64,000 nucleotides of DNA, taken from positions 1 to 64,000 of the forward strand of contig NZ_JACHZF010000016.1 of assembly GCF_014193375.1 (NCBI RefSeq). Direction: 5' to 3'. Origin of the DNA: Halomonas campaniensis. Its GTDB lineage: Bacteria; Pseudomonadota; Gammaproteobacteria; Pseudomonadales; Halomonadaceae. Below, piece by piece: positions 1 through 64,000 of this stretch. Under the pieces are notes generated by a model. That model did no database searches. It was not told the origin of the DNA and saw nothing but the letters and a program-made list of their open reading frames with translations. The stretch's first letter is position 1. Every line of letters begins with the position of its first letter. Made by a program: the position numbers and the translations under genes.

Positions 1-164
1 CATACACAGGCCGGATATATGGCAGCAACCTGTACCTGCATCGATGAACGGAGCCTTGCAAGCCGGGAGGAGACCATATAGGGGTTCACAGCGCCCTCGC
101 GAAGGCTTGTCGCCGGTAAAGCTCATCGCTGGCGACCACAATAGTTCAAACTCAGGAGTACCCC

Positions 165-566
165 ATGAAGACCAAGCCCGCACTGACCCTGACCGATGTC
201 AACGCCATCCTCGATGCCGCCCAGCAGGAGGCCGAAGCCAACGGCTGGGGCGTCACCATCGCCGTGGCCGACGACGGCGGCCACCTGCTCGGCCTGCGCC
301 GCATGGACAGCGCCCCGCCCTTCAGCGCCGAGGTGGCCGCCCAGAAGGCCCGCAACGCCGCCATCGGCCGCCGCGAGACCCAGGCCTTCGAGGAGATGAT
401 CAACGGCGGCCGCACCGCCTTCGTCACCGCGCCCATGCAGTCGCTGCTGGCCGGCGGCGTGCCGGTGCTGGTGGACGGCGAGGTGGCTGGCACCGTCGGC
501 ATCTCCGGCGTCAAGCCCGACCAGGACGTGCAGATCGCCCGCGCCGGCGTCGCCGCCATCGGCTAA
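165..566 (+). CDS. HbpS/GlcG-like heme-binding domain protein
   Basis: 133-residue cytosolic single-domain protein of the HbpS/GlcG (DUF336) fold. The family typically carries a TIAVADDGGHLL-type strand early, an A..KA.NA central helix and a GTVGISG stretch near the C-terminus, and all three are present here. Members bind haem or act as small accessory proteins beside glycolate, diol or carboxylic-acid catabolic genes; no catalytic role is established. The start at 165 follows AGGAG at 154-158. No signal peptide is visible. A second, divergent member lies at 10852-11313, so the pair brackets the catabolic island between them. A possible weak promoter (TTGCAA at 56-61, TATAGG at 77-82, short 15-bp spacer) lies upstream. 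Family call is firm; function is unknown. Confidence 0.8.
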   Translation: MKTKPALTLTDVNAILDAAQQEAEANGWGVTIAVADDGGHLLGLRRMDSAPPFSAEVAAQKARNAAIGRRETQAFEEMINGGRTAFVTAPMQSLLAGGVPVLVDGEVAGTVGISGVKPDQDVQIARAGVAAIG

Positions 567-582
567 CCCGCCGCCGACGCGA

Positions 583-614
583 CAGGGCCCCGCTCCGGAT
601 GGAGCGGGGCCCTG
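583..614. terminator. Bidirectional terminator hairpin
   Basis: A perfect 14-bp stem (CAGGGCCCCGCTCC / GGAGCGGGGCCCTG) with a GGAT loop lies between the convergent genes ending at 566 and 665. There is no strong T-run, so it may act partly as a transcript-stabilising hairpin. Confidence 0.75.
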
Positions 615-664
615 TGCGTTGTGGCCCATACGCCTGAAACCGGGAGCGGGCTCAGCGAACGATA

Positions 665-1189
665 TCAGTCGATGCGTTTCAGCTGGCTCGCGTGGAGGCG
701 GCCGCGCTCCACGTAGCCCGCCGCGTTCTTCCTCAGCCCCTCGATGGCCTCCTCGGAGAGCTCACGGACCACCCGGGCCGGCGCGCCGACGATCAGCGAG
801 CCCGCCGGGAACTCGGCGCCCTCCTTGACCACCGCCCCGGCCGCCACCAGGCAGTTCTCGCCGATCACCGCGCCGTTGAGGATCACCGCCTGGATGCCCA
901 CCAGGCTGCCATCGCCGATGGTGCAGCCGTGCAGCATCGCCTGGTGGCCCACGGTCACGCCCTTCCCCACCCGGAGGGGAAAGCCGGGGTCGGCGTGCAG
1001 CACCGCGCCGTCCTGGATGTTGCTCTCCTCGCCCACCTCCAGGTGGTCGGTATCGCCGCGCAGCACCGCCTGGTACCAGACGCTGGCGCCGCGCTTGAGG
1101 GTGACCTGGCCGATCACGTCGGCGGTCTCGGCCACGTAGACATCGTCATGGAGCTCCGGGCGGTGCTCCCCGTACTGGTAGATCGCCAT
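665..1189 (-). CDS. Gamma-carbonic anhydrase family protein (YrdA/PaaY-like)
   Basis: 174 residues forming a left-handed beta-helix hexapeptide-repeat protein. The three zinc-ligand histidines of the gamma-class are recognisable as H65 (VLHAD), H82 (VGHQ) and H87 (LHGC). Proteins of this size in proteobacteria (YrdA, PaaY, CaiE) are homotrimers; some have weak carbonic anhydrase activity and PaaY/CaiE are tied to CoA-thioester metabolism. That is notable because the gene sits 90 bp downstream of an operon that contains a CaiB/BaiF CoA-transferase and enoyl-CoA hydratase and is transcribed in the same direction. It may therefore be the last gene of that operon. An AGGAGG-like sequence precedes the start. 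Activity is not provable from sequence. Confidence 0.85.
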
Positions 1190-1279
1190 GGGGTTCCTCC
1201 TGCAGACAAGGGATGGGGAGAGGATGCCACGCGGGGGCCAGCGGAGCGAGCCGGCACCGGCCCGCTCCGGCGCCCCCGG

Positions 1280-4276
1280 TCAGGCCAGCGCCTGCTCCAG
1301 CAGCCGCGCCACGTGGACCGCCTCCCGGCCGCTGCCATCCTGGATCTGGTGGCGGCAGCTGGTGCCGTCGGCGACCAGCACGGCATCGTCGCCCGCCTCG
1401 CGGATCGCCGGCAACAGCGACAGCTCGGCCATGGCCAGCGAGGCATCATAGTGCTCCACCTCGTAGCCGAAGCTGCCCGCCATGCCGCAGCAGGAGGACT
1501 CGATGGTCTCGACCTCGAGGTCGGGGATCCACGACAGCACCGTCTCGACCGGGCGCAGGGCATCGAAGGCCTTCTGGTGACAGTGGCCATGGAGCATGGC
1601 GCGCCGCTGGGGCAGCGCCTTGAGCTCGAGGGGCAGCTCGCCGGCATCCCGCGCCCGGACCAGGAACTCCTCGAACAGGAAGGCCGAGCGGGAGAGCGCC
1701 TCGGCCTCCTTGCCGAACCCGTACTGCAGGAACTCGTCGCGCAGGGTCAGCAGGCAGGAGGGCTCGAGCCCGACGATCGCCACGCCCCGCTTCACATGGG
1801 GCATCAGGTGGTCGAGGGTGCGTCGCGCCTCCAGCCGGGCCTTGTCGAACTGCCCGGACGAGAGGTAGGTGCGCCCGCAGCACAGCGGCCGCTGGCCCGG
1901 CCGGGCGTTCAGGTGCACCCGGTAGCCGGCGGCCTCCAGCACCCGCCGGGCGGCCCGGGCGTTGTCCCCCTCCTGGTAGTTGTTGAAGGTGTCCACGAAC
2001 AGCAGCACCTCCCGCGAGGCGAGGGCCGGGCTCTCGTGGGGCTCGGCCAGGAAATTGCCGCGGAAGGCCGGCAGCGAACGCTGCGGCGCCAGGCCGAGGG
2101 TGCGCTTGATGGCGCGGGCCAGGACGGGCACGCGCTCTACGCCGTTGACCAGCCCGGCGAAGCGGCTGGCCCAGGGGGCATAGCGCGGCATCTCGCCGAC
2201 CAGGCGGTCGCGCAGCGACAGTCCCCGGGCCCGGGCCCGGGCGGTGCGCGCCTCGATCTTGAACTTCGCCATGTCCACGCCGGTGGGACAGTCACGCTTG
2301 CAGCCCTTGCAGGAGACGCAGAGGTCCAGCGCCTCCTTGACCTCGTCGCTGGCCAGGCCCGCCTCCCCCAGCTGGCCCGAGAGCACCAGCCGCAGGGTGT
2401 TGGCGCGCCCCCGGGTCAGGTGCTGCTCATCGCGGGTGATGCGGTAGCTGGGGCACATGGTGCCGGCATCGAACTTGCGGCAGTGGCCGTTGTTGTTGCA
2501 CATCTCCACCGCCATGGCCAGGCCATGGGTGGGGTCGCCGGCGCTGCCGGGCTCGCCCTGCTCACCGGTCAGCGGATCGCGGGTGACGTTCCAGCCCGAC
2601 CAGTCGAACACCGGGGCCAGCGGAATCCGGCGATAGGCCTTCGGGAAGCGGAAATAGCGGTCGTCGTCCATCCGCGGGGTGTCGACGATCTTGCCCGGAT
2701 TGAGCCGGTTCTCCGGGTCGAAGGCGCCCTTGACCGCCCGGAAGGCGTCATTGAGGGTCTCGCCGAACTGCCAGGCCACCCACTCGCCGCGGCACAGGCC
2801 ATCGCCGTGCTCGCCGGAGTAGGCCCCCTTGTATTCGCGCACCAGCGCGGACGCCTGCTCGGCGATCTCGCGCATCTTCTCGGCGCCGTCGCGGCGCATG
2901 TCGAGGATCGGCCGCACGTGGAGGGTCCCCACGCTGGCGTGGGCATACCAGGTGCCCTCGGTGCCGTAGCGATGGAACACCTCGGTGAGCCTGTCGGTGT
3001 ACTCCGCCAGGTGCTCCAGGGGCACCGCGCAATCCTCGATGAAGGAGACCGGCTTCCCGTCTCCCTTCATGCTCATCATGATGTTGAGGCCGGCCTTGCG
3101 CACGTTCCACAGCGCCTTCTGCTCGGCGGGCGCCGGCATCTCCACCACGCTGTCGGGCAGGCCCAGGTCGGCCATCAGCTCCGAGAGGCGCGCCAGCGAG
3201 GCGAGCTGGGCCTCGCGGTCCTGGCCGGCGAACTCCACCAGCAGCACCGCCTGGGGCCGGCCGATCAGCGCCTTCTCGATCACCGGCCGGAACGCCGGGT
3301 TCTCGAGCGAGAGGTCGATCATGGTGCGATCCACCAGCTCCACCGCCGTGGGGTCCAGGGTGACGATGTGCTGGGTGAGATCCATCGCCTGGTAGAAGGT
3401 GGGGAAGTTCACCACCCCGAGCACCTTGTGCTCGGGCAGCGGCGAGAGCCGCAGGGTGATGCGCCGGCTCACCCCCAGGGTCCCCTCGGAGCCCACCAGC
3501 AGGTGGGCCAGGTTGGCCCGCCCCTCCGGGTCGTAGGGCCGGGGGTTCTGGCAGTCGAAGAGGTCGAGGTTGTAGCCCCCGACGCGCCTGAGCACCTTGG
3601 GGAAGTGCTCGCGGATCTCCGGGGCGACGCCGTCGGCGATGGCCTTCACCCGGTCGGCCAGTTCGCGTACCGGGCCACGTTCCGGCAGGGCATCGACGAA
3701 GCCGAATTGCCCCTCGCTGCCGTCGGCCAGCCAGGCGTCCACGCCCAGCACGTTGTGGACCATGTTGCCGTAGCGGATCGAGCGCGAGCCGCAGGAGTTG
3801 TTGCCGGTCATGCCGCCGAGGGTGCACTGGGCGCTGGTGGAGACATCCACCGGGTACCAGAGCCCGTGGGGCTTGAGCCAGGCGTTGAGGTGGTCGAGCA
3901 CGATGCCGGGCTCCACCACCACGGTGCGCGCCTCGGGATCGAACTCGACGATCTCCTTGAGCCAGCGGGTGGTGTCGATCACCAGCGCCTCGCCCACCGT
4001 CTGGCCGCACTGGCTGGTTCCGGCGCCCCGGGCCAGGATCGGCACCCGGGCGTCCCGGGCGATCTCCAGCGCCGCGGTCAGGTCCTGCTGGTGGCGGGGG
4101 ATCACCACCCCCACCGGGGTCACCTGGTAGATCGAGGCGTCCGTCGAATAGCGGCCCCGCGAGGCCTGGTCGAACAGCACCTCGCCCTCCAGCTCCCGGG
4201 CGAGGCGCGCCGCCAGTTCGGTCACCGGCTTGACCCGTGCATCCGGTGAGCTGGTCTTGTCCGTGAGAGACGTCAT
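1280..4276 (-). CDS. ydiJ: FAD-binding and [4Fe-4S] oxidoreductase, YdiJ-type (D-2-hydroxyacid dehydrogenase)
   Basis: About 998 residues, the usual length for YdiJ-type fusions. An N-terminal PCMH/VAO-type FAD-binding domain (GTSQCGQTVGEALVIDTTRW region) is followed by an FAD-oxidase C-terminal domain, a ferredoxin-like part (CNNNGHCRKFDAGTMC and CVSCKGCKRDCP) and a GlpC-like CCG part (CCGRTYLSSG, CHQKAF, CCGMAGSFGYE). Family members oxidise D-2-hydroxyacids such as D-2-hydroxyglutarate or D-lactate/glycolate and pass electrons through Fe-S centres, probably to the quinone pool. I chose the ATG at 4276 because GAGGAAGG lies just upstream; the ATG 18 bp earlier has no ribosome-binding site. 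It is the downstream gene of the run hydratase, CoA-transferase, aminotransferase, dehydrogenase. The actual substrate is not determined. Confidence 0.85.
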   Translation of the reverse strand: MTSLTDKTSSPDARVKPVTELAARLARELEGEVLFDQASRGRYSTDASIYQVTPVGVVIPRHQQDLTAALEIARDARVPILARGAGTSQCGQTVGEALVIDTTRWLKEIVEFDPEARTVVVEPGIVLDHLNAWLKPHGLWYPVDVSTSAQCTLGGMTGNNSCGSRSIRYGNMVHNVLGVDAWLADGSEGQFGFVDALPERGPVRELADRVKAIADGVAPEIREHFPKVLRRVGGYNLDLFDCQNPRPYDPEGRANLAHLLVGSEGTLGVSRRITLRLSPLPEHKVLGVVNFPTFYQAMDLTQHIVTLDPTAVELVDRTMIDLSLENPAFRPVIEKALIGRPQAVLLVEFAGQDREAQLASLARLSELMADLGLPDSVVEMPAPAEQKALWNVRKAGLNIMMSMKGDGKPVSFIEDCAVPLEHLAEYTDRLTEVFHRYGTEGTWYAHASVGTLHVRPILDMRRDGAEKMREIAEQASALVREYKGAYSGEHGDGLCRGEWVAWQFGETLNDAFRAVKGAFDPENRLNPGKIVDTPRMDDDRYFRFPKAYRRIPLAPVFDWSGWNVTRDPLTGEQGEPGSAGDPTHGLAMAVEMCNNNGHCRKFDAGTMCPSYRITRDEQHLTRGRANTLRLVLSGQLGEAGLASDEVKEALDLCVSCKGCKRDCPTGVDMAKFKIEARTARARARGLSLRDRLVGEMPRYAPWASRFAGLVNGVERVPVLARAIKRTLGLAPQRSLPAFRGNFLAEPHESPALASREVLLFVDTFNNYQEGDNARAARRVLEAAGYRVHLNARPGQRPLCCGRTYLSSGQFDKARLEARRTLDHLMPHVKRGVAIVGLEPSCLLTLRDEFLQYGFGKEAEALSRSAFLFEEFLVRARDAGELPLELKALPQRRAMLHGHCHQKAFDALRPVETVLSWIPDLEVETIESSCCGMAGSFGYEVEHYDASLAMAELSLLPAIREAGDDAVLVADGTSCRHQIQDGSGREAVHVARLLEQALA

Positions 4277-4312
4277 CCTGCCTTCCTCAGCCATGGGGAA
4301 TATGCGGTGGGT

Positions 4313-5518
4313 TCACTTGGCGTCGAGGGGATGCTGGGCGAAGTAGTCCAGCGCCGCCGTCACGCCGCTGCCCGCCAGGGGCACCCCGGCCAGCTTCATG
4401 CCGGCCTCGCAGCCGCCCAGGGTGGCGATCAGGGTCAGGTCGTTGCAGTCGCCCAGGTGGCCGATGCGGAACATCTTCCCCTTGGCCTTGCCGAGCCCCG
4501 TGCCCAGCGACAGGTCGAAGCGCTCGTAGATGATCTTGCGCACCGCATCCGCATCGACCCCCTCCGGCATCACCACCCCGGTGAGCACCGGCGAGTAGAC
4601 GGCCGGATCCTGGCACTGGATCTCCAGGCCCCAGGCCTGCACCGCCGTGCGCACCCCGGCGGCCCAGCGCTGGTGGCGGGCGAAGACGTGGTCCAGCCCC
4701 TCCTCGAGCAGCATGTCCAGCGCCTCGTTGAGGCCGTAGAGCAGGTTGGTGCTGGGGGTATAGGGCCAGTAGCCGTTGCGGTTGGCCTCGAGGATCTCGT
4801 CCCAGGCCCAGAAGCTCTTGGGCATGCGGTTGTGGCGGCTCGCCTCGATGGCCTTGTCGGAAATGGCGTTGAAGCTGATCCCCGGGGGCAGCATGAGGCC
4901 CTTCTGGGAGCCGGAGATGGTAACGTCCACGCCCCACTCGTCGTGGCGATAGTCGGCGCTGGCCAGGCCCGAGATGGTGTCGACCAGCAGCAGCGCCGGG
5001 TGGCCGGCGGCATCCATGGCGCGGCGCACCGCGGCGATGTCGCTGGTGACCCCGGTGGAGGTCTCGTTGTGCACCACGCAGACCGCCTTGATCTCCTGGG
5101 CGCTGTCCTCGCGCAGGCGCGCCTCGATCATGTCGGCCTGGACGCCGTGGCGCCAGCCCTCGTAGCCGGGCAGGCCGAGGAACTCGGGCTCGACCCCTAG
5201 CCGCCGCGCCATCTTGTGCCACAGGGTGGCGAAGTGGCCGGTCTCGAACATCAGCACCCGATCCCCCGGCGAGAGGGTGTTGGCCAGCGCGGCCTCCCAG
5301 GCGCCGGTGCCGGAGGCCGGGTAGATGATCACCGGGTTCTCGGTCTTGAAGACCCGCCGGATCTTGTCGAGCAGCTCGAGGCCGAGTGCGCCGAACTCCG
5401 GGCCGCGGTGGTCGATGGTGGGCAGGCTCATCGCCCGCAGGATGCGATCCGGCACCGGCGACGGGCCGGGGATCTGCAGGAAATGGCGGCCGGACGGATG
5501 GAAATCGAGCTTCAGCAT
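4313..5518 (-). CDS. Class V PLP aminotransferase (serine/alanine-glyoxylate type)
   Basis: 401 residues, complete, fold-type I PLP enzyme of class V. The Schiff-base lysine is K206 in ISGSQKGLMLPPG, and D180 (LLLVDTISG) pairs with the pyridine nitrogen. The N-terminus (IPGPSPVP.RIL.AM) and the SGTGAWEAALAN phosphate-binding loop match serine-, alanine- or aspartate-glyoxylate aminotransferases. The likely reaction is transfer of an amino group to glyoxylate or a related 2-oxoacid, giving glycine. It lies 36 bp upstream of the FAD/Fe-S dehydrogenase, which could supply the 2-oxoacid; that coupling is an inference from gene order. The start at 5518 follows a GGA-rich sequence and no upstream alternative fits better. 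Confidence 0.85.
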   Translation of the reverse strand: MLKLDFHPSGRHFLQIPGPSPVPDRILRAMSLPTIDHRGPEFGALGLELLDKIRRVFKTENPVIIYPASGTGAWEAALANTLSPGDRVLMFETGHFATLWHKMARRLGVEPEFLGLPGYEGWRHGVQADMIEARLREDSAQEIKAVCVVHNETSTGVTSDIAAVRRAMDAAGHPALLLVDTISGLASADYRHDEWGVDVTISGSQKGLMLPPGISFNAISDKAIEASRHNRMPKSFWAWDEILEANRNGYWPYTPSTNLLYGLNEALDMLLEEGLDHVFARHQRWAAGVRTAVQAWGLEIQCQDPAVYSPVLTGVVMPEGVDADAVRKIIYERFDLSLGTGLGKAKGKMFRIGHLGDCNDLTLIATLGGCEAGMKLAGVPLAGSGVTAALDYFAQHPLDAK

Positions 5519-5557
5519 GGAGCAATCCTTCTTGTTTGTGGAGTCGGGGGCGCCGGG

Positions 5558-6745
5558 TTACCTGATGCAGCCGGCGTCGCGCAGCGTGGCGAGTTCATCG
5601 GGGGCCAACCCCAGGTCGCCGAGCACCTCATCGGTGTGCTGGCCGAACAGCGGGGCCGGGGAGCGGATCTGCGAGGGCGTGGCCGAGAACTTGCTCGGGA
5701 AGCCGATGGTCTTCATGCGGCCGATCACCGGGTGTTCCAGCTCCTGCACCATGCCTCGGGCCAGGTAGTGCTCGTCACCCATGGCCTGGGCAAAGTCGTT
5801 GATGGGCCCGGCGGGGACCCCGGCCCGGTCGCAGCGCGCCAGCCAGTCGTCGACGTCGCGGTCGGCCATGACCGTCTCCAGCAGCGCCTCGAGCTCCTCC
5901 ACGTGCTGGCCGCGATCGAAGTTGGTGAGGAAGCGCGGGTCTTCCATCAGGTCGGGGCGCTCCAGCACGTCGCCGCAGAAGCGCTCCCAGGTGCGCTGGT
6001 TGGCGCAGCCCAGCATCAGGTAGCCGTCGCGGGCCTTGACCGCCTGGTAGGGCGCCGAGACACGATGGCGCCAGCCGGTGGGCTCGGGTACCTTGCCCTC
6101 GGAGAAGTAGGCGGCGGCCTCCCAGGTGAACCAGGGCAGGCCACACTCGGTGATGGCGATGTCGATGTGCTGCCCATCGCCGGTGGCCATCCGATGGATA
6201 TAGGCGGCCAGGATCGAGTAGACCGCGGTGATGCCGCCGCCGATATCGTAGACGGCCACCCCGGTCTTGAGCGGCCGGCGCCCCTTCTCGCCGGTCATCG
6301 ACATCAGGCCGGTCATGCCCTGGGCGACCAGGTCGAAGCCGCCACGGTGGCTGTAGGGGCCGGTCTGGCCGTAGCCGGAGATCGAGCAGTAGATGATCCC
6401 GGGGTTGATCGCCCTGATGCTCTCGTAGTCGATCGCCAGGGAGGTGGTCACGCCGGGACGGTAGTTCTCGACGATCACGTCCGCCTCCCGCGCCAGCCGG
6501 TAGAAGATCTCCCGGGCCCGCTCGTCCTTGAGGTTGAGCGAGATGCTCTTCTTGTTGCGGTTGATCTGCGAGAAGCAGGTCGACTCGTCGTTGACGTAGG
6601 GGCCCATCTGGCGGCTGTCGTCGCCGCCGTTGATCTTCTCGACCTTGATCACCTCGGCCCCCATGTCCCCCAGCACCATGGTGCAGTAGGGGCCGGCCAT
6701 GATCTGCGAGACGTCCAGGACCTTGAGTCTTTCCAGGGGAAGCAT
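5558..6745 (-). CDS. CaiB/BaiF family (class III) CoA-transferase
   Basis: 395 residues from the ATG at 6745, which has GAGGTGA upstream; the open frame extends 22 codons further but without a start signal. Class III hallmarks are present: the N-terminal VLDVSQIMAGPYCTMVLGD CoA-binding segment, VIVENYRPG, and the catalytic aspartate at about D167 in VYDIGGGITAVYS, which forms the mixed anhydride. Such enzymes move CoA between carboxylic acids (formyl/oxalate, carnitine, succinate/benzylsuccinate, mesaconate, itaconate). Here it probably activates the acid imported by the neighbouring TRAP transporter, before the adjacent hydratase. Donor and acceptor acids cannot be read from the sequence. 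Confidence 0.9.
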   Translation of the reverse strand: MLPLERLKVLDVSQIMAGPYCTMVLGDMGAEVIKVEKINGGDDSRQMGPYVNDESTCFSQINRNKKSISLNLKDERAREIFYRLAREADVIVENYRPGVTTSLAIDYESIRAINPGIIYCSISGYGQTGPYSHRGGFDLVAQGMTGLMSMTGEKGRRPLKTGVAVYDIGGGITAVYSILAAYIHRMATGDGQHIDIAITECGLPWFTWEAAAYFSEGKVPEPTGWRHRVSAPYQAVKARDGYLMLGCANQRTWERFCGDVLERPDLMEDPRFLTNFDRGQHVEELEALLETVMADRDVDDWLARCDRAGVPAGPINDFAQAMGDEHYLARGMVQELEHPVIGRMKTIGFPSKFSATPSQIRSPAPLFGQHTDEVLGDLGLAPDELATLRDAGCIR

Positions 6746-6795
6746 CGGCTTCACCTCGCTTGTGTGGTTCGCGTGGCAACCGTGACGCCAGGAGG

Positions 6796-7581
6796 TCAGC
6801 GGCCGGTCCACTCGAAGGGTGTCTTGTGCAGGAACTTGTTCACTGCCGCCTTGAAGTCGTCGCTCATGTAGCAGGCGGTGATCCAGTCGTCGCTGGCCTC
6901 ACGCTCGAGGCGGCGATGCGCCAGCACGCGGCCCACCAGCGCCTTGCTGGCCTTGAGGGTCAGCGGCGCCCGCCGCCCCAGCTGGTCGGCCACCGCCGCC
7001 ACCTCGTCATGGATGCGCTCGGGCGGGAAGACGGCGTTGACCAGCCCGGCCGCGCTCGCCTGCTCGGCGCCGAACAGGGTGCCCAGCATCAGCGCCTCCT
7101 TGGTGCGGGCCACCCCCAGCATGTCGATCAGCCGCGAGACGTTGGTGATCGAGAGGGTGTTGCCCAGGGTGCGGGCGATGGGCACGCCGAACTTCAGGCT
7201 CGGCGTGGCGTAGCGGAAGTCGCAGGCCAGGGCCAGCGCCGCGCCGCCGCCCACGCAGGCCCCCTCGAGCAGGGCGATGGTGGGCTTGTCCAGCGCCTCC
7301 AGCTTGCCGACCACCGCATCGATGCGCCGCTCGTAGCCGAGGGCGTCCTCGGGCTCGCCGAACTGCTCGAACTGGCCGATGTCGGTGCCGGCGACGAACG
7401 CCTCGCCGCCGACCCCGTGGAGCACCACCGCGTGGATGGCGTCATCCGCCTGGAGGCGGTCGCAGTGGGCGGAGAGCGCGTCGTGCATCTCCCAGGTCAT
7501 GGCGTTGCGGCTCTCGGGGCGGTTGAAGCCGAGCCAGGCCACGCCGTCGCGCACCTCATGCAGCAGGGTGTTCGCCGTCAT
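6796..7581 (-). CDS. Enoyl-CoA hydratase/isomerase family protein
   Basis: 261 residues from the ATG at 7581, which is preceded by GGGAGAGG; an ATG 36 bp upstream lacks one. Crotonase fold: the first oxyanion-hole segment reads AFVAGTDIGQF and the second GACVGGGAALALACD. The position that usually holds the first catalytic Glu of crotonases sits in this second block, so hydratase versus isomerase or lyase activity cannot be separated. The C-terminal half contains the trimerisation helices. It lies 50 bp upstream of the CoA-transferase and downstream of dctM in the same direction, which supports a CoA-thioester degradation step after uptake and activation. Confidence 0.88.
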   Translation of the reverse strand: MTANTLLHEVRDGVAWLGFNRPESRNAMTWEMHDALSAHCDRLQADDAIHAVVLHGVGGEAFVAGTDIGQFEQFGEPEDALGYERRIDAVVGKLEALDKPTIALLEGACVGGGAALALACDFRYATPSLKFGVPIARTLGNTLSITNVSRLIDMLGVARTKEALMLGTLFGAEQASAAGLVNAVFPPERIHDEVAAVADQLGRRAPLTLKASKALVGRVLAHRRLEREASDDWITACYMSDDFKAAVNKFLHKTPFEWTGR

Positions 7582-7620
7582 CACGCCTCTCCCTTCTGGT
7601 GACCGGGCACCCGGCAATGA

Positions 7621-7636
7621 ATAATGAATTCATTTT
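7621..7636. promoter_or_regulatory. Candidate GntR operator, site 1
   Basis: The 12-bp perfect palindrome AATGAATTCATT (7623-7634) lies in AT-rich flanks about 45 bp upstream of the hydratase start. GAATTC with AT-rich flanks recurs at 10751-10756 and 11349-11354, each upstream of a gene of this cluster. Assigning it to the GntR protein at 11490 is an inference from proximity. Confidence 0.5.
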
Positions 7637-7702
7637 TTCTGGCTATCATGTTGCTTCCCTCGGTGATGAACCCGGCGGACGCTCGCCCGCCGGGCCACGG
7701 CG

Positions 7703-8986
7703 CTAGCGGTAGAAGAGCTCCACCAGGGCCATCGGGATGGCAGGGATGTAGGTGACCAGCAGCAGCACGAAGAGCAGCACCCCGATGAAGCCGAGGTTGG
7801 AGCGGGTCACCGACCAGACATCCGTCTTGGCGATCGAGCAGGCCGTGATCAGCACGCTGGCCACCGGCGGCGTCTGCTGGCCGATCGCCAGGTTGAGGCA
7901 GACCACCAGGCCGAAGTGCACCGGATCGATGCCGGCCGCCCCGACCAGCGGCATGACGATGGGCACCACCAGGATGATCGCCGCCGCGGAGTGCAGGAAG
8001 AGCCCGATCAGCAGGAAGAAGATGTTCAGCATCATCAGGATGGCGTACTTGTTGTCCGTCATGCCGAGCACCGCCTGGGCCAGCTGCTGGGGCAGGCGCA
8101 TCTCGGTCAGGAACACCCCGATCAGCGCCGAGGCCGCCACCAGCAGCATCACCACGGCGGTCTGCTGCCCCCCGTCGATGATCGCCTTGTAGAGGGTGCG
8201 CAGGTCCAGCTCGCGGTAGATGACGGCGCTGATGAAGATGGCCGCCGCCACCGCCAGGCCCGCCCCTTCGGTGGCGGTGACGAAGCCGCCGAAGATGGAG
8301 CCGAGGATGATGATCGGCAGGGTCAGGGCCCAGCCGGCTTCCCTGGCGGTCTGCTTGACGCGCTTGAACTGGAAGACCTCCTCCACCGGCCAGTCGTACT
8401 TGCGGGCATAGTAGTAGCTCAGCGCCATCAGGCCCGCGGCTCCCAGCAGCCCAGGCACGATGCCGGCCACGAACAGCTGGACGATGGAGGCGCCCGACAT
8501 CACCCCGTAGAGGATCATCGGGATGGAGGGCGGAATGATGATCGCCAGGGACGCCGACGAGGAGGTGACGGCCGCGGCGAAGGGCGCCGGATAGCCGCGC
8601 TTCTTCATGGCCGGGATCAGCACCGAGCCGGTGGCGGCCACGTCGGCCACCGCCGAGCCGGAGATCTCGGCGAAGAACAGCGAGACGCCGATGTTGATCA
8701 TCGCCAGCCCGCCCCGGATGAAGCCGAACAGCGCCGAGGCGAAGGCGATCAGTCGCTTGGAGATGCCACCGGTGTTCATGATGGCGCCGGCCAGCACGAA
8801 CATGGGGATGGCCAGCAGCGGGAAGCTGCTCGCCCCCTCGAACATGGTCAGCCCGATGTTGGGCAGCATGTCCACGCCCTGGTGGACCACGATGGCCACC
8901 GTGGCCACGATGGCCAGCGCCACGGCGATGGGCAGCCCCATCAGGATCAGCCCCAGCAGGCCGATGATCATGAAGGGAAGTGTCAT
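7703..8986 (-). CDS. dctM: TRAP transporter large permease, DctM family
   Basis: 427 residues, about 12 hydrophobic segments, the usual DctM length. The N-terminal MIIGLLGLILMGLPIAVALA and the internal GAIMNTGGISKRL, ISGSAVADVAATGSVLIPAMKKRGY and IPPSIPMILYGV segments are characteristic of the large subunit, which forms the Na+-coupled translocation path in the inner membrane. The start overlaps the dctQ stop by 4 bp (ATGA), implying translational coupling. With dctQ and dctP it forms a complete DctPQM system for a small organic acid, presumably the substrate of the CoA-transferase downstream. Confidence 0.95.
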   Translation of the reverse strand: MTLPFMIIGLLGLILMGLPIAVALAIVATVAIVVHQGVDMLPNIGLTMFEGASSFPLLAIPMFVLAGAIMNTGGISKRLIAFASALFGFIRGGLAMINIGVSLFFAEISGSAVADVAATGSVLIPAMKKRGYPAPFAAAVTSSSASLAIIIPPSIPMILYGVMSGASIVQLFVAGIVPGLLGAAGLMALSYYYARKYDWPVEEVFQFKRVKQTAREAGWALTLPIIILGSIFGGFVTATEGAGLAVAAAIFISAVIYRELDLRTLYKAIIDGGQQTAVVMLLVAASALIGVFLTEMRLPQQLAQAVLGMTDNKYAILMMLNIFFLLIGLFLHSAAAIILVVPIVMPLVGAAGIDPVHFGLVVCLNLAIGQQTPPVASVLITACSIAKTDVWSVTRSNLGFIGVLLFVLLLVTYIPAIPMALVELFYR

Positions 8987-9570
8987 GGCTGATCCCTCTT
9001 CGTCAGTGCATCGGCGGTGAAGCCGGCCCGGGCGTTGTCACGCTCGGCCTCGGCGATGGCATGGCGGATCTCCTCCTCCTCCTGGGTCAGGCCGGAACGC
9101 ACCTTGGCCAGGTGGGCGGGCATGCTGAGCAGCTGGGCGATGATGAACAGCGCCGCGCCGATGGGAATGACCGACTGTGTGAAGGTGAGCGGCACCCAGC
9201 GCAGGGTGATCAGCGCCATGCCCTGCATGACATCGAGGACCACCAGGCCGGCCCAGCCCAGCACCAGGAAGAAGCCGATGAACAGCGCCTCGGTGAGGTA
9301 GGTGATCGGCATGCGGATGTGCACCGGAAGCGCGGCCACGACGCCATCGACGCCGATATGGCCACGCTTGAGCGCCGCCAGGGCCCCGGCGTAGTAGGTC
9401 AGCCAGACCAGCATGATGGCGGCCACCTCGTCATACCAGGAGGGTGTGCGCCAGGCATAGCGGGTCACCACCGCATAGAGCACCACCAGCGTCAGCGTGA
9501 CCATCAGCACCACCGTGATGATCTCGAGCAGGCGCTCCAGGATGCGGGAAATCTGATTCACAGTACCCAT
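8983..9570 (-). CDS. dctQ: TRAP transporter small permease, DctQ family
   Basis: 195 residues with four hydrophobic helices (around residues 15-37, 50-68, 90-112 and 130-150), the DctQ pattern, followed by an unusually long charged cytoplasmic tail (EEEEIRHAIAEAERDNARA) of about 45 residues. DctQ scaffolds DctM in the inner membrane. It overlaps dctM by 4 bp and is separated from dctP by an 87-bp gap with a perfect palindrome. Confidence 0.93.
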   Translation of the reverse strand: MGTVNQISRILERLLEIITVVLMVTLTLVVLYAVVTRYAWRTPSWYDEVAAIMLVWLTYYAGALAALKRGHIGVDGVVAALPVHIRMPITYLTEALFIGFFLVLGWAGLVVLDVMQGMALITLRWVPLTFTQSVIPIGAALFIIAQLLSMPAHLAKVRSGLTQEEEEIRHAIAEAERDNARAGFTADALTKRDQP

Positions 9571-9602
9571 GACTCTCGACTCGAACAGGAAAGGGGCAGG
9601 AG

Positions 9603-9628
9603 CCCCACGCCGCCATGGCGGCGTGGGG
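9603..9628. repeat. 26-bp perfect palindrome in the dctP-dctQ gap
   Basis: CCCCACGCCGCCA is followed directly by its reverse complement, with a CCATGG core. On the leftward transcript it lies just after the dctP stop. Such hairpins commonly protect the 3' end of binding-protein mRNA or partly terminate transcription, so that the periplasmic subunit is made in excess over the permeases. Confidence 0.65.
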
Positions 9629-9657
9629 AATGGGGACAGATACCTCGAGCGGAGAGG

Positions 9658-10632
9658 TCAGGAGCCGTTGCCGAGCTCCAGCACCTTGTCGATCAGCTCC
9701 TGCGAGCCGGGGACTTCGTTGGCGAAGGCCTCGTAGATCGGGCCGGACGCCTCGATGAACACCGAGGTGTCGACCTCGTTGATCTCGGTGCCCGCCTCGC
9801 GGATCACGTCGAGGAGGTCCTGGTCGAGCTGGGCGGCGTGCTCGTAGACGAAGTCCTGGGTCTCCTGGGCGACCTCAATGAGGATCTCCTGGATCTCCTC
9901 GGGGAGGTTGTTGAAGCGGCGGCCGGCGGTGAGGTAGGCCGGCGTGTAGACGTGGCCGGTCAGCGACAGGTAGTCCTGCACCTCCTGGAAGCGCTGCCCG
10001 GCGATCTGCGCCAGGGGGTTCTCCTGGCCGTCCATGACGCCCGTCTGCAGGGCCATGAACACCTCGGAGAGCGCCATGGGCGAGGGCTCGGCGCCGTACT
10101 CCTCGAACATCCTCACGCGCCAGGCGCCACGCGGAGTACGCAGCTTCACGCCACGCAGGTCCTCGGGCGAATGGATCGGACGCACGTTGTTGGTGATATG
10201 GCGGAAGCCGTTCTCCCACACGGCGATGATGCGGTAGCCGTTCTGTTCGGCCAGCGGTGCCAGGGTCGGCCAGACGATCTCCTCCTCGACCCGCTTCATG
10301 TGCTCGCGGTCCTGGATCAGGTAGGGCAGCTCGAAGAGGCCGAACTCGTCGGCGACGGATGACATGATGGTGGACGGCAGGGCGAAGTCGACCGTGCCGA
10401 GACGCAGCTTCTGCAGCAGCTCGGAATCGTTGCCCAGCTGGCTGGAACCGAACGTCACCACCTCATAGGGATCGGGGAGGCGCTCGTTGGCCAGTTCGGC
10501 GAAGTGGTTGGCGGAGTCGGTGAACAGCGAGTCGGGGCCGCCGACGTGGCCGAAGGTGATCTCGCGGGCCTGGAGCGGGGCCGACACGAGGGCGACGGCG
10601 GCGGCCACCGCCGTGAGACGTAGCAGGTGCAT
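9658..10632 (-). CDS. dctP: TRAP transporter periplasmic binding protein, DctP family
   Basis: 324 residues from the ATG at 10632 (AGAGGA upstream), which opens a clear Sec signal peptide (MHLLRLTAVAAAVALVSAPLQA, cleavage after QA). The open frame continues 23 codons upstream but that extension is polar. The mature protein shows DctP landmarks: ITFGHVGGPDSLF near the start, the conserved arginine in KLRTPRGAWRV that usually clamps the ligand carboxylate, and the EVFMALQTGVMDGQENPL motif. It binds an organic acid in the periplasm and delivers it to DctQM. First gene of the leftward operon; a candidate promoter and operator lie 120-150 bp upstream. Confidence 0.93.
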   Translation of the reverse strand: MHLLRLTAVAAAVALVSAPLQAREITFGHVGGPDSLFTDSANHFAELANERLPDPYEVVTFGSSQLGNDSELLQKLRLGTVDFALPSTIMSSVADEFGLFELPYLIQDREHMKRVEEEIVWPTLAPLAEQNGYRIIAVWENGFRHITNNVRPIHSPEDLRGVKLRTPRGAWRVRMFEEYGAEPSPMALSEVFMALQTGVMDGQENPLAQIAGQRFQEVQDYLSLTGHVYTPAYLTAGRRFNNLPEEIQEILIEVAQETQDFVYEHAAQLDQDLLDVIREAGTEINEVDTSVFIEASGPIYEAFANEVPGSQELIDKVLELGNGS

Positions 10633-10745
10633 GGCGCTTTTCCTCTTGTTGTAGTCCTGGCTCGAGCGGGGCTGCCGCCCGGGTTCCGCTTCTGTTGTCA
10701 CTTGTTGTCGTTGTGGCGATCAGCGAAGCCGAATAGACGCCGCAC

Positions 10746-10761
10746 AAATTGAATTCTTTAT
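10746..10761. promoter_or_regulatory. Candidate GntR operator, site 2
   Basis: AAATT-GAATTC-TTTAT centred on 10753/10754 upstream of dctP. It overlaps the predicted -10 of the leftward promoter, so a bound protein would block transcription. See sites 1 and 3. Confidence 0.5.
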
Positions 10762-10782
10762 GCGAAATGCGCCTGCCCTCAA
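10755..10782 (-). promoter_or_regulatory. Candidate sigma70 promoter of dctPQM operon
   Basis: On the minus strand, TTGAGG (10782-10777), a 16-bp spacer and TAAAGA (10760-10755). Position and operator overlap fit a repressed catabolic promoter; the hexamers are only moderate matches. Confidence 0.4.
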
Positions 10783-10851
10783 GCTAGCCCCGGCCAAGAA
10801 GGGGTGTCAAGGCGAGCGTTTCGACGCAACGTCCTCCCTTGGCCGGCAGGC

Positions 10852-11313
10852 TCACTCGGGCTCCAGGCCCCAGGCCAGGCCGGCCGCCTCGATGCCGGCG
10901 ATGGCCGCTCGTTCGTCCTCGGCCGAGGAGGCACCGCTGACGCCCACCGCGCCAATCACGCACTGGTCGTCATCCAGGACCAGCACGCCGCCGGCGACCG
11001 GCACGGAGCGCCCGCCCGAGGCCGCCGCCACGCTGGCCAGGAAGGCCGGCCGCTCGGCGTTGCGCTCGCCGATCACCCCGCTGGCCGCGCCGTTGCCCAG
11101 AGCCGCGTAGGCCTTGCCGCTGGCCACCGGGAAGCGCAGCGGGGCGCAGCCATCCTCCCGCTCGACGGCCACCGGGTGGCCGCCGCCATCCAGCACTACC
11201 ACCGTGAGCGGCGGCATCGCCTGCCCCCGCGCCAGCGCGAAGGCACCGTCGAGGATCTCCCGCGCCTGGTGGCGCCCCAGCAGCACCCGACTGTGATAGA
11301 CCTTGCCTGCCAT
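10852..11313 (-). CDS. HbpS/GlcG-like heme-binding domain protein (second copy)
   Basis: 153-residue single-domain DUF336 protein: the LTVVVLDGGGHPVAVE strand, the FPVASGKAYAALGNGAAS central helix and the GAVGVSGASSAEDE loop align with the family and with the copy at 165-566, though the two are divergent. It is transcribed leftward, divergent from the gntR gene, with a GAATTC palindrome 36 bp upstream. Family members sit near glycolate, propanediol and organic-acid operons and may sense or stabilise haem or an electron-transfer partner. The start at 11313 is preceded by a GGGGGAGAGCGG purine-rich sequence. Confidence 0.82.
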   Translation of the reverse strand: MAGKVYHSRVLLGRHQAREILDGAFALARGQAMPPLTVVVLDGGGHPVAVEREDGCAPLRFPVASGKAYAALGNGAASGVIGERNAERPAFLASVAAASGGRSVPVAGGVLVLDDDQCVIGAVGVSGASSAEDERAAIAGIEAAGLAWGLEPE

Positions 11314-11343
11314 CCGCTCTCCCCCTCTGCTGTACCCGATGGA

Positions 11344-11359
11344 ATTTTGAATTCATAAT
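11344..11359. promoter_or_regulatory. Candidate GntR operator, site 3 (divergent control region)
   Basis: ATTTT-GAATTC-ATAAT in the 176-bp region between the leftward HbpS-like gene and gntR. A TATTAT hexamer on the minus strand touches the palindrome. The location would allow control of the HbpS-like gene and autoregulation. Confidence 0.5.
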
Positions 11360-11489
11360 AACTTTGCACACTCTCACCGACCTCGCCACCATGGAGAAGG
11401 CGGCCCGGGCAGTAAGGCACCCGGCAGCGGGGTCCATCGGACGGGCGGCGACGACGGCGCCGGCCGGCATCACGCACAAGGAAGCGAGC

Positions 11490-12158
11490 ATGAGCAAGAT
11501 TCAGCACCGAAACCTCTATCGGGAGGTCGCCGACCGCGTCCTCGACCTCATCGAGCAGGGCGAGCTGGCGTCCGGCGACCGCATTCCCGAACGGGAGCTG
11601 TGCGAGCGCTTCGGTGTCTCCCGCACCCCGCTGCGCGAGGCCCTCAAGGTCCTCGCCTCGGAGGGGGTGGTGGAACTGCTGCCCAACCGGGGGGCTCGGG
11701 TGAGGCAGCTGACCCTCAAGATGGTCAAGGATACCTACGACCTGATGGGGGCCCTGGAGGGGCTGGCGGGGGAGCTGGCCTGCCAGCAGATCAGCGACGA
11801 GGGGATCGCCGAGATCCGCGACCTGCACGGCAGGATGCTCGACCACTACCGCAACCGGGAGCTGGCGGAGTACTTCCGGGTCAACCGGCAGATCCACGAG
11901 GGCATCCTCGCCGCCTCGCAGAACGAGGCGCTGCAGGAGATGTACAGCAACCTCAGCCAGCGGGTGAAGCGGGTGCGCTACTCCAAGCAGATGACCGACG
12001 ACTTCTGGCGGCGGGCGGTGGAGGACCACGAGGCGATGATCGAGGCCCTGGAGCAGCGCGACGGCCGCTGGCTCGGGCAGATCCTGCGCGAGCACCTCTG
12101 CAACAAGCTGGAGGTCGCCGCCATGGACGAGGTCATCGACGACCGCCAGCGCGCCTGA
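11490..12158 (+). CDS. GntR-family regulator, FCD (FadR) subfamily
   Basis: 222 residues from the ATG at 11490 (AAGGA upstream); 42 upstream codons are open but unlikely to be coding. The N-terminal winged helix covers residues 5-75, with the recognition region CERFGVSRTPLREALKVL and wing LLPNRGARV. The C-terminal all-helical FCD domain carries the usual metal/ligand histidines in NRQIHEGIL, EDHEAMIEAL and REHL. FCD regulators typically repress organic-acid catabolic operons until the acid or its CoA ester binds. It is divergent from the HbpS-like gene and close to dctPQM, so control of the island is the natural hypothesis. Confidence 0.92.
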   Translation: MSKIQHRNLYREVADRVLDLIEQGELASGDRIPERELCERFGVSRTPLREALKVLASEGVVELLPNRGARVRQLTLKMVKDTYDLMGALEGLAGELACQQISDEGIAEIRDLHGRMLDHYRNRELAEYFRVNRQIHEGILAASQNEALQEMYSNLSQRVKRVRYSKQMTDDFWRRAVEDHEAMIEALEQRDGRWLGQILREHLCNKLEVAAMDEVIDDRQRA

Positions 12159-12252
12159 GCGAACCACGTCGACATCGCTCGCTCGGCACACATGGCTTAC
12201 CCTGTGCCCTCCCCGCCCAGGCGGGACCTGCGTACCGGTCAACGAGGACACC

Positions 12253-13170
12253 ATGCCGCTGCTCTATTTCCTACCCCCGCTGGGCGCCGTGCTGATCTGG
12301 TCGGGCAACATGACCATCAACCAGCTCACCGTAGGCGCCATCGCGCCGAGCAGCATCGCCTTCCTGCGCTGGGTGCTGGCGCTGGCGGTGCTCACCCCCT
12401 TCCTGGCCCCGACGGCCTGGAAGCATCGCGCCACGATTCGCCGCGAATGGCCGAAGCTCGCCGTGCTGGGCCTGCTGGGCATGGGCCTGTGGCAGGGGCT
12501 CGCCTACGTGGCCGCCGAGACCACCTCGGCCACCAACATGGGCATCCTGGCCGCCATGGTGCCGCTGCTCACCGTGCTGCTCAGCGCGCTGATCCTGCGC
12601 GAGCCGCCCAGCCTGGGCGGCACCCTGGGGGGCGTCGTGGCGCTGCTGGGGGTGCTGGTGCTGCTGGGGCGCGGCAACCCGCTGTCACTGCTGGAGCTCT
12701 CCGTGGCCAAGGGCGACCTGCTGATGTTGGTGGCGGCCACCTGCTACGCGCTCTACGGGGTGATGCTCAAGCGCTGGCCCATGGACCTGCCGCCCTGGAT
12801 CCTGCTCTACGCCCAGGTGATCTTCGCCGTGCTCTTCCTGCTGCCGCCGTACCTGATGGGCCCCATGACCCCGGTGGATGGGAGCAACATCGGCCTGATC
12901 CTCTATGCCGGCATCCCCGCCTCGATCATCACCACCTTCCTGTGGATGCGGGCCATTCGCCAGATCGGCGCCAGCCAGGCGAGCATCTTCATCAACCTGA
13001 TGCCGCTGTTCAGCGCGCTGATCGCCATGGCCCTGCTGGGCGAGCGGATCGCCCTCTTCCACTTCCTCGGCGGCGCCCTGGTGCTGGCCGGGGTGATCAT
13101 GGCCCAGACGCTGACCCGGCCGCTGGTGCAGCCGGCCCCCGGGGCCGTCGATCAGCCGAAGAACCAGTAG
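12253..13170 (+). CDS. EamA/DMT-superfamily transporter
   Basis: 305 residues with ten predicted helices in two EamA repeats (about 10-138 and 155-290). Diagnostic segments include SSIAFLRWVLALAVL and GDLLMLVAATCYALYGVMLKRW, and the second-repeat end ASQASIFINLMPLFSALIAMALLGE. DMT proteins of this type mostly export amino acids or other metabolites across the inner membrane; the substrate is unknown. It starts 94 bp after gntR on the same strand, and its 3' end overlaps the convergent SpmAB-like gene by 19 bp. Confidence 0.9.
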   Translation: MPLLYFLPPLGAVLIWSGNMTINQLTVGAIAPSSIAFLRWVLALAVLTPFLAPTAWKHRATIRREWPKLAVLGLLGMGLWQGLAYVAAETTSATNMGILAAMVPLLTVLLSALILREPPSLGGTLGGVVALLGVLVLLGRGNPLSLLELSVAKGDLLMLVAATCYALYGVMLKRWPMDLPPWILLYAQVIFAVLFLLPPYLMGPMTPVDGSNIGLILYAGIPASIITTFLWMRAIRQIGASQASIFINLMPLFSALIAMALLGERIALFHFLGGALVLAGVIMAQTLTRPLVQPAPGAVDQPKNQ

Positions 13171-14381
13171 CAGACGCCGATCGCCGTGACGATCCCGGCC
13201 AGGTCCGCCACCAGGGCGCAGCCCAGCCCGTGGCGGATCCGCCGGATGCCCACCGCACCGAAGTAGACCGCCAGCACGTAGAAGGTGGTCTCGGTGCTGC
13301 CCTGCATGGTGGCCGCCAGCAGGCCCGGGAAGCTGTCGACGCCGAAGGTGTCCATGGTCTCGATCATCATCGCCCGGGCGCCGCTGCCGGAGAGCGGCTT
13401 GATGAAGGCGGTGGGCAGCGCCTCGACGAAGCGGGTGTCCCAGCCCAGGCCGGCGGCCAGCCAGCGGATCCCCTCCAGGCCGGCATCCAGCACGCCGCTG
13501 GCCCGCAGCACCCCCACGGCCACCAGCATGGCGATCAGGTAGGGCAGCAGGGTCACCGAGAAGCGCACGCCCTCCTTCGCCCCCTCGATGAAGGCGTCGT
13601 AGACGTTGACCCGGCGCAGCGCGCCGACGAGCAGGAAGCCGACCACGATGCCGAACAGCACCAGGTTGCCCACCAGGGTCGAGGTGGCGGCCAGCGCCTG
13701 GGCCGACATGCCGGCCAGGGTGGTCAGCAGCAGCCCTAGGGCCACCGCCGCCCCGGCCAGGTAAGCCAGCACCACCGGCTGCCAGAGCTTCAGCCGCTGC
13801 ATCAGCGCCACGCTGAGCAGCCCCGCCAGGCTCGAGGCGGTGGTGGCCAGCAGGATCGGCAGGAACACCGCGGTGGGCTCCGCCGCCCCCTGCTGGGCGC
13901 GATACATGAAGATGGTCACCGGCAGCAGGGTCAGCGACGAGGTGTTGAGCACCAGGAAGAGGATCTGGGCGTTGCTGGCGGTCTCCCGGCTCGGGTTGAG
14001 CTCCTGCAGGGCATGCATCGCCTTGATGCCGATCGGCGTGGCGGCGTTGTCCAGGCCGAGGATGTTGGCCGCGAAGTTCATGCTGATCAGCCCCATGGCC
14101 GGGTGGCCGCTGGGCACCTCGGGCATCAGGCGGCGGAACAGCGGGTCGAGCAGCCGGGCCATCAGCCGGATCAGGCCGGCCCGCTCGGCGATGGCCAGGA
14201 AGCCCAGCCAGAGGGTCATGGTGCCGGCCAGCACGATCACGATGTCCACGCTGAGCCGGGCCATGTCGAACAGTGCCTGGACCAGGCGGGCGAAGACTTC
14301 CGCATCGCCGACGCCCAGCCACTGCCAGAGACCGGCGGCGAAGGCCGCGAGGAAGAAGCTCAGCCAGATTCCATTCAGCAT
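13152..14381 (-). CDS. Nucleoside-recognition (Gate) domain membrane protein, SpmA-SpmB fusion type
   Basis: 409 residues, polytopic. Two Gate-like halves are visible: an N-terminal SpmA-like half (TLWLGFLAIAERAGLIRLMARLLDP, then MNFAANILGLDNAATPIGIKAM) and a C-terminal SpmB-like half (PLSGSGARAMMIETMDTFG, then GSTETTFYVLAVYFGAVGI). These are separate genes in spore-formers and are commonly fused in gammaproteobacteria. Function in non-sporulating bacteria is not established; transport of a small solute is plausible. No conserved operon partner is obvious here. Confidence 0.88.
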   Translation of the reverse strand: MLNGIWLSFFLAAFAAGLWQWLGVGDAEVFARLVQALFDMARLSVDIVIVLAGTMTLWLGFLAIAERAGLIRLMARLLDPLFRRLMPEVPSGHPAMGLISMNFAANILGLDNAATPIGIKAMHALQELNPSRETASNAQILFLVLNTSSLTLLPVTIFMYRAQQGAAEPTAVFLPILLATTASSLAGLLSVALMQRLKLWQPVVLAYLAGAAVALGLLLTTLAGMSAQALAATSTLVGNLVLFGIVVGFLLVGALRRVNVYDAFIEGAKEGVRFSVTLLPYLIAMLVAVGVLRASGVLDAGLEGIRWLAAGLGWDTRFVEALPTAFIKPLSGSGARAMMIETMDTFGVDSFPGLLAATMQGSTETTFYVLAVYFGAVGIRRIRHGLGCALVADLAGIVTAIGVCYWFFG

Positions 14382-14467
14382 GTCAGGGGCATCCTGTGCG
14401 GGGGCGAGAGTCGGAGGTTACCCAATCCCCTTCGCCCTGCCCATGGCCGCGGGCCGGCCGATCATCG

Positions 14468-14476
14468 TGCTAGACT
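14468..14476 (+). promoter_or_regulatory. Candidate extended -10 promoter of the GNAT-nitrilase gene
   Basis: TGC-TAGACT (extended -10 form TGnTAnnnT) ends 33 bp before the start codon at 14510; no convincing -35 is visible. The hexamer TAGACT also occurs shortly before the genes at 22192 and 59549. Confidence 0.35.
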
Positions 14477-14509
14477 TTTCGCTCTGCCCCCGACCGACAA
14501 GGATGCACC

Positions 14510-16081
14510 ATGTCCCTCGACGACCTGCACCTGACGCTGCGCAACCTGACGCCCGAGGACTATCCCCAGCTCGAGGCGCTGATGGATGCCGTCTACCACG
14601 ACATCGGCGGCGCCTGGTCGCAGCACACCATCGATACGCTGATCGCCTCCTTCCCGGACGGCCAGATCGTCATCGAGGACGACGGCCGGCTGGTGGGCAT
14701 GGCGCTGACCGCGCGGGTCGACTATGACGAGTTCACCAATCCCCACAAGTACGACGACCTGATCGGCAAGCGCGAGGTGATCCTCGACGACCCGGACGGC
14801 GATGCCATGTATGGCCTCGACGTGCTGATCCACCCGGAGTACCGCGGCTACCGCCTGGGGCGGCGCCTGTATGACGCCCGCAAGGAGCTGTGCCGCTCGC
14901 TGAACCTGCGGGCGATCCTGGCCGGCGGGCGCATTCCCCAGTACCACCGGCACGCCGAGGAGCTCTCCCCCACCCAGTACATCGACCGGGTGGCCCGCAA
15001 GGAGATCCACGACCCCATCCTCTCCTTCCAGCTGGCCAACGACTTCCAGGTCAAGCGCCTGCTGCGCGACTACCTGCCCGAGGACGAGAAGTCCCAGGGC
15101 TTCGCCACCCTGCTGGAGTGGAACAACTTCCTCTTCGAGCCCGCCGAGCTGGTGCTCGACACCCGCAAGACCCAGGTGCGGATCGGCGCGGTGCAGTGGC
15201 AGATGCGCGAGTTCGACTCGGTGGAGGCGGTGCTGCAGCAGGTGGAGTACTTCGTCGATGCGCTCTCGGGCTACAAGAGCGACTTCGCGGTCTTCCCGGA
15301 GCTGTTCAACGCCCCGCTGATGGGCCTCCAGGACCGCGCCGCCCAGCAGGACCAGGTCGCCGCCATCCGCTTCCTGGCCAGCTTCACCGAGCAGTTCAAG
15401 GCCGAGCTGTCGCGCATGGCGGTCTCCTACAACATCAATATCGTGGCCGGTTCCATGATCGAGGTGGGCGAGGACGACCGCCTCTACAACGTCAGCTACC
15501 TCTGCCACCGGGACGGCGAGATCGAGTGCCAGGCCAAGCTGCACATCACCCCCCAGGAGCGGCGCGACTGGGTGATCGAGGGCGGCCACGACCTGCAGGT
15601 CTTCGATACCGACGCCGGCCGCGTCGGCATCCTGATCTGCTACGACGTGGAGTTCCCGGAGCTGCCGCGGCTGCTGGCCGAGCAGGACATGGACATCCTC
15701 TTCGTGCCCTTCTGGACCGACACCAAGAACGGCTACCTGCGGGTACGCCACTGCGCCCAGGCCCGGGCCATCGAGAACGAGTGCTACGTGGTGCTGTGCG
15801 GCAGCGTGGGCAACGTGCCCTCCATCGAGAACCTCGACATCCAGTACGCCCAGTCGTCGGTCTTCTCGCCCTCGGACTTCGCCTTCCCCCACGACGCCGT
15901 GCTCAACGAGACGACCCCCAACACCGAGATGATCTTCTTCTCGGACCTGGACCTGACGCGGCTGACCATGGTGCGCAACGAGGGCTCGGTGACCAACCTC
16001 AAGGACCGCCGCAAGGACCTCTTCGACCTGCGCTGGCGTGACTGGTCATGGAAGTCAGGTGCGGATCTGGAAGAGGGCTGA
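14510..16081 (+). CDS. Fusion of GNAT N-acetyltransferase and carbon-nitrogen hydrolase
   Basis: 523 residues in two domains. Residues 1-210 form a GNAT acetyltransferase (motif A around VLIHPEYRGYRLGRRLYDARK, residues 106-125). Residues 222-505 form a nitrilase-superfamily amidohydrolase with the complete triad: E264 (VFPELFN), K343 (CQAKLHIT) and C377 (GILICYDVEFPE). The fused architecture is a recognised family, but its substrate is not known; an amide or N-acyl compound could be acylated and hydrolysed by the same polypeptide. AAGGA precedes the start. Transcribed together with the MtfA-type peptidase (19-bp gap) and threonine aldolase genes. Confidence 0.9.
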   Translation: MSLDDLHLTLRNLTPEDYPQLEALMDAVYHDIGGAWSQHTIDTLIASFPDGQIVIEDDGRLVGMALTARVDYDEFTNPHKYDDLIGKREVILDDPDGDAMYGLDVLIHPEYRGYRLGRRLYDARKELCRSLNLRAILAGGRIPQYHRHAEELSPTQYIDRVARKEIHDPILSFQLANDFQVKRLLRDYLPEDEKSQGFATLLEWNNFLFEPAELVLDTRKTQVRIGAVQWQMREFDSVEAVLQQVEYFVDALSGYKSDFAVFPELFNAPLMGLQDRAAQQDQVAAIRFLASFTEQFKAELSRMAVSYNINIVAGSMIEVGEDDRLYNVSYLCHRDGEIECQAKLHITPQERRDWVIEGGHDLQVFDTDAGRVGILICYDVEFPELPRLLAEQDMDILFVPFWTDTKNGYLRVRHCAQARAIENECYVVLCGSVGNVPSIENLDIQYAQSSVFSPSDFAFPHDAVLNETTPNTEMIFFSDLDLTRLTMVRNEGSVTNLKDRRKDLFDLRWRDWSWKSGADLEEG

Positions 16082-16100
16082 GGAGCGCGGAGGAGAGCCG

Positions 16101-16940
16101 ATGCTGGGGCGCCTGAAACGCTGGCGGGCCGAACGCTTCGCCGCCCGCCACCCCTTCCCCGACGCGGCCTGGGCCGAGGCCCGCGGGCGGCTGCCGCTGC
16201 TCGCCGCCCTGGGTGACGCCGAGGCGGCGGCGCTGGGGGAGCGCGCCTGGCAGTTCCTGCATGCCAAGCGCCTGAGCCTGCACCCGGAACTTTCCGAGTC
16301 TACCCCCTTCGACCTGCCCGCCCAGCTGGCGCTGGCCGCCCAGGCCTGCCTGCTGACCCTGGGCTGGAGCGACGACGACCACGCCGAGGCCTTCGCCAAC
16401 GTCCACGAGGTGCTGGTGCTGCCCGACGCCTTCCAGCGCCGGGTGGAGGAGATGGACGAGTTCGGGGTGATGCACGAGTACGACGACGAGCGCGCCGGCG
16501 AGACCTCCTACCAGGGCCCGGTGGTGGTGGCCTTCCCCGACCTGATGGAGAGCGGCGACTTCTCGGGCTTCAACGTGCTGATCCACGAGTTCGCCCACAA
16601 GCTCGACATGGGCAACTCCCTGGACGTGGACGGCTTCCCGCCGCTGCCGCGGGAGATCGACCCGCGGGAGTGGCATCGGGTCTTCATGGCCGTCTGGGAG
16701 GACCTCCAGGCGCATCTCGAGCGCGGCGAGCCCACGCCCATCGACGACTACGCCGCCACCCACCCGGGGGAATGCTTCGCGGTGTGCTGCGAGGCCTTCT
16801 TCACCGCCCCGGACCTGTTGCATGATGCCTATCCGGCGCTCCATGACCTGCTGGCCCGCTACTTCCGCCAGGACCCGCTGGCCCGGCTGCCCGAACGCGA
16901 CCTCGAGGAGATCGAGGCCACCCACCACGACCGCCACTGA
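16101..16940 (+). CDS. mtfA: M90-family zinc peptidase (MtfA-like)
   Basis: 279 residues from the ATG at 16101, which has GGAGGAGA upstream. The metallopeptidase motif is H162-E163-F-A-H166 (LIHEFAHKLDM), and a downstream conserved acidic residue in ECFAVCCEAFFTAP supplies the third zinc ligand, as in E. coli MtfA. MtfA is a cytosolic aminopeptidase that binds Mlc and thereby influences PtsG expression in enterobacteria; whether that link exists here is unknown. Length and motif order match the family. Confidence 0.9.
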   Translation: MLGRLKRWRAERFAARHPFPDAAWAEARGRLPLLAALGDAEAAALGERAWQFLHAKRLSLHPELSESTPFDLPAQLALAAQACLLTLGWSDDDHAEAFANVHEVLVLPDAFQRRVEEMDEFGVMHEYDDERAGETSYQGPVVVAFPDLMESGDFSGFNVLIHEFAHKLDMGNSLDVDGFPPLPREIDPREWHRVFMAVWEDLQAHLERGEPTPIDDYAATHPGECFAVCCEAFFTAPDLLHDAYPALHDLLARYFRQDPLARLPERDLEEIEATHHDRH

Positions 16941-16973
16941 CCCGCCGGTCACCGTTACCCCGAGGAGGCGCCC

Positions 16974-17981
16974 ATGATCGACCTGCGCAGCGATACCGTC
17001 ACCCGCCCCACCCCGCCCATGCGCGCCGCCATGGCCGAGGCCCCGGTGGGCGACGACGTCTGGGGCGACGATCCCAGCGTCACGCGCTTCGAGGCCGCCG
17101 TGGCCGAGCGCGCCGGCAAGGCCGCCGCCCTGCTCTTCCCCAGCGGCACCCAGAGCAACCTGGCCGCCCTGCTGGCCCACTGCCAGCGCGGCGACGAATA
17201 TATCGCCGGCCAGCAGGCCCACACCTACAAGTACGAGGGGGGCGGCGCCGCCGTGCTCGGTGGCATCCAGCCCCAGCCGGTGGAGCATGACGGCGACGGC
17301 TCGCTGCCCCTGGAGCGCATCCGCGCGGCGATCAAGCCCGACGACTTCCACTTCGCCCGCACCCGCCTGCTGGCGCTGGAGAACACCATCGGCGGCAAGG
17401 TGCTGGATGCCGGCTACGTGGCGGCGGCCACCGACCTGGCCCGCGAGCATGGCCTGGCCACCCACCTGGACGGCGCCCGGCTGTTCAACGCCGCGGTGGC
17501 CACCGACACCCCGCTGGCCGCGCTCTGCGCCCCCTTCGACAGCGTCTCGCTGTGCTTCTCCAAGGGGCTCGGCGCCCCGGTGGGTTCGGTGCTGGTGGGC
17601 ACGCCGGCGCTGGTCGGCGAGGCGCGGCGCTGGCGCAAGGTGCTCGGCGGCGGCATGCGCCAGGCCGGCGTGCTGGCCGCCGCCTGCCACCACGCCCTCG
17701 ACCACCACGTCGCCGACCTGGCTGAGGATCACCGCAAGGCCGAGCGCCTCGCCGAGGGGCTGGCCAGCATCGACGGTGTCGAGGTGGTCTCCCGGGCCAC
17801 CAACATGGTCTTCGCCCGTTTCCCGGAGGCCGACCGGGAGCCCCTCAGGGCCTGGCTGGAGGCGCGCGGCATCCTGGTCGAGCTGCTCTACTCCACCCGC
17901 TTCGTCGCCCATCGCGACGTCAGCCATGCCGACATCGAGACGGTGATCGAGGCGATCGCCGACTACCGCCTCAGTCGCTGA
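16974..17981 (+). CDS. ltaE: Low-specificity L-threonine aldolase
   Basis: 335 residues, fold-type I PLP enzyme that cleaves L-threonine or L-allo-threonine to glycine and acetaldehyde. The PLP lysine is K197 (LCFSKGLGAPVGS). The N-terminus MIDLRSDTVTRPTPPMRAAM and the active-site HLDGARLFNAA segment are characteristic. A GAGGAGGCGCCC ribosome-binding site precedes the start. The end overlaps the convergent LysR gene by 11 bp. Confidence 0.95.
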   Translation: MIDLRSDTVTRPTPPMRAAMAEAPVGDDVWGDDPSVTRFEAAVAERAGKAAALLFPSGTQSNLAALLAHCQRGDEYIAGQQAHTYKYEGGGAAVLGGIQPQPVEHDGDGSLPLERIRAAIKPDDFHFARTRLLALENTIGGKVLDAGYVAAATDLAREHGLATHLDGARLFNAAVATDTPLAALCAPFDSVSLCFSKGLGAPVGSVLVGTPALVGEARRWRKVLGGGMRQAGVLAAACHHALDHHVADLAEDHRKAERLAEGLASIDGVEVVSRATNMVFARFPEADREPLRAWLEARGILVELLYSTRFVAHRDVSHADIETVIEAIADYRLSR

Positions 17982-18861
17982 GCTCGCGTTCGGCGAGCAG
18001 CCAGCGCCATACCTGATCGGCGTCGTCGGCGACCTCGCGGCGGCTCGGCCGTACCAGCCAGAAGCGCTCCGGGCAGTGCAGCCCGGGGTCGAAGGGCACC
18101 ACCAGATCGCGGCGCTCGGCCAGCAGGCGTCGATGGGCCAGGGCGACCCCGACTCCCCGGGCGGCCAGGGCCAGTGTCATCACCTGGTTGTCGCAGGCGA
18201 GCGAGTCGCAGCGGCGCTCGAGCCCTCCCACCCCCGCCGCCTCCAGCCAGGCCGGCCATCCGGCGCCGAAGCCCAGGGCGTGCAGCAGTGTGTGGCCCGC
18301 CAGGTCGGCAGGCGCCAGCAGCCGCTCGGCGACGTCGGGCGCGCAGGCCGGTACCAGCCACTCCTCACCCAGCGACAGCGCCTCCACCCCGGCCCAGTCG
18401 CCATGACCGTAGCGAATCTCGATGTCAGCCCCCTCCGGGCCGAAGTCGTCGGGCCAGATGGCGCTGACCAGGCGCAGCGACACCGCCGGGTGTGCCCGCC
18501 GCAGGCGCGGCAGGCGTGGCGCCAGCCAATCCTGCTGGATCACCGGCGTGGTGCGCAGCGTCACGCTGTGGTCGGCCGCACCGCCGAACACCTCGGCGGT
18601 ACCCTCTGCCATGCGCGAGAAAGCGTCGTGAATGCTGGGCAGCCAGGCCTGTCCGGCCGGGGTCAGGGTGAGGCTGCGCGGGTGGCGCACGAAGAGCTTG
18701 TGCCCGAGGCGGTCCTCCAGCAGGCGGATGCGCTGGCTGATGGCTGCCTGGGTCACCCCCAGCTCACGGCCGGCGGCGGTGAAGCTGAGGGTGCGCGCGG
18801 CGGCCTCGAAGGCCTGCAGCCATGTCAGCGGCGGCAAGGGGGTCATGGCCAAATCACTCAT
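17971..18861 (-). CDS. LysR-family regulator (GcvA-like)
   Basis: 296 residues. Helix-turn-helix at residues 20-66 (FTAAGRELGVTQAAISQRIRLLEDRLG) followed by a periplasmic-binding-protein-like effector domain. The N-terminal LTWLQAFEAAARTLSFTAAG and TLTPAGQAWLP segments resemble the GcvA/AmpR branch. Divergent from the gamma-butyrobetaine dioxygenase gene with about 100 bp between them, the classical arrangement for a LysR target, so this gene pair is the best candidate for its regulon. Neither the start at 18861 nor the internal Met at 18846 has a clear ribosome-binding site. Confidence 0.9.
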   Translation of the reverse strand: MSDLAMTPLPPLTWLQAFEAAARTLSFTAAGRELGVTQAAISQRIRLLEDRLGHKLFVRHPRSLTLTPAGQAWLPSIHDAFSRMAEGTAEVFGGAADHSVTLRTTPVIQQDWLAPRLPRLRRAHPAVSLRLVSAIWPDDFGPEGADIEIRYGHGDWAGVEALSLGEEWLVPACAPDVAERLLAPADLAGHTLLHALGFGAGWPAWLEAAGVGGLERRCDSLACDNQVMTLALAARGVGVALAHRRLLAERRDLVVPFDPGLHCPERFWLVRPSRREVADDADQVWRWLLAERELSD

Positions 18862-18960
18862 AAGCTTTATTGGGGCATAGGCGCCAGATTAATCGTTTGT
18901 CACCGCCCGCGCGACTCCCCATCCTGAGCCCCTCTACCCTCCCCTGACCGAGGAGACGCC

Positions 18961-20133
18961 ATGCCCCTTGTCGCCGATACCCCGCACCAGGCCACCGCAC
19001 CGGACATGGCCGAGCTTGCGCCCATCCCCGCCACGCCGCTGTTGGCCGAGGCCCGCGCCGACGAGGCAGCGATCGTGCTGGCCTGGGAGGATGGCGCGCG
19101 AACCCGCCTGCCCTTCATCTGGCTGCGCGACCACTGCCCCTGTCGGGAGTGCCGCCACCCCCAGACCCGCGAGCGCCTGCATGTACCCCTGGACGAGGTG
19201 ACCACGCCGCCCGAGACACGCCTCGAGGCCGGCCATCTGTGGCTGCGCTGGGAGGATGGCCACGAGAGCCGCTTCGCCGCCGGCTGGCTGCACCAGCGCC
19301 GCCCCGAGGCACCGCAGGCGAGTCCCGTCCCCGCTCCCCGGGCCTGGCGCGAGGGCTTCACGCCGGTGTGCGTCAGCCATGCCGACTTCCTGTCCCCGGA
19401 GGGGGAATCGACCTGGCTCGAGGCGCTGCTGCGCGACGGCCTGGCGCTGATCGAACAGGGCCCGCTGGTCGACGAGGAGGTCAGCCGCCTGGCGGAGCGC
19501 ATCGGCCCCCAGCGAGCCACCAACTTCGGCGCTCGCTTCGACGTGCGCTCCAAGCCCAACCCCAACAACGCCGCCTACACCGCTATCGGCCTGGCGCTGC
19601 ACATCGACCTGCCCAACTGGCGTCAGCCCCCGGATATCCAGCTGCTCTACTGCCTGCAGAACGAGGCCGAGGGGGGTGAATCGCTGTTCGCCGACGGCAT
19701 CCAGGTCGCCGAAGCGCTTCGCGAGGCAGACCCCGAGGCCTTTCGGTTGCTCAGCGAGGAGGCCATCGACTTCCGCTTCCAGGACGAGACGCACGACATT
19801 GCCGTGCGCGCGCCGGTGATCGGCTGCGACAACCAGGGCCGCGTGGTAGAGCTGCGCTTCAACAACTGGATCCGCGACACCCTGCGCCTGCCCGCCGAGC
19901 GCATGGCGGCCTGGTACCGCGCCTATCGCCACTTCTGGCAGCTGCTCCACTCGCCGCGCTTCCAGCTCGACTTCAGCCTGGCCCCTGGCGAAATGGTCGC
20001 CTTCGACAACCGTCGGGTGCTGCACGGTCGCCGTGCCTTCGATCCCAACACCGGTGCCCGCCACCTGCAGGGCACCTACCTCGACCGCGACCTGCTCGAG
20101 TCGCGGCTGCGGGTGCTGGCACGCCGGCGCTGA
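18961..20133 (+). CDS. Gamma-butyrobetaine dioxygenase-like Fe(II)/2-oxoglutarate oxygenase
   Basis: 390 residues. An N-terminal DUF971-type zinc-binding domain (C59, C61, C64, H66 in DHCPCRECRH) precedes the TauD/BBOX jelly roll. The iron triad is H214 and D216 (LALHIDLPN) with distal H355 (RRVLHGRRAF), and the following R357/R358 region would bind 2-oxoglutarate. This order matches gamma-butyrobetaine hydroxylase, which makes L-carnitine from gamma-butyrobetaine; trimethyllysine hydroxylases share the fold. The next gene encodes a betaine/carnitine-type binding protein, supporting a quaternary-amine substrate. GAGGAG precedes the start. Confidence 0.88.
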   Translation: MPLVADTPHQATAPDMAELAPIPATPLLAEARADEAAIVLAWEDGARTRLPFIWLRDHCPCRECRHPQTRERLHVPLDEVTTPPETRLEAGHLWLRWEDGHESRFAAGWLHQRRPEAPQASPVPAPRAWREGFTPVCVSHADFLSPEGESTWLEALLRDGLALIEQGPLVDEEVSRLAERIGPQRATNFGARFDVRSKPNPNNAAYTAIGLALHIDLPNWRQPPDIQLLYCLQNEAEGGESLFADGIQVAEALREADPEAFRLLSEEAIDFRFQDETHDIAVRAPVIGCDNQGRVVELRFNNWIRDTLRLPAERMAAWYRAYRHFWQLLHSPRFQLDFSLAPGEMVAFDNRRVLHGRRAFDPNTGARHLQGTYLDRDLLESRLRVLARRR

Positions 20134-20151
20134 GCACCGCTTACCCGTGAT

Positions 20152-20185
20152 GCCGCCGGCCACGACAAGCATATTTGCCGGCGGC
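20152..20185 (+). repeat. Intercistronic hairpin before the binding-protein gene
   Basis: GCCGCCGGC and its reverse complement are separated by 16 bases between the dioxygenase stop and the binding-protein ribosome-binding site. It could attenuate read-through or stabilise the downstream mRNA. Confidence 0.45.
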
Positions 20186-20216
20186 GTCGACCCACCATCA
20201 AGACAGGAGAAACTCC

Positions 20217-21158
20217 ATGACTGCCCCCCTGACCTGGCCAAGCGTACTGCTCACCGGCGGCCTGCTAGGCGGCCTGGCACTCCATGCCCATGCCGATGAG
20301 ACGACCCTCGACTTCGGCGTTCCCGCCTGGCCCGGCATCACCGTCAAGACAGCGATCGCCGAGCAGCTGCTGGCCCCGCTGGGCTACGAGACACGCACCC
20401 ACAACCTGGGCCTGCAGGTGATCTACCAGGGCATGGACAGCGGTGATATCGACGTCTTCCTGGGCGGCTGGATGCCCGCACAGCGCGAGATGTTCGAACC
20501 CCGCGAAGACGATGGCCGGCTGCGCGCGCTGACCAACAACGTCGACGGCGCCCAGATGACCCTTGCGGTACCCGAGTACCTCCATGAGAAGGGTATCCGG
20601 AGCTTCGCCGACCTGGACGCCAACCGTGAACTGTTCAACGGCCAGATTCACGGCTTCGGGGCCGGCTCAGCCGCCAGCGAGATCCTCGAAGCGGCGATCG
20701 CCGCAGACACCTGGGGGCTCGGCGACTGGCGCCTGGTCGACACCAGCGAAGTGGGCATGCTGAGTGCCGCCCAGGATGCCATCTCCCGCGAGGAGGCCAT
20801 CGTCTGGGTCGGCTGGACGCCGCACTGGATGAACCTCGAGCTGCCGATGCGTTACCTCGATGACCCGCAGGACCTGTTCGGTGAGAACAACGGCGAGAGC
20901 GATGTGCTGACGCTGATTCGCAGCGACTACGCCGAGGCCAACCCCGAGCTGGTCAGCTTCTTCGAAGCCTTCACCTTCAGCGCCGAGGAGCAGAGCTGGA
21001 TGATCCAGGAGTACGGCCAGCAGGAGCGCGACCCAACCGACGTGGCCACCGAGTGGATCCACGACAACGCGGAACGCGTCGAGGCGATGCTGACAGACGT
21101 GAATGGCCGCGACGGTGAACCGGCCTGGCCACGAGTCCAGGCGGCTCTCGACCTCTGA
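20217..21158 (+). CDS. Glycine betaine/carnitine/choline-type ABC substrate-binding protein
   Basis: 313 residues from the ATG at 20217 (AGGAGA upstream), which opens a signal peptide ending at HAHA. It is an OpuAC-family binding protein: VPAWPGITVKTAIAEQLLAPLGY, the IDVFLGGWMPAQ loop and VGWTPHWMNLELPMRYLDDP contain aromatic residues that in the family form a cage for trimethylammonium groups. No permease or ATPase follows, so it must work with components encoded elsewhere or with another betaine transporter. Adjacency to the butyrobetaine dioxygenase suggests carnitine or gamma-butyrobetaine as ligand, but choline or betaine cannot be excluded. Confidence 0.88.
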   Translation: MTAPLTWPSVLLTGGLLGGLALHAHADETTLDFGVPAWPGITVKTAIAEQLLAPLGYETRTHNLGLQVIYQGMDSGDIDVFLGGWMPAQREMFEPREDDGRLRALTNNVDGAQMTLAVPEYLHEKGIRSFADLDANRELFNGQIHGFGAGSAASEILEAAIAADTWGLGDWRLVDTSEVGMLSAAQDAISREEAIVWVGWTPHWMNLELPMRYLDDPQDLFGENNGESDVLTLIRSDYAEANPELVSFFEAFTFSAEEQSWMIQEYGQQERDPTDVATEWIHDNAERVEAMLTDVNGRDGEPAWPRVQAALDL

Positions 21159-22088
21159 TCAGACATCCTGCGGCGGCACCCGGCCGACCATCCCCTCGGC
21201 CAGGTGGTCGAGGAAGGCACGCAGGCGCGCCGGCACATGGCGGCGCTGGGGGTAGACCGCATGGAAGTCGGCGCGCACGCCCCGCCAGCCGGGCAGCAGC
21301 TCGACGAGCCGGCCGGCGGCCAGGTGCTCGTGGACGTCCCACCAGGAGCGCAGCGCGATGCCGTGGCCGTCCAGCGCCAGCCCCACGATCACCTCGCCGT
21401 CGTTGCTGGCCAGCGGCCCCGACACCTTGATCGCCTGCTCCCCGTCCTGCCCGTCGCGGCGCTCCAGTCGCCACAGGGCGAAGTCGCTGTCGTTCTCGCG
21501 CAGCACCAGGCAGGGGTGGGCCGCCAGGTCCGCCGGCGTGGCCAGCGGTGCCATGCGCGCCACGTAGCCGGGCGAGGCGCACAGCACCCGGCGGTTGGCG
21601 AGGATGCGCCGGGCCACCAGGCGCGAGTCGGGGGGCTCCCCCACCCGGATGCCGATATCCACCCCCTGCTCCCCCGGGGTCAGCGGGAAGTTGGTCAGCT
21701 CAAGCGTGCTCTCCACCCCCGGGTGGCGGGCACGGAAGCTCGACAGCAGCGGCGCCACGTGGCGCCGCCCGAAACCGAAGGTGGCGTTGATCTTGAGCGG
21801 GCCGGTGAGCTCGGCGCGCTGCGCCCCCAGCGCCTCCTCCAGCTCGACCAGCTCCTCGAGGATCGCCGCCCCGCGCACGAGATAGCGCTCGCCCTCCGGG
21901 GTCAGGGCCAGGCGGCGGGTGGTGCGGCTGGCCAGGGTCGCGCCCAGGCGGGCCTCGAGCTGCTTGAGCCGCTTGCTTACCGCCGACAGCGACAGGCCGA
22001 GCTCCCGGGCGGTGGCCGTGAGGCTGCCGGCCTGGGCCAGGCGCTGGAAGAAGGCCAGGTCATCGAGCTGGGCCACCGGATTCTCCAC
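21159..22088 (-). CDS. dmlR: LysR-family regulator, DmlR-like
   Basis: 309 residues. N-terminal winged helix (GSLTATARELGLSLSAVSKRLKQLEARLG) with the CrgA/DmlR-branch signature S-x-S-A-V-S-K-R, and an effector domain from about residue 92. Its stop codon immediately abuts the stop of the convergent binding-protein gene. It is divergent from a D-malate dehydrogenase gene 103 bp away, the arrangement of E. coli dmlR-dmlA, where DmlR activates dmlA under D-malate or L-tartrate conditions. The symbol rests on that arrangement plus family resemblance. Confidence 0.85.
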   Translation of the reverse strand: MENPVAQLDDLAFFQRLAQAGSLTATARELGLSLSAVSKRLKQLEARLGATLASRTTRRLALTPEGERYLVRGAAILEELVELEEALGAQRAELTGPLKINATFGFGRRHVAPLLSSFRARHPGVESTLELTNFPLTPGEQGVDIGIRVGEPPDSRLVARRILANRRVLCASPGYVARMAPLATPADLAAHPCLVLRENDSDFALWRLERRDGQDGEQAIKVSGPLASNDGEVIVGLALDGHGIALRSWWDVHEHLAAGRLVELLPGWRGVRADFHAVYPQRRHVPARLRAFLDHLAEGMVGRVPPQDV

Positions 22089-22143
22089 TTCTTCTCAACA
22101 ATACATTGCATTTTAGCCCGATTATCGACGGAACGAGGAGGGC

Positions 22144-22149
22144 TAGACT
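22144..22149 (+). promoter_or_regulatory. Candidate -10 of dmlA
   Basis: TAGACT lies 43 bp before the dmlA start in the dmlR-dmlA divergent region; there is no good -35, as expected for an activator-dependent promoter. An AT-rich stretch at 22097-22127 is where a LysR box would be expected. Confidence 0.3.
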
Positions 22150-22191
22150 GCCGGGAGTCCAACCCCATCCCGGATAGCGAGGAAGCCCGAC

Positions 22192-23265
22192 ATGACCCAC
22201 AGAATCGCCGTGATCCCCGGTGACGGCATCGGCAAGGAAGTCATGCCCGAGGGGCTGCGCGCCCTCGAGGCCGCCGCCGCCCGCTTCGACATCGACCTGG
22301 AACTTGCGCACTTCGACTTCGCCAGCTGCGACTACTACGCCGAGCACGGCCAGATGCTGCCCGACGACTGGTTCGAGACCCTCAAGGACTTCGATGCCAT
22401 CTTCTATGGCGCGGTCGGCTGGCCGGCCACCGTGCCGGATCACATCTCGCTGTGGGGCTCGCTGCTGCAGTTCCGCCGCCGCTTCGACCAGTACATCAAC
22501 CTGCGCCCCTGCCGGCTGCTGCCGGGCATCAAGAGCCCCCTGGCGAACCGCAAGCCCGGCGACATCGACTTCTACGTAGTGCGCGAGAACACCGAGGGGG
22601 AGTATTCCAGCGTCGGCGGCAAGATGTTCGAGGGCACCGACCGCGAGGTGGTGATCCAGGAGACGGTGATGACCCGCCACGGCACCGACCGGGTGCTGAA
22701 GTTCGCCTATGAGCTCGCCGCCTCGCGCCCCCGCAAGAAGCTCACCTCGGCCACCAAGTCCAACGGCATCGCCATCACCATGCCCTGGTGGGACGAGCGC
22801 GTGGCCGCCATGGGGGCGAACTACCCCGACGTCGCCGTGGACCAGTTCCACATCGACATCCTCACCGCCAACTTCGTGATGCACCCGGACTGGTTCGACG
22901 TGGTGGTGGCCAGCAACCTGTTCGGCGACATCCTCTCCGACCTGGGCCCGGCCTGTACCGGCACCATCGGCGTGGCCCCCTCGGCCAACATCAACCCCGA
23001 GGGCACCTTCCCCAGCCTCTTCGAGCCGGTGCACGGCAGCGCCCCGGACATCGCGGGCAAGGGCATCGCCAACCCCATCGGCCAGGTCTGGTCCGGCGCC
23101 ATGATGCTCGAGCACCTGGGCCACAAGGAAGCCGGCGACGCCATCGTCGCCGCCTTCGAGGCGGTGCTGGCCGAGGGCGACAAGAGCTTACTCACTCCCG
23201 ACGTGGGTGGCACCGGCACCACCGAGAGTCTGGGCCGGGCCATCGCGGCACGCCTCGCGGGCTGA
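22192..23265 (+). CDS. dmlA: D-malate / tartrate dehydrogenase (isocitrate/isopropylmalate family)
   Basis: 357 residues. NAD-dependent, metal-requiring oxidative decarboxylase of the beta-decarboxylating dehydrogenase family: N-terminal IAVIPGDGIGKEV, substrate loop VRENTEGEYSSVGG, and the metal/active-site segment NLFGDILSDLGP followed by the NAD-binding EPVHGSAPDIAGKGIANP. The WGSLLQFRRRFDQYINLRPCR segment and overall length match TtuC/DmlA-type enzymes converting D-malate to pyruvate or acting on tartrate, rather than LeuB. Divergently regulated by the DmlR-like gene. Confidence 0.92.
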   Translation: MTHRIAVIPGDGIGKEVMPEGLRALEAAAARFDIDLELAHFDFASCDYYAEHGQMLPDDWFETLKDFDAIFYGAVGWPATVPDHISLWGSLLQFRRRFDQYINLRPCRLLPGIKSPLANRKPGDIDFYVVRENTEGEYSSVGGKMFEGTDREVVIQETVMTRHGTDRVLKFAYELAASRPRKKLTSATKSNGIAITMPWWDERVAAMGANYPDVAVDQFHIDILTANFVMHPDWFDVVVASNLFGDILSDLGPACTGTIGVAPSANINPEGTFPSLFEPVHGSAPDIAGKGIANPIGQVWSGAMMLEHLGHKEAGDAIVAAFEAVLAEGDKSLLTPDVGGTGTTESLGRAIAARLAG

Positions 23266-23311
23266 GGCACGCCCTCCCGGACACTCGCCCGAAGGCCCCA
23301 CCGGAGACAGC

Positions 23312-23337
23312 GCGGCCCCCGCCATGGCGGGGGCCGC
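23312..23337 (+). terminator. Terminator-like 26-bp palindrome after dmlA
   Basis: GCGGCCCCCGCCA is followed directly by its reverse complement, with a CCATGG core as in the palindrome at 9603-9628. Located 46 bp after the dmlA stop with no T-run; probably a terminator or 3' stabiliser. Confidence 0.6.
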
Positions 23338-23477
23338 TCGCGTTGGAGGAGACGACCGCGTGCGGGAATTCGGGGGCTTTCCTCGTCGAAAGGGCAGCAA
23401 CTCCTGACTTGCGTCAAGCTGCCGCATACCAAGAGAGGATGGGCGACAGGATTAAGACTAGATTATAAATATCGTGA

Positions 23478-23493
23478 GTTATAAGTATATAAC
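23478..23493. promoter_or_regulatory. AT-rich inverted repeat upstream of the SQR-like gene
   Basis: GTTATA-AGTA-TATAAC within an AT-rich island (about 23452-23500) of otherwise GC-rich DNA, 36 bp before the start at 23529. A plausible operator or promoter element; the binding protein is unknown. Confidence 0.4.
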
Positions 23494-23528
23494 AATGACA
23501 GCTCGACCCATCACGCAGGAGTCCCGAC

Positions 23529-24923
23529 ATGTCCCGCTCCCCCCTTGCCCCTGTCCGCCTGGACCGGCGCCAGCTCCTCAAGCTGGGGCTGGGTGCCGGC
23601 GCGGCCGGCCTGCTGCCCCTGGGCAGCCTGCAGGCCAGCACCCTCTCCACCCGCGCGCGCATCGTCATCCTCGGCGGCGGTGCCGCCGGCATGGCCATGG
23701 CCAATCGCCTCTCCCGCCGTCTGGACGGCGCCCGCATCTCGCTCGTCGAACCGCGCGAGATCCACCACTACCAGCCGGGATGGACCCTGGTGGCCTCGGG
23801 CGTGTGGCAGCCCGACAAGACCATGCGCCCCAATGCCAACTTCGTACCCGCGGGCGTGGACTGGGTGCGACAGCCCGCCGTGGGCATCGATGCCGAGCAG
23901 CGCCGGATTTCGCTCGCCGATGCCAGCGTGCTGGAGTACGACTACCTGGTGGTGGCCACCGGCCTGCAGCTCAACTACCACCTGATCGACGGCATGTCGC
24001 CGGACCTGGTCGGGACCCACGGCATCGGCAGCGTCTATGCCAGCATCGAGGGCGCCACCCGCACCCGCGATGCCATCGACGCCTGGCTGGCCAAGGGCGG
24101 TGGCAAGGGCCTGTTCACCGCGGCTCCCACCCCGGTGAAGTGCGCCGGCGCGCCGATCAAGATGACCTTCACCACCCTGTCCCGCATCCGCGACACCGGC
24201 CGTCGCGACGCCTTCCAGCTCGACTACCTCACCCCCGGCGCCGGCATGTTCAGCCAGCCCTGGATCAACGACTTCCTCAAGCAGCGCTTCGACGACGAGG
24301 GCATCAACCGCCGCCACCACTACCGACTCTCTGCCATCGACCCTGCCGCCCGGCAGGCCGAGTTCACCTTCGTCGGGCCGGCCAGCGAGTTCACCTCCCA
24401 CCATGAGCTGCGCCAGGCCGAGTTCGGCCGCGAGGGGGAGATGACCGAGGTGGTCGACTACGACTTCATCCATGTGGTGCCGCCCATGAGCGCCCCGGAT
24501 TTCGTGCGCGAGAGCGACCTGATCGCCCATGAAGGCCCCTTCCGCGGCGAGTGGCTGGATGTGGATATCCACACCCTGCAGCACAACCGCTACCCGGAGG
24601 TGTTCGGCATCGGCGACGTGATCGGCGCGCCGATCAACAAGACCGCCGCCAGCGTCAAGGCCCAGGCCCCGGTCGTCGAGGCCAACCTGCTGGCCCAGAT
24701 GCAGGAGCAACCGCTGCCGGCCCGTTACAACGGCTATACCTCCTGCCCGCTGATCACCGATATCGGCAAGGCGATGCTGGTGGAGTTCGGCTACGACAAC
24801 GACATGGACTTCCTGCCCTCATTTCCCTTCATCGACCCCCGCGACGAGTCCTGGGCGGCCTGGGTGATGAAGGACCGCATGCTGCAGCCGGCCTACTATG
24901 CCGTGCTGGAAGGCCAGGCCTGA
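23529..24923 (+). CDS. Tat-exported SQR-like FAD oxidoreductase lacking one redox cysteine
   Basis: 464 residues. The N-terminus has a twin-arginine signal (DRRQLLKLG at 12-20, then a hydrophobic Ala/Gly/Leu run). The Rossmann FAD motif IVILGGGAAGMAMANRL starts at about 45. The sequence follows type II (mitochondrial-like) sulfide:quinone oxidoreductases: VKCAGAPIK contains C205, GIGDVIGAPINKTAASVKAQ is the second FAD motif, and YTSCPLITD contains C406. The position where type II SQRs carry their second redox cysteine (GDC..) is V364. Sulfide oxidation is therefore uncertain; a related quinone-reducing flavoprotein is possible. Export to the periplasm is also unusual. Coupled to the small membrane protein 12 bp downstream. 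Confidence 0.8.
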   Translation: MSRSPLAPVRLDRRQLLKLGLGAGAAGLLPLGSLQASTLSTRARIVILGGGAAGMAMANRLSRRLDGARISLVEPREIHHYQPGWTLVASGVWQPDKTMRPNANFVPAGVDWVRQPAVGIDAEQRRISLADASVLEYDYLVVATGLQLNYHLIDGMSPDLVGTHGIGSVYASIEGATRTRDAIDAWLAKGGGKGLFTAAPTPVKCAGAPIKMTFTTLSRIRDTGRRDAFQLDYLTPGAGMFSQPWINDFLKQRFDDEGINRRHHYRLSAIDPAARQAEFTFVGPASEFTSHHELRQAEFGREGEMTEVVDYDFIHVVPPMSAPDFVRESDLIAHEGPFRGEWLDVDIHTLQHNRYPEVFGIGDVIGAPINKTAASVKAQAPVVEANLLAQMQEQPLPARYNGYTSCPLITDIGKAMLVEFGYDNDMDFLPSFPFIDPRDESWAAWVMKDRMLQPAYYAVLEGQA

Positions 24924-24935
24924 GGAGAGACGATC

Positions 24936-25295
24936 ATGACGATTCAAGGTGCACTGACCATCCTGATGTATGCCCTGGCCCCCTTCCTGTGGTGGATCCT
25001 GGGCGCCCTGGCGGTGCTGGTGCTGGTCCAGCTGGTGGCCCGCCTGCGCGGCTACCGCGCGCTCCACTACCGCTGCCTGGGCACCAACCTGGCCTCCTTG
25101 GCGGTGGGCCTCTCGGGGCTGTGGTGGATTCCCGCCTTCACCCACTCGAAGCTGGGCTATGTGGCCACCGCCTTCGACTGGGTGGCGATGATCGGCGCCG
25201 TGATCGGCCTGACCATCGCCGCCTGGCTGGTGCTGCATCCGCTCAGCTACCTGGTGCGCGCGCCCCGCTACGTGAGCCTGGGCGACGCCCACTGA
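24936..25295 (+). CDS. Small four-helix membrane protein next to the SQR-like gene
   Basis: 119 residues with four hydrophobic segments (about 8-32, 48-66, 75-97 and 85-105 partly overlapping). No cysteines suited to metal binding except C47; H44 and H73 are candidate haem or quinone-site histidines. I do not recognise a characterised family. It starts 12 bp after the SQR-like gene with GGAGAG upstream, so the two are co-transcribed. A role as membrane anchor or quinone-docking partner for the exported flavoprotein is a reasonable inference. Confidence 0.7.
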   Translation: MTIQGALTILMYALAPFLWWILGALAVLVLVQLVARLRGYRALHYRCLGTNLASLAVGLSGLWWIPAFTHSKLGYVATAFDWVAMIGAVIGLTIAAWLVLHPLSYLVRAPRYVSLGDAH

Positions 25296-25304
25296 CCCCC
25301 GGGG

Positions 25305-25325
25305 CGACGGGGCGCTGCCCCGTCG
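25305..25325. terminator. Terminator hairpin between convergent genes
   Basis: CGACGGGGC-GCT-GCCCCGTCG, a 9-bp perfect stem with 3-base loop, between the membrane-protein stop at 25295 and the methyltransferase stop at 25364. Confidence 0.65.
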
Positions 25326-25363
25326 TGGCGGTCCGGCGACCCGGCTGTCCGGCGACCAGGAGA

Positions 25364-26221
25364 TCAGGCCAGGCGCCACGTCCCTTCCAGGATCCGGACC
25401 TTGCCGCCAGCCAGGTTGTCGCGCAGGTTGCGACCCATCTCGGCGAATTCGGGCCCGAAGATCAGTGCCGGTCCCGGCAACGGCGGGGGCGTCTCGCCCC
25501 CCGCCTCCCGGCGAGTGTGCTTCTGCCGCCAGGCCAGCGCCGCCTCGGTCACGTCGCGCACGCACACCGGCATGAAGCCCGCCGTCTCGAGGCTCGCCTC
25601 CAGCGCCTCGCGCCGCTGCAGATGGCTGGTCGCCGCCGTGCGCGCCCAGGGCACCGGCAGCGCCAGCGGCTCGGGATTGTCGCCGGCCACCACCTCGTGG
25701 AGCAGCACCCGGCCACCGGGCACCAGCAGGCGCCGCCACTCGGCCAGCACAGCGGGCACGTCCGGCATGTTCATCAGGGCATGCTGGCACCAGACGAGAT
25801 CGAAGCCGGCACCGGTGAGCGGGGTATGCGCGGCATCGGCGCACAGGAAGCGGGTGCGCCCGGCAAGCCCCGTGGCCGCGCTCAGCCACTCCGCCGCCGC
25901 GACGAAGGCGGCGGTGATATCGACACCGACCACCTCGCAGCCGAACTCGTCGGCCAGCAGCCTGGCGGCCCCGCCGGTGCCGCAGCCCACGTCCAGCACC
26001 CGCGCACCGGGCTCGAGCTCGCCCAGCGCGGCCAGGGAGCGGCTGGCGGCACGCCCGCCCAGGTGCAGCTGGTCGATGCCGGCCACTGCGTCCAGGGTCA
26101 GCTGGTCCGGGTCGCACCCGGCAGCCCGGAAGGCCGCCTGCAGCCGGGCCACCAGGCTTCCCCCGCCCCCGGCGACAAGGGCATCATAGTGGGCATTGAG
26201 ATGGCGGGCGTGATCGGTCAT
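25364..26221 (-). CDS. Class I SAM-dependent methyltransferase
   Basis: 285 residues. Motif I is VLDVGCGTGGAARLLA (residues 75-90), motif II VVGVDITAAFVAAAEWL, and a post-motif FDLVWCQHALMNMPDVPAVLAEWRRLLVPGG closes the Methyltransf_11-type Rossmann core. The acceptor cannot be deduced; the QHALMNM segment is common in small-molecule and glycine/sarcosine-type methyltransferases. Monocistronic and convergent with the SQR-like pair. The start at 26221 is followed by a consistent frame; AGGAGG-like sequence (GCCAGGAGGCCACC) precedes it. Confidence 0.88.
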   Translation of the reverse strand: MTDHARHLNAHYDALVAGGGGSLVARLQAAFRAAGCDPDQLTLDAVAGIDQLHLGGRAASRSLAALGELEPGARVLDVGCGTGGAARLLADEFGCEVVGVDITAAFVAAAEWLSAATGLAGRTRFLCADAAHTPLTGAGFDLVWCQHALMNMPDVPAVLAEWRRLLVPGGRVLLHEVVAGDNPEPLALPVPWARTAATSHLQRREALEASLETAGFMPVCVRDVTEAALAWRQKHTRREAGGETPPPLPGPALIFGPEFAEMGRNLRDNLAGGKVRILEGTWRLA

Positions 26222-26347
26222 GGTGGCCTCCTGGCGAACGGCGGGGGGTCAGTCTAGCCTGCCGGCACGCCCTCCCCCATCCTGCAAAAGGTCGCAGTTA
26301 CCCCGCGGCGCCGGCTATCCCCAGCACCCCACGGAAAGGAGCTCCCC

Positions 26348-26896
26348 ATGCCTCGCCTTCCCCTGCTCGCCTCCCTCGCCGCCGGCACCCTGCTGCTGGC
26401 CGGCTGCACCGGCATCCCCAAGGGCACCGAGCCGGTCACCGGCTTCGAGCTCGAGCGCTACCTTGGCGAGTGGTACGAGATCGCCCGGCTCGACCACTCC
26501 TTCGAGCGCGGCCTGGACTGCGTCACCGCCGACTACTCCCGGCGCGACGACGGCGGGGTGCGGGTGATCAACCGCGGCGTTAACCTCGCCGACGGCGAGG
26601 CCGACGAGGCCGAGGGGCGTGCCTACTTCATCGGCGACGAGGCGGTGGGCCGGCTAAAGGTGAGCTTCTTCGGCCCCTTCTATGGCGGCTACAACGTGCT
26701 CGCCCTGGACGACGATTACCGGTGGTCCCTGGTGGCCGGGCCGGATCGCCGCTACCTCTGGATCCTGGCCCGCACGCCGACCCTGGACGAGGCGACCTGG
26801 CGCGACCTGGTCGAGCGCGCCCGTCGCATGGCCTTCCCGGTGGAGGAGCTGATCGAGGTGGAGCAGGGCGAGGCCTGCGCCCCCTGGCGGCGCTGA
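26348..26896 (+). CDS. blc: Outer-membrane lipocalin (Blc-like lipoprotein)
   Basis: 182 residues. The lipoprotein signal peptide ends in the lipobox LLAGC with C20 as lipidated residue. Lipocalin motif 1 is YLGEWYEIARLDHSFERG (the G-x-W signature), followed by VTADYSRRDDGGVRVINRG and the conserved YNVLALDDDYRWSLVAGPDRRYLWILARTP block of Blc/apolipoprotein D relatives. Blc-type proteins bind lysophospholipids or other hydrophobic ligands at the outer membrane during stress. GAAAGGAGC precedes the start. Confidence 0.93.
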   Translation: MPRLPLLASLAAGTLLLAGCTGIPKGTEPVTGFELERYLGEWYEIARLDHSFERGLDCVTADYSRRDDGGVRVINRGVNLADGEADEAEGRAYFIGDEAVGRLKVSFFGPFYGGYNVLALDDDYRWSLVAGPDRRYLWILARTPTLDEATWRDLVERARRMAFPVEELIEVEQGEACAPWRR

Positions 26897-27058
26897 GGTC
26901 GCGACGCCCCTCCCCGCGTGGAGTTTCACGATGGCACCGGCTCTTTCACCAGGCCGACGCCCCCTCTTGCCGCCCGGCGGCAGGCTGGGGAATGGTGGGC
27001 GAACCACGGGGCGCGCCATGCGCCCTCTCTCCCCACCGACACCGGGCACCACAACAAC

Positions 27059-27874
27059 ATGACCATGGACATCACCCGATTCTTCTCCCGCCTCTGGGAC
27101 GACTACATCGCCATGACGCCCCAGGCCAGCCGCATCCATGACGCCTTCGTGGCCGAGGGCGAGCACATCGTCAACGACCATGTCGCCTTCCGCACCTTCG
27201 ACCGCGGCCCCCTCTCGCTGGCCCGGCTGGAGCCGCACCTGCTGGCGCTGGGCTACACCCCCCTGGAACCCTACGAGTTCCGCGAGAAGAAGCTGCGCGC
27301 CTGGGGCTACCTGCCGCCTGCCAGCGACCAGCCGCGGGTCTTCCTCTCCGAGCTGAAGTGCGACGAACTCTCCGACGAGGCCCAGGCCATCATCGACGGC
27401 CTGGTGGCCCAGGTCGACCCGGCCCGGGTGGCCCACCCGGAGGTGATGTGGGCCGGCCGGCTCTGGGAGGCGCCCAGCTTCGAGGCCTACCGCACCCTGA
27501 TGGCGGAGAGCGAATACGCCGCCTGGCTCTCGATCATCGGCCTGCGGGCCAACCACTTCACCATCAGCGTCAACGGTCTGACGCGCTACCCCGGCGTCGA
27601 GCAGGTCCTGGCCCGGGTGGAGGCCCTGGGGCTCGGCATCAACGCCGCCGGCGGCCGGGTCAAGGGCTCCCCCGAGGTGCTGCTGGAGCAGGGCTCCACC
27701 CTGGCCGATCGCATGCCCTTCACCTTCGCCGGCGGACGCGTGGAGGAGATCCCCACCTGCTACTACGAGTTCGCCAGGCGCTACCCCGACGCCGAGGGCC
27801 GCCTCTACCAGGGCTTCGTGGCGACCAGCGCCGACCGGATCTTCGAGTCTACCGACATCCGGCGGCACGGGTGA
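27059..27874 (+). CDS. DUF1338 protein, short form (2-oxoadipate dioxygenase/decarboxylase-like)
   Basis: 271 residues from the ATG at 27059; an ATG six bases later is equally possible and no strong ribosome-binding site is visible. DUF1338 is the HglS/YdcJ family: non-haem iron enzymes that convert 2-oxoadipate to D-2-hydroxyglutarate in lysine catabolism. The three metal ligands are recognisable as H41 (NDHVAFRTF), H166 (ANHFTIS) and E238 (CYYEFARR). HglS itself is considerably longer, so this belongs to the short branch, whose substrate is not firmly known. It is followed directly by astE (8-bp gap), pointing to amino-acid catabolism. Could also act on a different 2-oxoacid. Confidence 0.85.
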   Translation: MTMDITRFFSRLWDDYIAMTPQASRIHDAFVAEGEHIVNDHVAFRTFDRGPLSLARLEPHLLALGYTPLEPYEFREKKLRAWGYLPPASDQPRVFLSELKCDELSDEAQAIIDGLVAQVDPARVAHPEVMWAGRLWEAPSFEAYRTLMAESEYAAWLSIIGLRANHFTISVNGLTRYPGVEQVLARVEALGLGINAAGGRVKGSPEVLLEQGSTLADRMPFTFAGGRVEEIPTCYYEFARRYPDAEGRLYQGFVATSADRIFESTDIRRHG

Positions 27875-27882
27875 GGTCCGCC

Positions 27883-28881
27883 ATGCTGGGCGACTGGATC
27901 GACCGCAGCCTGGCGGACCAGGCCCTCCCCGCCGAGGGCCGCCTGCCCTTCGGCCGCTGGCGCCTGCACGGGCCGGGCATCCTCGAGCTGGCGCCCGAGG
28001 CACCCCGGGCCCAGGCCCGGGCCTGCGTGCTCTCGGTGGGCGTGCACGGCAACGAGACCGCGCCGATCGAGCTGCTCGGCGAGGTGCTGGCCGGCCTCGA
28101 CGGCGGCCGGGTCCGGCTCGGCGCCCCGCTGCTGCTGATCCTCGGCAACCTGCCGGCGATCCGCCGCGCCGAGCGCTTCGTCGAGACCAACCTCAACCGC
28201 CTGTTCCAGCGCGGCCAGGAGCTGGCCGGCGACGAGCCGGACCGGGCCCGCGAGCTGATGGCCGCGGTGGACGCCTTCTTCGTCCGCCACGCCGGCCTCG
28301 CGCCCCTGCACTACGACCTGCACACGGCGATCCGCGAGAGCCGCTACCCGCGCTTCGCGGTGAGCCCCTTCGCGGACACCCCGGTCGCCCCCGAGCAGTG
28401 GCGCTGGCTGGCGGCCGCGGGGATCCAGGCGGTGCTCCACCAGCACCGCCACAGCTGGACCTTTTCCCACTACTCGCGGCACTACCACGGCGCCCAGGGC
28501 TTCACCCTGGAGCTTGGCCGGGTGGCCCCCTTCGGCGGCAATGACCTGGCCCCGCTGCGCCCCATGCGCGCCCTGCTGGAGGCCCTGGCGGAGGGCCGCG
28601 AGCCCCCCGGGAAGGCCCCCGAGGCCATGGCCTTCTTCCGGGTCGAGCACGAGCTGATGCGCCAGGCCGAGGCGTTCCGGCTGACCTTCCCCGACGACAC
28701 CCCCAATTTCACCGAGTTTGCCCCGGGAACCCACCTGGCGCGGGATGCCGAGGCCGGGGACTTCCACGTCGGCGAGGCGCCCCTGGCGGTGGTCTTCCCC
28801 AATGCGGGGGTGGAGATCGGCGCCCGCGCCGCCCTGCTGGCGCGCCCCTGCCCGCCGCCGAAAAATGGCAATCCACGCTAG
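27883..28881 (+). CDS. astE: Succinylglutamate desuccinylase
   Basis: 332 residues. Zinc carboxypeptidase-like enzyme for the last step of the AST arginine pathway (N-succinylglutamate to succinate and glutamate). Zinc ligands H55 and E58 (GVHGNETAP) and H147 (YDLHTAIR), and catalytic E210 (FTLELGRVAPFG) are all in place. The start at 27883 overlaps no other gene and is preceded by GAGG. The other ast genes are not in the window; the gene instead sits between a DUF1338 gene and an aot/his-type transporter, consistent with arginine use. Confidence 0.93.
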   Translation: MLGDWIDRSLADQALPAEGRLPFGRWRLHGPGILELAPEAPRAQARACVLSVGVHGNETAPIELLGEVLAGLDGGRVRLGAPLLLILGNLPAIRRAERFVETNLNRLFQRGQELAGDEPDRARELMAAVDAFFVRHAGLAPLHYDLHTAIRESRYPRFAVSPFADTPVAPEQWRWLAAAGIQAVLHQHRHSWTFSHYSRHYHGAQGFTLELGRVAPFGGNDLAPLRPMRALLEALAEGREPPGKAPEAMAFFRVEHELMRQAEAFRLTFPDDTPNFTEFAPGTHLARDAEAGDFHVGEAPLAVVFPNAGVEIGARAALLARPCPPPKNGNPR

Positions 28882-28943
28882 GCAAACGCCCCCAGGCAGA
28901 CGATCAACCTGACCAATAACAACAAGTTGGAGGATGACACCCG

Positions 28944-29024
28944 ATGACCCCCGAGACTGAATCAGACAAAAGTCGTACATTTGCGACCCTGCCCCGCTCT
29001 GCCAGCGGGTGCTCGTGCTGGTAG
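28944..29024 (+). CDS. Possible 26-codon small ORF upstream of the ABC transporter
   Basis: ATG at 28944 follows TTGGAGGATGACACCCG and runs 26 codons to TAG at 29022, ending ...SGCSCW. The ribosome-binding site is good but slightly distant. It lies between astE and the ATPase gene, and the transporter promoter overlaps its 3' end. It could be a translated small peptide or a chance frame. Confidence 0.2.
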   Translation: MTPETESDKSRTFATLPRSASGCSCW

Positions 29025-29027
29025 AAT
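28999..29027 (+). promoter_or_regulatory. Promoter of the basic amino-acid ABC transporter
   Basis: CTGCCA (28999-29004), 17-bp spacer, and an extended -10 TGG-TAGAAT (29019-29027), about 70 bp before the ATPase start. Good -10 region, 4 of 6 matches at -35. Confidence 0.5.
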
Positions 29028-29097
29028 CGCCAGCCTTTCGCATCCGCCATGCCGATTTCGCCATCCCCGGATGGCCGTCCCGATCTGGAGCCGAGTT

Positions 29098-29868
29098 ATG
29101 GCCGCAACGCCGCTACCGCTGGAAGTGCGCAACATCAAGAAGCGCTTCGGCGACACCGAAGTCCTCAAGGGCCTCTCCCTGAAGGCCCACAAGGGTGACG
29201 TCATCACCCTGATCGGAGCCTCCGGCTCCGGCAAGAGCACCTTCCTGCGCTGCATGAACCTGCTCGAGCAGCCCGACGAGGGCGACCTGATCGTCCACGG
29301 CGAGGAGATCCGCTTCAAGCAGACCCGCCACGGCCGGGAGCCCGCCGACTGGAAGCAGGTGGTCCGCATGCGGGCGCGCCTCTCCATGGTCTTCCAGGGC
29401 TTCAACCTGTGGTCGCACATGACCCTGCTGGAGAACATCATCGAGGCCCCGGTGCATGTACTCGGCAAGCCGAAGAAGGAAGCCATCGAGCAGGCCCGCG
29501 CCCTGCTGGAGCGCGTCGGCCTCTCCGAGCGCGCCGATGCCTATCCCGCCCAGATGTCCGGCGGACAGCAGCAGCGCGGCGCCATCGCCCGGGCGCTGGC
29601 CATGGACCCGGAGGTGATGCTGTTCGACGAGCCCACCTCGGCGCTGGACCCGGAACTGGTCGGCGACGTGCTCAAGGTGATGCGCGACCTGGCCGCCGAG
29701 GGTCGCACCATGGTGGTGGTGACCCACGAGATGGGCTTCGCCCGGGATGTCTCCAGCCAGGTGATCTACCTCCACCAGGGGCTGGTGGAGGAAGCCGGGC
29801 CGCCCGACCAGGTGCTGGGCAACCCGCAGTCGCCGCGCCTCAAGCAGTTCCTGGCGCCCAAATACTGA
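29098..29868 (+). CDS. aotP: Arginine/histidine/ornithine-type ABC transporter ATPase
   Basis: 256 residues from the ATG at 29098 (GGAG upstream). Walker A GASGSGKST (about residues 40-48), Q-loop VFQGFNLW, signature MSGGQQQRGAIARAL, Walker B VMLFDEPTSALDPE and H-loop VVTHEMGFA are all complete. The insert EEIRFKQTRHGREPADWKQV matches HisP/AotP-type polar amino-acid ATPases. First gene of ATPase, two permeases, binding protein, all on the same strand and in an order like Pseudomonas aot or enteric his transporters. Energises import of basic amino acids. Confidence 0.92.
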   Translation: MAATPLPLEVRNIKKRFGDTEVLKGLSLKAHKGDVITLIGASGSGKSTFLRCMNLLEQPDEGDLIVHGEEIRFKQTRHGREPADWKQVVRMRARLSMVFQGFNLWSHMTLLENIIEAPVHVLGKPKKEAIEQARALLERVGLSERADAYPAQMSGGQQQRGAIARALAMDPEVMLFDEPTSALDPELVGDVLKVMRDLAAEGRTMVVVTHEMGFARDVSSQVIYLHQGLVEEAGPPDQVLGNPQSPRLKQFLAPKY

Positions 29869-29920
29869 GGCGTCGGCACGCCACCCGCGTACCGACGTCC
29901 ACGCACGGAAGGGAACGGAG

Positions 29921-30622
29921 ATGCTCGATCTTCACGGCTACGGCCCGCGGCTGCTCGAGGGCGCCGGGGTCACCATCCAGCTGGCGGTGCTCTCGCTGGC
30001 CCTGGCCATCGTGCTGGGGCTGCTCACCGCCAGCGCCAAGATGTCCCGCAGCTGGCTGCTGCACCGGGTCGCCACCCTCTACACCACGCTGATCCGCGGG
30101 GTGCCGGACCTGGTGCTGATGATGCTGCTGTTCTTCGGCGGCCAGATGGCGCTCAATCTGGTCACCGACGCCCTCTACGACCGCTTCGGCGTCGACTGGT
30201 ACGTCAACCTCAACGCCTTCGCCGCCGGGGTACTGACCATCGGCTTCATCTTCGGCGCCTACATGGGCGAGACCTTCCGCGGCGCCTTCATGGCCGTGGA
30301 CCACGGCCAGATCGAGGCCGGCAAGGCCTACGGCATGAGCCCCTGGCTGGTGTTCCGGCGCATCCGCTTCCCGCTGATGATGCGCCACGCCCTGCCCGGG
30401 CTCTCCAACAACTGGATGGTGCTGCTCAAGACCACCGCCCTGGTCTCGGTGATCGGCCTGTCGGACATGGTGCGCATCGCCGCCGAGGCCTCCCGCGCCA
30501 CCCACGAGCCCTTCACCTTCCTGATCCCGGTGGCGCTGATCTACCTGCTGATCGCCTCGGTGTCGGAGTGGGTCTTCCTGCGGCTCCAGAAACGTTACAG
30601 CGTCGGCTTCGGAGGGCACTGA
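29921..30622 (+). CDS. aotQ: Basic amino-acid ABC transporter permease (HisQ/AotQ)
   Basis: 233 residues, five hydrophobic helices. The polar amino-acid permease signature begins with GAGVTIQLAVLSLALAIVLGLL, and the ATPase-contact EAA loop is EAGKAYGMSPWLVFRRIRFPLMMRHALPG (around 125-153). The YTTLIRGVPDLVLMMLLFFG segment is characteristic of the HisQ side. GGAACGGAG precedes the start, and the gene is followed by hisM after one base. Confidence 0.92.
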   Translation: MLDLHGYGPRLLEGAGVTIQLAVLSLALAIVLGLLTASAKMSRSWLLHRVATLYTTLIRGVPDLVLMMLLFFGGQMALNLVTDALYDRFGVDWYVNLNAFAAGVLTIGFIFGAYMGETFRGAFMAVDHGQIEAGKAYGMSPWLVFRRIRFPLMMRHALPGLSNNWMVLLKTTALVSVIGLSDMVRIAAEASRATHEPFTFLIPVALIYLLIASVSEWVFLRLQKRYSVGFGGH

Positions 30623-30623
30623 C

Positions 30624-31349
30624 ATGCAGGACATCACCCTCTGGTTTCAGGACCTGCTGGCCGGCAACCTGATCTTCACCCCCCAGACCCTGGGCTACTA
30701 CTGGGAAGGCCTGGTGACCACCACCCAGCTGGTCTTCCTGTCGCTGGTGATCGGCCTGGTGATGGCCGTGCCGCTGGCCATCGGGCGCAGCTCGGGCCGC
30801 CGCTGGATCAGCCTGCCGATCTACGCCTACACCTACGTGTTCCGCGGCACGCCGCTGCTGATCCAGCTCTACATCATCTACTACGGCGTGGTGTTCTTCG
30901 ACGGCATCCAGGAGACCTTCCTCTGGCCGATGCTGCGCGAGGCCTTCTACCCGGCGCTGATCGCCTTCACCCTCAACACCGCCGCCTACACCACCGAGAT
31001 CTTCCGCGGCGCCATCAAGGCGACCGCGAAGGGCGAGATCGAGGCGGCACGGGCCTACGGCATGTCCCAGGGGCTCATGATGCGTCGCATCATCCTGCCC
31101 AGCGCCTTCCGCCGGGCGCTGCCGGCCTACGGCAACGAGGTGATCTTCATGCTGCATGCCAGCGCCATCGCCAGCGTGGTCACGCTGATGGACCTCACCG
31201 GGGCGGCGCGCTTCGTCTACGCGCGCTTCTACGCCCCCTTCGAGGCCTTCCTCTTCGTGGCGGCGATCTACCTCTGCCTGACCTTCGCGATCCTCTACCT
31301 GTTCCGCTGGCTGGAGAAGCGTCTGCTGGCCCACCTGAAACCGGCCTGA
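30624..31349 (+). CDS. aotM: Basic amino-acid ABC transporter permease (HisM/AotM)
   Basis: 241 residues, five helices. GLVTTTQLVFLSLVIGLVMAVPLA, the YVFRGTPLLIQLYIIYYG motif and the EAA loop EAARAYGMSQGLMMRRIILPSAFRRALPAYGNE identify the HisM-type partner. The start lies one base after the HisQ stop, so the two are translationally coupled and form the membrane heterodimer. Confidence 0.92.
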   Translation: MQDITLWFQDLLAGNLIFTPQTLGYYWEGLVTTTQLVFLSLVIGLVMAVPLAIGRSSGRRWISLPIYAYTYVFRGTPLLIQLYIIYYGVVFFDGIQETFLWPMLREAFYPALIAFTLNTAAYTTEIFRGAIKATAKGEIEAARAYGMSQGLMMRRIILPSAFRRALPAYGNEVIFMLHASAIASVVTLMDLTGAARFVYARFYAPFEAFLFVAAIYLCLTFAILYLFRWLEKRLLAHLKPA

Positions 31350-31394
31350 GGGCGAGGCGTCAAACGAGCGTTGGCCAGCGCATCGCCGCCCCCG

Positions 31395-31423
31395 TTCACC
31401 ACCGGCGGCGACTGCGCTAGCAT
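31395..31423 (+). promoter_or_regulatory. Possible separate promoter for the first binding protein
   Basis: TTCACC (31395-31400), 17-bp spacer, TAGCAT (31418-31423) in the 134-bp gap before the binding-protein gene. This would allow extra expression of the periplasmic subunit. Confidence 0.35.
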
Positions 31424-31483
31424 CGACGATGATGTCCACAAGACACCCTGAACAGTGACCTGGAAACAACAAGGAAACGACCC

Positions 31484-32251
31484 ATGAAGAAACTGCTGAC
31501 CGTCTCGCTCCTGGGCCTGGCCATGGCCGCCGGCACCGCCCAGGCGCGCGACTACGACCATGTGCGCATCGGCGTCGACGTGCCCTACGAGCCCATGGAG
31601 TACCGCACCCCCGAGGGCGAGCTCACCGGCTTCGACATCGACCTGGGCAACGCCCTGTGTGCCGAGATCGGCGTCACCTGCGAATGGATCGAGCAGGAGT
31701 GGGACGGCATCATTCCCGGCCTGATGTCCCGCAACTACGACGCCATCATGTCGTCGATGACCATCAACGACGAGCGTCGCCAGACCGTGCTCTTCTCCGA
31801 CCCCTACTTCACCCCGCCCTCCGCCTGGTTCGCCCCGACCGAGAGCGAGCTGTCGGAGGCCACCCGGGAGACCCTCGAGGGGCTGACCATCGGCGTACAG
31901 CGCGGCACCCTGCAGGACAACTACGTCACCGACATGTTCGGCGACGTGGCCAGCGTCAGCCGCTACTCCACCGCCGACGACATGGTCCTCGACATGCAGG
32001 CCGAGCGCCTGGACATCGTCTTCCTGGACTACCCGGTGGGCAAGGCGACCCTGCTTGACAGCGAGCGCCGCGACTACCAGGTGGTCGGCGAGATGATCAC
32101 CGAGCCCAAGGAGTACTTCGGTGACGGCTTCGGTATCGCCTTCCGCCAGCGCGACGAGGCCCTGGCCGAGCGCTTCAACGAGGCCCTCGCCACGCTGAAG
32201 GCAGACGGCACCTACGACGAGATCCACGAGCGGTATTTCGGCGAGGAGTGA
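31484..32251 (+). CDS. aotJ: Polar/basic amino-acid ABC binding protein (first copy)
   Basis: 255 residues with a Sec signal peptide (MKKLLTVSLLGLAMAAGTAQA). SBP_bac_3 fold: VRIGVDVPYEPMEYRTPEGELTGFDIDLGNALC, then WDGIIPGLMSRNYDAIMSSMTINDERRQ, where the conserved D-to-R region binds the ligand alpha-amino and carboxyl groups. An internal disulfide is likely between the cysteines at about 58 and 65, as in lysine/arginine/ornithine-binding proteins. Serves the ATPase-permease set upstream. GGAAACG precedes the start. A terminator follows. Confidence 0.92.
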   Translation: MKKLLTVSLLGLAMAAGTAQARDYDHVRIGVDVPYEPMEYRTPEGELTGFDIDLGNALCAEIGVTCEWIEQEWDGIIPGLMSRNYDAIMSSMTINDERRQTVLFSDPYFTPPSAWFAPTESELSEATRETLEGLTIGVQRGTLQDNYVTDMFGDVASVSRYSTADDMVLDMQAERLDIVFLDYPVGKATLLDSERRDYQVVGEMITEPKEYFGDGFGIAFRQRDEALAERFNEALATLKADGTYDEIHERYFGEE

Positions 32252-32258
32252 GTGACCG

Positions 32259-32286
32259 CGCCTCTCCCGGCCACCCGGGAGAGGCG
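32259..32286 (+). terminator. Terminator after the first binding-protein gene
   Basis: CGCCTCTCCCGG-CCAC-CCGGGAGAGGCG: 12-bp perfect stem, 4-base loop, 7 bp after the stop codon. Confidence 0.75.
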
Positions 32287-32346
32287 TTGACACCCCGCCG
32301 TCGATGACGGAACGTAACGGCTCACCATCGCATCGGGACAGCGTCC

Positions 32347-32439
32347 ATGATCGATAGCACCCTCACCCATCGCCAGTCGCTCGAGGCCTACGGCTGTTAC
32401 TTCGACAGCTTCACCCTCAGCGAATGGTTCGACGAATAG
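32347..32439 (+). CDS. Possible 30-residue small ORF between two binding-protein genes
   Basis: ATG at 32347 to TAG at 32437, encoding 30 residues that end in YFDSFTLSEWFDE, acidic and aromatic. It lies in the 370-bp gap between the paralogous binding-protein genes, which otherwise holds a terminator (32259-32286), a TTGACA at 32287-32292 without a clear -10, and GC-rich sequence. No strong ribosome-binding site. Could be a real small protein, a leader peptide or a chance frame. Confidence 0.2.
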   Translation: MIDSTLTHRQSLEAYGCYFDSFTLSEWFDE

Positions 32440-32621
32440 CCTTCCCCGGCAGCCGCGCCGGCCGCCACGGCACGCCTGTGCCCCGTCTCCATGACGCCGC
32501 CTGACCGGCGGTGATCCTGCGCGACTCCGGTCGCACCCTCGCCACCATGGCAAGCCCGTTCCCGCGCCACCCCCGGCCGGAACACCCGCGTCACGACACC
32601 ACCTTCCCGGGAGGAAGACAC

Positions 32622-33407
32622 ATGCGTCACGTCAATCTGCTGCTGGCCGCCACCCTCGCGGCCGGCCTCTCCGCCGGCACCGCCCAGGCCCGCGACGATG
32701 CCGAGATTCGGCTGGGCATCGACCTGCCCTACGAGCCCTTCATGTACCGCCAGGCCGACGGCGAGCTCACCGGCTTCGAGATCGAGCTCGGCGAGGCCGT
32801 CTGCGACTACCTCGACGCGACCTGCGTCTGGGTGGAGCAGGACTGGGACGGCATCATCCCCGGCCTGCTGGCCCGCAACTACGACGGCATCATGTCCTCC
32901 ATGGCGATCACCGAGGAGCGCGCCCGCCAGGTGCTGTTCTCCGACCCCTACTACACCACCCCCAGCGCCTGGTTCAGCCTGCGCGACCGCGAGATCGACA
33001 TCGAGGACCGCGACAGCCTCGAGGGGCTGGTGGTGGGCGTGCAGCGCGCCACCCTGCAGGACAACTACGTCTCCGAGCTCTACGGCGACCTGGTGGAGAT
33101 CCGCCGCTACACCAGCGGCGACGACGTGCTCGCCGACCTGCGCGCCGAGCGCCTGGACCTGACCTTCCTGGACGCCCCGGTGGCCGAGTCGAGCATGGAG
33201 CTGGACGCCGAGGACACCCGTTTCCAGCGCGTCAGCGACTTCATCAAGGAGCCCGAGCACATCTTCGGCCAGGGCGTGGGCGTGGCCTTCCGCCAGCGCG
33301 ACCGGGAGCTCGCCGAGCGCTTCAACGAGGCACTGGCCGCCCTCAAGGAGGACGGCACCTACGACGCGATCATGGCGCGCTACTTCAACTACGACATCAA
33401 ACTCTGA
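32622..33407 (+). CDS. Polar/basic amino-acid ABC binding protein (second copy)
   Basis: 261 residues from the ATG at 32622, which has GGGAGGA upstream and opens a signal peptide ending GTAQA. Paralogue of the protein at 31484-32251: both share the IPGL..RNYD.IMSSM.I block, the LQDNYV segment and the terminal TYD.I..RYF. The ligand-side residues differ (PYEPFMYRQADGELTGFEIELG), so specificity may differ while sharing one permease. It probably arose by tandem duplication. The next gene encodes an isoaspartyl-dipeptidase-like protein, hinting at a different ligand such as aspartyl compounds or a dipeptide product. Confidence 0.9.
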   Translation: MRHVNLLLAATLAAGLSAGTAQARDDAEIRLGIDLPYEPFMYRQADGELTGFEIELGEAVCDYLDATCVWVEQDWDGIIPGLLARNYDGIMSSMAITEERARQVLFSDPYYTTPSAWFSLRDREIDIEDRDSLEGLVVGVQRATLQDNYVSELYGDLVEIRRYTSGDDVLADLRAERLDLTFLDAPVAESSMELDAEDTRFQRVSDFIKEPEHIFGQGVGVAFRQRDRELAERFNEALAALKEDGTYDAIMARYFNYDIKL

Positions 33408-33499
33408 GCGGACATCAAGCTCTGAGCGGCGCCCACCGCTCTCCCGGCACGCCGGCCCGGCGCCGGCGTGCCTCAGCCCCTTCGCCATCAGGAGCCGCC

Positions 33500-34648
33500 A
33501 TGCTCACCCTGCTGAAGAATGCCCGCCTCTTCGCCCCCGAGCCGCAGGGCCTCTGCCACCTGCTGATCGCCGATCGGCGCATCGCCGCCGTGGTGCCGGC
33601 CGACGAGCCGCTGCCCGTCACCGGTCCCGCCGTCGAGGTGATCGACCTGGCCGGCCGCCGGGTGATCCCCGGCCTGGTCGACCCGCTGGTGCACTTCACC
33701 GGCGGCGGCGGCGAGGGCGGCTTCGGCACCCGCACCCCGGAGCTGGCCCTGGAAGAGGCCGTCGCCTCCGGCGTCACCACCCTGGTCGGGGCCCTGGGCA
33801 CCGATGCCCTGACCCGCACCCCGGCCGGCCTGCTGGGCAAGGCGCGGGAACTGGCCGCCGGCGGCCTGACCACCCTCGCCTACACCGGCTCCTACCAGCT
33901 GCCCCCGGTGACCCTCACCGGCTCGGTGGGCAACGACATCCTCTTCATCCCCGAATTCATCGGCGTGGGCGAGGTGGCGATCAGCGACCACCGCGGCTCG
34001 CAGCCCTCGACCCACGAGCTCGCCCGGCTGGCCGCCGAGGCACGCACCGCCGGCATGCTGGCCGGCAAGGCGGGCATCGTCTTCGTGCATACCGGTGATG
34101 CGCCCTCGCACCTGGAGCCGCTGCGCGAGGTGGCCCGCACCACGGCCATCCCGCTGAGCCAGTTCCTGCCGACCCACGTGAACCGCACCCAGGCGCTGTT
34201 CGAGGACGGCGTGCGCTTCGCCCGCGAGGGCGGGCGCATCGACCTGACCACCAGCACTACCGCGGCGCTGCTGGCCGACGGCGAGATCGCCGCCGCCGAG
34301 GCGGTGGCCCGTGCCCTGCATGCCCGGGTCGACCCCTGGCGCGTCACGCTCTCCTCGGACGCCAACGCCTCGCTGCCCCGCTTCGATGCCGGGGGGCGCT
34401 TCGTCGGCCTCGAGCCCGGGCGGCTGTCGAGCCTGTTCGCGGTGCTCGGCCAGTGCGTCAACGATCACGGCATCCCCCTGGAGCGCGCCATCGGCATGGC
34501 CAGCACCCATGCCGCCGATGCCCTGGGGCTGCCGCACAAGGGCCGCCTCGCCACCGGCCACGACGCCGACCTGCTGGTGCTGGCCGACGAGGGCTGGGCC
34601 ATCGATGAGGTCTGGGCGCTGGGCCGCCGCCTCCACCGGCGCGGCTGA
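33500..34648 (+). CDS. Isoaspartyl dipeptidase-like amidohydrolase with altered metal ligands
   Basis: 382 residues, near the family length of 390. The substrate-binding and general fold features of IadA are present: GGGGEGGFGTRTPE (E72), the conserved Tyr in TGSYQLP, ISDHRG (conserved Arg), FVHTGD (H197), PTHVNR (H226) and SSDANAS (catalytic D287). But the HxH motif at the end of strand 1 reads DPLVH, so the first metal histidine is L63 while H65 remains, and the residue aligned with the carboxylated bridging lysine is E158 (GVGEVAISDHR). That ligand set resembles mononuclear NagA-type amidohydrolases. Family assignment is firm; isoaspartyl dipeptidase activity is not assured. Starts 92 bp after the second binding-protein gene. 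Confidence 0.85.
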   Translation: MLTLLKNARLFAPEPQGLCHLLIADRRIAAVVPADEPLPVTGPAVEVIDLAGRRVIPGLVDPLVHFTGGGGEGGFGTRTPELALEEAVASGVTTLVGALGTDALTRTPAGLLGKARELAAGGLTTLAYTGSYQLPPVTLTGSVGNDILFIPEFIGVGEVAISDHRGSQPSTHELARLAAEARTAGMLAGKAGIVFVHTGDAPSHLEPLREVARTTAIPLSQFLPTHVNRTQALFEDGVRFAREGGRIDLTTSTTAALLADGEIAAAEAVARALHARVDPWRVTLSSDANASLPRFDAGGRFVGLEPGRLSSLFAVLGQCVNDHGIPLERAIGMASTHAADALGLPHKGRLATGHDADLLVLADEGWAIDEVWALGRRLHRRG

Positions 34649-34676
34649 GCCTCGTCGCCCGCGGCGCCGCTTCATC

Positions 34677-34700
34677 CCGCCCGGCCGGGCGGCGTAAGAT
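34677..34700 (+). promoter_or_regulatory. 16-bp palindrome followed by a -10-like TAAGAT before the P-type ATPase
   Basis: CCGCCCGG followed directly by CCGGGCGG (34677-34692), then TAAGAT at 34695-34700, 29 bp before the ATPase start. It can be read as the terminator of the previous gene or as a metal-regulator operator next to the -10; the sequence does not decide. Confidence 0.35.
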
Positions 34701-34728
34701 GGGGCATCCCCCGCCGCCGAGGCCAGAC

Positions 34729-36945
34729 ATGAGCGAACCGACGCCCTGCACCCGCTGCTGCGGCAGCGCCAGCGAGCCCTCCGCCACCGGCCCCCGGGTG
34801 CCACCGCCGGGCACCCGCGCCCTGCGCCTGCGCATCGCGGCCATGGACTGCCCCACCGAGGAGGCCCTGCTGCGCCGCGCCCTGGCGGGCACCCCCGGGG
34901 TCGAGGCGCTGGAGTTCGACCTCATGGGACGCGTGCTGACGGTGCACCACCGCGATGCCGACGAGGAGCAGGTGCGCCGGCGCATCGCCGCCACCGGCAT
35001 GACCCCGGAGCCGTTGGACACGGCCCGGCACCGTGAGGCACCCAGCAGCGGCGAGAACTGGTGGAAGCTTGGCGGCGCCGCGGCGATCGCCCTGGTCGCG
35101 GAGGGCAGCGACTGGTTCGGCCTGGGTACCCCCTGGCTGCCCGCCCTGCTGGCCCTGGCGGCCATCGCCATGGTCGGCCTGCCCACCTGGCGCAAGGGCT
35201 TCATCGCGCTGCGCCACCGCACCCTCAACATCAACGCCCTGATGAGCGTGGCGGTGACCGGGGCCCTGCTGATCGGCCAGTGGGCCGAGGCTGCCATGGT
35301 GATCGTGCTGTTCACCCTGGCCGAGCGCATCGAGGCGCGCTCCCTGGGCCGGGCACGGAACGCCATCCGCGAACTGCTCGCCCTGGCCCCGGAGACCGCC
35401 GGCGTGCTCCAGGCGGATGGCCGCGTCGTGGTGCAGGCGGCCGGCGAGGTCGCCCCGGGCACCCTGCTGCGGGTGCGTCCCGGCGAGCGGCTGGCGCTGG
35501 ACGCCGAGGTGGTCGACGGCCACCCGACCCTCGACGAGTCGCCGATCACCGGCGAGAGCCTGCCGGTGGACAAGGCGCCCGGCGACAGCGTGTTCGCCGG
35601 CAGCGTCAACCAGGGCCGCGAGTTCACCTGCCGCACCACCCGCCCGGCCTCCGACACCACCCTGGCGCGCATCATCCACGCCGTGGAGGCGGCACAGGGG
35701 CAGCGTGCCCCTACCCAGCGCTTCATCGACCGCTTCGCGGCCATCTACACCCCGGTGGTGTTCGCCATCGCCCTGCTGGTGGGCCTCGCCTGGCCCTGGT
35801 GGTTCGGGGTCGGCTGGCTCGAGGGCATCTACCGCGCCCTGGTGCTGCTGGTGATCGCCTGCCCCTGCGCGCTGGTGATCTCCACCCCGGTGACCATCGT
35901 CAGCGGGCTCTCCGCCGCGGCCCGCGCCGGCATCCTGGTCAAGGGCGGCACCTTCCTCGAGCAGGGCCACCGCCTGCGCACCCTGGCCTTCGACAAGACC
36001 GGCACCCTGACCCGGGGCGAGCCGGCCCAGCGCCACTGGCAACCCCTCGACGAGGCGCTGGACGCTGCCGGACGCCACGCGCTGCGCGCCCTGGCCGCCG
36101 GGCTGGCAACACGCTCCGGCCACCCGGTCTCCGCGGCGCTGGCTCGCGCGGCCGAGGCCGAGGGCATCGCCCCGCTGGCGGTCACCGAGGTGGACGAGCG
36201 TCCCGGCCGCGGGGTCATCGCCACCCGGGAGAGTCGCCGGGCCTGGCTGGGCAACCTGCGCCTGGCCGAGGAATTCGGCGCCGCCGGCCCGGCCCTGCGG
36301 GACCGGCTGGAGGTCGCCCGGGAACAGGGAGAGACCCTGGTGATCCTCGGCGAGGAGGCGCGCGCCCTGGCGCTGTTCGCCGTGGCCGATCCGCTCCGGG
36401 AGGAGAGCCGCGAGGCCATCGAGGCGCTGCACCGGCGCGGCATCCGCACCCTGGTGCTGAGCGGCGATCACCCCCGAAGCGTCGCCGCCGTGGCCCGCCA
36501 GGCCGGCATCGACGAGGCCCACGGCGCCCTGCTGCCGGAGGAGAAGCTGGCGATCATCGAGGCCCGCGTCGCCGAGGGCCCCACCGGCATGGTCGGCGAC
36601 GGCATCAACGACGCCCCGGCCCTGGCCCGCGCCGACATCGGCTTCGCCATGGGCGCCCTGGGCAGCGACGCCGCCATCGAGACCGCCGACGTGGCGCTGA
36701 TGGACGACGACCCGCGACGCCTGGTGACCTTCCTGGATCTCTCCCGCGCCACGCGCTCGGTGCTGGTGCAGAACATCGTGCTGGCCCTGGGCATCAAGGC
36801 GGTGTTCATGGTCCTGGCCTTCACCGGCCATGCCACCCTGTGGATGGCGGTCTTCGCCGATATGGGCGCCAGCCTGATGGTGGTCGCCAACGGCCTGCGG
36901 CTGCTGCGCGCGGCGCCAGCAGCGACGCCTCGTCCGACGGTGTGA
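34729..36945 (+). CDS. Zn/Cd/Pb-exporting P1B-type ATPase (ZntA/CadA-like)
   Basis: 738 residues from the ATG at 34729 (GAGG upstream). A short N-terminal cysteine cluster (CTRCC at 6-10) and an HMA domain with the MDCPTEE motif precede eight transmembrane helices. The ion-path motif is CPC (VIACPCALVIS), the phosphorylation site DKTGTLT, with TGES, HP (SGHPVSAAL) and GDGINDAPAL in the expected order. The HMA motif has a single cysteine followed by acidic residues, the pattern of zinc/cadmium/lead exporters rather than copper pumps. Regulation is probably by a metal sensor acting on the palindromic region upstream; no merR gene is adjacent. Confidence 0.93.
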   Translation: MSEPTPCTRCCGSASEPSATGPRVPPPGTRALRLRIAAMDCPTEEALLRRALAGTPGVEALEFDLMGRVLTVHHRDADEEQVRRRIAATGMTPEPLDTARHREAPSSGENWWKLGGAAAIALVAEGSDWFGLGTPWLPALLALAAIAMVGLPTWRKGFIALRHRTLNINALMSVAVTGALLIGQWAEAAMVIVLFTLAERIEARSLGRARNAIRELLALAPETAGVLQADGRVVVQAAGEVAPGTLLRVRPGERLALDAEVVDGHPTLDESPITGESLPVDKAPGDSVFAGSVNQGREFTCRTTRPASDTTLARIIHAVEAAQGQRAPTQRFIDRFAAIYTPVVFAIALLVGLAWPWWFGVGWLEGIYRALVLLVIACPCALVISTPVTIVSGLSAAARAGILVKGGTFLEQGHRLRTLAFDKTGTLTRGEPAQRHWQPLDEALDAAGRHALRALAAGLATRSGHPVSAALARAAEAEGIAPLAVTEVDERPGRGVIATRESRRAWLGNLRLAEEFGAAGPALRDRLEVAREQGETLVILGEEARALALFAVADPLREESREAIEALHRRGIRTLVLSGDHPRSVAAVARQAGIDEAHGALLPEEKLAIIEARVAEGPTGMVGDGINDAPALARADIGFAMGALGSDAAIETADVALMDDDPRRLVTFLDLSRATRSVLVQNIVLALGIKAVFMVLAFTGHATLWMAVFADMGASLMVVANGLRLLRAAPAATPRPTV

Positions 36946-37047
36946 TGATTCCCGGCCGCTCCCTGGGCCTCGGGACTGCCTGCTGGCAGGGAACCCGAGG
37001 ACCAGGGGCGGGTCCATGGCTACTGTCATCACCACAGGGAGTCCACG

Positions 37048-37854
37048 ATGACCCTTCAGGCCGCCATGCCGGCTGCCCGCCACCCCTCCTCCGCCTGGAC
37101 CGGCTGGGGACAGTGGCTGGCGCTGGCTACCATGACCCTCGACCACCTCACCCGCTACATACTGCCCAACGCCTGGGACCTCGGCTGGGCCGGCTCATCG
37201 CTGGGGCGAATCGCCTTCCCGCTGTTCGCCGCCATGGTCGCCTGGCACGGGCTGTTCAATACCCGCAACCCACTGCGCTATGCCCGGCGCATCCTGGTGA
37301 TCGGCCTGGTCGCCCAGCTGCCCTACATGCTGATGCCCCGCGCCTCGGATGCCTTCATCCTCAACGTCTGCTTCACCCTCGCGGCGGGGCTCGCCTGGGG
37401 GGCCTGGCTCCGTGCCCAGGCCGACCGCTATCGCCGGGGGGAACGGAAGGGCCACTGGCTGGCCCTGGGGGCCGCGGCGTCCCTGGCGATCTGGGCCCTG
37501 CTTGGTGAGTGGGTCGAGTATGGCCATGAGGGCCTGCTGCTGATCCCGCTGTTCATGGTCGCCATGCACCACCTGAACCGGGCCGGCGACACGCTCGGCG
37601 AACGGCTGCTGGCGACGGCCGCCGCCGTGCCGCTGCTGCTGGTGGCCGGCCAGATGAACGCCTCGGACATGGCCAAGTCATTCACCGTGGCCACCTGCCT
37701 CGCCGTGCTGCTGCTGGCCGCCGGGGCCGATCGCCTTACCCCGCGGGTGCCGACCGCCATGCCGCGCCGGCTGTGGCTGACCTGGTACCCCGGCCACTTC
37801 GCGCTGATGGCCCTCTGGCTGTGGTGGGCCGGGGGGCTCGGCGGGATTGGCTAA
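37048..37854 (+). CDS. TraX-family membrane protein
   Basis: 268 residues, about eight hydrophobic helices. The family's N-terminal WLALATMTLDHLTRY segment (M-T-x-D-H) and SLGRIAFPLFAAMVAWHG are present. TraX was named from F-plasmid pilin acetylation, but most chromosomal members have unknown acyltransferase-like roles. There are no other conjugation genes here, so transfer is not implied. GGGAG precedes the start; its 3' end is 7 bp from the convergent cytochrome b5-FMN gene. Confidence 0.85.
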   Translation: MTLQAAMPAARHPSSAWTGWGQWLALATMTLDHLTRYILPNAWDLGWAGSSLGRIAFPLFAAMVAWHGLFNTRNPLRYARRILVIGLVAQLPYMLMPRASDAFILNVCFTLAAGLAWGAWLRAQADRYRRGERKGHWLALGAAASLAIWALLGEWVEYGHEGLLLIPLFMVAMHHLNRAGDTLGERLLATAAAVPLLLVAGQMNASDMAKSFTVATCLAVLLLAAGADRLTPRVPTAMPRRLWLTWYPGHFALMALWLWWAGGLGGIG

Positions 37855-37861
37855 ATCGGCT

Positions 37862-38722
37862 TCAGGGCCAGCTGTAGACCCCGCGGTTGAGGGCGTCGCG
37901 GAAGGCCGAATGGACCTTGTTGCCGCGCAGGGTGGCGCCGCTGTAGCCGTCGATGTCTTCCGCCAGCCGCTCGGGCTCGTGGAGGGCGAAGATGGCGGTC
38001 AGCGGCTGGCCCTCGAGGCCCTCGGCGAGCCGCTGGTGCTGAACCCACACCGGGTACAGGTCGTCCTCCTCGTCCAGCGCGCGGTAGTCGACGCCGCGAT
38101 AGGCCAGGTGGCGGTAGCTGACGTTGGAGAGGACGCCATCGCGCAGGTCGAACTGCACGTTGACCTGCATCTCGCCGCCGTCGCCGAACACGCCGCGGTA
38201 GCGCCCGTCCAGCGGCAGCCCCAGCAGCGCCCGATGCAGGCGCTCGTCCTCGGCGGGCGACAGCCGCGCCGTCGCGTCGGCGGCCTCTCCGTTGCCCGCC
38301 TCGTCGGTTGATTCGTCGATCCGGGCGGCGGCCTCGGGCTCGACCGGCTCGCCCGCCTCGTCCACCAGGCGTCCGATCAGGTAGCTCTCGAGCATTCCCT
38401 CGGCCCGCGGGCTGTGGGGCACCCCGGGACGCTTGTTGTGCCAGGCCTCGCTGGCCTCCTTGCCGCACCACTCCAGGATCACCGCCTCGGGTGTCGGGTG
38501 ATGGGGCAGGTAGTCGGTGATGTCGTAGACCCGGCCATCGATGGCCTTCCAGCAGCTCTCGGCGCCGTCGTGCTCGGCAAGCGCCTCAGGGGTGATGGGG
38601 TCCAGGGCATCGTCATCGGCCGCGTCGCGCTCGCTGCTCGAGAGCGCCTGGATCGAGACCAGGGTGCCCAGGCTCGCCACGAAGGCGATGAACATGGAGT
38701 AGGCGATCTTGTTCATGCTCAT
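37862..38722 (-). CDS. Membrane-anchored cytochrome b5-like / FMN-binding domain protein
   Basis: 286 residues from the ATG at 38722, which overlaps the upstream stop by 4 bp (ATGA). One N-terminal membrane helix (about 5-25) is followed by a cytochrome b5-like domain (about 40-120) with both axial histidines in place: LPHHPTPE where b5 has HPGG, and PHSPRAEGML. The C-terminal FMN-binding domain (about 185-286) ends in DGYSGATL, the D-x-x-S-G-A-T motif whose threonine is covalently flavinylated by ApbE. The domains should face the periplasm. Together with the flavoreductase upstream it would carry electrons from NAD(P)H through haem to a covalent flavin. No apbE is in the window. Confidence 0.82.
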   Translation of the reverse strand: MSMNKIAYSMFIAFVASLGTLVSIQALSSSERDAADDDALDPITPEALAEHDGAESCWKAIDGRVYDITDYLPHHPTPEAVILEWCGKEASEAWHNKRPGVPHSPRAEGMLESYLIGRLVDEAGEPVEPEAAARIDESTDEAGNGEAADATARLSPAEDERLHRALLGLPLDGRYRGVFGDGGEMQVNVQFDLRDGVLSNVSYRHLAYRGVDYRALDEEDDLYPVWVQHQRLAEGLEGQPLTAIFALHEPERLAEDIDGYSGATLRGNKVHSAFRDALNRGVYSWP

Positions 38723-40011
38723 AGGAAGTCGAAGACCTCGCTGTGGATACGTGAGGCGGGCACCCCCTGCCCGGCCAGCAGCCGCTGCAGGTGGGCGTTC
38801 ATGGCCGGCGGGCCGCATAGGTAGATCTCCCGCTCGGTGAAGTCCGGGCAGTGCTCGCGCAGGAAGGTCTCGGTCAGCGGCCCAAGATCCCGGTAGAAGT
38901 GGGTGGTGAAGGTGAAGCCGGCATGCCGCTCGGCGATCGCCTCGAGGTCCTGACCGTAGTAGGCCCGACTCTCGTCGTGGGCGAGATAGAACAGGTGCAC
39001 GTGCCCCCCGGGCCCCGCCCCCGTCGCCAGGTCACGGGCGCCGCCGACGAAGGGGGTGATGCCGATGCCGCCGCCCAGCCAGAGCATGTCACGCTCGGGG
39101 AAGCGGCGCCCGAAGAACTCCCCGTGGGGTCCCTCGATCAGCACCCGGGACTCGGGTGCCACCGTCTGCAGGGCATGGCTGGCGTCGCCCAGGTCCTTGA
39201 TGCCGATGCGCAGGCGCCCATCCGAGGGCGCCGAGGCGATGGTGTAGGGGTGCTCCTCGCCGCGCCCGTTGGCAAGCGACTCGTCCAGCGGCGAGAGGTA
39301 GACGAACTGCCCCGCCTCATGGCGGATGCCGCTGCCCTCGGGGCGAAGCACCAGTTCCACCACGCCCCGGGCCAGGGGTTCCACCGCCTCGATGCGATAG
39401 GCGTGCCGCCGCCGCGGCGCCACCCCCTTGCGCCAGGCGATGGCGCCGAGCCCGGCGAGGCCGAGCAGCCACCAGGGCCAGGCCTCGCCGGCCAGCAGCA
39501 GGGCGTGCCACAGGCCCAGCAGCAGCGCCGCCGCCGAGACCAGGTGCAGGCGCTTCCAGCGCTGGTAGTGGGGCTGGCCGAAGAAGTCGAAGGTGGGCGC
39601 CAGGAACACCACCAGCGCCGCCCAGGCCAGCCAGCCGAGCCACACGGCTCCATGGGAGAGTGGCGGGAAGAGGGTCGCCACCGCGGCATCCAGGGAGGCC
39701 GGCACCGCGGCGAGCCCCAGCGCCAGGGCGTGGAGCATCACCAGGATGAAGGCGGCAAAGCCCAGCCCGTGGTGGAGCCGCCAGAGCCGCGCCAGGCCGC
39801 CGAAGGGACGATCGAGGCCCGGCACCCGGCAGCTCACCGCCCCGGCCAGCAGCATCAGGGCAAGCCCCAGGATGCCGGTCACCCGACCCACCCAGGTCAG
39901 CCACAGCTCCGGCGGCCCGGCGAGCCCGCCCAGCCTCGGCAGCGCCACCGCGAGCGGCAGCAGCAGCAGAACGACCAGGGCGGTATCGCCCGGCCTCGGC
40001 CATCGTCGCAT
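38719..40011 (-). CDS. Ferric-reductase-like transmembrane flavohaem NAD(P)H oxidoreductase
   Basis: 430 residues. The N-terminal half has six hydrophobic helices of the ferric-reductase domain with histidines suited to two b haems (RLHHGLGFAAFILVMLHAL and WKRLHLVSAAALLLGLWHALLL). The C-terminal half is a ferredoxin-NADP reductase-type module: FAD-binding HPYTIASAPSDG, the GPHGEF loop, the NAD(P)-binding WLGGGIGITPFVGGARDL, and the terminal YLCGPPAMNAHLQRLL. It passes electrons from cytosolic NAD(P)H across the inner membrane. Translationally coupled to the cytochrome b5-FMN gene and divergent from the ethylbenzene-dehydrogenase-like operon. Confidence 0.88.
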   Translation of the reverse strand: MRRWPRPGDTALVVLLLLPLAVALPRLGGLAGPPELWLTWVGRVTGILGLALMLLAGAVSCRVPGLDRPFGGLARLWRLHHGLGFAAFILVMLHALALGLAAVPASLDAAVATLFPPLSHGAVWLGWLAWAALVVFLAPTFDFFGQPHYQRWKRLHLVSAAALLLGLWHALLLAGEAWPWWLLGLAGLGAIAWRKGVAPRRRHAYRIEAVEPLARGVVELVLRPEGSGIRHEAGQFVYLSPLDESLANGRGEEHPYTIASAPSDGRLRIGIKDLGDASHALQTVAPESRVLIEGPHGEFFGRRFPERDMLWLGGGIGITPFVGGARDLATGAGPGGHVHLFYLAHDESRAYYGQDLEAIAERHAGFTFTTHFYRDLGPLTETFLREHCPDFTEREIYLCGPPAMNAHLQRLLAGQGVPASRIHSEVFDFL

Positions 40012-40097
40012 CGCCCCTCCCCCTGTCGAAAACTGCCACTACAGTGTTGTCGATCGGCGTCAGCCTTCAAGATCTGCGGCGCCTTGTCACACTACTG

Positions 40098-40111
40098 TTG
40101 ACCTGTATCAG
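40098..40111 (+). promoter_or_regulatory. FNR/ANR-like half-conserved site in the redox divergon
   Basis: TTGAC-CTGT-ATCAG matches the FNR/ANR consensus TTGAT-N4-ATCAA at 8 of 10 positions. It is in the 171-bp region between the divergent flavoreductase and haem-protein genes, 72 bp before the start at 40183. The same segment also contains a TTGTCA (40084-40089), 16-bp spacer, TATCAG (40106-40111) promoter-like pair. Confidence 0.4.
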
Positions 40112-40182
40112 GGAATATCGAAGGAACGGGTCCATACTGAACCTGACAACAACCTTAATTTCCCTGAAGCAGGAGTTCGCAC

Positions 40183-41577
40183 ATGGCGAGTCACGACAAG
40201 GGCGCGGGGCCCTGGCTGGTCCTCGGGCTGCCGATTGCCCTCGGGCTGGCCTGGGTCACCCAGGGCACCGGGGTGGTCGAGAACGATCCCGAACGCAACA
40301 TCTCGATTCCCGAGGAGCTGACCATGCCGCTGCAGGTGCAGGCCGCCTACAGCGATAACGAGGTCTTCTTCCGCTACCGCTGGCCGGCAGAACGCCCCGG
40401 CATCCACCACGACGTGCTGGTCCACGAGGGGGGCTCGTGGGTCCGCAAGGGTCGCGCCGTGCCGGGCTCGGAGCCCGACGGCCTCCACGAGGACCGGGTC
40501 ACGATGCTGATGGATGACGGCAGCGTGCCCCAGTTCGGCCGCTACGGCGGCTACCTCACCGTGGGTGCCGGCGCCGCCGGCTTCACCGACGAGGCCCCCG
40601 AGGAGGTGACCAAGTCGCTGCCGGCGACCCGCATGGACCTGGGCGACTGGGCCAGCCGCCAGGATCCGGCAGTCATCGACGCCCAGCGCGAGGCGGGCTA
40701 CTTCCTCGACCTCTGGCACTGGCGCGCCCACCGCTCCAACCCGCTGGAGGTCTCCGACGACCAGTGGGTCGGCCAGGAACGCAGCAGCGACGAGGGCCGA
40801 GGCCCCTACGCCACCAACTGGGACGGCGATGCCGGCGAGCCGCTGTGGATGTTCTCGCCGGAGCTCACCGACCGGGTTGCCATGCGCTGGGACGACGTCG
40901 CGTCCGGCGCCCTGGACTTCGACAGCGACTACTACCTGGCCGAGGCCTTCGCGGTGCCCTTCGACCCGGACCATGACTGGCAGGAGGGTGACGCCATCCC
41001 CTACCGCCTGCTGCGCGAGCCGGCCGGCTCCCGGGGGGACATCCGGGTGCAGGGCGCGGGACGCTGGGTCGACGGCTACTGGGACGTGACCCTGGCCCGG
41101 GCGCTGGACACCGGCAGCCCGCTCGACGACAAGATCCTGCGCGACCAGGGGCTCTACTCGGTGGCCTTCGCGGTACACCGCGACGCCACCGGTGGCCGCT
41201 GGCACAAGGTCTCCCACCCCTACTCCCTGGGCCTGGGGCGCGACGACGCCGACCTCACCGCCACCCGGGTCCAGGGCGGCTCACCGGCCTGGTCCGACGA
41301 CTGGATGGAGGTGACGCTCTTCTATCCCGGACAGGTCAACTGGCCGCTGCTGATCAGCCGCGCCCATGCCGGCGCCGAGGATATCGCCGAGGGCACCCCG
41401 GTGCGGGCCCGCCACAGCGAGCGCCAGCTCGCCCTCTACGGGGTGGAGATGGAGTTCAAGGACGCCATCACCCTCCAGTGGGGCCTGACCCTCTTCGCCG
41501 GGCTGCTGGCCATGCTCGGCGTCACCCTCGCCCTGCTGCCCGCCTTCCGCCCGACTCGCCAAGGAGACCGCTCATGA
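40183..41577 (+). CDS. Ethylbenzene-dehydrogenase-related haem-binding membrane protein
   Basis: 464 residues. An N-terminal hydrophobic helix (about 10-28) and a C-terminal helix (about 432-454) bracket a large soluble domain of the ethylbenzene dehydrogenase gamma-subunit type (b-haem binding): LTMPLQVQAAYSDNEVFFRYRW at the start, RVTMLMDDGSVPQFGRYGG, YFLDLWHWRAHRSNP, and WVDGYWDVTLARALDTG near the end. In complex-II-type DMSO-reductase relatives this fold binds haem b through Met and Lys or His. Here it is anchored at both ends and has no molybdenum partner nearby. CAGGAG precedes the start. It overlaps the next gene by 4 bp and is probably an electron carrier or acceptor-side component. 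Confidence 0.82.
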   Translation: MASHDKGAGPWLVLGLPIALGLAWVTQGTGVVENDPERNISIPEELTMPLQVQAAYSDNEVFFRYRWPAERPGIHHDVLVHEGGSWVRKGRAVPGSEPDGLHEDRVTMLMDDGSVPQFGRYGGYLTVGAGAAGFTDEAPEEVTKSLPATRMDLGDWASRQDPAVIDAQREAGYFLDLWHWRAHRSNPLEVSDDQWVGQERSSDEGRGPYATNWDGDAGEPLWMFSPELTDRVAMRWDDVASGALDFDSDYYLAEAFAVPFDPDHDWQEGDAIPYRLLREPAGSRGDIRVQGAGRWVDGYWDVTLARALDTGSPLDDKILRDQGLYSVAFAVHRDATGGRWHKVSHPYSLGLGRDDADLTATRVQGGSPAWSDDWMEVTLFYPGQVNWPLLISRAHAGAEDIAEGTPVRARHSERQLALYGVEMEFKDAITLQWGLTLFAGLLAMLGVTLALLPAFRPTRQGDRS

Positions 41578-42122
41578 CCGGCCTTCACCATATGCTCGTC
41601 CACTTCCCCCTGGGGTTCTGGGCACTCGCCACCCTGATGACCCTGGTCGGCGCCCTGCTGCCCGGCCGGCTGGCCGAGCTCAGCCGCGCCGCCCTGCTGC
41701 CGGTGCTGGTGCTCGGCCTGCTGGGGGCCCTGGCGGCCATCATCGCCGGCTTCCTGGTCTGGCCGCTGGAGGCCAACCTGGCAAGTCCCCTGGCCCGCAA
41801 CCACATCCTGATGGCGTTCTGGTCACTGGGCATCTTCACCATGCTCACCGTGCTGGTGTGGAAGGCCGGGGAGGCGGCCTTCGACGGCGCCCGCCGCTGG
41901 GCGCTGGTGATCCTCGCCCTGCTCGGCGGGCTGTTCTTCGCCACCACCGGCACCCTGGGCGGCCACCTGGTGGGGGCGCCCACCCACTTCTCGGCGCTGC
42001 TGGGCCTGACCGGCTGGGAGGTCTACACCACCTTCTACAGCCCGCTGTGGGTCGCTGCCGTGATGGTGATCATCGGCCTCGCGGCGGGGGTGCTCGGCCT
42101 CATGAGCAAGCGCAGCGGCTGA
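41574..42122 (+). CDS. Four-to-five-helix membrane protein, DUF2231-like
   Basis: 182 residues from the ATG at 41574, which overlaps the previous stop (ATGA) and has AAGGAGA upstream. The N-terminal GLHHMLVHFPLGFWALATLM contains the H-x-x-x-HFPLG pattern of DUF2231-type membrane proteins; further histidines are in RNHILMAFWS and GGHLVGAPTHF, placed to coordinate b haem. Hydrophobic segments lie at about 10-30, 37-59, 74-92, 101-125 and 147-170. Its translational coupling to the haem protein suggests a membrane haem or quinone module. Family assignment is by pattern only. Confidence 0.7.
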   Translation: MTGLHHMLVHFPLGFWALATLMTLVGALLPGRLAELSRAALLPVLVLGLLGALAAIIAGFLVWPLEANLASPLARNHILMAFWSLGIFTMLTVLVWKAGEAAFDGARRWALVILALLGGLFFATTGTLGGHLVGAPTHFSALLGLTGWEVYTTFYSPLWVAAVMVIIGLAAGVLGLMSKRSG

Positions 42123-42141
42123 CGTCCCTGCCACTCCACGA

Positions 42142-42192
42142 CCCGCAACGCAAGCGGCCCCGCCAGATTGGCGGGGCCGCTTGCGTTGCGGG
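42142..42192. terminator. Strong bidirectional terminator, 24-bp perfect stem
   Basis: CCCGCAACGCAAGCGGCCCCGCCA and its exact reverse complement enclose the loop GAT. It separates the rightward DUF2231-like gene from the leftward purK. Confidence 0.88.
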
Positions 42193-42204
42193 AAGGCGCG
42201 TCGG

Positions 42205-43341
42205 TCAGGCGGGCGGCTCGAAGCTGAAGCGGGGCTCGGGGGCCTCGGGCAGCAGCGCGGCGCAGGCGCGTACCCGCTCCATCAGCGCCTCGTGGGTCGG
42301 CGCCACCAGGTTGATGTGGGCCAGCTTGCGCCCGGGACGCTCGCTCTTGTCGTAGCGGTGCAGGTGGGCATCCGGCAGGGCGAGGATCGCCGCCGGGTCG
42401 CCCTCGCGGCCGATCACGTTGACCATGCAGGTGGGCATCCGCGCCGCGGTGTCGCCCAGGGGCAGGCCCTGGATGGCGCGCAGGTGGTTCTCGAACTGGC
42501 TGGTCACCGCCCCGTCCAGGGTCCAGTGGCCGGAGTTGTGCACCCGGGGCGCCATCTCGTTGGCCAGCAGGCTGCCGTCGGCGCACTGGAAGAGCTCCAG
42601 GGTCAGCACCCCCACGTAGTCGAGCTCGTCGAGCAGCGCGCGGATATAACCGTCGGCGATCTGCTGCACGCTATCGTCCAGGTCCGGCATGGGAGCGACG
42701 GAGTAGCGCAGGATGCCGTCCACGTGCTGGTTCTCGGCCATCGGGTAGAAAACCACCTCGCCGTCGCGGCCGCGCACGGCGATGATCGACACCTCGCGCA
42801 CGAACTCCACGAAGGACTCCACGATCAGCCGCGGATGGCCGATGGCGCGCCAGGCTTCCGCCGCCTCGGCAGGGTCGCGGATCACCGCCTGGCCCTTGCC
42901 GTCGTAGCCCTCGGTGACCGACTTGGCCACCACCGGGCAGCCGAGCTCCCGGGCCGCGGCCTCGAGCTCGTCGGCGTGCTCCACCAGGCGATAGGCCGGG
43001 GTGGGAATGCCCAGGCGGTCGAACAGCGCCTTCTCCTCGGCGCGATTCTGGCAGACGCGGATCGCTTCGCTTCCGGGGTAGACCGGCTTCACTTCCTCGA
43101 TGGCCTGGACCAGCGACACCGGCAGGTGCTCGAACTCATAGGTGACGAGGTCGACCCTGGAGAGGAAGTCGTCGAGCAGGTGGTGCTGGTCCGTGTACAC
43201 CATGACATCGCCGATGCCGGCGCTGGGGTGCCCGGTGGTATCCAGGAAGGTGAAGCGGTTGGCCAGCGGGTAACCGGCCAGGGCCAGCATGCGGCCGAGC
43301 TGGCCGGCACCCAGGACGCCGATGTTCATGGCTTTTTCCAT
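42205..43341 (-). CDS. purK: N5-carboxyaminoimidazole ribonucleotide synthase
   Basis: 378 residues from the ATG at 43341 (GAGGAGAAGG upstream; a GTG six codons earlier has no ribosome-binding site). ATP-grasp enzyme converting AIR, bicarbonate and ATP to N5-CAIR in purine synthesis. The N-terminal NIGVLGAGQLGRMLALAGYPL, the ATP-grasp segments VVAKSVTEGYDGKGQAVI and EVSIIAVRGRDGEV, and EMAPRVHNSGHWTLDGA are diagnostic. Downstream partner of purE with a 10-bp gap. Confidence 0.97.
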   Translation of the reverse strand: MEKAMNIGVLGAGQLGRMLALAGYPLANRFTFLDTTGHPSAGIGDVMVYTDQHHLLDDFLSRVDLVTYEFEHLPVSLVQAIEEVKPVYPGSEAIRVCQNRAEEKALFDRLGIPTPAYRLVEHADELEAAARELGCPVVAKSVTEGYDGKGQAVIRDPAEAAEAWRAIGHPRLIVESFVEFVREVSIIAVRGRDGEVVFYPMAENQHVDGILRYSVAPMPDLDDSVQQIADGYIRALLDELDYVGVLTLELFQCADGSLLANEMAPRVHNSGHWTLDGAVTSQFENHLRAIQGLPLGDTAARMPTCMVNVIGREGDPAAILALPDAHLHRYDKSERPGRKLAHINLVAPTHEALMERVRACAALLPEAPEPRFSFEPPA

Positions 43342-43351
43342 AACCTTCTCC

Positions 43352-43873
43352 TCACTCACTGTCGGGGCGCGGGTCGGGCCGGGGATCAGGATGGTCGAGC
43401 ACCGTCTGCGTCTGCTCGGCGCGGAACGCCTCCACCGCGGCGCGCACCTCCTCGTCCTGCAGGCCGACGATCTGGGCGGCCAGCAGGCCCGCGTTGGTGG
43501 CGCCGGCCTTGCCGATGGCCAGGGTGCCCACGGCGATGCCGCCGGGCATCTGCACGATGGAGAGCAGCGAATCCAGGCCCTTGAGCGCCTTGGACTCCAC
43601 CGGCACGCCGAGCACCGGCAGCGCGGTCTGGGAGGCCACCATGCCCGGCAGGTGGGCCGCCCCGCCGGCGCCGGCGACGATCACCTGAAGCCCCCGCTCG
43701 GCGGCGGACCTGGCGTAGTCGAACAGCAGGTCCGGGGTGCGGTGGGCGGAAACGACGCGGGTCTCGCAGGGCACGCCCAGGCGCTCGAGCATCGCCACGG
43801 CGTGTTCCATCACCGGCCAGTCGGACTTCGACCCCATGATCACGCCGACCTTCGGCGACTGTTCGGACTGCAT
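43352..43873 (-). CDS. purE: N5-carboxyaminoimidazole ribonucleotide mutase
   Basis: 173 residues from the ATG at 43873 (GAGGAG upstream). Class I Pur[18 protein letters not shown], the catalytic-histidine segment [31 protein letters not shown] and the [18 protein letters not shown] block. It converts N5-CAIR to CAIR immediately after PurK. The C-terminal ten residues ([13 protein letters not shown]) are a proline-aspartate tail. Confidence 0.97.
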
Positions 43874-44010
43874 GGACTGCTCCTCGGCAACTGCCTGTGT
43901 GCGGAATGGGTGCGGAAAGGAAAGCCGCACATTCTAGCCGTGCGGCCCTCCCCCGTCATCTTGACCATCCGGGCAGGCCGGAGAGCCTGCCGCCGTCACC
44001 GCCTCGCGCA

Positions 44011-46035
44011 CTACCGCACGGCTGCCGCCTCGCGCCGGCTGGCCAGCCAGTTGCCGCCGATGGCCACCGCCATCACCGCCGCGCCGATGATCTCGATCCG
44101 CAGGTCGGGCCAGAACACCGCCACGATGGCGCCGGCGATGGCGATGCGCGGCAGCCACGACATCCGCGTGAACAGGTAGCCCTCCAGCGCCGCGGCGAAG
44201 GCCCCCAGCGCCAGGATGGCGATCAGCCCGTTCCAGATCAGCACCGGCCAGGGCCCGCCCATGATGATCTCCGGGTTGAAGACCATGAACATCGGGATCA
44301 GGTAGAGCCCCTTGGCGAACTTCCAGGCCTGAAAGCCGGTCTCCATGGGCTTGCTGCCGGCGATGGCCGCCCCGGCGAAGCCGGCCAGGGCGATCGGCGG
44401 CGTGACGTTGGAGTCCTGGGAGTACCAGAACACCACCAGGTGGGCGATCAGCAGCGGGATGCCGAACTCGGCGGTCAGCGCCGGCCCCACCAGCACGATC
44501 AGCACGATGTAGCTCGCGGTGACCGGCAGGCCCATGCCCAGCACCAGGCTGGCCAGCAGCACCATCACCAGCGCCAGCACGATGTTGCCGCCGGAGAAGG
44601 CCATCATCATGGCCGAGAACTTCAGCCCCAGGCCGGTCAGGCCCACCACCCCGACGATGATGCCGGCCACGGCACAGGCCATGGAGACCGCCACGGCATT
44701 GCGGGCGCCGAGCTCCAGGCCCTGCACCAGCTTCGTCCAGCCGGCCCACAGCGCCGTGCCGATGCCGGCCAGGGTCACCGTCTGGCCCTGCCGCGGGGCG
44801 ATGAACAGGAACCACACCGCGTAGCGCAGCACCGCCACGGCGATCATGGTGACGATGGCGTAGTAGCCCACCCGCATCGGCGACATGTTCATCACCAGCA
44901 GCCACACCAGCACCGCCAGGGGCAGCAGGAAGTGCCAGCCGGCCGCCATCACGTCGCGCACCTGGGGCAGCTCGCTGCGGGCCATGCCCTGCATGCCCTG
45001 CTTGAGGGCGATGATGTGCACGAAGAGGTAGACGGTGGAGAAGTACATGATCGCCGGCAGGATGCTCACCTTGACCACCTCGAGGTAGGGCACCCGGGTG
45101 TACTCGGCGATCAGGAAGGCCCCGGCGCCCATCAGCGGCGGCATGATCTGCCCGCCGGTGGAGGCCGCCGCCTCGATGCCCCCCGCCTGCTTGGGCTTGT
45201 ACCCCAGCCGCTTCATCAGCGGGATGGTGAAGGCGCCGGTGGTCACCACGTTGGCGATGGCGCTGCCCGAGATCGAGCCCATGCCCGCCGAGGCGATGAC
45301 CGCCGCCTTGGCCGGGCCGCCCCGCTGGCGCCCGGTGGCCGCATAGGCCAGGTCGATGAAGAACTTGCCGGCGCCGGTGATCTCCAGAAAGGCGCCGAAC
45401 AGCACGAAGACGAAGATATAGGTGGCCGCCACCCCCAGCGGCAGGCCGAAGATGCCCTCCTGCCCCAGGTAGAGCTGGCCCACCACGCGGTCGATGTTGT
45501 AGCCGCGATGCTCGAGGATGCCGGGCAGGAACTGCCCCAGCCAGGGCAGCTCGCCGCGGGGGCCGGCGAAGGCGTAGGCGATGGCGATGGCCCCGATGAT
45601 GGTCATGCCGAGGCCCACCGCGCGGCGGCTCGCCTCCAGCACGGTCAGCGTGGCGATGCAGCCGACCACGATGTCGGTCTGGCTCCAGAAGCCGGCCCGG
45701 CCGATGATCTCGTCGAGGTAGAGCACCAGGTAGCCCCCGGTGAGCAGGGCCCCGGCGAAGAACACCAGGTCGATGGCCCAGCCCAGCAGGCCGCGCTTCC
45801 GGTGGGGGCCGAAGACCGGGAACATCAGGAAGGCCAGCAGCATGATCAGCATCAGGTGGATGCTGCGCTGGTAGAAGAGCCCCAGCGGCTGGATGCCGGC
45901 GGAGTAGAGCTGGAACAGGGAGAGCCCCACCGCCACCAGGGTGATCAGCCAGAGGACGGGCCGTGGCTGGATGGCATTGCCACCGGGCACGGTGACCTCG
46001 GGCGTGGTGACGGTGGACTTGGCAGAATCGCTCAT
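44011..46035 (-). CDS. TAXI-TRAP transporter fused permease (DctQ-DctM type)
   Basis: 674 residues. The small and large TRAP permeases are fused: four N-terminal helices (about 25-150) precede the roughly twelve-helix DctM half. Hallmarks are GSISGSAIANVVTTGAFTIPLMKRLGYKPKQAGGIEAAAS, IMPPLMGAGAFLIAEYT and LGMGLPVTASYIVLIVLVGPAL. Such fusions operate with TAXI-type binding proteins. It is the third gene of binding protein, DUF1850 protein, permease. Its stop is 137 bp from the purE start, so purEK is transcribed separately. Ligand unknown, but the operon follows lhgO/glaH, so a C5 dicarboxylate is a fair guess. Confidence 0.93.
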   Translation of the reverse strand: MSDSAKSTVTTPEVTVPGGNAIQPRPVLWLITLVAVGLSLFQLYSAGIQPLGLFYQRSIHLMLIMLLAFLMFPVFGPHRKRGLLGWAIDLVFFAGALLTGGYLVLYLDEIIGRAGFWSQTDIVVGCIATLTVLEASRRAVGLGMTIIGAIAIAYAFAGPRGELPWLGQFLPGILEHRGYNIDRVVGQLYLGQEGIFGLPLGVAATYIFVFVLFGAFLEITGAGKFFIDLAYAATGRQRGGPAKAAVIASAGMGSISGSAIANVVTTGAFTIPLMKRLGYKPKQAGGIEAAASTGGQIMPPLMGAGAFLIAEYTRVPYLEVVKVSILPAIMYFSTVYLFVHIIALKQGMQGMARSELPQVRDVMAAGWHFLLPLAVLVWLLVMNMSPMRVGYYAIVTMIAVAVLRYAVWFLFIAPRQGQTVTLAGIGTALWAGWTKLVQGLELGARNAVAVSMACAVAGIIVGVVGLTGLGLKFSAMMMAFSGGNIVLALVMVLLASLVLGMGLPVTASYIVLIVLVGPALTAEFGIPLLIAHLVVFWYSQDSNVTPPIALAGFAGAAIAGSKPMETGFQAWKFAKGLYLIPMFMVFNPEIIMGGPWPVLIWNGLIAILALGAFAAALEGYLFTRMSWLPRIAIAGAIVAVFWPDLRIEIIGAAVMAVAIGGNWLASRREAAAVR

Positions 46036-46045
46036 GGGCGTCTCG

Positions 46046-46549
46046 TCAGGGTGTGGTCGCCGAGGTCTGCAGGTGGATCGTCACCCGCTCGCCGGCGGCC
46101 TGGTCGCTCAGGCTCAGCCGACGCCCCTCGTGCAGCAGTCGATGGTTGACCTCCGGGGATCCGACCCGGAGGCGATAGCGGTTGCCGGGCACCGGCTCGT
46201 CGATGGCCTCGATCCAGTAGCCGCCCTCGCCGTCGGAGACCTGGCGGCCGCGGCCGGGGATATGGTCGAGGCCGGCGGCGAAGTCGGGCAGGTGGCTGCG
46301 CTCCAGCACCATGCGCCCCTCCCGGTGGCGATAGCAGTCGAGCACCGGGAAGCCGGCCACGGAGTGGTTCCACTCCAGGCACCAGGCCTCCCCCTCGGGC
46401 ACCGGCAGCGCGGCGATCAGGCGGCCATCGTCGGCATGCACCTCCAGCCAGCCCTCGGCCGCGGCCAGCCCCGGCAGGGGCAGCAGGCACAGCAGCAAAG
46501 CCGCCGGCCCGAGGGCACGGCGGCTTGCGGTCAGGATCGCGGTACGCAT
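46046..46549 (-). CDS. DUF1850 protein of TAXI-TRAP operons
   Basis: 167 residues from the ATG at 46549; a signal peptide ends near LAAA. DUF1850 features: LEVHADDGRLIAALPVPEGEAWCLEWNHSVAGFPVLDCYRHREGRMVLERS, then FAAGLDHIPGRGRQV. Members occur almost only between the TAXI binding protein and fused permease genes, as here (22-bp and 10-bp gaps). The role is unknown; two cysteines at about 52 and 65 could form a disulfide. No good ribosome-binding site is visible, suggesting coupling to the upstream gene. Confidence 0.85.
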   Translation of the reverse strand: MRTAILTASRRALGPAALLLCLLPLPGLAAAEGWLEVHADDGRLIAALPVPEGEAWCLEWNHSVAGFPVLDCYRHREGRMVLERSHLPDFAAGLDHIPGRGRQVSDGEGGYWIEAIDEPVPGNRYRLRVGSPEVNHRLLHEGRRLSLSDQAAGERVTIHLQTSATTP

Positions 46550-46571
46550 CGCGGCGCCCGGTTCGGTCCCG

Positions 46572-47531
46572 TTACTGGCGCTGGTGGTCCTGGACCTCGG
46601 CACCGATCTCCTCGTAGTAGCGCAGCGCGCCATCATGGAAGGGGATCGGGGTGGAGTCGATGCTGAACTCCACGGTGGTGTCGTTGGCCGCCGGGTGCAC
46701 CGCGATCAGCTCATCGGTGTACTCGAAGAGGATGCGGGTGATCTCGTAGGCCAGGTCGTCATCCATCTCGCTGCTCACCGCCAGCACGTTGGGGATGCCG
46801 ATGGTCTGGACCGCCTCGTCCATGCCCTCGTAGAGGTCGGCACGCAGGCGGTACGGCGCGAATACCGGCTCCGCCTCGCGGGCGTTGGCGACCTCCTCGT
46901 CGGAGAGGCCGATCAGGCGGATGTCGCGGGTGGTGGCCAGGTTGAGGATCGAGCTGGTGGGCGGCCCCACGCTCCAGAAGCCGGCGTCGATATCGCCGTC
47001 GCGGATGGCATCGGCGGTCTCGTTGAAGTTCAGGCGCTGGGGGGTGAAGTCGTCGTAGCTGATGCCGTTGGCCTCCAGCAGGGCCCGGGCGTTGAGCTCG
47101 GTGCCGCTGCCCGGCGCCCCCACGGAGACGCGCTTGCCGCGCAGGTCCTCGAGGGACTCCACGCCGGAATCGGCCAGGGTGACCAGCTGCACGGCGTTGG
47201 GATAGACGGAGGCCAGGGCACGGATGTTGTCGAGCTGGCGGCCCTCGAAGTCACCGGTGCCGTTGTGCGCCTGGTAGACGGTGTCGGCCAGCGCCAGCGC
47301 CAGGTCGGAATCGCCGCGCCACACCAGGCCCATGTTCTCCACCGAGGCGCCGGTGACCTCGGCCACCGCGCTGGCCCCCTCGATATGGTTGTTGATCAGC
47401 TCGGCGAGGCCGCCGCCGAGGGGATAGTAGGTGCCGCCGGTACCGCCGGTGGCAATGGAGAGCTGCTGAGCGGCAGCCAACGGGGCCGTCGCGATCAGCG
47501 AGGCGGCGACGGCGTACTTCATGGCGTTCAT
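46572..47531 (-). CDS. TAXI-family TRAP substrate-binding protein
   Basis: 319 residues from the ATG at 47531, preceded by GGAGGATT; signal peptide ends at PLAAA. The TAXI signature is LSIATGGTGGTYYPLGGGLAELIN; TGASVENMGLVWRGDSDLALALADTVYQA and the GAPGSGTELNARALLEANGI segment follow. TAXI proteins bind dicarboxylates or amino acids such as glutamate and 2-oxoglutarate for Na+-driven TRAP uptake. First gene of this transport operon; the upstream 163-bp gap to lhgO contains an AT-rich stretch (47637-47670). Confidence 0.92.
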   Translation of the reverse strand: MNAMKYAVAASLIATAPLAAAQQLSIATGGTGGTYYPLGGGLAELINNHIEGASAVAEVTGASVENMGLVWRGDSDLALALADTVYQAHNGTGDFEGRQLDNIRALASVYPNAVQLVTLADSGVESLEDLRGKRVSVGAPGSGTELNARALLEANGISYDDFTPQRLNFNETADAIRDGDIDAGFWSVGPPTSSILNLATTRDIRLIGLSDEEVANAREAEPVFAPYRLRADLYEGMDEAVQTIGIPNVLAVSSEMDDDLAYEITRILFEYTDELIAVHPAANDTTVEFSIDSTPIPFHDGALRYYEEIGAEVQDHQRQ

Positions 47532-47694
47532 GGCAATCCTCCGGGCTGGAACCCGATTGTTGTCTGCTTGTGAGCGGCGCGTGCGGGTCAACGCCTGCAA
47601 GGAAACCTAGCATGGCCCCAGCGTGAGAGGCCAACGCTTATATTTCTACGTTCCTGGTTTCTTTCGGCAATTCCACCAGGGTCGCCCCGTCCGC

Positions 47695-48891
47695 TCAGCC
47701 CTCCACCAGCGCTTTCACCTGTTCGACGATATGGGCACCGATGGGCAGGGCCGAGGTGGCGGCCGGCGACGGCGCATTGCCCACGTTGACGGTGCGGCGC
47801 GTGTTGACGAACAGGAAGTCGTCCACCAGCCGGCCGTCCCGGGAGACCGCCTGGGCGCGCACCCCCGCCGGCCAGGGCTCCAGATCCTCGAGGGTCAGGC
47901 TCGGGCAGTACTTGCGCACCAGCTCGAGATAGCCGCGCCGGTGCAGCGAGTTCTTCATCTCCACGAGGCCCGGGCGCAGGTTCCTGCCCAGCACCCTGAG
48001 GATGCCCGGGTCGGTGACCATCTGGGCCAGGTCGGTGAGCGAGACGTCACGCCGGCGGTAGCCCTCGCGCTTGAAGGCCAGCACCGCGTTGGGGCCCACG
48101 GTGACGCTGCCGTCGATCATCCGGGTCAGGTGCACGCCGAGGAACGGCATGGAGGGGTCGGGAATCGGGTAGATCAGGTGGTTGACGATGCGGTTGTGCG
48201 TCTCCGGCAGCCGGTAGTACTCGCCGCGGAAGGGGCAGATGGTGAAGCCCGGGTCCCGGCCCAGCAGGCGGATCACCCGGTCGGCCATGAGGCCCGAGCA
48301 GGTCACCAGATAGCAGCCGCTGAACTCGCCCTGACGGCCCGTCACCACCACCTCGCGGCGCCGCTCCTCGAGGCCGGTGACCTCGACGCCGTAGCGGATC
48401 TCGCCGCCCAGCCGCTCGAACTCGGCGGCCATGGCGCGGGTCACCTCGGCATAGTCGACGATGCCGCTGGAGGGCACGAAGATCCCCCCAACCCCGGTGA
48501 TGTTGGGCTCGCGCTCGGCCAGCGCCTCGGGTCCCAGCCACTCCCGCTCCAGGCCGTTGGCCTCGGTGCGCTCCCACAGCGCCTTCATGCGCTGCATCTC
48601 CAGGTCGTTGGTGGCGACCAGCAGCTTGCCGCAGGTATCGAAGGGGATGCCGTGGGCCTCGCAGAACGCCACGGTCGCCCGGTTGCCCGCCAGGCAGAAG
48701 CGCGCCTTGAGGCTGCCCGGGGTGTAGTAGACCCCGGCGTGGATCACGCCGCTGTTGTGGCCGGTCTGGTGCTGCGCCGGCCCCCTCTCCTTCTCCAGCA
48801 GCAGCATCCGGCGATCCGGATAGGCCTGCTGGAGCTGCATGGCGGTGGACATCCCCAGGATACCGCCGCCGATGATGATGAAGTCGTGCAT
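47695..48891 (-). CDS. lhgO: L-2-hydroxyglutarate dehydrogenase/oxidase
   Basis: 398 residues, DAO-family flavoenzyme. FAD-binding DFIIIGGGILGMSTAMQLQ, then KERGPAQHQTGHNSGVIHAGVYYTPGSLKA, which is the LhgO/L2HGDH-specific block, and the terminal FLFVNTRRTVNVGNAPSPAATSALPIG. It oxidises L-2-hydroxyglutarate to 2-oxoglutarate with electrons to the quinone pool. It lies 85 bp downstream of glaH, the producer of L-2-hydroxyglutarate, reproducing the csiD-lhgO order of E. coli. Confidence 0.95.
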   Translation of the reverse strand: MHDFIIIGGGILGMSTAMQLQQAYPDRRMLLLEKERGPAQHQTGHNSGVIHAGVYYTPGSLKARFCLAGNRATVAFCEAHGIPFDTCGKLLVATNDLEMQRMKALWERTEANGLEREWLGPEALAEREPNITGVGGIFVPSSGIVDYAEVTRAMAAEFERLGGEIRYGVEVTGLEERRREVVVTGRQGEFSGCYLVTCSGLMADRVIRLLGRDPGFTICPFRGEYYRLPETHNRIVNHLIYPIPDPSMPFLGVHLTRMIDGSVTVGPNAVLAFKREGYRRRDVSLTDLAQMVTDPGILRVLGRNLRPGLVEMKNSLHRRGYLELVRKYCPSLTLEDLEPWPAGVRAQAVSRDGRLVDDFLFVNTRRTVNVGNAPSPAATSALPIGAHIVEQVKALVEG

Positions 48892-48976
48892 GCCGTCCTC
48901 GCTCCTTCAGTCAGAGGGCCACGCCGGGCTCACGACGTGGCCTCGTCGGGGTCACTCGCCGCTCGCGGCGACGCCC

Positions 48977-49957
48977 TCAGGCCTGACGCGGGTCGCGCAG
49001 GGTCTTGGCATGGGTGAAGTAGCCCCGCTGGCGCATCAGCTCGCGGCGCAGCTCCGGGTGCGGGGTGAAGCGGTCGCGGCCGTGCAGCCAGAAGTGGTTG
49101 TTGATCAGCAGGAAGCTGCCCACCGGATTGGGCAGCGAGACGATGGCCGGGCTGGTCTCCAGCGACTCGGAGAGGTCGGTCAGCCAGTTGCCCTCCTCGA
49201 AGTCCCTGGGCTGCACGAACTGGTCGATGTAGGCCATCACCGGCCGCCCCTCGCGATCCACGTCGAACACCGGATGGAAGACGTCACGGGCCACGTTCTT
49301 GCTGGGCGGCGCGGTCCAGCGCATGGGGCGATGGGCCAGCGGGTGGGCGAAGAAACGCGCGAGGTCCTCCCAGTCGTCCAGGTGCAGCAGCAGGGAGTTG
49401 CCGCCCTCCATGTGCTGCTCGTCGATCTTCATCATCAGCACGTAGTCGGTGTCCTGCTCGACGAAGGTGCCGTCGTTGTGCAGTTCCATGACCCGGTGCG
49501 GCTGACGCAGGTAGCTGTCCGAGCTGTCGACGTTCTTCACCACGAAGCGCGCATAGTACTGCCCGCTCATGGCATCGAAGTTGGAGCGCCCCATCAGGTG
49601 GGCCACGGCGGTCGCGAACTTGACCATCTCGTCGGCCTGCGCCACGGAGTCGAGCCCCTCGGGGGTCACCTGCAGGCCACCGGTGGCGCGGTCTACCAGG
49701 GTGTTCACCAGCACCGGCTGAAGGGTGTTGTCGCACAGGTCATCGAGGATCTTCGCCACGCGGAAGCGCAGCATCGACTTGTACTCCAGCGCCTGCACCG
49801 GCCACTCGGCGACGGCCGCCAGGAAGGCCTCGACCACCTCCCGGCCCACGGTCAGCTGCAGCAGCCGCGGCGACTGGGCCGAGGGGGGCAGGGTGAAGCC
49901 GCGGATGTCGGCAGGCAGGGGCATGGCAACGGCGGGAAGCTGCGTCAGTGCGGTCAT
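48977..49957 (-). CDS. glaH: Glutarate 2-hydroxylase, Fe(II)/2-oxoglutarate-dependent
   Basis: 326 residues, CsiD/GlaH family. Iron ligands H160 and D162 (MELHNDGTF) and H292 (FWLHGRDRF) fall at the same numbers as in E. coli GlaH, and the RDRF arginine would bind 2-oxoglutarate. It hydroxylates glutarate, the lysine/cadaverine catabolite, to L-2-hydroxyglutarate with decarboxylation of 2-oxoglutarate to succinate. LhgO, encoded next, regenerates 2-oxoglutarate. The upstream region has a strong promoter overlapped by a palindromic operator. Confidence 0.96.
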
Positions 49958-49976
49958 GTCAGGGTCTCCGGCAACG

Positions 49977-50005
49977 ATTGTAGATACAATATAAAAATAT
50001 CTACA
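49977..50005. promoter_or_regulatory. Operator overlapping the glaH promoter
   Basis: Two overlapping symmetries: ATTGTA-GA-TACAAT (49977-49990), a form typical of GntR/FCD operators, and TGTAGATA-N11-TATCTACA (49979-50005). The second covers the -10 box, so repression in the absence of inducer is expected. CsiR, the glaH repressor in other bacteria, is of the GntR/FCD family, but no such gene is adjacent here. Confidence 0.6.
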
Positions 50006-50022
50006 TTAATGATCTTTGTCAA
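49994..50022 (-). promoter_or_regulatory. Sigma70 promoter of glaH-lhgO
   Basis: On the minus strand, a perfect TTGACA (50022-50017), 17-bp spacer and TATTTT (49999-49994), 37 bp upstream of the start codon. One of the best promoter matches in the window. Confidence 0.75.
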
Positions 50023-50055
50023 AAATGCTGCCCGACTGTCGGGTATCCTTGACGA

Positions 50056-50084
50056 CGCAGCCCCGGCACGGGGCCGGGGCTGCG
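50056..50084 (-). terminator. Terminator after the APC permease gene
   Basis: CGCAGCCCCGGC and its reverse complement with a 5-base loop, 35 bp beyond the permease stop on the leftward transcript. It insulates glaH from read-through. Confidence 0.75.
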
Positions 50085-50118
50085 GTTCGAGGGCTGGAGC
50101 TCGAGGGAGGGGCTGGGG

Positions 50119-51558
50119 TCAGCGTCCCGGGTAGGGATCCGCGCCGGCCAGCTCGCGGTTCATCATGGTGTCGCTGTAGGCGGTGCCGTAACGCGCCCGC
50201 GACCAGGCGTAGAGCGCCAGGCCGATCAGCATCCAGCCGGCGAACATGCCCCACTCCACCAAAGAGAGCGCCGCCGGGCTGCCCGGCAGGTACATGCCGA
50301 TCAGGCAGAGCGAGAGGATCACCGAGAGCGCCCCCACCAGCTTGCCGTGGCGAACCCGGAAGGGTCGCGCCATCTCCGGCTCGCGTCGACGCAGCACCAC
50401 GAAGGAAATCGCCACGAAGAGGTAGGCGATCACGATGCCGAGCCCGCCGGCCACCACCAGCCAGACCAGGGCCGGGCGACCGAAGAGGGGCGCGATGCAG
50501 GAGAGCAGGCCCATCACCAGGATGGCGTTGGTGGGCGTGCGATGCTTCGGGTGCAGCCTGCCCAGCCAGGCCGGCAGCATGCCGGAGTGGGCCAGGGCGT
50601 AGATGGCCCGCGAGCCGCCCACGTAGAAGGCATTCCAGCTGGTGACGATGCCGGCGATCCCGGCCAGGATCATCAGGGTGCCCGCCCAGGGGGCCTGGAA
50701 GACCGCCTGCATGGCGTCCGGCACGGCCAGCGAGCTGGCGGCCAGGGCCTCCGGGTCCAGCATCAGCGAGGTGCCCAGGATGATGAAGGAGTACCAGAAC
50801 ACCGCCAGGATCACCGAGATCATCAGCACCCGGCCGATCTCGCGGAACGGCAGGTTGATCTCCTCGGCCGCCTGGGGAATCACGTCGAAGCCCACGAACA
50901 TGAAGGGCACCATGATGATCACCATCATCACCCCGCCGATGACGCCCTCGCGGACGTTGAACAGCGGCTCCATGGTGGCCCGCTCGCCCTCGAACAGCGC
51001 CCCGGTGATGAACATGATGCCGACCACCAGGATGAGCAGCGTCACCACCTTCTGCAGCAGCGCCGCGGTGCGGATGCCCACGTAGTTGACCCACATCATG
51101 GCCACCGAGCCGGCCACGCCGACCGCCACCCAGGTCGCCTTGACCTCCCAGCCGGCGATGGTCCAGAGGTGGCCCACCGCGTAGTTCGGGAAGAGGTGCT
51201 CCACCACGGTGGGCAGCGCCACGGCCTCGAAGGCCACCACGCTCACGTAGCCCAGGGTGATGGCCCAGGTGCAGAGGAAGGAGGCGAAGTGGCCCATGGC
51301 CCGGTAGCTGTAGACATGCTCGCCCCCCACCTGCGGCATCGCCGAGGCCAGCTCGGCATAGGTCAGGCCGACCAGCACGATGACCAGGCCGCCCAGCAGG
51401 AAGGCCGTGATGGCGCCGAGGCTGCCGGCCGACTGGATCCAGCTGCCGGTCAGCACGATCCAGCCCCAGCCGATCATCGCACCGAAGGCCAGGGCCAGCA
51501 CATCCTTGCGGGCCAGCACGCGCGTCAGCTGGCCTTGCGTCGAATCGTCGTTGCTCAT
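50119..51558 (-). CDS. APC-superfamily amino-acid permease
   Basis: 479 residues from the ATG at 51558 (GAGAGGA upstream); 12 hydrophobic helices. Early helix 1 carries the unwound GAMIGWGWIVLTGSW motif that binds the substrate alpha-amino/carboxyl groups; GGLVIVLVGLTYAELASAMPQVGGEHVYSYRAMG is the following conserved APC loop. Located directly upstream of glaH on the same strand but separated by a terminator. The likely substrate is an amino acid or amine linked to glutarate metabolism (lysine, cadaverine, 5-aminovalerate, GABA); not resolvable from sequence. Confidence 0.88.
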   Translation of the reverse strand: MSNDDSTQGQLTRVLARKDVLALAFGAMIGWGWIVLTGSWIQSAGSLGAITAFLLGGLVIVLVGLTYAELASAMPQVGGEHVYSYRAMGHFASFLCTWAITLGYVSVVAFEAVALPTVVEHLFPNYAVGHLWTIAGWEVKATWVAVGVAGSVAMMWVNYVGIRTAALLQKVVTLLILVVGIMFITGALFEGERATMEPLFNVREGVIGGVMMVIIMVPFMFVGFDVIPQAAEEINLPFREIGRVLMISVILAVFWYSFIILGTSLMLDPEALAASSLAVPDAMQAVFQAPWAGTLMILAGIAGIVTSWNAFYVGGSRAIYALAHSGMLPAWLGRLHPKHRTPTNAILVMGLLSCIAPLFGRPALVWLVVAGGLGIVIAYLFVAISFVVLRRREPEMARPFRVRHGKLVGALSVILSLCLIGMYLPGSPAALSLVEWGMFAGWMLIGLALYAWSRARYGTAYSDTMMNRELAGADPYPGR

Positions 51559-51964
51559 GTCATCCTCTCGTTGTAGCCGTCTTGTCGGAATGAATATTTT
51601 TCGCGGAAACGTCGACAAAAATAGTTAACGCGGTGCTAACGAGCAAGCCGATGTTCAAGATATCCGTACTAGACATTCGTCCGAGGAACGCGATCGAGGC
51701 GGATTGCCGCGCCCTGGGGAACAGAGAAAAGACAATATAATCATTGCCATGTCAAGGAAAACGCCAGCGTTGAATCCGCCGCCGGCGACGGGGAAGCGCC
51801 GTTGACTGCCGCAGCGCAGCAGTTCGATATTCTGCACATCGGCATGCCGGATGCCCCGGGCCGGAAACGGGGCTCGATGCCACGAAAGGATCATCGAAAC
51901 GACACTGGCAAAATCGCCGAAGAGCCCCCATAGTGTGCTTGTCGCAATCGCCCACTGGAGCATC
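51559..51964. other. 406-bp intergenic region between the APC permease and the HTH gene
   Basis: The left 90 bp are AT-rich and should hold the leftward permease promoter (on the minus strand TTGTCG, 16-bp spacer, TATTCA around 51593-51620). Rightward, TTGACT (51802-51807), 18-bp spacer, GATATT (51826-51831) is a candidate promoter for the HTH gene. Several short frames exist in the middle but none has a ribosome-binding site or recognisable product. Confidence 0.35.
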
Positions 51965-52243
51965 ATGAGTACTGCACGTCATACCCAAAGCGCGGACCTT
52001 CTCGACCCCCCGCGAAGAAGCCCTGACCTCGACGTCAGGGACCTGGAAAAACGTACACGCCTCATGCGCATCGTGACCCGGCTGATCGCCGTGTCGGATC
52101 TGGGATGCCGAGAGATCGCCCGCCGCGCCGGCCTGCCGGCACAGAAGGTCAGCGACCTGCTCGCCGGCCGCCTGGAGCACCTCTCGGTCGACGAGCTGCA
52201 GATTCTGCATCGCACCATCGATCCGCACCCCACGGCGCACTGA
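51965..52243 (+). CDS. Small XRE-type helix-turn-helix protein, antitoxin-like
   Basis: 92 residues from the ATG at 51965. The only recognisable feature is one HTH (LIAVSDLGCREIARRAGLPAQKVSDLLAGRLEHLSVDELQIL, about 40-81), of the form seen in RelB/HigA-type antitoxins (Q/R-x-x-I-A-x-x-x-G-x-x-x-x-x-V-S-x-L-L-x-G). No toxin-like gene lies next to it on either strand. A 17-bp-stem terminator follows. GGAGCATC precedes the start. Confidence 0.65.
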   Translation: MSTARHTQSADLLDPPRRSPDLDVRDLEKRTRLMRIVTRLIAVSDLGCREIARRAGLPAQKVSDLLAGRLEHLSVDELQILHRTIDPHPTAH

Positions 52244-52273
52244 CGCCGCGGCAAGCCGCCAAGCGCCTTCCAT

Positions 52274-52311
52274 GCATCACGCCCCGCCGGACCACCGGCG
52301 GGGCGTGATGC
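52274..52311 (+). terminator. Strong intrinsic terminator, 17-bp stem
   Basis: GCATCACGCCCCGCCGG and its exact reverse complement enclose ACCA; CTTTCC follows. It separates the HTH gene from the ttr-type operon control region. Confidence 0.85.
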
Positions 52312-52322
52312 TTTCCGGGCCA

Positions 52323-52421
52323 TGCTCCTGCCCCCCTCCCTCTTCCCTCTTCTCTTGCCTGGCTCCTGCCTTGCCTGGCCCCTGCTTTTTCTCCCTTCGC
52401 CCCGGCTGCCTTTCTTGTTTT
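52323..52421 (+). repeat. 99-bp adenine-free pyrimidine tract with a 16-bp tandem repeat
   Basis: No A occurs on the plus strand for 99 bp and about 85% of bases are C or T. Within it, TTGCCTGGCTCCTGCC (52355-52370) is repeated in tandem with two mismatches at 52371-52386. It lies between the terminator and the FNR-controlled promoter. Confidence 0.7.
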
Positions 52422-52441
52422 ATCCCAATGGGTTATCCCAA
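52420..52441. promoter_or_regulatory. Direct repeats upstream of the FNR box
   Basis: TTATCCCAA occurs at 52420-52428 and 52433-52441 (13-bp period); a second pair, ATTAAG at 52443-52448 and 52454-52459, follows (11-bp period). Direct repeats near one helical turn apart suggest a response regulator or other activator binding site for the ttr-type operon. Confidence 0.4.
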
Positions 52442-52476
52442 CATTAAGGGAGCATTAAGAGCTTGCTAACATTCCC

Positions 52477-52490
52477 TTGATGCATATCAA
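52477..52490 (+). promoter_or_regulatory. Perfect FNR/ANR box
   Basis: TTGAT-GCAT-ATCAA is an exact match to the FNR/ANR consensus. Its centre (52483.5) is 41.5 bp before 52525, and TAACCT at 52513-52518 is correctly placed as the -10 for a start at 52525, the geometry of class II FNR-activated promoters. Confidence 0.85.
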
Positions 52491-52585
52491 GACCCTCGAC
52501 CTTGGTCGCAGCTAACCTCTCCGGTGTCACCCCTTCTTCCTGTCGCAGGGCGATCCCCCGCGACCCCCAGGCCACCGGAGGCGCC

Positions 52586-53365
52586 ATGGACCACCTTCGC
52601 CGCTCCCTTCTCGGCCAGCTGGCCCGCCTCAGCGCGGGTGCCGCCCTGATTCCGCTCTCGAGCGTTGCCAGCGCCGGCATCAACAGCCAGCCGCCCCGCC
52701 GAGAGGGCGACCCCACCAAGCGCTACGGCATGCTCATCGACCTGCGCCAGTGCATCGGCTGCCAGGCCTGCACCGTGTCGTGCCATATCGAGAACGCCGC
52801 CCCGCTGGGCAAGTTCCGCACCACCGTCTCCCAGTACGAGGTGGAGCACCAGGAGACCGGCGAGCTGGCCACCTTCATGCTGCCGCGCCTCTGCAACCAC
52901 TGCGAGAACCCGCCCTGCGTGCCGGTCTGCCCGGTGGAGGCGACCTTCCAGCGCCAGGACGGCATCGTGGTGGTGGACAGCGACCGCTGCGTGGGCTGCG
53001 CTTACTGCGTCAACGCCTGCCCCTATGACGCCCGCTTCATCAACGACCGGACCCAGACCGCGGACAAGTGCACCTTCTGCGCCCACCGCCTGGAAGCCGG
53101 CCTGCTGCCGGCCTGCGTGGAGAGCTGCGTGGGCGGCGCGCGGATCATCGGCGACATGCGCGACCCCGAGAGCCAGATCAGCCGCATGATCGCCGAGCAC
53201 CGGGACGAGCTGATGGTGCTGCAGCCCGAAAAGAACACCCTGCCCCAGGTCTTCTACCTCGGCATGGACGAGCGCTTCATCACGCGCCCGCTCGCCGAGC
53301 CGGTGGCCCTGGAAGTCCTCGACCCCCACGGCAAGGAGATGGGTTATGAATTCCATGGCCATTGA
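52586..53365 (+). CDS. ttrB: Tetrathionate reductase-type iron-sulfur subunit B
   Basis: 259 residues from the ATG at 52586 (GGAGG upstream), downstream of the predicted transcription start. The N-terminus has a twin-arginine-like export signal (LRRSLLGQL, residues 4-12, then a hydrophobic Ala/Ser run). Four [4Fe-4S] motifs are present: CIGCQACTVSC, CNHCENPPCVPVC, CVGCAYCVNAC and CTFCAHRLEAGLLPACVESC. The protein transfers electrons between the membrane subunit and the molybdoenzyme in the periplasm. Order B-C-A with the next two genes matches Salmonella ttrBCA. Thiosulfate, polysulfide or selenate reductases have related subunits. Confidence 0.82.
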   Translation: MDHLRRSLLGQLARLSAGAALIPLSSVASAGINSQPPRREGDPTKRYGMLIDLRQCIGCQACTVSCHIENAAPLGKFRTTVSQYEVEHQETGELATFMLPRLCNHCENPPCVPVCPVEATFQRQDGIVVVDSDRCVGCAYCVNACPYDARFINDRTQTADKCTFCAHRLEAGLLPACVESCVGGARIIGDMRDPESQISRMIAEHRDELMVLQPEKNTLPQVFYLGMDERFITRPLAEPVALEVLDPHGKEMGYEFHGH

Positions 53366-54542
53366 GCTGCTCGCGCCCCGCTACGCCATCGCCTGGTACC
53401 CCTGGGCGGTGCAGTACTTCTTCCTGATCGCCCTCTCCTACGCCACCCTGTGGCTGGCGGCCCCGGCACTGGTGTTCGGCAAGCAGCGCTGGCTGCCCAC
53501 CGCCCGCCTGGCCATGCTGGCCTGCCTGACCACCACCCTGGTGGCGCCGGTGGCGCTGCTGGCCGACCTGCACCAGCCGCTGCGCTTCTGGCACTTCTAC
53601 GCCTACGCCACCTCGAGCTCCTGGATGTCCATCGGCAGCCTGCTGCTGCCGCTCTACGTGGTGGGCGTGCTGCTGCTCGCCTGGCTGGCCTGGCGCCCCG
53701 CGCTGCAGGCCAACCGCCAGGCCCCCGGCCTCGCGGGCCTGGTCGCCCGCCTGCTGTCGTTCGGTGACGCCCCCACCCCGCGCGCCCTGCTGGTGCTGGT
53801 GGGCCTGGGCACACTGGTCCTCTCCACCGGCATCATGCTCTACACCGGCGCCGAGCTGGCCATCGTCAAGGCGCGCCCGCTGTGGAACACCGTCTGGCTG
53901 CCGCCGATGCTGGTCGCCACCGGCTTCATCGCCGCGGCCGGCCTGATCCTGGTGCTCAACCGGGTGAGCGGCCTGCGCGCCCCGGCCAGCAACGGCCAGA
54001 TGCTCAAGGTGCTGCTGGGCGCCTGCGTGGTGGCCGGCCTCGTCGCCGGCAGCTGGTTCCTGGATGGCATCAACGCCAACGTCGGCTCGGTGGCCGCGGC
54101 GCTCGATTCCGTGCGCGCGAGCCCCTCCTGGCGCAGCACCGCCCTCTGGGGCGGCCTGACCGGGGTAGCCCTGTTCGGCGCCGTGCTCTACCTGCTCACC
54201 CGCCCCGCCGCCCGCCGGCCGGCCCTCTTCGCCTGGGCCTGGGTGCTGGGCCTGGTGGCCATCCACATGGGCTGGATGTTCCGCTGGGTGGTGCTGATGG
54301 ACGTGCAGCACGTGGCCCGCAACAGCGCCGGCTTCCACCACTACGGCATTCCCGCCGGCTCCTCCGGCCTCCTCGGCATCGTCGGCACCTTCGGGCTGTG
54401 GCTCGCCGCGGCCCTGGTGATCGACCTGCTGATCCCGTGGCGCCAGGCGCGCCAGGGCGGCAGCGCCGCCGACGTCTCCCCTTCCGAAAGCAACGCACAG
54501 TCCGACGCCAAGTCCGTCGAAGGAGCGCCCAGCCATGGCTAA
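53346..54542 (+). CDS. ttrC: Tetrathionate reductase-type membrane subunit C (NrfD/PsrC family)
   Basis: 398 residues with about nine hydrophobic helices and a hydrophilic C-terminal tail. NrfD/PsrC features: an N-terminal YAIAWYPWAVQYFFLIALSYATLW, the ADLHQPLRFWHFYAYATSSSWMSIGS segment, which forms part of the quinol site, and WMFRWVVLMDVQHVARN. It anchors the complex and oxidises menaquinol or ubiquinol. The start at 53346 (AAGGAGAT upstream) overlaps ttrB by 20 bp, implying coupling. Confidence 0.85.
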   Translation: MNSMAIELLAPRYAIAWYPWAVQYFFLIALSYATLWLAAPALVFGKQRWLPTARLAMLACLTTTLVAPVALLADLHQPLRFWHFYAYATSSSWMSIGSLLLPLYVVGVLLLAWLAWRPALQANRQAPGLAGLVARLLSFGDAPTPRALLVLVGLGTLVLSTGIMLYTGAELAIVKARPLWNTVWLPPMLVATGFIAAAGLILVLNRVSGLRAPASNGQMLKVLLGACVVAGLVAGSWFLDGINANVGSVAAALDSVRASPSWRSTALWGGLTGVALFGAVLYLLTRPAARRPALFAWAWVLGLVAIHMGWMFRWVVLMDVQHVARNSAGFHHYGIPAGSSGLLGIVGTFGLWLAAALVIDLLIPWRQARQGGSAADVSPSESNAQSDAKSVEGAPSHG

Positions 54543-57500
54543 GTCCCCCGTCGATACCTTACGCCGCCGCCTGCTCAAGGGCGCCGTCGCCGCCGGCGGT
54601 GCCGCCACCTTCGTCGCCGGCTACTCCGACCCCCTGGCCAAGATGGCCAAGGGCGTCACCGGCAGCGCCGGCGAGAAGCCGAAGGACCGCATCCACGGCA
54701 ACTCCCTGGCCCCGGAGTACCGGGTCGACCTCGACACCGGCGAGCTGACCCTCAACCCGGACCAGCGCACCGCCTTCACCATCTGCTACGGCTGCACCAC
54801 CCAGTGCGGCGTGCGGGTGCGCGTCGACAACGAGAGCGACCGGGTGCTGCGCGTCTCCGGCAACCCCTACCACCCGCTCTCCGCGGACGACCACCTGCCC
54901 ATGCGCACCCCGGTGGCCGAGGCGCTGCGCCACGTCAGCGCCTTCGGCGGCCAGGGCCAGGTCAACCGCTCCACCGCCTGCGCCCGCGGCAACGCCATGA
55001 TGAGCCAGCTGGAGAGCCCCTTCCGCATCGACCACTGCCTCAAGCGGGTGGGCGGGCGCGGCGAGCGCCAGTGGCAGAAGATCTCCTTCGAGCAGCTGAT
55101 CGAGGAGATCTGCGAGGGCGGCGACCTGTTCGGCGAGGGCCACGTGGACGGCCTGCGCGCCATCCACGACCACGACACCCCGATCGACCCGGAGAACCCG
55201 GAGTACGGCCCCAGGGCCAACCAGCTGATGGTGATGGAGGCCACCGACTACGGCCGCTCCGACCTGCTCAAGCGCTTCACCCTCAATGCCTTCGCCACCC
55301 GCAATTACGGCCACCACGGCGCCTACTGCGGCCTGGCCTTCCGCATGGGCTCCGGGGCGGTGATGAATGACCTGGGCGCCAACGCCCACGTCAAGCCGGA
55401 CATCCAGAACGCCCGCTTCATCATGTACATCGGCTGCGCGCCGAGCCAGGCCGGCAACCCCTTCAAGCGCCAGGGCCGACTGATCGCCCAGGCCCGAGCT
55501 GCCGGCACCCTGGAGTACGTGGTGGTGGACCCGGCACTGAACGCCTCCACCTCCCACGCCGCCGGGCACAACCGCTGGGTGCCCATCCGCCCCGGCACCG
55601 ACAGCGCCTTCGCCATGGCCATCATCCGCTGGCTGCTCGACAACCAGGGCTACGCCAGGGAGTTCCTGGAGCTGCCGGGCAAGGCCGCCGCGGGCGCCGC
55701 CGGCGAGGCCACCCACTCCAACGCCACCCACCTGGTGATCGACACCGAGGACCACCCGCGCCGCGGCCACTTCCTGCGCGCCAGCGACCTGGGCCTGGCC
55801 GAGGCCGACAGCGACGACGACGCCCCCCTGGTGGTGGTCGACGGCGAGCTCGTCCACGGCGAGGAGGCGATGGCCGCCGAGCTCTTCGTCGACCGCGAGG
55901 TCGAACTCGCCGGTACGTCGGAAGGGCCTGGCGCCACCGTGCGGGTGAAGAGCAGCATGACCCTGCTGCGGGAGTCGGCCCACGAGTTTGATCTGGCCGA
56001 GTACGCGGAGCACTGCGGCATCCCCGAGGCCACCATCGTCGAGCTGGCCAGCCGCTACGCCAGCCATGGCCGCCGCGCCGTGGTCAACTGCCACGGCGGC
56101 ATGATGTCCGGCAACGGCTTCTATTCCGCCTTCGCCGTGCAGATGCTCAACCTGCTGGCCGGCAACTACAACATGAAGGGCGGCAGCGCCGTGGGCGGTG
56201 GTACCTTCAGCGGTACCGGCGCCGGCCCGCGCTACGACCTGGCCAACTTCCCCGGCAAGCGCGGCCCCCAGGGGGTCTTCCTCTCCCGCTCGCGCTTCCC
56301 CTACGAGAAGTCCTCGGAGTACCGCCGCAAGGTGGAGGCCGGCGAGAACCCCTACCCGGCCCGGGCGCCGTGGCGCTCCTTCGCCCCGCCCACCCTCACC
56401 GAGCACCTGCCCTCGGCGCTGGACGGCTACCCCTACCCGATCAAGGCGGTGATCGGCTGCATGGCCAACCCCATCTACGGCCAGGCCGGGCTCGAGGCGA
56501 TGATCGCCGACAAGCTCAAGGACCCGAAGCGCCTGGGGCTCTTCGTTGCCGTGGACGGCTTCATCAACGAGACCAACCGCTACGCCGACTACATTGTGCC
56601 CGACTCGGTGATGTACGAGGTGTGGGGCTTCACCGGCGCCTGGAAGGGCGCGCTGGGCAAGCTGACCACCGCCTGCTGGCCGGTGGTGGAGCCGCGCCAG
56701 CAGAAGACCGCCGAGGGCGAGCCGGTCTCCATGGACAGCTTCTTCATCGCCGTGGCCAGGCGCCTGGGCCTCGCCGGCTTCGGCGACGAGGCGATCCCCG
56801 ACGCCGACGGCCACCTGCACCCGCTCAACCGCGCCGAGGACTACTACCTGCGCGCCGCGGCCAACATCGCCTTCCAGGACGAGCCGCTGCCGGAGGCCGA
56901 CGAGAGCGACATCGCCCACGGCGGCATCGCCCCGCTGCTGCCGCGGCTCGAGCGCACCCTCAAGGCCGATGAGCGCGGCCGGGTGGCCTACCTCTACGCC
57001 CGCGGCGGGCGCTTCCAGGACGCCAGCGACCACTTCCGCGGCGAGCGGCTGACCAACGCCTGGCGGCGCACGCTGTGCGTCTACAACGAGGTGGTGGGCA
57101 CCAGCATCGACACCATGACCGGCAAGCCCAACCGCGGCGTACCCGGCCACAGCCTGCCGCTGCTGGCCAACAAGCAGACCATGCGCGAGGTGTTCCCCGA
57201 GGAGGAGTGGCCGCTGCTGGCCTTCTCGTTCAAGTCCAACCTGATGAACTCCTACGCCATCGGCAACGAGCGGCTGCGCATGATCAAGCCCTACAACCCG
57301 GTGCAGATGCACCGCCAGGACTCCGAGCGCTACGGCATTGCCCATGGCGACACCATCCGCATCGAGAGCCCCGGCGGCAGCGTGGTGGGCCTGGCGCTGG
57401 TCAGCGAGAGCGTGATGCCCGGCTCGCTGGGCATCGAGCACGGCTACGGCCACCGGGACCTCGGCGCCACGCCCCATGTGATCGACGGGGAATCCCAGCC

Positions 57501-57645
57501 GGACATGCCCTGGCTGCGCGCCGGCATCAACATCAACGACCTGGGCTTCCGGGACCCGACCCGCAACGTGGACGGCACCTGGCTCGAGCCCATCAGCGGC
57601 GCCAGCGTGCGCCAGGGGCTTCCGGTGAGGGTCCGCAAGGCCTGA
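54535..57645 (+). CDS. ttrA: Tetrathionate reductase-type molybdopterin catalytic subunit A
   Basis: 1036 residues, close to the roughly 1020 of known TtrA. Tat signal with RRRLLKG at 10-16. The proximal [4Fe-4S] cluster uses C84, C87, C91 and C149 (CYGCTTQC ... STACARG). The molybdenum ligand is probably C265 in HHGAYCGLAFRM. The C-terminal molydop-binding domain (about 900-1036) ends in GLPVRVRKA. Family members reduce tetrathionate to thiosulfate in the periplasm; arsenate and selenate reductases are relatives, so the acceptor is inferred. It overlaps ttrC by 8 bp. No ttrRS sensor pair is in the window. Confidence 0.85.
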   Translation: MAKSPVDTLRRRLLKGAVAAGGAATFVAGYSDPLAKMAKGVTGSAGEKPKDRIHGNSLAPEYRVDLDTGELTLNPDQRTAFTICYGCTTQCGVRVRVDNESDRVLRVSGNPYHPLSADDHLPMRTPVAEALRHVSAFGGQGQVNRSTACARGNAMMSQLESPFRIDHCLKRVGGRGERQWQKISFEQLIEEICEGGDLFGEGHVDGLRAIHDHDTPIDPENPEYGPRANQLMVMEATDYGRSDLLKRFTLNAFATRNYGHHGAYCGLAFRMGSGAVMNDLGANAHVKPDIQNARFIMYIGCAPSQAGNPFKRQGRLIAQARAAGTLEYVVVDPALNASTSHAAGHNRWVPIRPGTDSAFAMAIIRWLLDNQGYAREFLELPGKAAAGAAGEATHSNATHLVIDTEDHPRRGHFLRASDLGLAEADSDDDAPLVVVDGELVHGEEAMAAELFVDREVELAGTSEGPGATVRVKSSMTLLRESAHEFDLAEYAEHCGIPEATIVELASRYASHGRRAVVNCHGGMMSGNGFYSAFAVQMLNLLAGNYNMKGGSAVGGGTFSGTGAGPRYDLANFPGKRGPQGVFLSRSRFPYEKSSEYRRKVEAGENPYPARAPWRSFAPPTLTEHLPSALDGYPYPIKAVIGCMANPIYGQAGLEAMIADKLKDPKRLGLFVAVDGFINETNRYADYIVPDSVMYEVWGFTGAWKGALGKLTTACWPVVEPRQQKTAEGEPVSMDSFFIAVARRLGLAGFGDEAIPDADGHLHPLNRAEDYYLRAAANIAFQDEPLPEADESDIAHGGIAPLLPRLERTLKADERGRVAYLYARGGRFQDASDHFRGERLTNAWRRTLCVYNEVVGTSIDTMTGKPNRGVPGHSLPLLANKQTMREVFPEEEWPLLAFSFKSNLMNSYAIGNERLRMIKPYNPVQMHRQDSERYGIAHGDTIRIESPGGSVVGLALVSESVMPGSLGIEHGYGHRDLGATPHVIDGESQPDMPWLRAGININDLGFRDPTRNVDGTWLEPISGASVRQGLPVRVRKA

Positions 57646-57683
57646 GCCAGCCGCGCCCGAGCCAACCACTGAAAGGCAGAGCA

Positions 57684-57707
57684 CCCCCGCCGGGAAATCG
57701 GCGGGGG
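57684..57707. terminator. Bidirectional terminator between ttrA and ilvD
   Basis: CCCCCGCCG-GGAAAT-CGGCGGGGG, 9-bp stem, 6-base loop, 38 bp after ttrA and 35 bp after the convergent ilvD. Confidence 0.75.
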
Positions 57708-57742
57708 CGCTGTCGTTGGCGACCCTGTCAGCCTCGGGGAGC

Positions 57743-59431
57743 TCAGTCGAAGGCGTCGGTGACCGCACCCGTCGATGCGGAACTCACCGTCCTGGCGTAC
57801 TTGGCCAGCACCCCGCGGGTGTAGCGCGGTGCCGGCTGCTGCCAGGCGGCGCGGCGGCGCATCAGCTCCTCGTCGGAGAGGTCGACATCGATGGTATCGG
57901 CCTCGGCGTCGATGGTGATCACATCGCCATCCTCCACCAGCGCCAGGGGGCCGCCGTCGAAGGCCTCCGGCGTCACGTGGCCCACCACGAAGCCGTGGCT
58001 GCCGCCGGAGAAGCGCCCGTCGGTTATCAGCGCCACCTCGCTGCCGAGCCCGCGGCCCATGATCGCCGAGGTGGGCGTGAGCATCTCGCGCATGCCGGGC
58101 CCGCCCCTTGGCCCCTCGTAGCGGATCACCACCACGTCGCCTGCCACCACGGTGCCGTCGTTGATGCGCGCCTGGGCCTCCTCCTCGGAGCCGAACACCC
58201 GGGCGGTGCCGGAGAAGCGCGTGCCCTCCTTGCCGGTGATCTTGGCCACCGCCCCCTCGGGGGCCAGGTTGCCGTGGAGGATGCGCAGGTGGCTCTCGGC
58301 CTTCACCGGGCGATCCAGCGCCGCGATGATCTGCTGGTCGTCGGGATAGGGGGCGACGCTCGCCAGGTTCTCGGCCAGGGTCTTCCCGGTCACCGTCAGG
58401 CAGTCGCCGTGCAGCAGGCCGGCGTCGAGCAGCGTCTTCATCAGCGGCTGGATGCCGCCGATGGCCACCAGCTCGCTCATCATGTAGTGGCCGCTGGGGC
58501 GCAGGTCGGCCACCACCGGCACGCTCCGGCCGATGCGGGTGAAGTCCTCGAGGGTCAGGTCCACGCCGATGGTGCGGGCCATGCCGATCAGGTGCAGCAC
58601 CGCGTTGGTGGAGCCGCCCAGGGCGATCACCACGGTGATGGCGTTCTCGAAGGCCTCCCGGGTCATGATGTCGGAGGGCTTGAGGTCGCGTTCGAGCAGG
58701 TCGAGCACCGCCGCGCCCGCCGCCTCGCAGTCCTCGCGCTTGTCCCTGGAGACGGCGTTCTGCGCCGAGCTGCCCGGCAGGCTCATGCCCAGCGCCTCGA
58801 TGGCCGAGGCCATGGTGTTGGCGGTGTACATGCCGCCGCAGGAGCCCGGCCCGGGGATCGCCGTCTCCTCGATCTGCTTGAGCTCGATCAGGTCGATGTC
58901 GCCGCGGCTGTGGGCGCCCATCGCCTCGAACACCGAGACGATGTCGGTGTGGCCCTTGCCGGGCAGGATGGTGCCGCCGTAGACGAAGACGCTGGGCCGG
59001 TCGAGCCGCGCCAGGCCCATCAGGCAGCCCGGCATGTTCTTGTCGCAGCCGCCGATGGCCACCAGGCCGTCGAAGCCCTCGCAGCCGGCCACCGTCTCGA
59101 TGGAGTCGGCGATCACCTCCCGCGAGACCAGCGAGTACTTCATCCCCTCGGTGCCGTTGGCGATGCCGTCGGAGATGGTGATGGTGTTGAAGATCACCCC
59201 CTTGCCGCCGGCGGCGTCCGCACCGTCGCTGGCATGGCGCGCGAGCTCGTCGATATGGCTGTTGCAGGGGGTGAGGTTGCTCCAGGTGGAGGCAATGCCG
59301 ACCTGGGGCTTCACGAAGTCCTCGTCGGTGAAGCCCACCGCGCGCAGCATGGCGCGGCTGGCCGCCTTGCCGGGGCCATCGACCACCGTGGCGGAGTGAC
59401 GGCGGCGGGGATCCTTCGGGGTATCGCTCAT
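57743..59431 (-). CDS. ilvD: Dihydroxy-acid dehydratase
   Basis: 562 residues. IlvD/Edd family Fe-S dehydratase making 2-oxoisovalerate and 2-oxo-3-methylvalerate in branched-chain amino-acid synthesis. Cysteines of the cluster lie in [19 protein letters not shown] and [15 protein letters not shown]; the catalytic serine segment is [11 protein letters not shown]. Length and the [21 protein letters not shown] start match the short IlvD class, not Edd. No other ilv gene is nearby. Monocistronic. Confidence 0.95.
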
Positions 59432-59548
59432 GGCAGGGCTCCTGTGAAGATGGCGAGACCCTCAGAGGGTGGACCGCAACTCATGTGGCTGTCCATATCG
59501 CCAGCGAGCTCATTCATCGCTGCGCTAGACTGTATCGAGCACCGCAAG

Positions 59549-59923
59549 ATGGGAAACATCATGTCACCTGCTCTTCGCCCACCAGAATCCGAACACGACT
59601 ACGACGCCCTGGTCGCAGGGCTCGATGAGCTGCTGGAGCTGGTCGGAGACGACGAGGAGCACCCCCTGGCGAGCCTCGCCTCCCACATGGGTGACCTCAT
59701 CGAGGAATATGACGATGCCCATCGCCCGATGCCTGAGGTGAGGGGGGCCGACATGCTCCGCCACCTGATGCAGTGGCACGGCCTCGACCAGTCGAGCCTG
59801 CCGGAAGTCGGCACCCAATCGGTGATCTCGGAGATCCTGAACGGCAAGCGACGCCTGAACGTTCGCCAGATCAAGGCCCTGACCCAGCGCTTCGGGCTAC
59901 CCGCCGACCTCTTTCTCGACTGA
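59549..59923 (+). CDS. Orphan HigA-like antitoxin/regulator
   Basis: 124 residues if started at 59549, or 120 from the ATG at 59561; neither has a strong ribosome-binding site. The N-terminal DYDALVAGLDELLELVGDDEEHPLASLASHMGDLIEEYDDAHRPMP is the acidic HigA/YgjM-type helix bundle; the C-terminal HTH is MLRHLMQWHGLDQSSLPEVGTQSVISEILNGKRRLNVRQIKALTQRFGL. HigA proteins usually neutralise the mRNA interferase HigB encoded just upstream, but only 117 bp of non-coding sequence separate this gene from ilvD. TAGACT at 59527-59532 is a candidate -10. Confidence 0.85.
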   Translation: MGNIMSPALRPPESEHDYDALVAGLDELLELVGDDEEHPLASLASHMGDLIEEYDDAHRPMPEVRGADMLRHLMQWHGLDQSSLPEVGTQSVISEILNGKRRLNVRQIKALTQRFGLPADLFLD

Positions 59924-59989
59924 GGGAGCCCCCCTCTTCCCCGAAAGCAAAGCCCACCGCAAGCAACGCGGGCATGGCGACTGCTTCGC

Positions 59990-60685
59990 TCAGCGCGGCA
60001 CCACGGCGTCGTGGAAGGCGCGCTCCTTCACCACCGTCTCGCGGAAACACTCGGCCATGCGGGTGAAGGCGGCGTCATCGAGCGCCTCGGCCTCCTCGTC
60101 CAGGCGGCGGCGCAGCCAGGCCACGAAGTCCTGGAAGGCGGGGTTGTCGTGCAGGTCGATCCACTCCCCCACCAGCGGATGCAGCCCCTCGCCGCGAGTG
60201 ATCCTCAGCGCCCACTCCAGGTAGATCCACTCGGTGACCACCAGCGCGGCGAGGATCTCGGCGTAGCCGCCGGCGCTTCCGGTTTCGCGCAGCAGCGCCT
60301 GGAAGGCCCGGGTCTCGGGCAGGTAGTCCGGCGCCTCGCGCTGGGCGGCGGGCACCGCGAAGGCCTCGAAGGTGCGCTGGAAGGTGCTGTTCTCGTCGCT
60401 GATCAGCATGCCCATGAACTGCCCCAGCACCACCCGGTCCGCCATGCCCGGCGCGCGGCCGATGGCGAAGCCGATCAGCGCGGTGAAGGGGTCCACGAAG
60501 CCATAGTCCTGCACCATGTAGACGGCGAAGTCGTCACCGGCGAGGCGCCCCTCGGCCATGGCGTCGAAGAGCGGATGGTTCACGGTGGCGGACCAGTCGG
60601 GCTCGCTGATCTCGCGCAGCCAGTCGGTGAGGCGCGGTGCGTCCTGCTGCGCGGCCCAGGCGTGCCAGTCGGCGCGGGTGGTCAT
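59990..60685 (-). CDS. tenA: TenA-family thiamine salvage protein, cysteine-less
   Basis: 231 residues from the ATG at 60685 (AAGGAGA upstream). TenA/THI-4 all-helical fold: HPLFDAMAEGRLAGDDFAVYMVQDYGF, the DENSTFQRTFEAF region, ALVVTEWIYLEWALRI and the C-terminal FRETVVKERAFHDAV, where E221 is the conserved acid. Classical TenA_C aminopyrimidine aminohydrolase has a nucleophilic cysteine four residues before the Tyr of the YxE motif; here that position is T151. This resembles the TenA_E group, linked to salvage of formylated aminopyrimidine breakdown products. It overlaps the transporter gene by 4 bp, downstream of a TPP riboswitch. Confidence 0.88.
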   Translation of the reverse strand: MTTRADWHAWAAQQDAPRLTDWLREISEPDWSATVNHPLFDAMAEGRLAGDDFAVYMVQDYGFVDPFTALIGFAIGRAPGMADRVVLGQFMGMLISDENSTFQRTFEAFAVPAAQREAPDYLPETRAFQALLRETGSAGGYAEILAALVVTEWIYLEWALRITRGEGLHPLVGEWIDLHDNPAFQDFVAWLRRRLDEEAEALDDAAFTRMAECFRETVVKERAFHDAVVPR

Positions 60686-62088
60686 CGGGCGTCTCCTTCG
60701 AATATCGGTTGGAACCTCGCCCCCGGACGCAGCCAGGCGACCAGCAGGCTGACAAGCGCGGAGGCAACCAGCGCCCCCAGGAAGGGCGGCAGCGTCGGGA
60801 TGCTGTCCGGGAAGGTGGCGGCCAGCACCCCGGCGGGGAGGCTTCCCAGGGTGACCCAGCCCGGCAGCACCGCGCCAAGCAGCCCCGCCACGCCGCCGGC
60901 CACGGCGGCGAGCGGCGACATGCGCCGCCACAGGCCCAGCAGCACCGGCACCACGATGGCGGCACACAGCAGGTCGGCGATCAGGAACAGCCGCAGCACC
61001 GAGAAGCCCTGCAGGGCCACCCACACCACCGGCACCATCAGCGCCACCGTGACCAGGCGCGCCGCCCGCACCGAGAGGCCGCGTCGGCCGGAGCTCGCCA
61101 CCGCCATGGAGGCGATGGCGTTCTGCAGGGTATCCACGCTGGAGGCCACCAGAGTGACCGCCAGCACCAGGGCCGGCAGGCCCAGCCAGGCCGGCGCGGC
61201 GGAGAGCAGCGCGAAGAAGGGAATCGGTGGCTCGCCCAGCGGCAGCGCCTGCATGGCCGCCAGCATGCCCAGCCCGCCGATGGCCATCACCACCAGCAGG
61301 CTGCTGGTGGCGCCCAGCAGCGCCCCGCGGCCCAGGGCGCGGTCGTCCTCGGCGGCCCAGATGCGCTGCCAGTAGCCCTGGTGGAAGAGGTTGGCCGCGG
61401 TGACGGCGATCACCAGGGTCAGCGCCACGGAGAGCGCGCTGCCGGCGGGGATCGAAGGCATCACCGCCCCGGCCGGCATGGGCGGCAGCCACCACCAGGC
61501 CACGCCGCCCACCAGCATCAGCAGGGCCAGCAGCAGCCAGGCCTGCCAGCGGTCGGTGGCGAGGCTCGCCCGCAGCCCGCCCAGGGTGGTGTAGACCAGG
61601 GTGACCACCGCCACGCCGAGGATCACCAGCGCCGGCGGCACGTCCGAGAGCAGCGCGGCGATGGCGCCGATGGCGGTGAGCTCGGCGGCCAGGAAGATCG
61701 CCATGTAGGCCACCGAGACGAAGGAGACCCAGCGCCGCACCCCGGCGCCGTAGCAGGCCTCGGCGAACTCGCCGATGCTGCGCCCCTCCGGCAGGTGGCG
61801 GCGGATCGCCGGGCCGTACAGCCCCAGCACGATGAAGGGCAGCGACGAGCCGATGGCGTAACCGGCCAGCGCCACCGGCCCCACGAAGGCGCCGATCTCC
61901 GGCGGCGCGAAGAGGATCCAGGCCCCCATGCTGGAGGCCAGGAACGACAGGCCGATGGCCTGGGCGCCCTGGGAGTTGCGGGCGGTCACGTAGTCATCGA
62001 GGGGGCCGTCGGCCCGGCGGGCCCGCAGGCCCAGGAAAGCAAAACACAGCAGCGCCGCGCCGAGCACGGCAGACGTCAGGTAGGGCAT
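60682..62088 (-). CDS. Sodium:solute symporter family transporter under TPP control
   Basis: 468 residues, about 13 hydrophobic helices, SSS fold: the DDYVTARNSQGAQAIGLSFLASSMGAWILFAPPE segment carries the Na+-binding helix region, with GRSIGEFAEACYGAGVRRW and VASSVDTLQNAIAS later. The gene directly follows a TPP riboswitch and is coupled to tenA, so it most likely imports a thiamine precursor or breakdown product (hydroxymethylpyrimidine, aminopyrimidine or a thiazole). It is not the usual CytX/NCS1 type, so substrate identity is open. The riboswitch 3' end includes the GGAGGAAG ribosome-binding site. Confidence 0.85.
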   Translation of the reverse strand: MPYLTSAVLGAALLCFAFLGLRARRADGPLDDYVTARNSQGAQAIGLSFLASSMGAWILFAPPEIGAFVGPVALAGYAIGSSLPFIVLGLYGPAIRRHLPEGRSIGEFAEACYGAGVRRWVSFVSVAYMAIFLAAELTAIGAIAALLSDVPPALVILGVAVVTLVYTTLGGLRASLATDRWQAWLLLALLMLVGGVAWWWLPPMPAGAVMPSIPAGSALSVALTLVIAVTAANLFHQGYWQRIWAAEDDRALGRGALLGATSSLLVVMAIGGLGMLAAMQALPLGEPPIPFFALLSAAPAWLGLPALVLAVTLVASSVDTLQNAIASMAVASSGRRGLSVRAARLVTVALMVPVVWVALQGFSVLRLFLIADLLCAAIVVPVLLGLWRRMSPLAAVAGGVAGLLGAVLPGWVTLGSLPAGVLAATFPDSIPTLPPFLGALVASALVSLLVAWLRPGARFQPIFEGDAR

Positions 62089-62096
62089 GTCGCACT

Positions 62097-62178
62097 TCCT
62101 CCGCCGGTGTGAACCGGATCAGGTTCCAGGGTCGGCGCGTGGCCCTCTCAGCCCCCGCGGATGCGGCGGGACTCCCCT
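62097..62178 (-). ncRNA. TPP riboswitch (THI element)
   Basis: On the minus strand the sequence runs GGGGAGTCCC, then GGCTGAGAGGG, then ACCCTGGAACCTGATC, CGGTTCACACCGGCGGAGGAAG. CTGAGA and ACCTGATC...CCGGCGGAGG are the invariant pyrimidine- and pyrophosphate-sensor parts of the THI box. The 3' helix strand contains GGAGG, 9 bp before the start codon of the symporter gene, so TPP binding should hide the ribosome-binding site and switch off translation when thiamine is plentiful. Confidence 0.93.
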
Positions 62179-62305
62179 GGCGACAAGTGGATGAATTGTG
62201 GGATCCCGGCTCAAGTCGCCGACTCGGCGGCCGATAATCCGAGGATCGAGGGGCATCATAGCGTCGCCCCGTCCCGTCGACCACCCCCGAGCCGGACACC
62301 AGCCC

Positions 62306-62980
62306 ATGCCGTTCAACGAAGCCAAGGAACACGCCCCGGGTCGCCTGCACGCGATCTTCGCCGAGCCCTATACCGCCTTCGACAACCTGGTGACGGAGCG
62401 CCTGCTCCACCTGCGGGTGGCCGTCCAGGCCCTGATCGGCGCTCCCCTGGCAGAGGGCAGGCTGGTGCTGCGGGTGATTCACGGCTGGGAGAACGGCGGC
62501 TTCGAGCCCGTGGACCTCAAGCACAGCGACCATCGGCTGGGCTCGCTTTCGGACCTGCGGCGAGTCGCCGAGGCCTACCGCCACGCCTTCGAGCACCAGC
62601 AGCCCCTGCCCCGCGACGGCGCCTCGCTGCTCGCCGAACCGCTGGCCCGGGCCATCGCCGCCGCCGAGGCAGGAGGCCAGGCGCTGGACGACGAGACCCG
62701 CACCATCCCCGCCCGCTGGCCCGCCTTCACCCGGGGCCTGACCCTCTATACCTTCTTCAAGGTCTACCACCGCCTCACCTACGGCGAGGACGACCCCTAC
62801 CGCGCCATCCACTGCCAGACGCCGGAAGGCGCCCGCGAGATCCACGAGTTCCACCTGGAGGAAGGCGAGTTCGCCGTCGCCTCACCCGCCGAGGGCGAGA
62901 GCGGCGACAGCGTGCTGCTGCTGCACGAGAGCCAGCTGATGCCGGTGCTTAAGTTGCTGGAAGATAGCGGCGACGGTTAA
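62306..62980 (+). CDS. Conserved-looking hypothetical protein
   Basis: 224 residues from the ATG at 62306. Cytosolic, no signal peptide or membrane helix, acidic. Recognisable blocks are IHGWENGGFEPVDLKHSDHR, TLYTFFKVYHRLTYGEDDPYRAIHC and the C-terminal SVLLLHESQLMPVLKLLE, but I cannot assign a family. It is divergent from the TPP-controlled operon. GATAAT at 62233-62238 could be its -10. Its end overlaps the convergent HNH gene by 4 bp. Confidence 0.65.
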   Translation: MPFNEAKEHAPGRLHAIFAEPYTAFDNLVTERLLHLRVAVQALIGAPLAEGRLVLRVIHGWENGGFEPVDLKHSDHRLGSLSDLRRVAEAYRHAFEHQQPLPRDGASLLAEPLARAIAAAEAGGQALDDETRTIPARWPAFTRGLTLYTFFKVYHRLTYGEDDPYRAIHCQTPEGAREIHEFHLEEGEFAVASPAEGESGDSVLLLHESQLMPVLKLLEDSGDG

Positions 62981-63735
62981 CGCCGGAAACATTCGCGGTA
63001 GTGCCAGGCAAGGTACTCGCGATTCGGAAAATTCAGTTCGCTTAGGCTTAGGCGCTGGCCGTCGAGATCATGAAGCTGCGACTTTAGCTGGCCATTGGGT
63101 GCCACATCGGCCAACTCATGCGAGATGCGAATCCGATCCCGGTCATCGATCGCCAACAGCCCTTTATCGAAGGCACGATCATGCAGCGCATTGAGGCAGA
63201 GACCGTTGGCAGGGTCGAGCCGGGCCTCTGGGCGTGCTTGCCAGGGCACGATGTGGCTGGCGATCAGCAAGTCTTCATGACGAAGCCCTGTGATGACGCA
63301 GCGTGTGTCGTAGCGAACCATCACCGCCTTGCGGAATAATGACTGCCCGACTCGCCGCTTCTGCCAGACCACTGCATCATGACCGGTGAAGTCGGTGGCT
63401 TCTTCGTCTTGCTCACCCCTTTCATCCAGCATCGACCATGCCGACTCACACTCTTGCGCCACAACTTCTGGCTCATCGATGAAGCGCTGCCAAAGCAACC
63501 GATCTCGACGGGACGCTCCATACAGCCCCTTTTTGCCCAGCGCCAACACTTCCGGGTCGAGGCTTGCATAGTTGGAAAGCTTCATGGCCACCGAATTGGC
63601 AGACCGCCCCATATGCTTGGCAAGACGGATGACTTCCGGCCGATGCCTGTGCAGTTGGCCGAATGTCAGGCGGCAATAGAGAGCAAGCGCCTGCAAGCGA
63701 TCCTGATCGGTCCACACCTTTCTTTCGGCTGCCAT
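62977..63735 (-). CDS. HNH endonuclease domain protein
   Basis: 252 residues. The N-terminal part (VIRLAKHMGRSANSVAMKLSNYASLDPEVL) resembles a DNA-binding helical region, and the C-terminal HNH-type nuclease is HIVPWQARPEARLDPANGLCLNALHDRAFDKGLLAI (first His at about 162, with Asn and His following). Such stand-alone proteins resemble restriction or homing-type nucleases; no methylase accompanies it. Base composition is visibly lower in GC than the flanking genes and codon choice includes more A/T-ending codons, suggesting recent acquisition. Confidence 0.85.
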   Translation of the reverse strand: MAAERKVWTDQDRLQALALYCRLTFGQLHRHRPEVIRLAKHMGRSANSVAMKLSNYASLDPEVLALGKKGLYGASRRDRLLWQRFIDEPEVVAQECESAWSMLDERGEQDEEATDFTGHDAVVWQKRRVGQSLFRKAVMVRYDTRCVITGLRHEDLLIASHIVPWQARPEARLDPANGLCLNALHDRAFDKGLLAIDDRDRIRISHELADVAPNGQLKSQLHDLDGQRLSLSELNFPNREYLAWHYRECFRR

Positions 63736-63797
63736 ATCGCCTCCTGCTTGCGCCTAACCCGAGCCTACGCTCGAGCGGTCACAGAGACCAACACGCC

Positions 63798-64000
63798 TCA
63801 CTTATCTCGCGGCACCCTCCCCATCAGATAAAACTCCTCGTTGGGCGGGGTGCCTGCGAGGGTGACCAGGCGGTTGGACATGCCGAAGAAGGCGGCGATG
63901 GAACCAATGTCCCAGATATCGTCCTGGGTGAAGCCGACCTCCAGCAGGCGGGTCTGCCACTCATCGGTGAGCTCGCCCACCTCCAGGCCACAGTGCATGG
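63798..64000 (-). CDS. AhpD/carboxymuconolactone decarboxylase-like peroxidase-related protein (partial, 3' end)
   Basis: Only the C-terminal 67 or so residues are inside the window; the gene continues past the right edge. HCGLEVGELTDEWQ, DIWDIGSIAAFFGMSNRLV and the terminal PPNEEFYLMGR match the end of alkylhydroperoxidase-like (AhpD-fold) peroxidase-related proteins. The catalytic CxxC, if present, would be upstream, though the C in MHCGLE may belong to it. Confidence 0.75.
   Translation of the reverse strand, partial: MHCGLEVGELTDEWQTRLLEVGFTQDDIWDIGSIAAFFGMSNRLVTLAGTPPNEEFYLMGRVPRDK

Follow-up and report, generated by a model that had tools for sequence, protein, structure and literature searches.

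Two separately inherited pairs of putative membrane redox genes share a divergent locus and a conserved FNR-like site in Halomonas campaniensis

Two leftward and two rightward genes face each other within a 64,000-nucleotide stretch of the Halomonas campaniensis genome (hereafter, the window), which raises the question of whether the four encode a single electron transfer chain or two systems that share a site. The initial annotation had read them as one module forming a plausible chain. All four open reading frames that it described are present, the gene families and the coupling within each pair are borne out, and the ATGA overlap is seen in both pairs (Table 1). The picture that emerges is of two separable pairs, probably moving electrons along the inner membrane or to its other side. 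We consider it reasonably likely that they represent two separately inherited redox modules occupying one genomic slot, both under Fnr/Anr-type control at low oxygen. As far as we have found, this four-gene set is undescribed, while being built from known kinds of parts.

Table 1. Genes, domains, and sequence elements of the divergent locus, in window positions
Feature	Position	Strand	Remarks
Reductase gene, 430 aa	38719..40011	-	Ferric_reduct + FAD_binding_8 + NAD_binding_1
Cytochrome b5 + FMN-binding-like gene, 286 aa	37862..38722	-	Pfam
EB_dh gene, 464 aa	40183..41577	+	Pfam EB_dh, haem-b-type, doubly anchored
DUF2231 membrane protein gene, 182 aa	41574..42122	+	Pfam
ATGA overlap, reductase and b5/FMN genes	38719..38722	-	
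ATGA overlap, EB_dh and DUF2231 genes	41574..41577	+	
FNR-like dyad TTGACCTGTATCAG	40098..40111	.	8/10 consensus bases; common to both divergent pairs
-10-like element CATACT of the EB_dh operon	40133..40138	+	3' end 34 nt from dyad centre
Cytochrome b5 domain, residues 44-119	38366..38593	-	Conserved His pair H75 + H103
FMN_bind-like domain, residues 183-279	37886..38176	-	Below Pfam cut-off
Flavinylation-type motif DGYSGATL	37928..37951	-	Thr264

Across the genus (90 genomes), 28 carry the reductase and b5 pair and 35 the EB_dh protein, the latter count dropping 14 of 49 genomes that gave only weak matches (E of about 1e-7 or above) to another, longer gene. Both pairs are present in 17 of the 90, and in 16 of these 17 they are adjacent and divergent, so that the neighborhood conservation on which the earlier reading had staked itself is indeed observed in related genomes. 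However, 29 of the 90 carry one pair only (11 the reductase pair, 18 the EB_dh pair), and not one of the 12 other genomes that a class-wide sample yielded carries both at the thresholds used, which speaks against the four genes forming one system with a fixed chain. The supposed step through a covalent FMN to an EBDH-type haem fares no better, since the FMN domain is unmatched, leaving the b5 part only, in 6 of the 28 genus genomes with the reductase pair. On the reductase tree, the label “EB_dh pair adjoining or not” changes six times, with at least four of the changes forced by well-supported branches; outside the genus the branches of this tree are long, eight of its rows come from only four genomes, each entered twice, and it leaves out L039, L079, L096, L071-L078, L080, and L081 (all but L039 being duplicates or short fetches). 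The two pairs are inherited separately.

What the pairs have in common is the FNR-like site. Taken alone, the dyad in the window proves little: it is one of 16 window matches with two or fewer mismatches, where shuffled sequence gives 4.3. Its conservation in orthologues makes it more than chance. Such a site lies upstream of the reductase in 19 of 23 loci, upstream of EB_dh in 16 of 23, and upstream of other genes in 8 of 417, with the provisos that a single site can count for both pairs where both are present, that sites in related genomes are not mutually independent, that gene starts in the fetched loci are calls of a crude gene finder, and that the count leaves out the same duplicates or short fetches as the tree as well as L068, because its match starts late. 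It is present in 8 of 11 loci with the reductase pair alone and in 8 of 11 with the EB_dh pair alone. In FNR class II promoters, a dyad resembling TTGAT-N4-ATCAA has its centre some 41 bp ahead of the start. Half-sites and a -10 element occur together in 18 of 22 EB_dh loci, spaced by 34 nt in 17 and by 36 nt in one, and this EB_dh-side spacing fits a predicted FNR class II promoter; the site in the window has two mismatches, and perfect sites are found in L019, L021, and L102. A gene for Fnr itself (L105:970-1749) scores 284.7 bits against an NCBIfam cut-off of 228, with C-x2-C-x5-C visible.

The two-mismatch threshold missed L059, L065, and L070 for the reductase, L004, L010, and L057 for EB_dh alone, and the EB_dh-side position in L008, L009, L025, and L026; in the longer-spacer loci L008, L009, and L025, separate sites accompany each pair. 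Of another 30 EB_dh genes, many with crudely called starts, 26 have no FNR-like site upstream, among them that of L036 (Billgrantia kenyensis) and those of every Nitriliruptoraceae and Thioalkalivibrio locus tested. The same holds for three of the four reductase genes outside the genus, where start positions are also crude. These additional scans are weakened because some N-termini given by the crude gene finder are wrong. The FNR-like site is the strongest part of the original observation: it is real and, being conserved upstream of both pairs, suggests FNR-type control more strongly than had been claimed. Both pairs thus appear, judging by this conserved element, to be under a low-oxygen regulator, and low oxygen becomes the condition under which to seek a phenotype.

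Two alternatives bear directly on this shared slot. The first, which we regard as possible though doubtful, is that two unrelated Fnr-regulated operons have come to lie in a common slot and exchange no electrons. It accommodates the independent presence and absence of the pairs, as well as the separate sites in L008, L009, and L025; on the other hand, each pair encodes a b-type redox protein that is anchored and probably periplasmic, the two have one regulatory signature in common, and they co-occur somewhat more often than independence would give (odds ratio 3.8, Fisher p 0.0055, relatedness ignored). The second is the single four-protein chain, running from NAD(P)H through FAD, haems b, haem b5, covalent FMN, and EB_dh haem to DUF2231. 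The same excess of co-occurrence is in its favor, together with the divergent adjacency and the one dyad common to both pairs in the window, but an old shared slot also explains adjacency, and the single-pair genomes, the lack of both pairs outside the genus in the class sample at the thresholds used, and the optional FMN domain make such a chain unlikely.

If the two pairs are indeed separate modules, an Fnr/Anr-type regulator would switch both on at low oxygen, and the reductase of the leftward module would take NAD(P)H on the cytoplasmic side and, by way of FAD and two haems b in the membrane, deliver electrons at the outer face to an anchored periplasmic cytochrome b5; cofactors, topology, and electron direction are inferred here. 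The reductase matches Ferric_reduct (PF01794; 40.2 bits against a Pfam cut-off of 28) and the NAD-binding family PF00175 (36.2 bits against 22), and has five hydrophobic segments above the cut-off used. Its membrane histidines H80/H94 and H156/H169 are invariant and its FAD-binding motif is HPYT in all 19 aligned sequences, and the NAD-binding motif reads GGGIGITPF. The b5 gene adjoins it wherever it occurs in the genus (28 of 28 genomes, with the pair divided between contigs in G020), and reductase relatives in four non-genus genomes of the class sample each adjoin a b5-like gene, two of which were shown to carry Pfam Cyt-b5.

The partner protein has a membrane-anchoring helix at about residues 6-24 and a Pfam Cyt-b5 match with an E value of 5e-18, and its match to FMN_bind (PF04205) reaches 18.7 bits, under the cut-off of 22. 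Among 12 scanned members, 8 of which are full length, 6 match FMN_bind at E <0.1. The motif DGYSGATL reported for this protein is present, and all 16 full-length homologues in the alignment retain its Thr, with L039 reading SSAT rather than SGAT. To judge from these matches, the FMN domain is optional; in most genus genomes with the leftward module it would be carried by the b5 protein, probably flavinylated by ApbE, and would extend the chain. The initial annotation had made an apbE gene in the genome a test of its reading, and the gene exists, on contig C4, the locus being on C16; it scores far above the Pfam cut-off and at 272.9, under the cut-off of 498, for the NCBIfam ApbE equivalog.

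MsrQ-like flavinylated systems (Meheust et al. 2021, PMC8238504) resemble this pair in a PF01794 membrane protein with a C-terminal NAD-binding domain and in an adjoining anchored FMN-binding-domain-like protein with an [S/T]GA[S/T]-type motif. In the available text of that paper, apbE is “typically” found in the gene cluster and the term “cytochrome b5” has no occurrence; here, in contrast, the FMN partner bears a cytochrome b5 domain, its FMN part is optional, apbE lies outside the cluster, and an EB_dh-DUF2231 operon is often its neighbor. That flavin and cytochrome carriers are exchangeable is an idea put forward in the same available text, and it is matched by our reading of the FMN domain, which, if true, would make the ApbE-type FMN domain an interchangeable add-on to a b5 acceptor. 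Bacterial ferric-reductase-like proteins would likewise gain a defined acceptor, the anchored cytochrome b5.

Membership of the reductase in the Ferric_reduct family also invites a role in assimilatory or protective metal reduction, in which the leftward module would reduce periplasmic Fe(III) and the rightward one would serve the same metal handling. MsrQ-like flavinylated clusters are tied to iron uptake in the available part of PMC8238504, and some EB_dh-DUF2231 loci (L019-L022) lie among copper-handling genes, named by reading their sequences; yet no iron transporter occurs among the Pfam-scanned neighbors, a minority of all neighbors, and the conserved site looks Fnr-type, and we hold this role to be improbable. 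Less probable still is that the reductase is a superoxide-making bacterial NOX or an MsrQ-type donor for protein repair. Bacterial NOX proteins such as SpNOX share its ferric reductase-like and FNR-like domains, four membrane His, and an NAD-binding motif (available text of PMC5676040), but the filter given there for the FAD motif is H[PSA]F[TS][LIMV], against HPYT in place of HPF[TS] in 19/19 sequences here, and the constant b5 neighbor and the low-oxygen-type site upstream also argue against it.

In the rightward module, a haem b protein of EB_dh fold, with an anchor at either end, would be held in a complex with DUF2231 through its C-terminal helix. EB_dh (PF09459) is matched at 163.8 bits against a cut-off of 33.3 (E 9e-48); the domain spans residues 34-344, and hydrophobic helices lie at about residues 7-25 and 437-455. 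The fold matches EBDH gamma (2ivf_C; Z 12.8, rmsd 3.0, 165 aligned) and NXR-C (7B04; Z 12.2), with the next match at Z 8.2, and all 34 aligned rows share H76, M223, H264, H341, and K144. Gamma subunits of type II DMSO reductases have Met/Lys as axial haem ligands. We infer that the Lys ligand of EBDH is the one in SSKIAFAV of 2ivf_C, and the column aligned to it in a weak profile alignment is never K in the 34 rows; subject to that alignment, the presumed ligand seems not to be conserved. Unlike EBDH gamma (2IVF) and NXR-C, the protein is anchored at both ends, has DUF2231 as its neighbor, and has no molybdoenzyme genes adjoining it within the window. Despite the fold match, a role of EB_dh-DUF2231 as haem subunit for a molybdoenzyme of the type II DMSO-reductase family, with its genes at another site, is most improbable: of four molybdopterin matches in the genome, the only one on the same contig is TtrA-like and part of a separate TtrBCA-like operon some 12 kb away, and the Pfam-scanned EB_dh neighbors, a part of all neighbors, include no molybdoenzyme.

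DUF2231 adjoins EB_dh in 34 of 35 genus genomes, the remaining one being cut by a contig edge. Across EB_dh proteins, DUF2231 comes next in 37 of 38 with a C-terminal membrane helix and in 0 of 14 without, a count that leaves out six cut or short proteins and whose single exception lies at a contig end; this association may be one evolutionary event. The DUF2231 protein itself (33.2 bits against a Pfam cut-off of 26.4) has five hydrophobic segments. It had been called histidine-rich, and histidines are present, but there are only 6 in 182 residues. H5, H10, H77, and H131 are kept within Halomonadaceae and lie at one end of a four-helix bundle, to judge by helix order in the model. Outside the family, conservation is limited to H5 (9 of 10 rows) and H10 (4 of 10), H77/H131 are replaced by K/D in all 10 rows, and therefore a haem at H77/H131 cannot be universal. 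No other His is conserved in the protein, and two His pairs on opposite membrane faces are not found. A PDB sequence search returned no match and Foldseek none with E <=0.001 (4o6y_B, E 1.1); the alignment to cytochrome b561 4o6y_A (Z 10.6, rmsd 3.2, 133 aligned) is within the helical-bundle background.

DUF2231 would most likely connect the EB_dh protein to the quinone pool or to a redox site at the membrane face. A quinone link is suggested, by analogy, because a second EB_dh protein of the same genome is fused to a NapC/NirT cytochrome, a fusion for which a PDB sequence search was empty. Any electron transfer between the two modules, and the substrates of either, would be conjectural. If the complex exists, DUF2231, a family without assigned function, would gain a role as membrane partner of anchored EB_dh haem proteins; no paper in the open-licence PMC literature searched mentions DUF2231 and ethylbenzene dehydrogenase together. 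We take EB_dh to belong to the DOMON superfamily. Only tentatively, EB_dh-DUF2231 might be an undescribed membrane electron-transfer complex of several phyla, made up of a DOMON-like haem b domain and a small helical partner on the quinone side to which it docks, serving in Halomonas as a low-oxygen periplasmic hub with the NAD(P)H-b5-FMN reductase and in actinobacterial relatives alongside a MacB/LolD-like ABC transporter. A possible link between the FtsX-FtsX-ATPase genes and P19-type iron uptake was not established, and plasmid searches with the EB_dh protein P0003 and an FtsX permease gave one distant match each. For the genome of the window, MtrAB was rejected as a general partner, MtrB/PioB scoring below the cut-off there.

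Two known arrangements are comparable as far as their available texts go. CYBDOM proteins (DOMON + cytochrome b561, PMC10784552) also join an extracytosolic haem-fold domain to a helical membrane partner, but as a fusion and not as two genes, and their two pairs of His, one towards each side of the membrane, have no counterpart in DUF2231. LcoA-BcnA (cytochrome b561 + periplasmic partner, PMC9113575) is likewise a two-gene set of helical membrane redox protein and partner, but from other protein families and in a context of oxidative stress, not low oxygen. Elsewhere in the window, purE and purK were named from reading their open reading frames and not from a family search.

The four genes that the initial annotation had placed in this region, with their two ATGA overlaps, were all borne out when the open reading frames were read in the window. 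By Pfam, the leftward reductase carries Ferric_reduct, FAD_binding_8, and NAD_binding_1 domains, its partner a Cyt-b5 domain plus an FMN_bind match under threshold, and the rightward genes encode an EB_dh protein (E 9e-48) followed by a DUF2231 protein. The host genome is Halomonas-like, the nearest named loci being from Halomonas, Billgrantia, and Vreelandella. The proposal that the four products form a single electron transfer chain is partly supported at best; the better reading of the locus is of two redox modules that are co-regulated but inherited separately. The individual parts are of known kinds; in the open-licence PMC literature, we found no description of the reductase-like protein, b5, and optional FMN combination, or of an EB_dh-DUF2231 complex.

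Features of the window and of other loci discussed in the text
Feature	Location	Strand
b5/FMN-binding-like protein	window, 37862-38722	-
Reductase	window, 38719-40011	-
FNR-like dyad (8/10 consensus bases)	window, 40098-40111	
EB_dh protein (P0003)	window, 40183-41577	+
DUF2231 protein (P0004)	window, 41574-42122	+
Perfect FNR site, TTGATGCATATCAA	window, 52477-52490	
ttrBCA-like operon, tetrathionate reductase-like	window, 52586-53365, 53346-54542, 54535-57645	+
NapC/NirT cytochrome with C-terminal EB_dh domain	L095:5389-7053, own genome, contig C3	-
Short ApbE-like lipoprotein	L094:5389-6150, own genome, contig C21	
Ten-CxxCH protein and MtrB/PioB barrel	L102:3246-6831, other family's genome	
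Reductase homologue, two separate matches	G084:C1:4061648-4062939	
Reductase homologue, two separate matches	G070:C223:16968-17972	

Each of the four proteins was searched against 90 genomes from the host's genus. The EB_dh search returned 49 genomes at E <= 0.001, of which 14 were set aside because their sole matches were weak and fell in a different, longer gene; such weak matches, seen in many of the genomes, are probably to the NapC/NirT-EB_dh fusion. EB_dh is thus present in 35 genomes (33 full, one partial in G063, and one at a contig edge in G061), and DUF2231 adjoins it in 34. The reductase occurs in 28 genomes, always with the b5 gene adjoining (on split contigs in G020), and the fragmented genome G063 has the b5 gene alone, without a reductase match. 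Both pairs are found in 17 genomes, the reductase pair alone in 11, and the EB_dh pair alone in 18. The divergent adjacency of the four families is conserved in 16 of the 17 genomes (the pairs are on separate contigs in G040); 29 of the 90 carry one pair only. The pairs co-occur with an odds ratio of 3.8 (Fisher's test, P = 0.0055, uncorrected for relatedness). In a class sample of 369 genomes including the window's own, EB_dh was found in eight others (E <= 1e-40) and the reductase in four (E <= 1e-60), with no further genome carrying both at these thresholds. The two reductase homologues that appear as separate matches may reflect decay or misassembly.

Of 12 fetched loci in which no EB_dh pair adjoins the reductase, 10 (all but L065 and L068) have the same two clusters, read as purE and purK, close to the reductase; of 10 named main-type Halomonadaceae loci lacking the reductase, five (L012 and L014-L017) have these clusters close to EB_dh. 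On the reductase tree, presence of the EB_dh pair beside the gene requires six changes, at least four of them forced by well-supported branches, and the sister pairs L008/L067 and L009/L069 differ in this label. The adjacency is therefore a long-standing common slot in which the EB_dh pair has been gained or lost repeatedly, and is no proof of a single machine.

Taken alone, the FNR-like site of the window says little, as 16 such 8/10 matches occur in its 64 kb versus 4.3 expected. Across loci, [TA]TGA-N6-TCA together with a CCA[CT]ACT -10 element is found in 18 of 22 Halomonadaceae loci, with 34 nt from dyad centre to -10 end in 17 and 36 in one, while the half-sites alone precede 4 of 333 other genes of the same loci. 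Allowing up to two mismatches between -60 and -130, sites lie upstream of EB_dh in 16/23 cases, of the reductase in 19/23, and of other genes in 8/417, where one site may count for both pairs if both occur. Sites are likewise present at 8 of 11 reductase-alone loci (all except L059, L065, and L070) and 8 of 11 EB_dh-alone loci (all except L004, L010, and L057), and in L008, L009, and L025 each pair has its own. Perfect sites lie upstream of EB_dh in L019 and L021, and one lies upstream of the reductase in L102, from another family; of the further genes scanned, 26 of 30 for EB_dh and 3 of 4 for non-genus reductases had no upstream site. The genome encodes an Fnr above the NCBIfam cut-off. We conclude that control of the pairs is of the Fnr type in Halomonas and in some of its relatives, but is not universal. 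A perfect site also lies ahead of the ttrBCA-like operon, whose products all score under NCBIfam cut-offs (TtrB, 404.6/416; TtrC, 188.6/314; TtrA, 1313/1750), the first also clearing that of DsrO.

In the reductase, H80/H94 (14 apart) and H156/H169 (13 apart) are invariant in 19/19 homologues, a spacing that resembles how NOX/ferric reductase family members arrange their two haems. Assignment as a bacterial NOX fails by the filter in PMC5676040, because the FAD motif is HPYT in all 19. The b5 partner has a single hydrophobic helix at its N-terminus and a b5 domain in which H75 and H103 are kept in 16/16; an FMN-binding-like domain scoring under the cut-off follows, with the motif DGYSGATL (Thr in 16/16). 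Outside the genus, Pfam detects Cyt-b5 in L102 and L104. The FMN-binding domain is unmatched in 6 of 28 genus genomes having the reductase pair and in three of four non-genus relatives, the contig of the fourth (L101) stopping inside the gene; the flavin domain is therefore an add-on to a core of reductase and anchored b5. An apbE gene, on whose presence the four-gene proposal had been made to depend, does exist away from the locus (288 bits versus a Pfam cut-off of 25.6), its product falling below the NCBIfam ApbE equivalog cut-off (272.9 versus 498). The short lipoprotein in L094 matches the ApbE model partially and follows nqr-looking genes, judged by size and order only. In L102, the ten-CxxCH protein (counted by eye) and MtrB/PioB barrel are convergent to the reductase-b5 pair.

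The best structural matches to the EB_dh protein model (mean pLDDT 85) are EBDH gamma (Z 12.8) and NXR-C (12.2), the next scoring 8.2. EBDH haem ligation is Met/Lys according to PMC8840923. A profile alignment, itself weak, never places a Lys opposite the one of EBDH gamma that is taken here as the haem ligand. H76, K144, M223, H264, and H341 are invariant in 34/34 rows. Among 52 assessable proteins (six cut or short ones excluded), 38 bear a hydrophobic helix at the C-terminus, and DUF2231 comes next in 37 of them, the exception, L054, ending 142 bases short of the contig end, versus 0 of the 14 lacking the helix. This association points to a membrane complex of EB_dh and DUF2231 and may represent one evolutionary event.

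The DUF2231 model is a helical bundle (pLDDT 87) without a convincing structure match, cytochrome b561 (Z 10.6) being within bundle background. Of 19 Halomonadaceae rows, 18 keep H5, 19 keep H10, 19 keep H77, and 18 keep H131; by helix order in the model, all four lie at one bundle end, so that in this family a site for haem or metal close to one face of the membrane is possible. Such a site cannot be general, judging from the alignment: outside Halomonadaceae, H77 is Lys and H131 Asp in 10/10 rows. This joint exchange suggests contact between both positions. By analogy with the NapC/NirT-EB_dh fusion of the same genome, module B (the EB_dh pair) could be linked to quinone. The fusion gene adjoins one for a cytochrome c-cytochrome d1 protein.

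In actinobacterial MAG loci (L028, labelled Micromonosporaceae; L031, Egibacter; L032-L034 and L037, Nitriliruptoraceae), two FtsX-permease-cluster genes and a LolD/MacB-like ATPase gene precede the EB_dh-DUF2231 pair, and in Salipaludibacillus (L038, a Bacillus relative), FtsX permease and ATPase genes follow the pair; Pfam assignments cover members from L028, L034, and L038. A divergent Halomonas type (L019-L022) lies, by reading of the sequences, among copper-oxidase and P-type ATPase genes, and the L022 copy has an apparent in-frame stop, matching G010 (one TGA).
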